DNA of 6,503 bases from NCBI GenBank assembly GCA_019423265.1, contig JAHZBS010000135.1, positions 1 to 6,503 of the forward strand, in the 5' to 3' direction. The notes under the pieces were generated by a model, which did no database searches, was not told where the DNA came from, and saw only the letters and a program-made list of their open reading frames with translations. Of this stretch, positions 1 through 6,503 are shown piece after piece. Origin of the DNA: Clostridiales bacterium (GTDB lineage: Bacteria > Bacillota_A > Clostridia > Lachnospirales > Bianqueaceae). The translations under genes were made by a program, and so were the position numbers. Each line of letters begins with the position of its first letter. Position 1 is the first letter of the stretch.

Positions 1-718
1 GCGAAAGATCTCCGCGGTCCGCAGCCTCTACAAGTATTTTTACAAAAAGGAAAAGATTAAGGGCAACCCGGCCATGCTGGTCAGCACTCCCAAAATCCAC
101 GATAAGAATATTATCCGACTGGATGTACACGAGATTGCCCGTCTGTTGGACGAGGTGGAATCCGGCGATAAGCTGACGAAGCGCCAGCGGGTCTACCACG
201 AACATACCCGCGTCCGGGACCTCGCGCTGATCTCTGTGCTTTTGGGGACGGGGATGCGGGTCTCTGAATGTGTCGGCCTGAATCTGACCGATATTGATTT
301 TGAGAATAATGGACTTCGGATTGTGCGAAAAGGCGGCAATGAGTCCATACTCTATTTTGGGGATGAGGTCGAACAGGCCCTCCGCGACTATCTCCAACAG
401 CGAAAACAGATCCTTCCGCTGGACGGACACGAGGATGCTCTCTTTTTATCCCTCAAAAAAAGCAGGATCACCGTCCGCGCGGTTGAAAACCTGGTGAAAA
501 AGTACGCGCAGACCGTTACCCAGCTAAAAAATATATCGCCCCACAAACTGCGCAGCTCCTATGGAACAGAGCTGTACAATGAGACAGGCGATATCTATCT
601 CGTAGCGGATGTGCTGGGCCATAAGGACGTCAATACAACGCGAAAGCACTATGCGCAAATTGAAGATTCCCGGCGCCGCAGTGCCGCCAACGTGGTGAAG
701 CTTCGAAAAGAGGAATAG
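1..718 (+). CDS. Tyrosine recombinase (Xer/phage integrase family), 5'-truncated by window edge
   Basis: This enzyme cuts and rejoins DNA through a catalytic tyrosine. The reading frame is open from base 2, well before the first ATG at 74. The upstream residues (RKISAVRSLYKYFYKKEKI, then NPA) look like the end of the N-terminal core-binding domain of XerC/XerD proteins, so the true start lies outside the window and roughly 60-90 residues are missing (inference from family length). The catalytic domain is intact. Numbered from the ATG at 74, I see Arg62 (GTGMRVSE), Lys86 (RKGGNE), His157 and Arg160 (HKLRSS), His183 (LGHKDVNTT) and the nucleophile Tyr193 (KHYAQI). HKLRSS replaces the more usual HxLRHS/T. 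It is convergent with the fucO-like gene and shares its terminator. It may be a housekeeping chromosome-dimer resolvase or an accessory recombinase; the target site is not visible. No mobile-element ends or att repeats were seen nearby. Confidence 0.93.
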   Translation, partial: RKISAVRSLYKYFYKKEKIKGNPAMLVSTPKIHDKNIIRLDVHEIARLLDEVESGDKLTKRQRVYHEHTRVRDLALISVLLGTGMRVSECVGLNLTDIDFENNGLRIVRKGGNESILYFGDEVEQALRDYLQQRKQILPLDGHEDALFLSLKKSRITVRAVENLVKKYAQTVTQLKNISPHKLRSSYGTELYNETGDIYLVADVLGHKDVNTTRKHYAQIEDSRRRSAANVVKLRKEE

Positions 719-727
719 GGAAGAACA

Positions 728-773
728 AAAAACGACAGGAAGTGACCATAATTGTTCGCTTCCTGTCGTTTTT
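728..773. terminator. Bidirectional intrinsic terminator between recombinase and fucO-like gene
   Basis: An 18-bp stem, perfect except for one G-U pair, joins 728-745 to 756-773 around a 10-base loop. The outer five pairs are A-T, giving a T run at the 3' side on the plus strand and a T-rich tail on the minus strand (complement of the A run at 727-732). It lies 9 bases past the recombinase stop and 25 bases past the stop of the opposing dehydrogenase gene, so it can end both transcripts. Confidence 0.92.
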
Positions 774-798
774 ATACGTAAACGTTCGATCAAGCGGT

Positions 799-1950
799 TT
801 ATTCCATCAGCTTGAGATAGAGAGCCTTGATCTCTTCTACGCTTGTATCCCGAGGATTTCCTGGACGGCAAGCGTCCGCATAGGCGGATTCTGCCAGGAA
901 ATCTACGTCCTCGCGCTTCACGATATCCTTCAAATCCGCGGGGATGCCCACATCGGCTGACAGCTGCCGGACTGCGTCCACAGCCGCCTTTCGATATTCA
1001 TCCTGTGTCATGCTCTCCACACCCTTGACGCCCATAGCCTCCGCGATCTTCTTATATTTATCGCCGGTCGCCGGTGCGTTGTATTCCATAATGGTGGGAA
1101 GGAGAATCGCATTGGCCACACCGTGCGGCGTGTCATACAGGGCGCCTAGGCCGTGGGCCATGCTGTGTACGATTCCCAGTCCAACATTGGAGAAGCCCAT
1201 CCCCGCCACATACTGGGCCAGCGCCATGCCATCCCGGCCCTCAGGAGTATTGTTCACAGCGCCGCGCAGATGCTGGGCAATAAGCTCAATCGCTTTCAGA
1301 TGAAACATATCCGTCATCTCCCAAGCGCCTTTTGTGATATAGCCTTCAATGGCGTGGGTCAGCGCGTCCATTCCGGTGGCCGCCGTCAACCCTTTGGGCA
1401 TACTCGCCATCATATCAGGATCGATAACGGCTACCTCCGGTATGTCGTGGGTGTCAACACAGACAAACTTCCGTTTCTTCTCCACATCCGTGATGACATA
1501 ATTGATCGTAACCTCCGCCGCCGTTCCCGCTGTCGTGGGGACTGCAATGGTAAAGACCGCGTGATTCTTTGTGGACGCCACCCCCTCCAGGCTCCGGACA
1601 TCTGCAAATTCAGGGTTTTCCGCGATGATTCCAATCGCCTTGGCCGTATCCATAGAGGAACCGCCGCCAATGGCAACGATACAATCCGCCCCTGACGCTT
1701 GAAAGGCTGCTACGCCGTGCTGCACATTCTCAATGGTAGGATTGGGCTTGATATCCGAGTAAATCTCATACGCGATGGACGCCTGCTCCAATATGTCCGT
1801 GACCTTTTTGGTTACCTGGAACTTGATTAGATCTGGGTCCGAACAGACAAACGCTTTTTTATACCCTCTTGCCTGTATCTCCGTGGCAATTTCTGCGATC
1901 GCGCCTTTCCCGTGATACGAAACTGTGTTTAGAACAATACGATTCGCCAT
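799..1950 (-). CDS. fucO: Iron-dependent lactaldehyde reductase / alcohol dehydrogenase, FucO type
   Basis: This is a group III (iron-activated) NAD-dependent alcohol dehydrogenase of 383 residues, the length of E. coli FucO, with long near-identical blocks (for example PTTAGTAAEVTINYVITD and DALTHAIEGYIT). FucO reduces L-lactaldehyde to 1,2-propanediol in the cytoplasm during fermentation of fucose or rhamnose; relatives also act on glycolaldehyde and other short alcohols. The nucleotide-binding GGGS motif is at residues 95-98. The expected metal ligands are present: Asp195, His199, His262 and His276 (GIVHSMAHGLGALYDTPHG). The frame stays open to a TTG at 1965, but that codon overlaps the GGAGG at 1959-1963. 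The ATG at 1950 is 8 bases after GGAGG and gives MANRI, matching the FucO N-terminus, so I use it. The gene stands alone: no fucose or rhamnose genes are visible, so the physiological substrate is uncertain. It has its own promoter at 2013-2041 and ends at the 728-773 terminator. Confidence 0.93.
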   Translation of the reverse strand: MANRIVLNTVSYHGKGAIAEIATEIQARGYKKAFVCSDPDLIKFQVTKKVTDILEQASIAYEIYSDIKPNPTIENVQHGVAAFQASGADCIVAIGGGSSMDTAKAIGIIAENPEFADVRSLEGVASTKNHAVFTIAVPTTAGTAAEVTINYVITDVEKKRKFVCVDTHDIPEVAVIDPDMMASMPKGLTAATGMDALTHAIEGYITKGAWEMTDMFHLKAIELIAQHLRGAVNNTPEGRDGMALAQYVAGMGFSNVGLGIVHSMAHGLGALYDTPHGVANAILLPTIMEYNAPATGDKYKKIAEAMGVKGVESMTQDEYRKAAVDAVRQLSADVGIPADLKDIVKREDVDFLAESAYADACRPGNPRDTSVEEIKALYLKLME

Positions 1951-1958
1951 ATCATCGA

Positions 1959-1963
1959 CCTCC
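1959..1963 (-). promoter_or_regulatory. Ribosome binding site of fucO-like gene (decides start)
   Basis: GGAGG on the minus strand, 8 bases before the ATG at 1950. It overlaps the upstream in-frame TTG at 1965, which makes that codon an unlikely start. Confidence 0.85.
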
Positions 1964-1965
1964 AA

Positions 1966-2006
1966 GTAAATTTACGTCTCACAACGCAATTTTGTATAAA
2001 TCTACA
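1966..2006. promoter_or_regulatory. Candidate operator palindromes in fucO-like leader
   Basis: Two dyads lie between the predicted transcription start (about 2006) and the ribosome binding site. One is the perfect 10-bp palindrome GTAAATTTAC at 1966-1975. The other is an imperfect dyad, TGTATAAATCTACA at 1993-2006, with TGTA/TACA ends, sitting on the predicted start point. Dyads in this position commonly bind repressors. I could not match either one to a named regulator such as Rex. AT-rich sequence yields such dyads by chance, so this is tentative. Confidence 0.25.
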
Positions 2007-2012
2007 CCATAT

Positions 2013-2041
2013 ATTATACTCCTGTTGGTATCTTTTGTCAA
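2013..2041 (-). promoter_or_regulatory. Sigma-A promoter of fucO-like gene (perfect consensus)
   Basis: On the minus strand, TTGACA (2041-2036) and TATAAT (2018-2013) are separated by exactly 17 bases. Both hexamers match the housekeeping consensus at all 12 positions. The predicted leader is about 55 bases. Confidence 0.9.
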
Positions 2042-2074
2042 ATGCTTACTATAGCGCCCCCGATCACATAGACA

Positions 2075-2106
2075 AGAAAGGCCACTCCCTATGAGGTGGC
2101 CTTTCT
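2075..2106 (-). terminator. Intrinsic terminator after putP-like gene
   Basis: An 11-bp perfect stem (AGAAAGGCCAC at 2075-2085 with GTGGCCTTTCT at 2096-2106) encloses a 10-base loop. It lies 48 bases past the putP stop. The downstream minus-strand tail is only moderately T-rich. It also separates putP from the fucO promoter that starts 34 bases further on. Confidence 0.7.
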
Positions 2107-2153
2107 CTATAATATTTATAATCGTTCCCATGCCATCCGTCCCAATAGATGAC

Positions 2154-3683
2154 TCAGGACTCCAAGGTTTTGTCGATCTCCACGTCGTTGCCCGAGGCAA
2201 CCAGAGCAAATTCCCTTTGAATGGCTTCCTCCGGCTCCTTCGTCAACAGACTGACGACGAAAAAGGCGACCAAGCCCACAAGAAAACCGGGGAGCAGGGA
2301 GTACAGTCCTGTTGACGCCGCTAAGGTAGCGCCGCCGAATTTAATATAATCCCAGATGATGACCGTCAGACCTCCGCCGATCATGCCAAAAGCAGCTCCG
2401 ATTTTATTGCCTCGCTTCCAGAAAAGGCTCAGCAGAACGACAGGGCCGAAGGTAGCGCCAAAGCCTGCCCAGGCGTTAGAGACCAGATCCATGACACTGC
2501 TCTTAGGATCCAGCGCGATACAGAATGCGATGGCGGCAACGACGATGGTTACAATTCGACTCAGCCGAAGGAGACTTTTGTCCGACGCATTTTTATTGAC
2601 GACGCCTTTATAGAGATCCTGCGAAATGGAGGAAGCCGTGACGAGAAGCTGTGAGTCTGCCGTAGACATAATGGCGGCGAGAACGCCGCACAGCAGAATA
2701 CCGCCGATCAGGAGCATTAACGGATTCCCTTTGAAAATCTCCAGGATCATGGAGATAAAGACTTTTTCTTTGTTGTCGGTGCCGAGGTTCGGAAGAAAAG
2801 CGCGTCCGATAACGCCAATGGCACAGGCAGCGCCCAAAGACAGAATAACCCACGTAATGGCGATAACCCTAGACTTTCTGACTTCCCGATTATTTTTGAT
2901 CGCCATAAAGCGAATTAAAATATGGGGCATCCCAAGATATCCCAGCGCCCAGGCCAGCTGTGAGACCAGGGACACAGCCGTGATCCTCTCCCCTCCATTG
3001 TACAGCGGATTCAGAAAATGGGGAGTTCCTGTACTGTTCAGCTGCCCTAATCCGCCCATAAGGTTCAGCGCCACGGCAGGCACGATCAAAATGGCGAAGA
3101 GCATCAATAAGCCCTGTATGAAATCTGTCCAGCAGACGGCCATGAATCCGCCGAGAAAGGTATAGGACAAGATTACAACCGCGCCGATGATGAGCGCATA
3201 TGTATACTCGATTCCAAAAATGGTTTGGAAAAGCTGGGCGCCCGCTGAAAAAGCTGAGGCGGTATAGACGAGAAAGAAGATCATGATAAAGAGAGAGGAG
3301 GCGATCTTCAAAATTCCCTTTGTATCGTGGAAGCGGTTCTGAAAATACTCCGGGAGCGTCAAGGCGTTGCCCGCCACGATGGTGTACCTCCGCAGTCTGG
3401 CTGCGATGAAGATCCAGTTGATGGCCGTGCCGAGGGCCAGGCCGACGGCAATCCATATCTGGCCTGTGCCAAGCGCATAGATGGCGCCGGGCAATCCCAT
3501 GAGCAGCCAACCGCTCATGTCGGAGGCCTGCGCGCTGAGGGCCGCTACCCAGCCGCTAAGTTTACGGCCTCCTAAAAAGTATTCCTCCGAATTCTTCGTT
3601 CTCCCATAGTACCGAAATCCTATGGCGAGCATAATCCCTAAATACATGATGAATGCGATGATAATCCATATCCGATCGTCCAT
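2154..3683 (-). CDS. putP: Sodium/proline symporter, PutP type (SSS family)
   Basis: This is a membrane transporter that imports L-proline with sodium. It has 509 residues (E. coli PutP has 502) and many hydrophobic segments, consistent with the 13-helix LeuT-fold layout of the sodium:solute symporter family. Key PutP residues fall at the same numbers as in E. coli: Asp55 in LSAQASDMSGWLLMGLPG (sodium site) and Tyr140 in FFLVYTASA (substrate site). The WALGYLGMPHILIRFMA block carries the Trp and Tyr used in proline binding. The Ser-Thr of the second sodium contact is present in AAIMSTADSQLLV. I use the ATG at 3683 because AGGAGGGG lies at 3689-3696 and the protein then begins like PutP. The frame opens further, to a TTG at 3758, but that codon is part of the -35 box. 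The gene has its own promoter and terminator. No proline dehydrogenase (putA) gene is nearby, so proline may serve as osmolyte, nitrogen source or Stickland acceptor (inference). Confidence 0.94.
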   Translation of the reverse strand: MDDRIWIIIAFIMYLGIMLAIGFRYYGRTKNSEEYFLGGRKLSGWVAALSAQASDMSGWLLMGLPGAIYALGTGQIWIAVGLALGTAINWIFIAARLRRYTIVAGNALTLPEYFQNRFHDTKGILKIASSLFIMIFFLVYTASAFSAGAQLFQTIFGIEYTYALIIGAVVILSYTFLGGFMAVCWTDFIQGLLMLFAILIVPAVALNLMGGLGQLNSTGTPHFLNPLYNGGERITAVSLVSQLAWALGYLGMPHILIRFMAIKNNREVRKSRVIAITWVILSLGAACAIGVIGRAFLPNLGTDNKEKVFISMILEIFKGNPLMLLIGGILLCGVLAAIMSTADSQLLVTASSISQDLYKGVVNKNASDKSLLRLSRIVTIVVAAIAFCIALDPKSSVMDLVSNAWAGFGATFGPVVLLSLFWKRGNKIGAAFGMIGGGLTVIIWDYIKFGGATLAASTGLYSLLPGFLVGLVAFFVVSLLTKEPEEAIQREFALVASGNDVEIDKTLES

Positions 3684-3688
3684 TTCAT

Positions 3689-3696
3689 CCCCTCCT
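3689..3696 (-). promoter_or_regulatory. Ribosome binding site of putP-like gene
   Basis: AGGAGGGG on the minus strand. The GGAGG core ends 7 bases before the ATG at 3683 and fixes that start over the upstream TTG. An out-of-frame ATG at 3688-3686 lies too close to the site to be used. Confidence 0.85.
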
Positions 3697-3715
3697 AGTT
3701 TTATTGTACAGGTAT

Positions 3716-3729
3716 AAAGCATACGTTCT
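3716..3729 (-). promoter_or_regulatory. LexA-like box at putP promoter (weak match)
   Basis: The minus strand reads AGAACGTATGCTTT directly after the TATAAT box. It matches 11 of 14 positions of the Gram-positive LexA consensus CGAACRNRYGTTYC, with a good left half (GAAC) and a degraded right half. It occupies almost the same position relative to the -10 box as one of the boxes at the LysM gene. It may be a real low-affinity site or chance. Confidence 0.3.
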
Positions 3730-3758
3730 ATTATAGCGAATAAAGTAAGATTTGGCAA
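3730..3758 (-). promoter_or_regulatory. Sigma-A promoter of putP-like gene
   Basis: On the minus strand, TTGCCA (3758-3753) and TATAAT (3735-3730) are 17 bases apart. The -10 is perfect and the -35 differs at one position. The leader to the ATG at 3683 is about 40 bases. Confidence 0.85.
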
Positions 3759-3791
3759 TAGTTTTGGGGTTTTTCCGGATCAAGATATTAT

Positions 3792-3815
3792 AAAAAAAAC
3801 GGCGCCAAGGCGCCG
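3792..3815 (-). terminator. Intrinsic terminator of the YneA-like LysM gene
   Basis: A compact GC-only hairpin, CGGCGCC with GGCGCCG at 3800-3815, is followed on the minus strand by eight T residues (complement of 3792-3799). It lies 19 bases past the stop of the LysM gene and is a textbook Rho-independent terminator. Confidence 0.92.
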
Positions 3816-3834
3816 CGTCAATCCGTAAACATCT

Positions 3835-4194
3835 CTACTCGTTGGAGACCGAGTAAATTGGCAGAATCAACGACTGTCCCGATACAATGGTATCAGAGGA
3901 CATTTGATTAAGCCTTTTAATCTCACTGACGTACCGGCGAACATCCATTCCCTCCGCCTTGTACTGCTGCGCAATGGTCCACAGACAGTCCCCTGCGCCG
4001 ATGGTGACAGACTGATACGTCTTGACATTCAGCTCTTCCGCCCGGGCAGCATGGCGGATCCCCTGCGCGATCAACAGCGATAATAAGATGATGACCAGCG
4101 CTGAGAGAATGACCAGCAGCCTGCGGTACCGGGCAAGCAGCTTCCTTTTATGCGCTGTTCTAGCCGTCACATGTGTAGTTTGATATGTAGTCAT
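3835..4194 (-). CDS. yneA: YneA-like SOS cell-division inhibitor: membrane-anchored LysM protein
   Basis: This is a 119-residue protein with a basic N-terminal stretch of about 25 residues (HKRKLLARYRR), one membrane helix at about 26-46 (LLVILSALVIILLSLLIAQG) and an external LysM domain at about 60-113 (GDCLWTIA, an inserted KAEGMDVRRYVSEIKRLNQ block, then SGQSLILP). This order, the size and the insert within LysM match YneA of Bacillus, a LexA-controlled protein that halts septation during DNA damage. The control region supports the call: a consensus promoter is overlaid with LexA-like boxes. I start at the ATG at 4194 because GAGGG lies 6 bases upstream; an in-frame ATG at 4212 has no ribosome binding site and would add 6 residues. 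Its N-terminal cytoplasmic tail is longer than in B. subtilis YneA. The single cysteine (Cys70) replaces the usual Thr/Ser of the GDTLW motif. Without the SOS signals the default would be a LysM protein of unknown role. Confidence 0.78.
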   Translation of the reverse strand: MTTYQTTHVTARTAHKRKLLARYRRLLVILSALVIILLSLLIAQGIRHAARAEELNVKTYQSVTIGAGDCLWTIAQQYKAEGMDVRRYVSEIKRLNQMSSDTIVSGQSLILPIYSVSNE

Positions 4195-4200
4195 CAGAAT

Positions 4201-4206
4201 CCCTCT
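4201..4206 (-). promoter_or_regulatory. Ribosome binding site of the LysM gene (decides start)
   Basis: AGAGGG on the minus strand ends 6 bases before the ATG at 4194. The alternative ATG at 4212 is preceded by a TTCTTGTTAG stretch with no Shine-Dalgarno sequence. Confidence 0.7.
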
Positions 4207-4218
4207 TTTCATCTAACA

Positions 4219-4232
4219 AGAACAATTGTTTG
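4219..4232. promoter_or_regulatory. LexA-like box A in the leader of the LysM gene
   Basis: The plus strand reads AGAACAATTGTTTG, containing GAAC-AATT-GTTT and the perfect palindrome AACAATTGTT (4221-4230). It fits GAAC-N4-GTTC with one core mismatch. It lies in the untranslated leader, downstream of the predicted transcription start. Confidence 0.55.
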
Positions 4233-4233
4233 C

Positions 4234-4247
4234 CGATAGTATGTTCT
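4234..4247. promoter_or_regulatory. LexA-like box B at the transcription start of the LysM gene
   Basis: The minus strand reads AGAACATACTATCG just after the -10 box. One half-site (GAACAT) is perfect and the other is degraded; overall 11 of 14 positions match CGAACRNRYGTTYC read on the plus strand. It covers the predicted start point. Confidence 0.45.
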
Positions 4248-4248
4248 T

Positions 4249-4277
4249 ATTATAATGCGAACATGCATTCTTGTCAA
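4249..4277 (-). promoter_or_regulatory. Sigma-A promoter of the YneA-like gene (perfect consensus)
   Basis: On the minus strand, TTGACA (4277-4272) and TATAAT (4254-4249) are 17 bases apart, a 12 of 12 match. A LexA-like box fills most of the spacer. A promoter this strong needs tight repression, which fits an SOS gene that must be silent in undamaged cells. Confidence 0.92.
4258..4271. promoter_or_regulatory. LexA-like box C within the promoter spacer of the LysM gene
   Basis: The plus strand reads CGAACATGCATTCT, matching 12 of 14 positions of CGAACRNRYGTTYC (GAAC-ATGC-ATTC). It lies between the -35 and -10 hexamers, where bound LexA would block RNA polymerase directly. Confidence 0.72.
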
Positions 4278-4280
4278 GGG

Positions 4281-4308
4281 GATTTTTAGAAAATTTTAGA
4301 ATTTTTAT
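4281..4308 (-). promoter_or_regulatory. AT-rich UP-element-like tract upstream of the YneA-like promoter
   Basis: Directly upstream of the -35 box, the minus strand carries three short A-tracts (AAAAA, AAAA, AAAAA) spaced roughly one helical turn apart. Such tracts bind the alpha subunit C-terminal domain of RNA polymerase and raise promoter strength. The assignment is from base composition and position only. Confidence 0.4.
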
Positions 4309-4322
4309 GGACCATACGTTCG
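4309..4322. promoter_or_regulatory. LexA-like box D, upstream site between the divergent genes
   Basis: The minus strand reads CGAACGTATGGTCC, matching 13 of 14 positions of CGAACRNRYGTTYC, the best match in the window; the one mismatch is G for T in the right half. It lies about 32 bases upstream of the -35 box of the LysM gene and about 60 bases upstream of the divergent DUF4234 promoter. That is too far for simple occlusion of either, so it may assist cooperative LexA binding or be left from a lost divergent promoter. Confidence 0.65.
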
Positions 4323-4381
4323 CAAAGTCCTCCCATCTTCACTGGCATTTCTCTGAAATTATAAAAATCTATTATAAGCAA

Positions 4382-4410
4382 TTGACATATAGAGCGTGAT
4401 TCAGTAAAAT
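4382..4410 (+). promoter_or_regulatory. Sigma-A promoter of the DUF4234 gene
   Basis: TTGACA (4382-4387) and TAAAAT (4405-4410) are separated by 17 bases. Eleven of 12 positions match consensus. No LexA-like box overlaps it. The leader is about 35 bases. Confidence 0.85.
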
Positions 4411-4431
4411 AGTAGAGAGAGGAATCATATT

Positions 4432-4440
4432 AAAGGAGGT
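4432..4440 (+). promoter_or_regulatory. Ribosome binding site of the DUF4234 gene
   Basis: AAAGGAGGT is a full-strength Shine-Dalgarno sequence, but it stands 11 bases before the ATG at 4452, a longer gap than usual. No alternative start codon falls closer in any useful position. Confidence 0.75.
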
Positions 4441-4451
4441 TCTACATACCT

Positions 4452-4814
4452 ATGCAACAAAAAAGTCTTCCCCTATGTATCGTATTGTCCATCGTCACCT
4501 GTGGCATCTACGGAATCTATTGGTTTATCTGCATGACCAATGACTCCAACCAGCTGTCCAACCAGACCAACGCGCCCTCCGGCGGAATGGCGTTTCTCCT
4601 GACGCTTGTCACCTGTAATATCTATGGCATCTATTGGGCCTACAAGATGGGTGAAAAGCTTGATCAAGCCAAAACGCAGCGCGGTATTCCCAGCAGCAAC
4701 AGCAATGTTCTCTATCTTGTCTTAGAATTGCTCATGCCCATAGTCGGCTGGGCCCTGATGCAGAATGAGATCAATCGCCTCATCGCAACAGACAGTGGCC
4801 AGCCCCAGCAGTAA
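4452..4814 (+). CDS. DUF4234 family small membrane protein
   Basis: This is a 120-residue protein with three likely membrane segments, at about 5-27, 45-66 and 86-104. The first two segments each contain the sequence VTCxIYGIYW (TCGIYGIYWFICMTND and TCNIYGIYWAYKMGEKLD), and the third is followed by LMQNEINRLI. This layout is what I know of the DUF4234 family, widespread in Firmicutes, whose biochemical role is not established; I assign no function. The C-terminal tail is short and polar (DSGQPQQ). The gene is divergent from the YneA-like gene, has its own promoter and is followed 42 bases later by a strong terminator, so it is probably monocistronic. The intergenic LexA-like box D raises a possible but unsupported SOS link. 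Confidence 0.85.
   Translation: MQQKSLPLCIVLSIVTCGIYGIYWFICMTNDSNQLSNQTNAPSGGMAFLLTLVTCNIYGIYWAYKMGEKLDQAKTQRGIPSSNSNVLYLVLELLMPIVGWALMQNEINRLIATDSGQPQQ
4494..4637 (+). repeat. Internal duplication in the DUF4234 gene
   Basis: Two in-frame 30-base copies, 4494-4523 and 4608-4637, match at 25 of 30 bases and both encode VTCxIYGIYW. They start the ends of the first and second membrane segments. The conservation reflects a family-level helix duplication plus shared codon choice. Confidence 0.85.
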
Positions 4815-4856
4815 CAGGAAAGTCACCGGTTGACAATCTGAGAAGGAATTCGATGT

Positions 4857-4886
4857 GGAGGGGGTATCCTTTTGGATACCCCCTCC
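4857..4886 (+). terminator. Intrinsic terminator of the DUF4234 gene
   Basis: A 13-bp perfect stem (GGAGGGGGTATCC with GGATACCCCCTCC) closes a TTTT loop and is followed by a pyrimidine-rich, T-rich tail (CTTCTTATCTTATT). It begins 42 bases past the DUF4234 stop. Confidence 0.88.
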
Positions 4887-4927
4887 CTTCTTATCTTATT
4901 CCCTTCTCTATTTTTTGCATACAAGAA

Positions 4928-4966
4928 GGGCATCCCTCCAGTCATAAATTGACTTTTGGGACACCC
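4928..4966 (-). terminator. Probable terminator of the solute-binding protein gene
   Basis: An interrupted hairpin pairs GGG/CCC (4928-4930 with 4964-4966), TCCC/GGGA (4933-4936 with 4958-4961) and AGTCA/TGACT (4940-4944 with 4950-4954) around a TAAAT loop. On the minus strand it is followed by TTCTTGT. It lies about 66 bases past the stop of the solute-binding protein. The bulged stem and weak T-tract make this less certain than the others. Confidence 0.45.
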
Positions 4967-5032
4967 TCGCCGGTTTCTTATTGGGATTTTTGCGCGCCGT
5001 TTTAGTCGGCCTCATCATTCCCTATCGCTCTG

Positions 5033-6503
5033 CTATTCGTACTTAGCGCCATTCTCCATAGCGGTCTTGATCTGGTCCTGACCCCAATCGACGATCTGCT
5101 GAAGTCCAAGGGCGTCGCACTGGGTCTTCATCTCATCGAACATGGAATCGATCTCCGCGTCATCTTTGGCGGTCATAACGATCTTCCAAGAGTACTCGCA
5201 GACAATGCTCTTGACGTTGCTCTGGATATCCTGCAGATCCGACGGCATGGTCTCGATGAGCTTTTTCCACTCCGGCTGATAGCAGATCAGATCCTTCTCC
5301 GTCCACACCTGGATGGGACGGCGGTATCCATAGTACTCCTCGTACATGTCTACAAGCTTGTTGTCCTCAATCTTCTTCTCTGTGTACGCCGCCTGGTCAG
5401 TGATGCGGAATTCCACATTGTACTTGGAATGCTGGGTTGCCGACATCAAGCCCCAAGCTGAGAACCAGTCGGAGCTGCTCTCGCCGGTTCCGAAGGTATG
5501 AGACCCTGTCGCCAGGAATTCGTCTACCGCGTCCGTCAGAACGTATTTGCCGTCTACGATATCCCACAGCTCGCCCTGCGGTCCCCCCTGCATCACCAAC
5601 ATGGCATCTTCATCATACATCATGTTGATGAATCTCAGGCACGCTTCCAATTCTTTCGTGGTGGAGCTGACGAATACCGGATCTCCCGTGCTTCCGCCGA
5701 TCAATGTCTCACCGGCAACAACCGGGTGCTGGCCTTCCCAGATCAGAGGCATGAACCCTGTGGGGGTCTCTGCATTCATATGCTCATCCGTGTTGTAGCC
5801 ACTGCAATAGTTTCCATACATAGCGGTGAGGTACTGTCCGGAATCGACGATCTTCGCCTGGGTGATCTCGTAGGTCTGAGTCATGGAGTCCGGATCCACT
5901 AATCCCATGCGGTTCGCCGTGGACATCCATTTCAGGGCCTCATAGTAGGCGCTTCCCTTCTCGATCATCGGTTCAACCTTGTCTTCTGCGATATTGTACG
6001 TATTATATCCAATTACCGTATCGCTCACGCCCATTACAGTCAAGTATTTGCCTGCGTTGGACATGTGAGTTCCGTCCCAGCTGGGATAGAAGCCCATGGC
6101 GTATGTCTTCTGCCCGTCCTCCGTCTCCGGATAGACTTCCTGCATCTTCTTCAGCGCATCCAGGAATGTATACATATCCGTGACTTCCGGTTTTCCCGCT
6201 TTTTCATAGATGTCCCACCGGATATTCGCCGCGTAGCAGCCCACATCCATCGGGTAGGCATTGTAAGTTCCGATCTGGGTGATGATGGCATACAGTTTTC
6301 CTGTGCCCGCGCTCTTGTAGTCCTTGGAATACTGGACGGACTGGGGATGCTTCTCCGTATAGTTGGGAATCTGATCCTCATAGTCTGTCAGATCCATGAC
6401 GTGGCCGCCCTCAATCGCCTGGGTGGGATCCCCATCTACCGCATATTTGCCTAAGTCCGGCAGATTTCCCGCCGCCAACATGGGCTGTAATTTCTCTTTA
6501 TCC
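5033..6503 (-). CDS. ABC transporter extracellular solute-binding protein (family 1, LplA/YtcQ-like), N-terminus outside window
   Basis: This is the carbohydrate-type substrate-capturing subunit of an ABC importer. At least 489 residues are visible and the frame is open to the right edge. An in-frame ATG at 6481 is internal: the residues before it (DKEKLQP) and after it (MLAAGNLPDLGKY) form the GxLPDL-type motif usually found some 60-80 residues into mature family 1 binding proteins. The signal peptide and lipobox cysteine therefore lie outside the window. The body is rich in Trp and Tyr (YPSWDG, MYEEYYGYRRP, CEYSWKIVM), typical of sugar-binding clefts, and the size suits the larger LplA/YtcQ-like proteins that bind oligosaccharides; the ligand cannot be named. 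No permease or ATPase gene follows, so partners would be upstream (beyond 6503) or elsewhere. The C-terminus (ENGAKYE) is complete and a probable terminator follows. Confidence 0.88.
   Translation of the reverse strand, partial: DKEKLQPMLAAGNLPDLGKYAVDGDPTQAIEGGHVMDLTDYEDQIPNYTEKHPQSVQYSKDYKSAGTGKLYAIITQIGTYNAYPMDVGCYAANIRWDIYEKAGKPEVTDMYTFLDALKKMQEVYPETEDGQKTYAMGFYPSWDGTHMSNAGKYLTVMGVSDTVIGYNTYNIAEDKVEPMIEKGSAYYEALKWMSTANRMGLVDPDSMTQTYEITQAKIVDSGQYLTAMYGNYCSGYNTDEHMNAETPTGFMPLIWEGQHPVVAGETLIGGSTGDPVFVSSTTKELEACLRFINMMYDEDAMLVMQGGPQGELWDIVDGKYVLTDAVDEFLATGSHTFGTGESSSDWFSAWGLMSATQHSKYNVEFRITDQAAYTEKKIEDNKLVDMYEEYYGYRRPIQVWTEKDLICYQPEWKKLIETMPSDLQDIQSNVKSIVCEYSWKIVMTAKDDAEIDSMFDEMKTQCDALGLQQIVDWGQDQIKTAMENGAKYE

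Follow-up and report, generated by a model that had tools for sequence, protein, structure and literature searches.

A putative SOS-controlled yneA-type division inhibitor gene parted from lexA in a near-Lachnospiraceae bacterium

Does a small LysM protein gene, whose promoter is accompanied by a cluster of LexA-like boxes and whose divergent neighbour is a DUF4234 gene instead of lexA, encode a division inhibitor of the SOS response? This question was addressed for the window, i.e. the whole stretch of DNA analysed (6503 bases, 51% GC). The original prediction, which took the gene for a damage-inducible brake on septation, is supported by our analysis, because the gene appears to be orthologous to a yneA-type gene which, in relatives, is mostly linked to lexA and preceded by multiple boxes. 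The best explanation, which we consider very probable, is that a near-Lachnospiraceae bacterium here carries a yneA-type gene for a division inhibitor, under SOS control and parted from its usual divergent partner lexA.

Gene content of the window and the predicted protein

The features on which the argument depends are listed below (the ranks of the boxes refer to the whole window).

2..718, plus strand: gene of a Xer-type tyrosine recombinase (Pfam Phage_integrase), its 5' end cut by the window
3799..3816, minus strand: terminator-like hairpin 3' of the yneA-like gene (7-pair stem and a T run)
3835..4194, minus strand: yneA-like gene, 119 aa, predicted product with one transmembrane helix and an extracellular LysM domain
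4219..4232, no strand assigned: putative leader LexA box, centre about +16 (16.5 bits, rank 1)
4234..4247, no strand assigned: weak box or GAAC half-site just past the -10 element, centre +2 (4.9 bits, rank 7)
4249..4277, minus strand: sigma-A-type promoter (TTGACA 4277-4272, 17-base spacer, TATAAT 4254-4249)
4258..4271, no strand assigned: putative LexA box occupying the promoter spacer, centre -22 (9.8 bits, rank 2)
4309..4322, no strand assigned: putative distal LexA box, centre -74 (9.2 bits, rank 3)
4382..4410, plus strand: promoter-like site (TTGACA-17-TAAAAT, 11/12 matches) ahead of the divergent DUF4234 gene
4452..4814, plus strand: DUF4234 protein gene (Pfam PF14018, 104.8 bits), in the place usually occupied by lexA in relatives

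The Pfam/NCBIfam scan also revealed an Fe-dependent alcohol dehydrogenase (lactaldehyde reductase type) and a PutP-type symporter, the latter having its nearest titled records (~60% identity) in Lachnospiraceae and Clostridiales MAGs. A large minus-strand ORF (5033-6502) gave no Pfam or NCBIfam match at 1e-3; judged by eye, it resembles an extracellular solute-binding protein. The Rfam scan produced no match. Terminator-like hairpins numbered 2 in the stretch, compared with 1.3 in shuffles. Since the yneA-like gene has its own promoter and is followed by a hairpin, its mRNA is probably monocistronic. An alternative start codon of this gene, upstream at 4212, would give 125 aa; the ATG at 4194 seems the likelier start, because it is preceded by GAGGG.

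The YneA architecture (one helix plus LysM) that had been ascribed to the product was confirmed by several lines of analysis. Its LysM domain was recognised by Pfam (35 bits), and the YneA equivalog model of NCBIfam (NF010723/PRK14125) gave 61.0 bits for the 119-aa form and 60.8 bits for the 125-aa form, a narrow margin of about 1 bit over the curated cut-off of 60; four of seven relatives scanned with the same model pass, and three lie at 50.6-59.7. The protein has a single hydrophobic segment (peak at residues 26-44) with seven K/R and zero D/E residues ahead of it, and one hydrophobic segment is likewise present in the proteins of all 62 relatives analysed (see below). The AlphaFold2 model consists of a helix (residues 8-45) and a LysM fold (pLDDT about 95 over residues 61-110), for which the top PDB matches of a structure search were LysM domains (E >= 1.3e-3). 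The window gene can therefore be predicted to be of the YneA type, with one transmembrane helix and a LysM domain, just above the NCBIfam cut-off.

Identity to the window protein was 25-41% in 52 of the 54 aligned homologues, and four homologues were listed by the protein search, two being shorter, partial matches. Scanning of genome contigs with the LysM protein as the query gave no match, nor did scanning of viral contigs with P0002, a protein 90% identical to that of the window. The LysM motif (3985-3987, minus strand) reads GDC-LW in the window and GEC-LW in P0002, and the position of the cysteine is taken by T, S, N or D in 62 of 62 relatives. Judged by the GD-x-LW motif alone, the D is kept in the window and the T of B. 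subtilis is replaced by C. In B. subtilis, residues D46, T47 and I81 of LysM are required for YneA activity, and alanine at D46 or T47 inactivates the protein (extracts of PMC13396833).

The promoter and its LexA-like boxes

The promoter that had been predicted for the gene, TTGACA-17-TATAAT, is exactly where it was placed and agrees with the consensus at 12 of 12 bases, a score that, with spacers of 15-19 allowed, was reached in 2 of 3000 cases when the region was resampled at first order. It aligns with the promoters of the yneA-type genes of relatives, and transcription is expected to start near 4242.

The LexA motif was derived by proxy. Instead of the native motif, we used lexA and recA located in 30 genomes from the family of genome G001 (record titled Lachnospiraceae), which were reached through a scan with the neighbouring PutP protein, and the motif search covered all gapped 4-base palindromes with one arm mismatch allowed. 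GAAC-N4-GTTC was the top de novo palindrome both in recA promoters (29/30, with 3.4 expected) and in lexA promoters (30/30, with 4.5 expected). In the small family holding the closest LysM homologues it came second (14/16 lexA promoters, with 3.2 expected), a result which, like the matrix results, retains one promoter (L214) for which the wrong end was taken. Extra, weaker LexA-like proteins were also seen in some relatives.

The boxes were scored with a consensus-seeded 16-position matrix (starts at 4218, 4233, 4257 and 4308) refined on the recA sites of 29 relatives, so that the bits express the relatives' motif and not that of the host's own LexA. Leave-one-out scores of the recA sites were 13.1-22.7 bits in 29 of 30 cases and -1.8 in one. 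The four 14-mers named in the original prediction are all present, and their placement in the spacer (-22), over the start point (+2) and in the leader (+16) is as it described; on this matrix three of them pass as LexA boxes (ranks 1-3), but 4234-4247 does not stand beside them. Two further matrices, trained on lexA promoters, placed 4219-4232 first and the boxes starting at 4258 and 4309 among the top four, with 4234 ranked 19th and 8th. The ranks given by the recA- and lexA-trained matrices point to one strong, two moderate and one marginal candidate box. A GAAC-N4-GTTC operator is thus found at the promoter, as expected of a member of the LexA regulon.

Chance matching is very unlikely to be the source of the cluster: among 5000 dinucleotide shuffles of 4213-4451, none had three sites of at least 9 bits, none had four of at least 4.8 bits, and even two sites of 9 bits occurred in only one. 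The count of “13 of 14” put forward earlier is correct for the best box (4309-4322) when scored against CGAACRNRYGTTYC, which we take to be the Gram-positive SOS consensus, and the remaining three boxes reach 11, 11 and 12. Scores of at least 12/14 occur, however, at six places in the window, four of which are outside the cluster; this 14-position scale alone is therefore weak evidence. Against the strict form CGAAC-N4-GTTCG, three boxes match at 8/10 and 4234-4247 at 7/10.

The start-point box 4234-4247 is, at best, a weak site or a half-site. The sequence GAACA directly after the -10 element is common to the window and five close relatives (L175, L176, L177, L179 and L201); in L175 and L201 it forms a direct repeat, GAACATACGAAC, rather than a palindrome. 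In view of this recurrence, what scores as a marginal fourth box may in fact be a half-site under conservation.

Control of the DUF4234 gene by the same boxes was also considered and set aside, because this gene has its own promoter-like site, at which no box of at least 4.8 bits was found with the recA-trained matrix. Upstream of that site, however, the distal box comes to within about 60 bases.

Gene order and promoter design in relatives

Of 150 genomes sampled from the family of G001, 124 have a homologue of the LysM protein, and in the 30 best-scoring of these lexA was in every case divergent and on the same contig (gaps of 140-1861 bases). We fetched 64 LysM loci and analysed 62 of them (L188 and L199 were left out, the script having found no matching open frame). 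When five LexA queries were used and linkage was defined as a distance within about 1.5 kb, lexA was the divergent neighbour of the yneA-type gene in 56 of the 62, a count which, like the others over these loci, does not represent independent cases, since from each sample the loci that best matched the query were taken, near-duplicates (L183/L184) among them. The window departs from this pattern, with DUF4234 adjoining the yneA-like gene instead of lexA. Adjacency to lexA usually accompanies the YneA protein but does not define it.

Homologues of the window Xer protein (51-77% identity) occur in 26 of the 64 LysM-centred loci. In 22 of these 26 loci the xer and LysM genes converge, in 19 of the 22 within 175 bases of each other. 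Given this gene order in relatives, the window looks like an altered xer - yneA - lexA block, in which two metabolic genes separate xer from yneA. DUF4234 would then stand where lexA once was, an order of events that we infer from the comparison.

The promoter design of the yneA-type gene is conserved. Upstream of it, 52 of the 62 relatives have at least three boxes of at least 9 bits, whereas the recA promoters have one box (20/30), two (9/30) or none (1/30). The best yneA-type promoter matches the consensus at 11-12 of 12 bases in 53 of the 62 loci (none of 62 resampled promoters reaches 11 matches), 52 of these 53 have a 17-base spacer, and 51 carry a box of at least 7 bits within it (centre -26 to -16). 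Among the recA promoters, 16 of 30 reach 11 matches and two of these 16 have a spacer box. The box centres of the yneA-type promoters cluster at about -66 to -49, -30 to -19 and 0 to +17, and a minor fourth group occupies -90 to -72; the window boxes at -22 and +16 fall within the main groups and that at -74 within the minor one. A multi-box cluster is therefore the normal design for a yneA-type gene in this group.

In strength, the leader box is the sole window box above the middle, scoring higher than 36 of its 56 counterparts. Of the 62 relatives, 58 have a spacer box, and that of the window is weaker than 56 of the 58; a box of at least 4.8 bits at -96 to -48 is likewise present in 58 of the 62, and the distal box of the window is weaker than 54 of them. 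These ranks, the 4.9 bits of the start-point box and the lack of an adjacent lexA might mean that the weaker boxes are leftovers of a former shared lexA-yneA intergenic region, which have been decaying since lexA moved, so that a single main operator (the leader box) would act on a gene that is still SOS-controlled. We regard this as rather unlikely, because three relatives without lexA nearby (L082, L084 and L085) keep three boxes each, of 13-17 bits, and because close relatives have both the spacer box and the +2 half-site at the same places; moreover, scores based on recA sites of another family may undervalue the LexA preference of this lineage.

The same three loci belong to a set of six (of the 62) in which lexA is not nearby. 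L185 has three boxes (8.8-19.0 bits), L201 has two, and L112, the yneA-type locus of genome G109, has zero; five of the six parted genes thus keep two or three boxes of at least 7 bits. Of 11 lexA genes with no LysM gene nearby, nine have one or two boxes within 420 bases (L233, L236, L237, L238, L207, L215, L216, L219 and L220), L240 has none and L116 has three, an inserted ORF separating lexA from the LysM gene in the last case. These counts suggest that the box clusters mostly travel with the yneA-type gene, in a small sample with real exceptions.

Some of these loci have further peculiarities. The inserted ORF of G109 (349 aa), which lies between the three-box lexA promoter (L116) and the yneA-type gene (L112), resembles, by eye only, RRXRR/HNH nuclease proteins. 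In the genus of G185, five of seven genomes gave no LysM homologue at E 1e-3; in four of these five genomes (G257, G279, G248 and G272; loci L215, L216, L219 and L220), lexA has a single box, and an ORF resembling ribosomal protein L21 (by eye) is divergent from it, 391-426 bases away.

Proposed mechanism and comparison with known systems

LysM proteins have many roles, and the gene might encode a LysM membrane protein which is induced by damage but has no blocking effect on division, e.g. a cell-wall-remodelling factor. The low identity of most homologues (25-41% in 52 of 54) and the unusual GDC motif would fit such a role, which we nevertheless judge improbable, since the protein passes the YneA equivalog model and its homologues are divergent from lexA, as are known Gram-positive division inhibitors (PMC6851548, in excerpt). 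That the boxes are chance matches, or are read by another repressor such as one of the phage-type S24 kind, for which the extra LexA-like proteins of some relatives might speak, is very improbable in view of the shuffles, the derivation of the motif from the relatives' recA promoters and the conserved geometry.

From the sites, the promoter and the protein architecture of the window, and from the gene order and conserved design observed in relatives, we infer LexA binding, tight repression, inducibility by damage and action on division for an SOS-controlled yneA-type gene. In undamaged cells, LexA dimers would occupy the leader box and the one lying between the -35 and -10 elements, with weaker occupancy of the distal and start-point boxes, and an otherwise maximal promoter would be blocked. 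Upon damage, RecA filaments would trigger the self-cleavage of LexA and the promoter would become fully open. The short mRNA would then yield the one-helix LysM protein, predicted to hold up the synthesis of septal wall until the damage is repaired, in the manner of B. subtilis YneA, which acts through FtsW. The available portions of PMC13396833 describe LexA as blocking transcription until RecA filaments provoke its cleavage; in the same account the transmembrane helix of B. subtilis YneA binds FtsW, and its LysM domain must bind peptidoglycan to stop septal synthesis. A lexA mutant of C. difficile forms filaments (PMC4689574, partial text), which is in keeping with the presence of a LexA-repressed division inhibitor in Clostridia. 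The LexA protein of B. subtilis bound three sites derived from metagenomes of the human gut (PMC3998124).

We also put forward, tentatively and as a possibility rather than an expectation, that the yneA-type gene of Lachnospiraceae and of the order is an extreme switch. It would combine a near-consensus promoter with at least three LexA sites (at about -60, -22 and +10), mostly kept even without an adjacent lexA, so that the division block would be the last and sharpest output of the SOS response, given when LexA is almost gone, with recA (one or two sites) induced early. The difference in box number between yneA-type genes and recA, within a conserved promoter design, allows the logic of timing in SOS division arrest to be probed with reporter fusions, and genomes in which yneA is separated from lexA reveal which of the two genes the individual boxes accompany. 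The analysis adds a large group of Clostridia to the bacteria with a predicted YneA-type checkpoint. In the literature, covered at the level of titles and abstract openings and with few subscription papers, we found no description of a yneA-type gene in Lachnospiraceae, and the main text of a paper on the LexA regulon of C. difficile (PMC4234289) contains neither “LysM” nor “yneA”.

The nearest known system is YneA of B. subtilis, which is likewise small, with one N-terminal transmembrane helix, an extracellular LysM domain and SOS-type promoter boxes; homologues in most relatives of the window are, moreover, divergent from lexA. In B. subtilis the gene belongs to the yneA-yneB-ynzC operon. 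Unlike it, the window gene is not beside lexA, has the LysM motif GDC-LW and is directly followed by a terminator-like hairpin. SosA of Staphylococcus aureus is also an SOS-controlled small membrane division inhibitor encoded divergently from lexA (extracts of PMC6851548), but has no LysM domain. ChiZ of M. tuberculosis and DivS of C. glutamicum are Gram-positive SOS division inhibitors with one transmembrane segment, and ChiZ, as the window protein, has LysM (same extracts); both belong to other lineages and are likened here by description. SulA of E. coli, likewise compared by description, is an SOS-induced brake on division, which differs in acting on FtsZ (PMC13396833, consulted passages). 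Inhibitors of this kind adjacent to lexA, mostly with LysM, are known from Bacillus, Listeria, Mycobacterium and others, as the sections seen of PMC6851548 report. The type of switch is conserved and basically known, the window gene appears to be a further YneA-type case, and the conserved design of the clamped promoter is the most interesting part.
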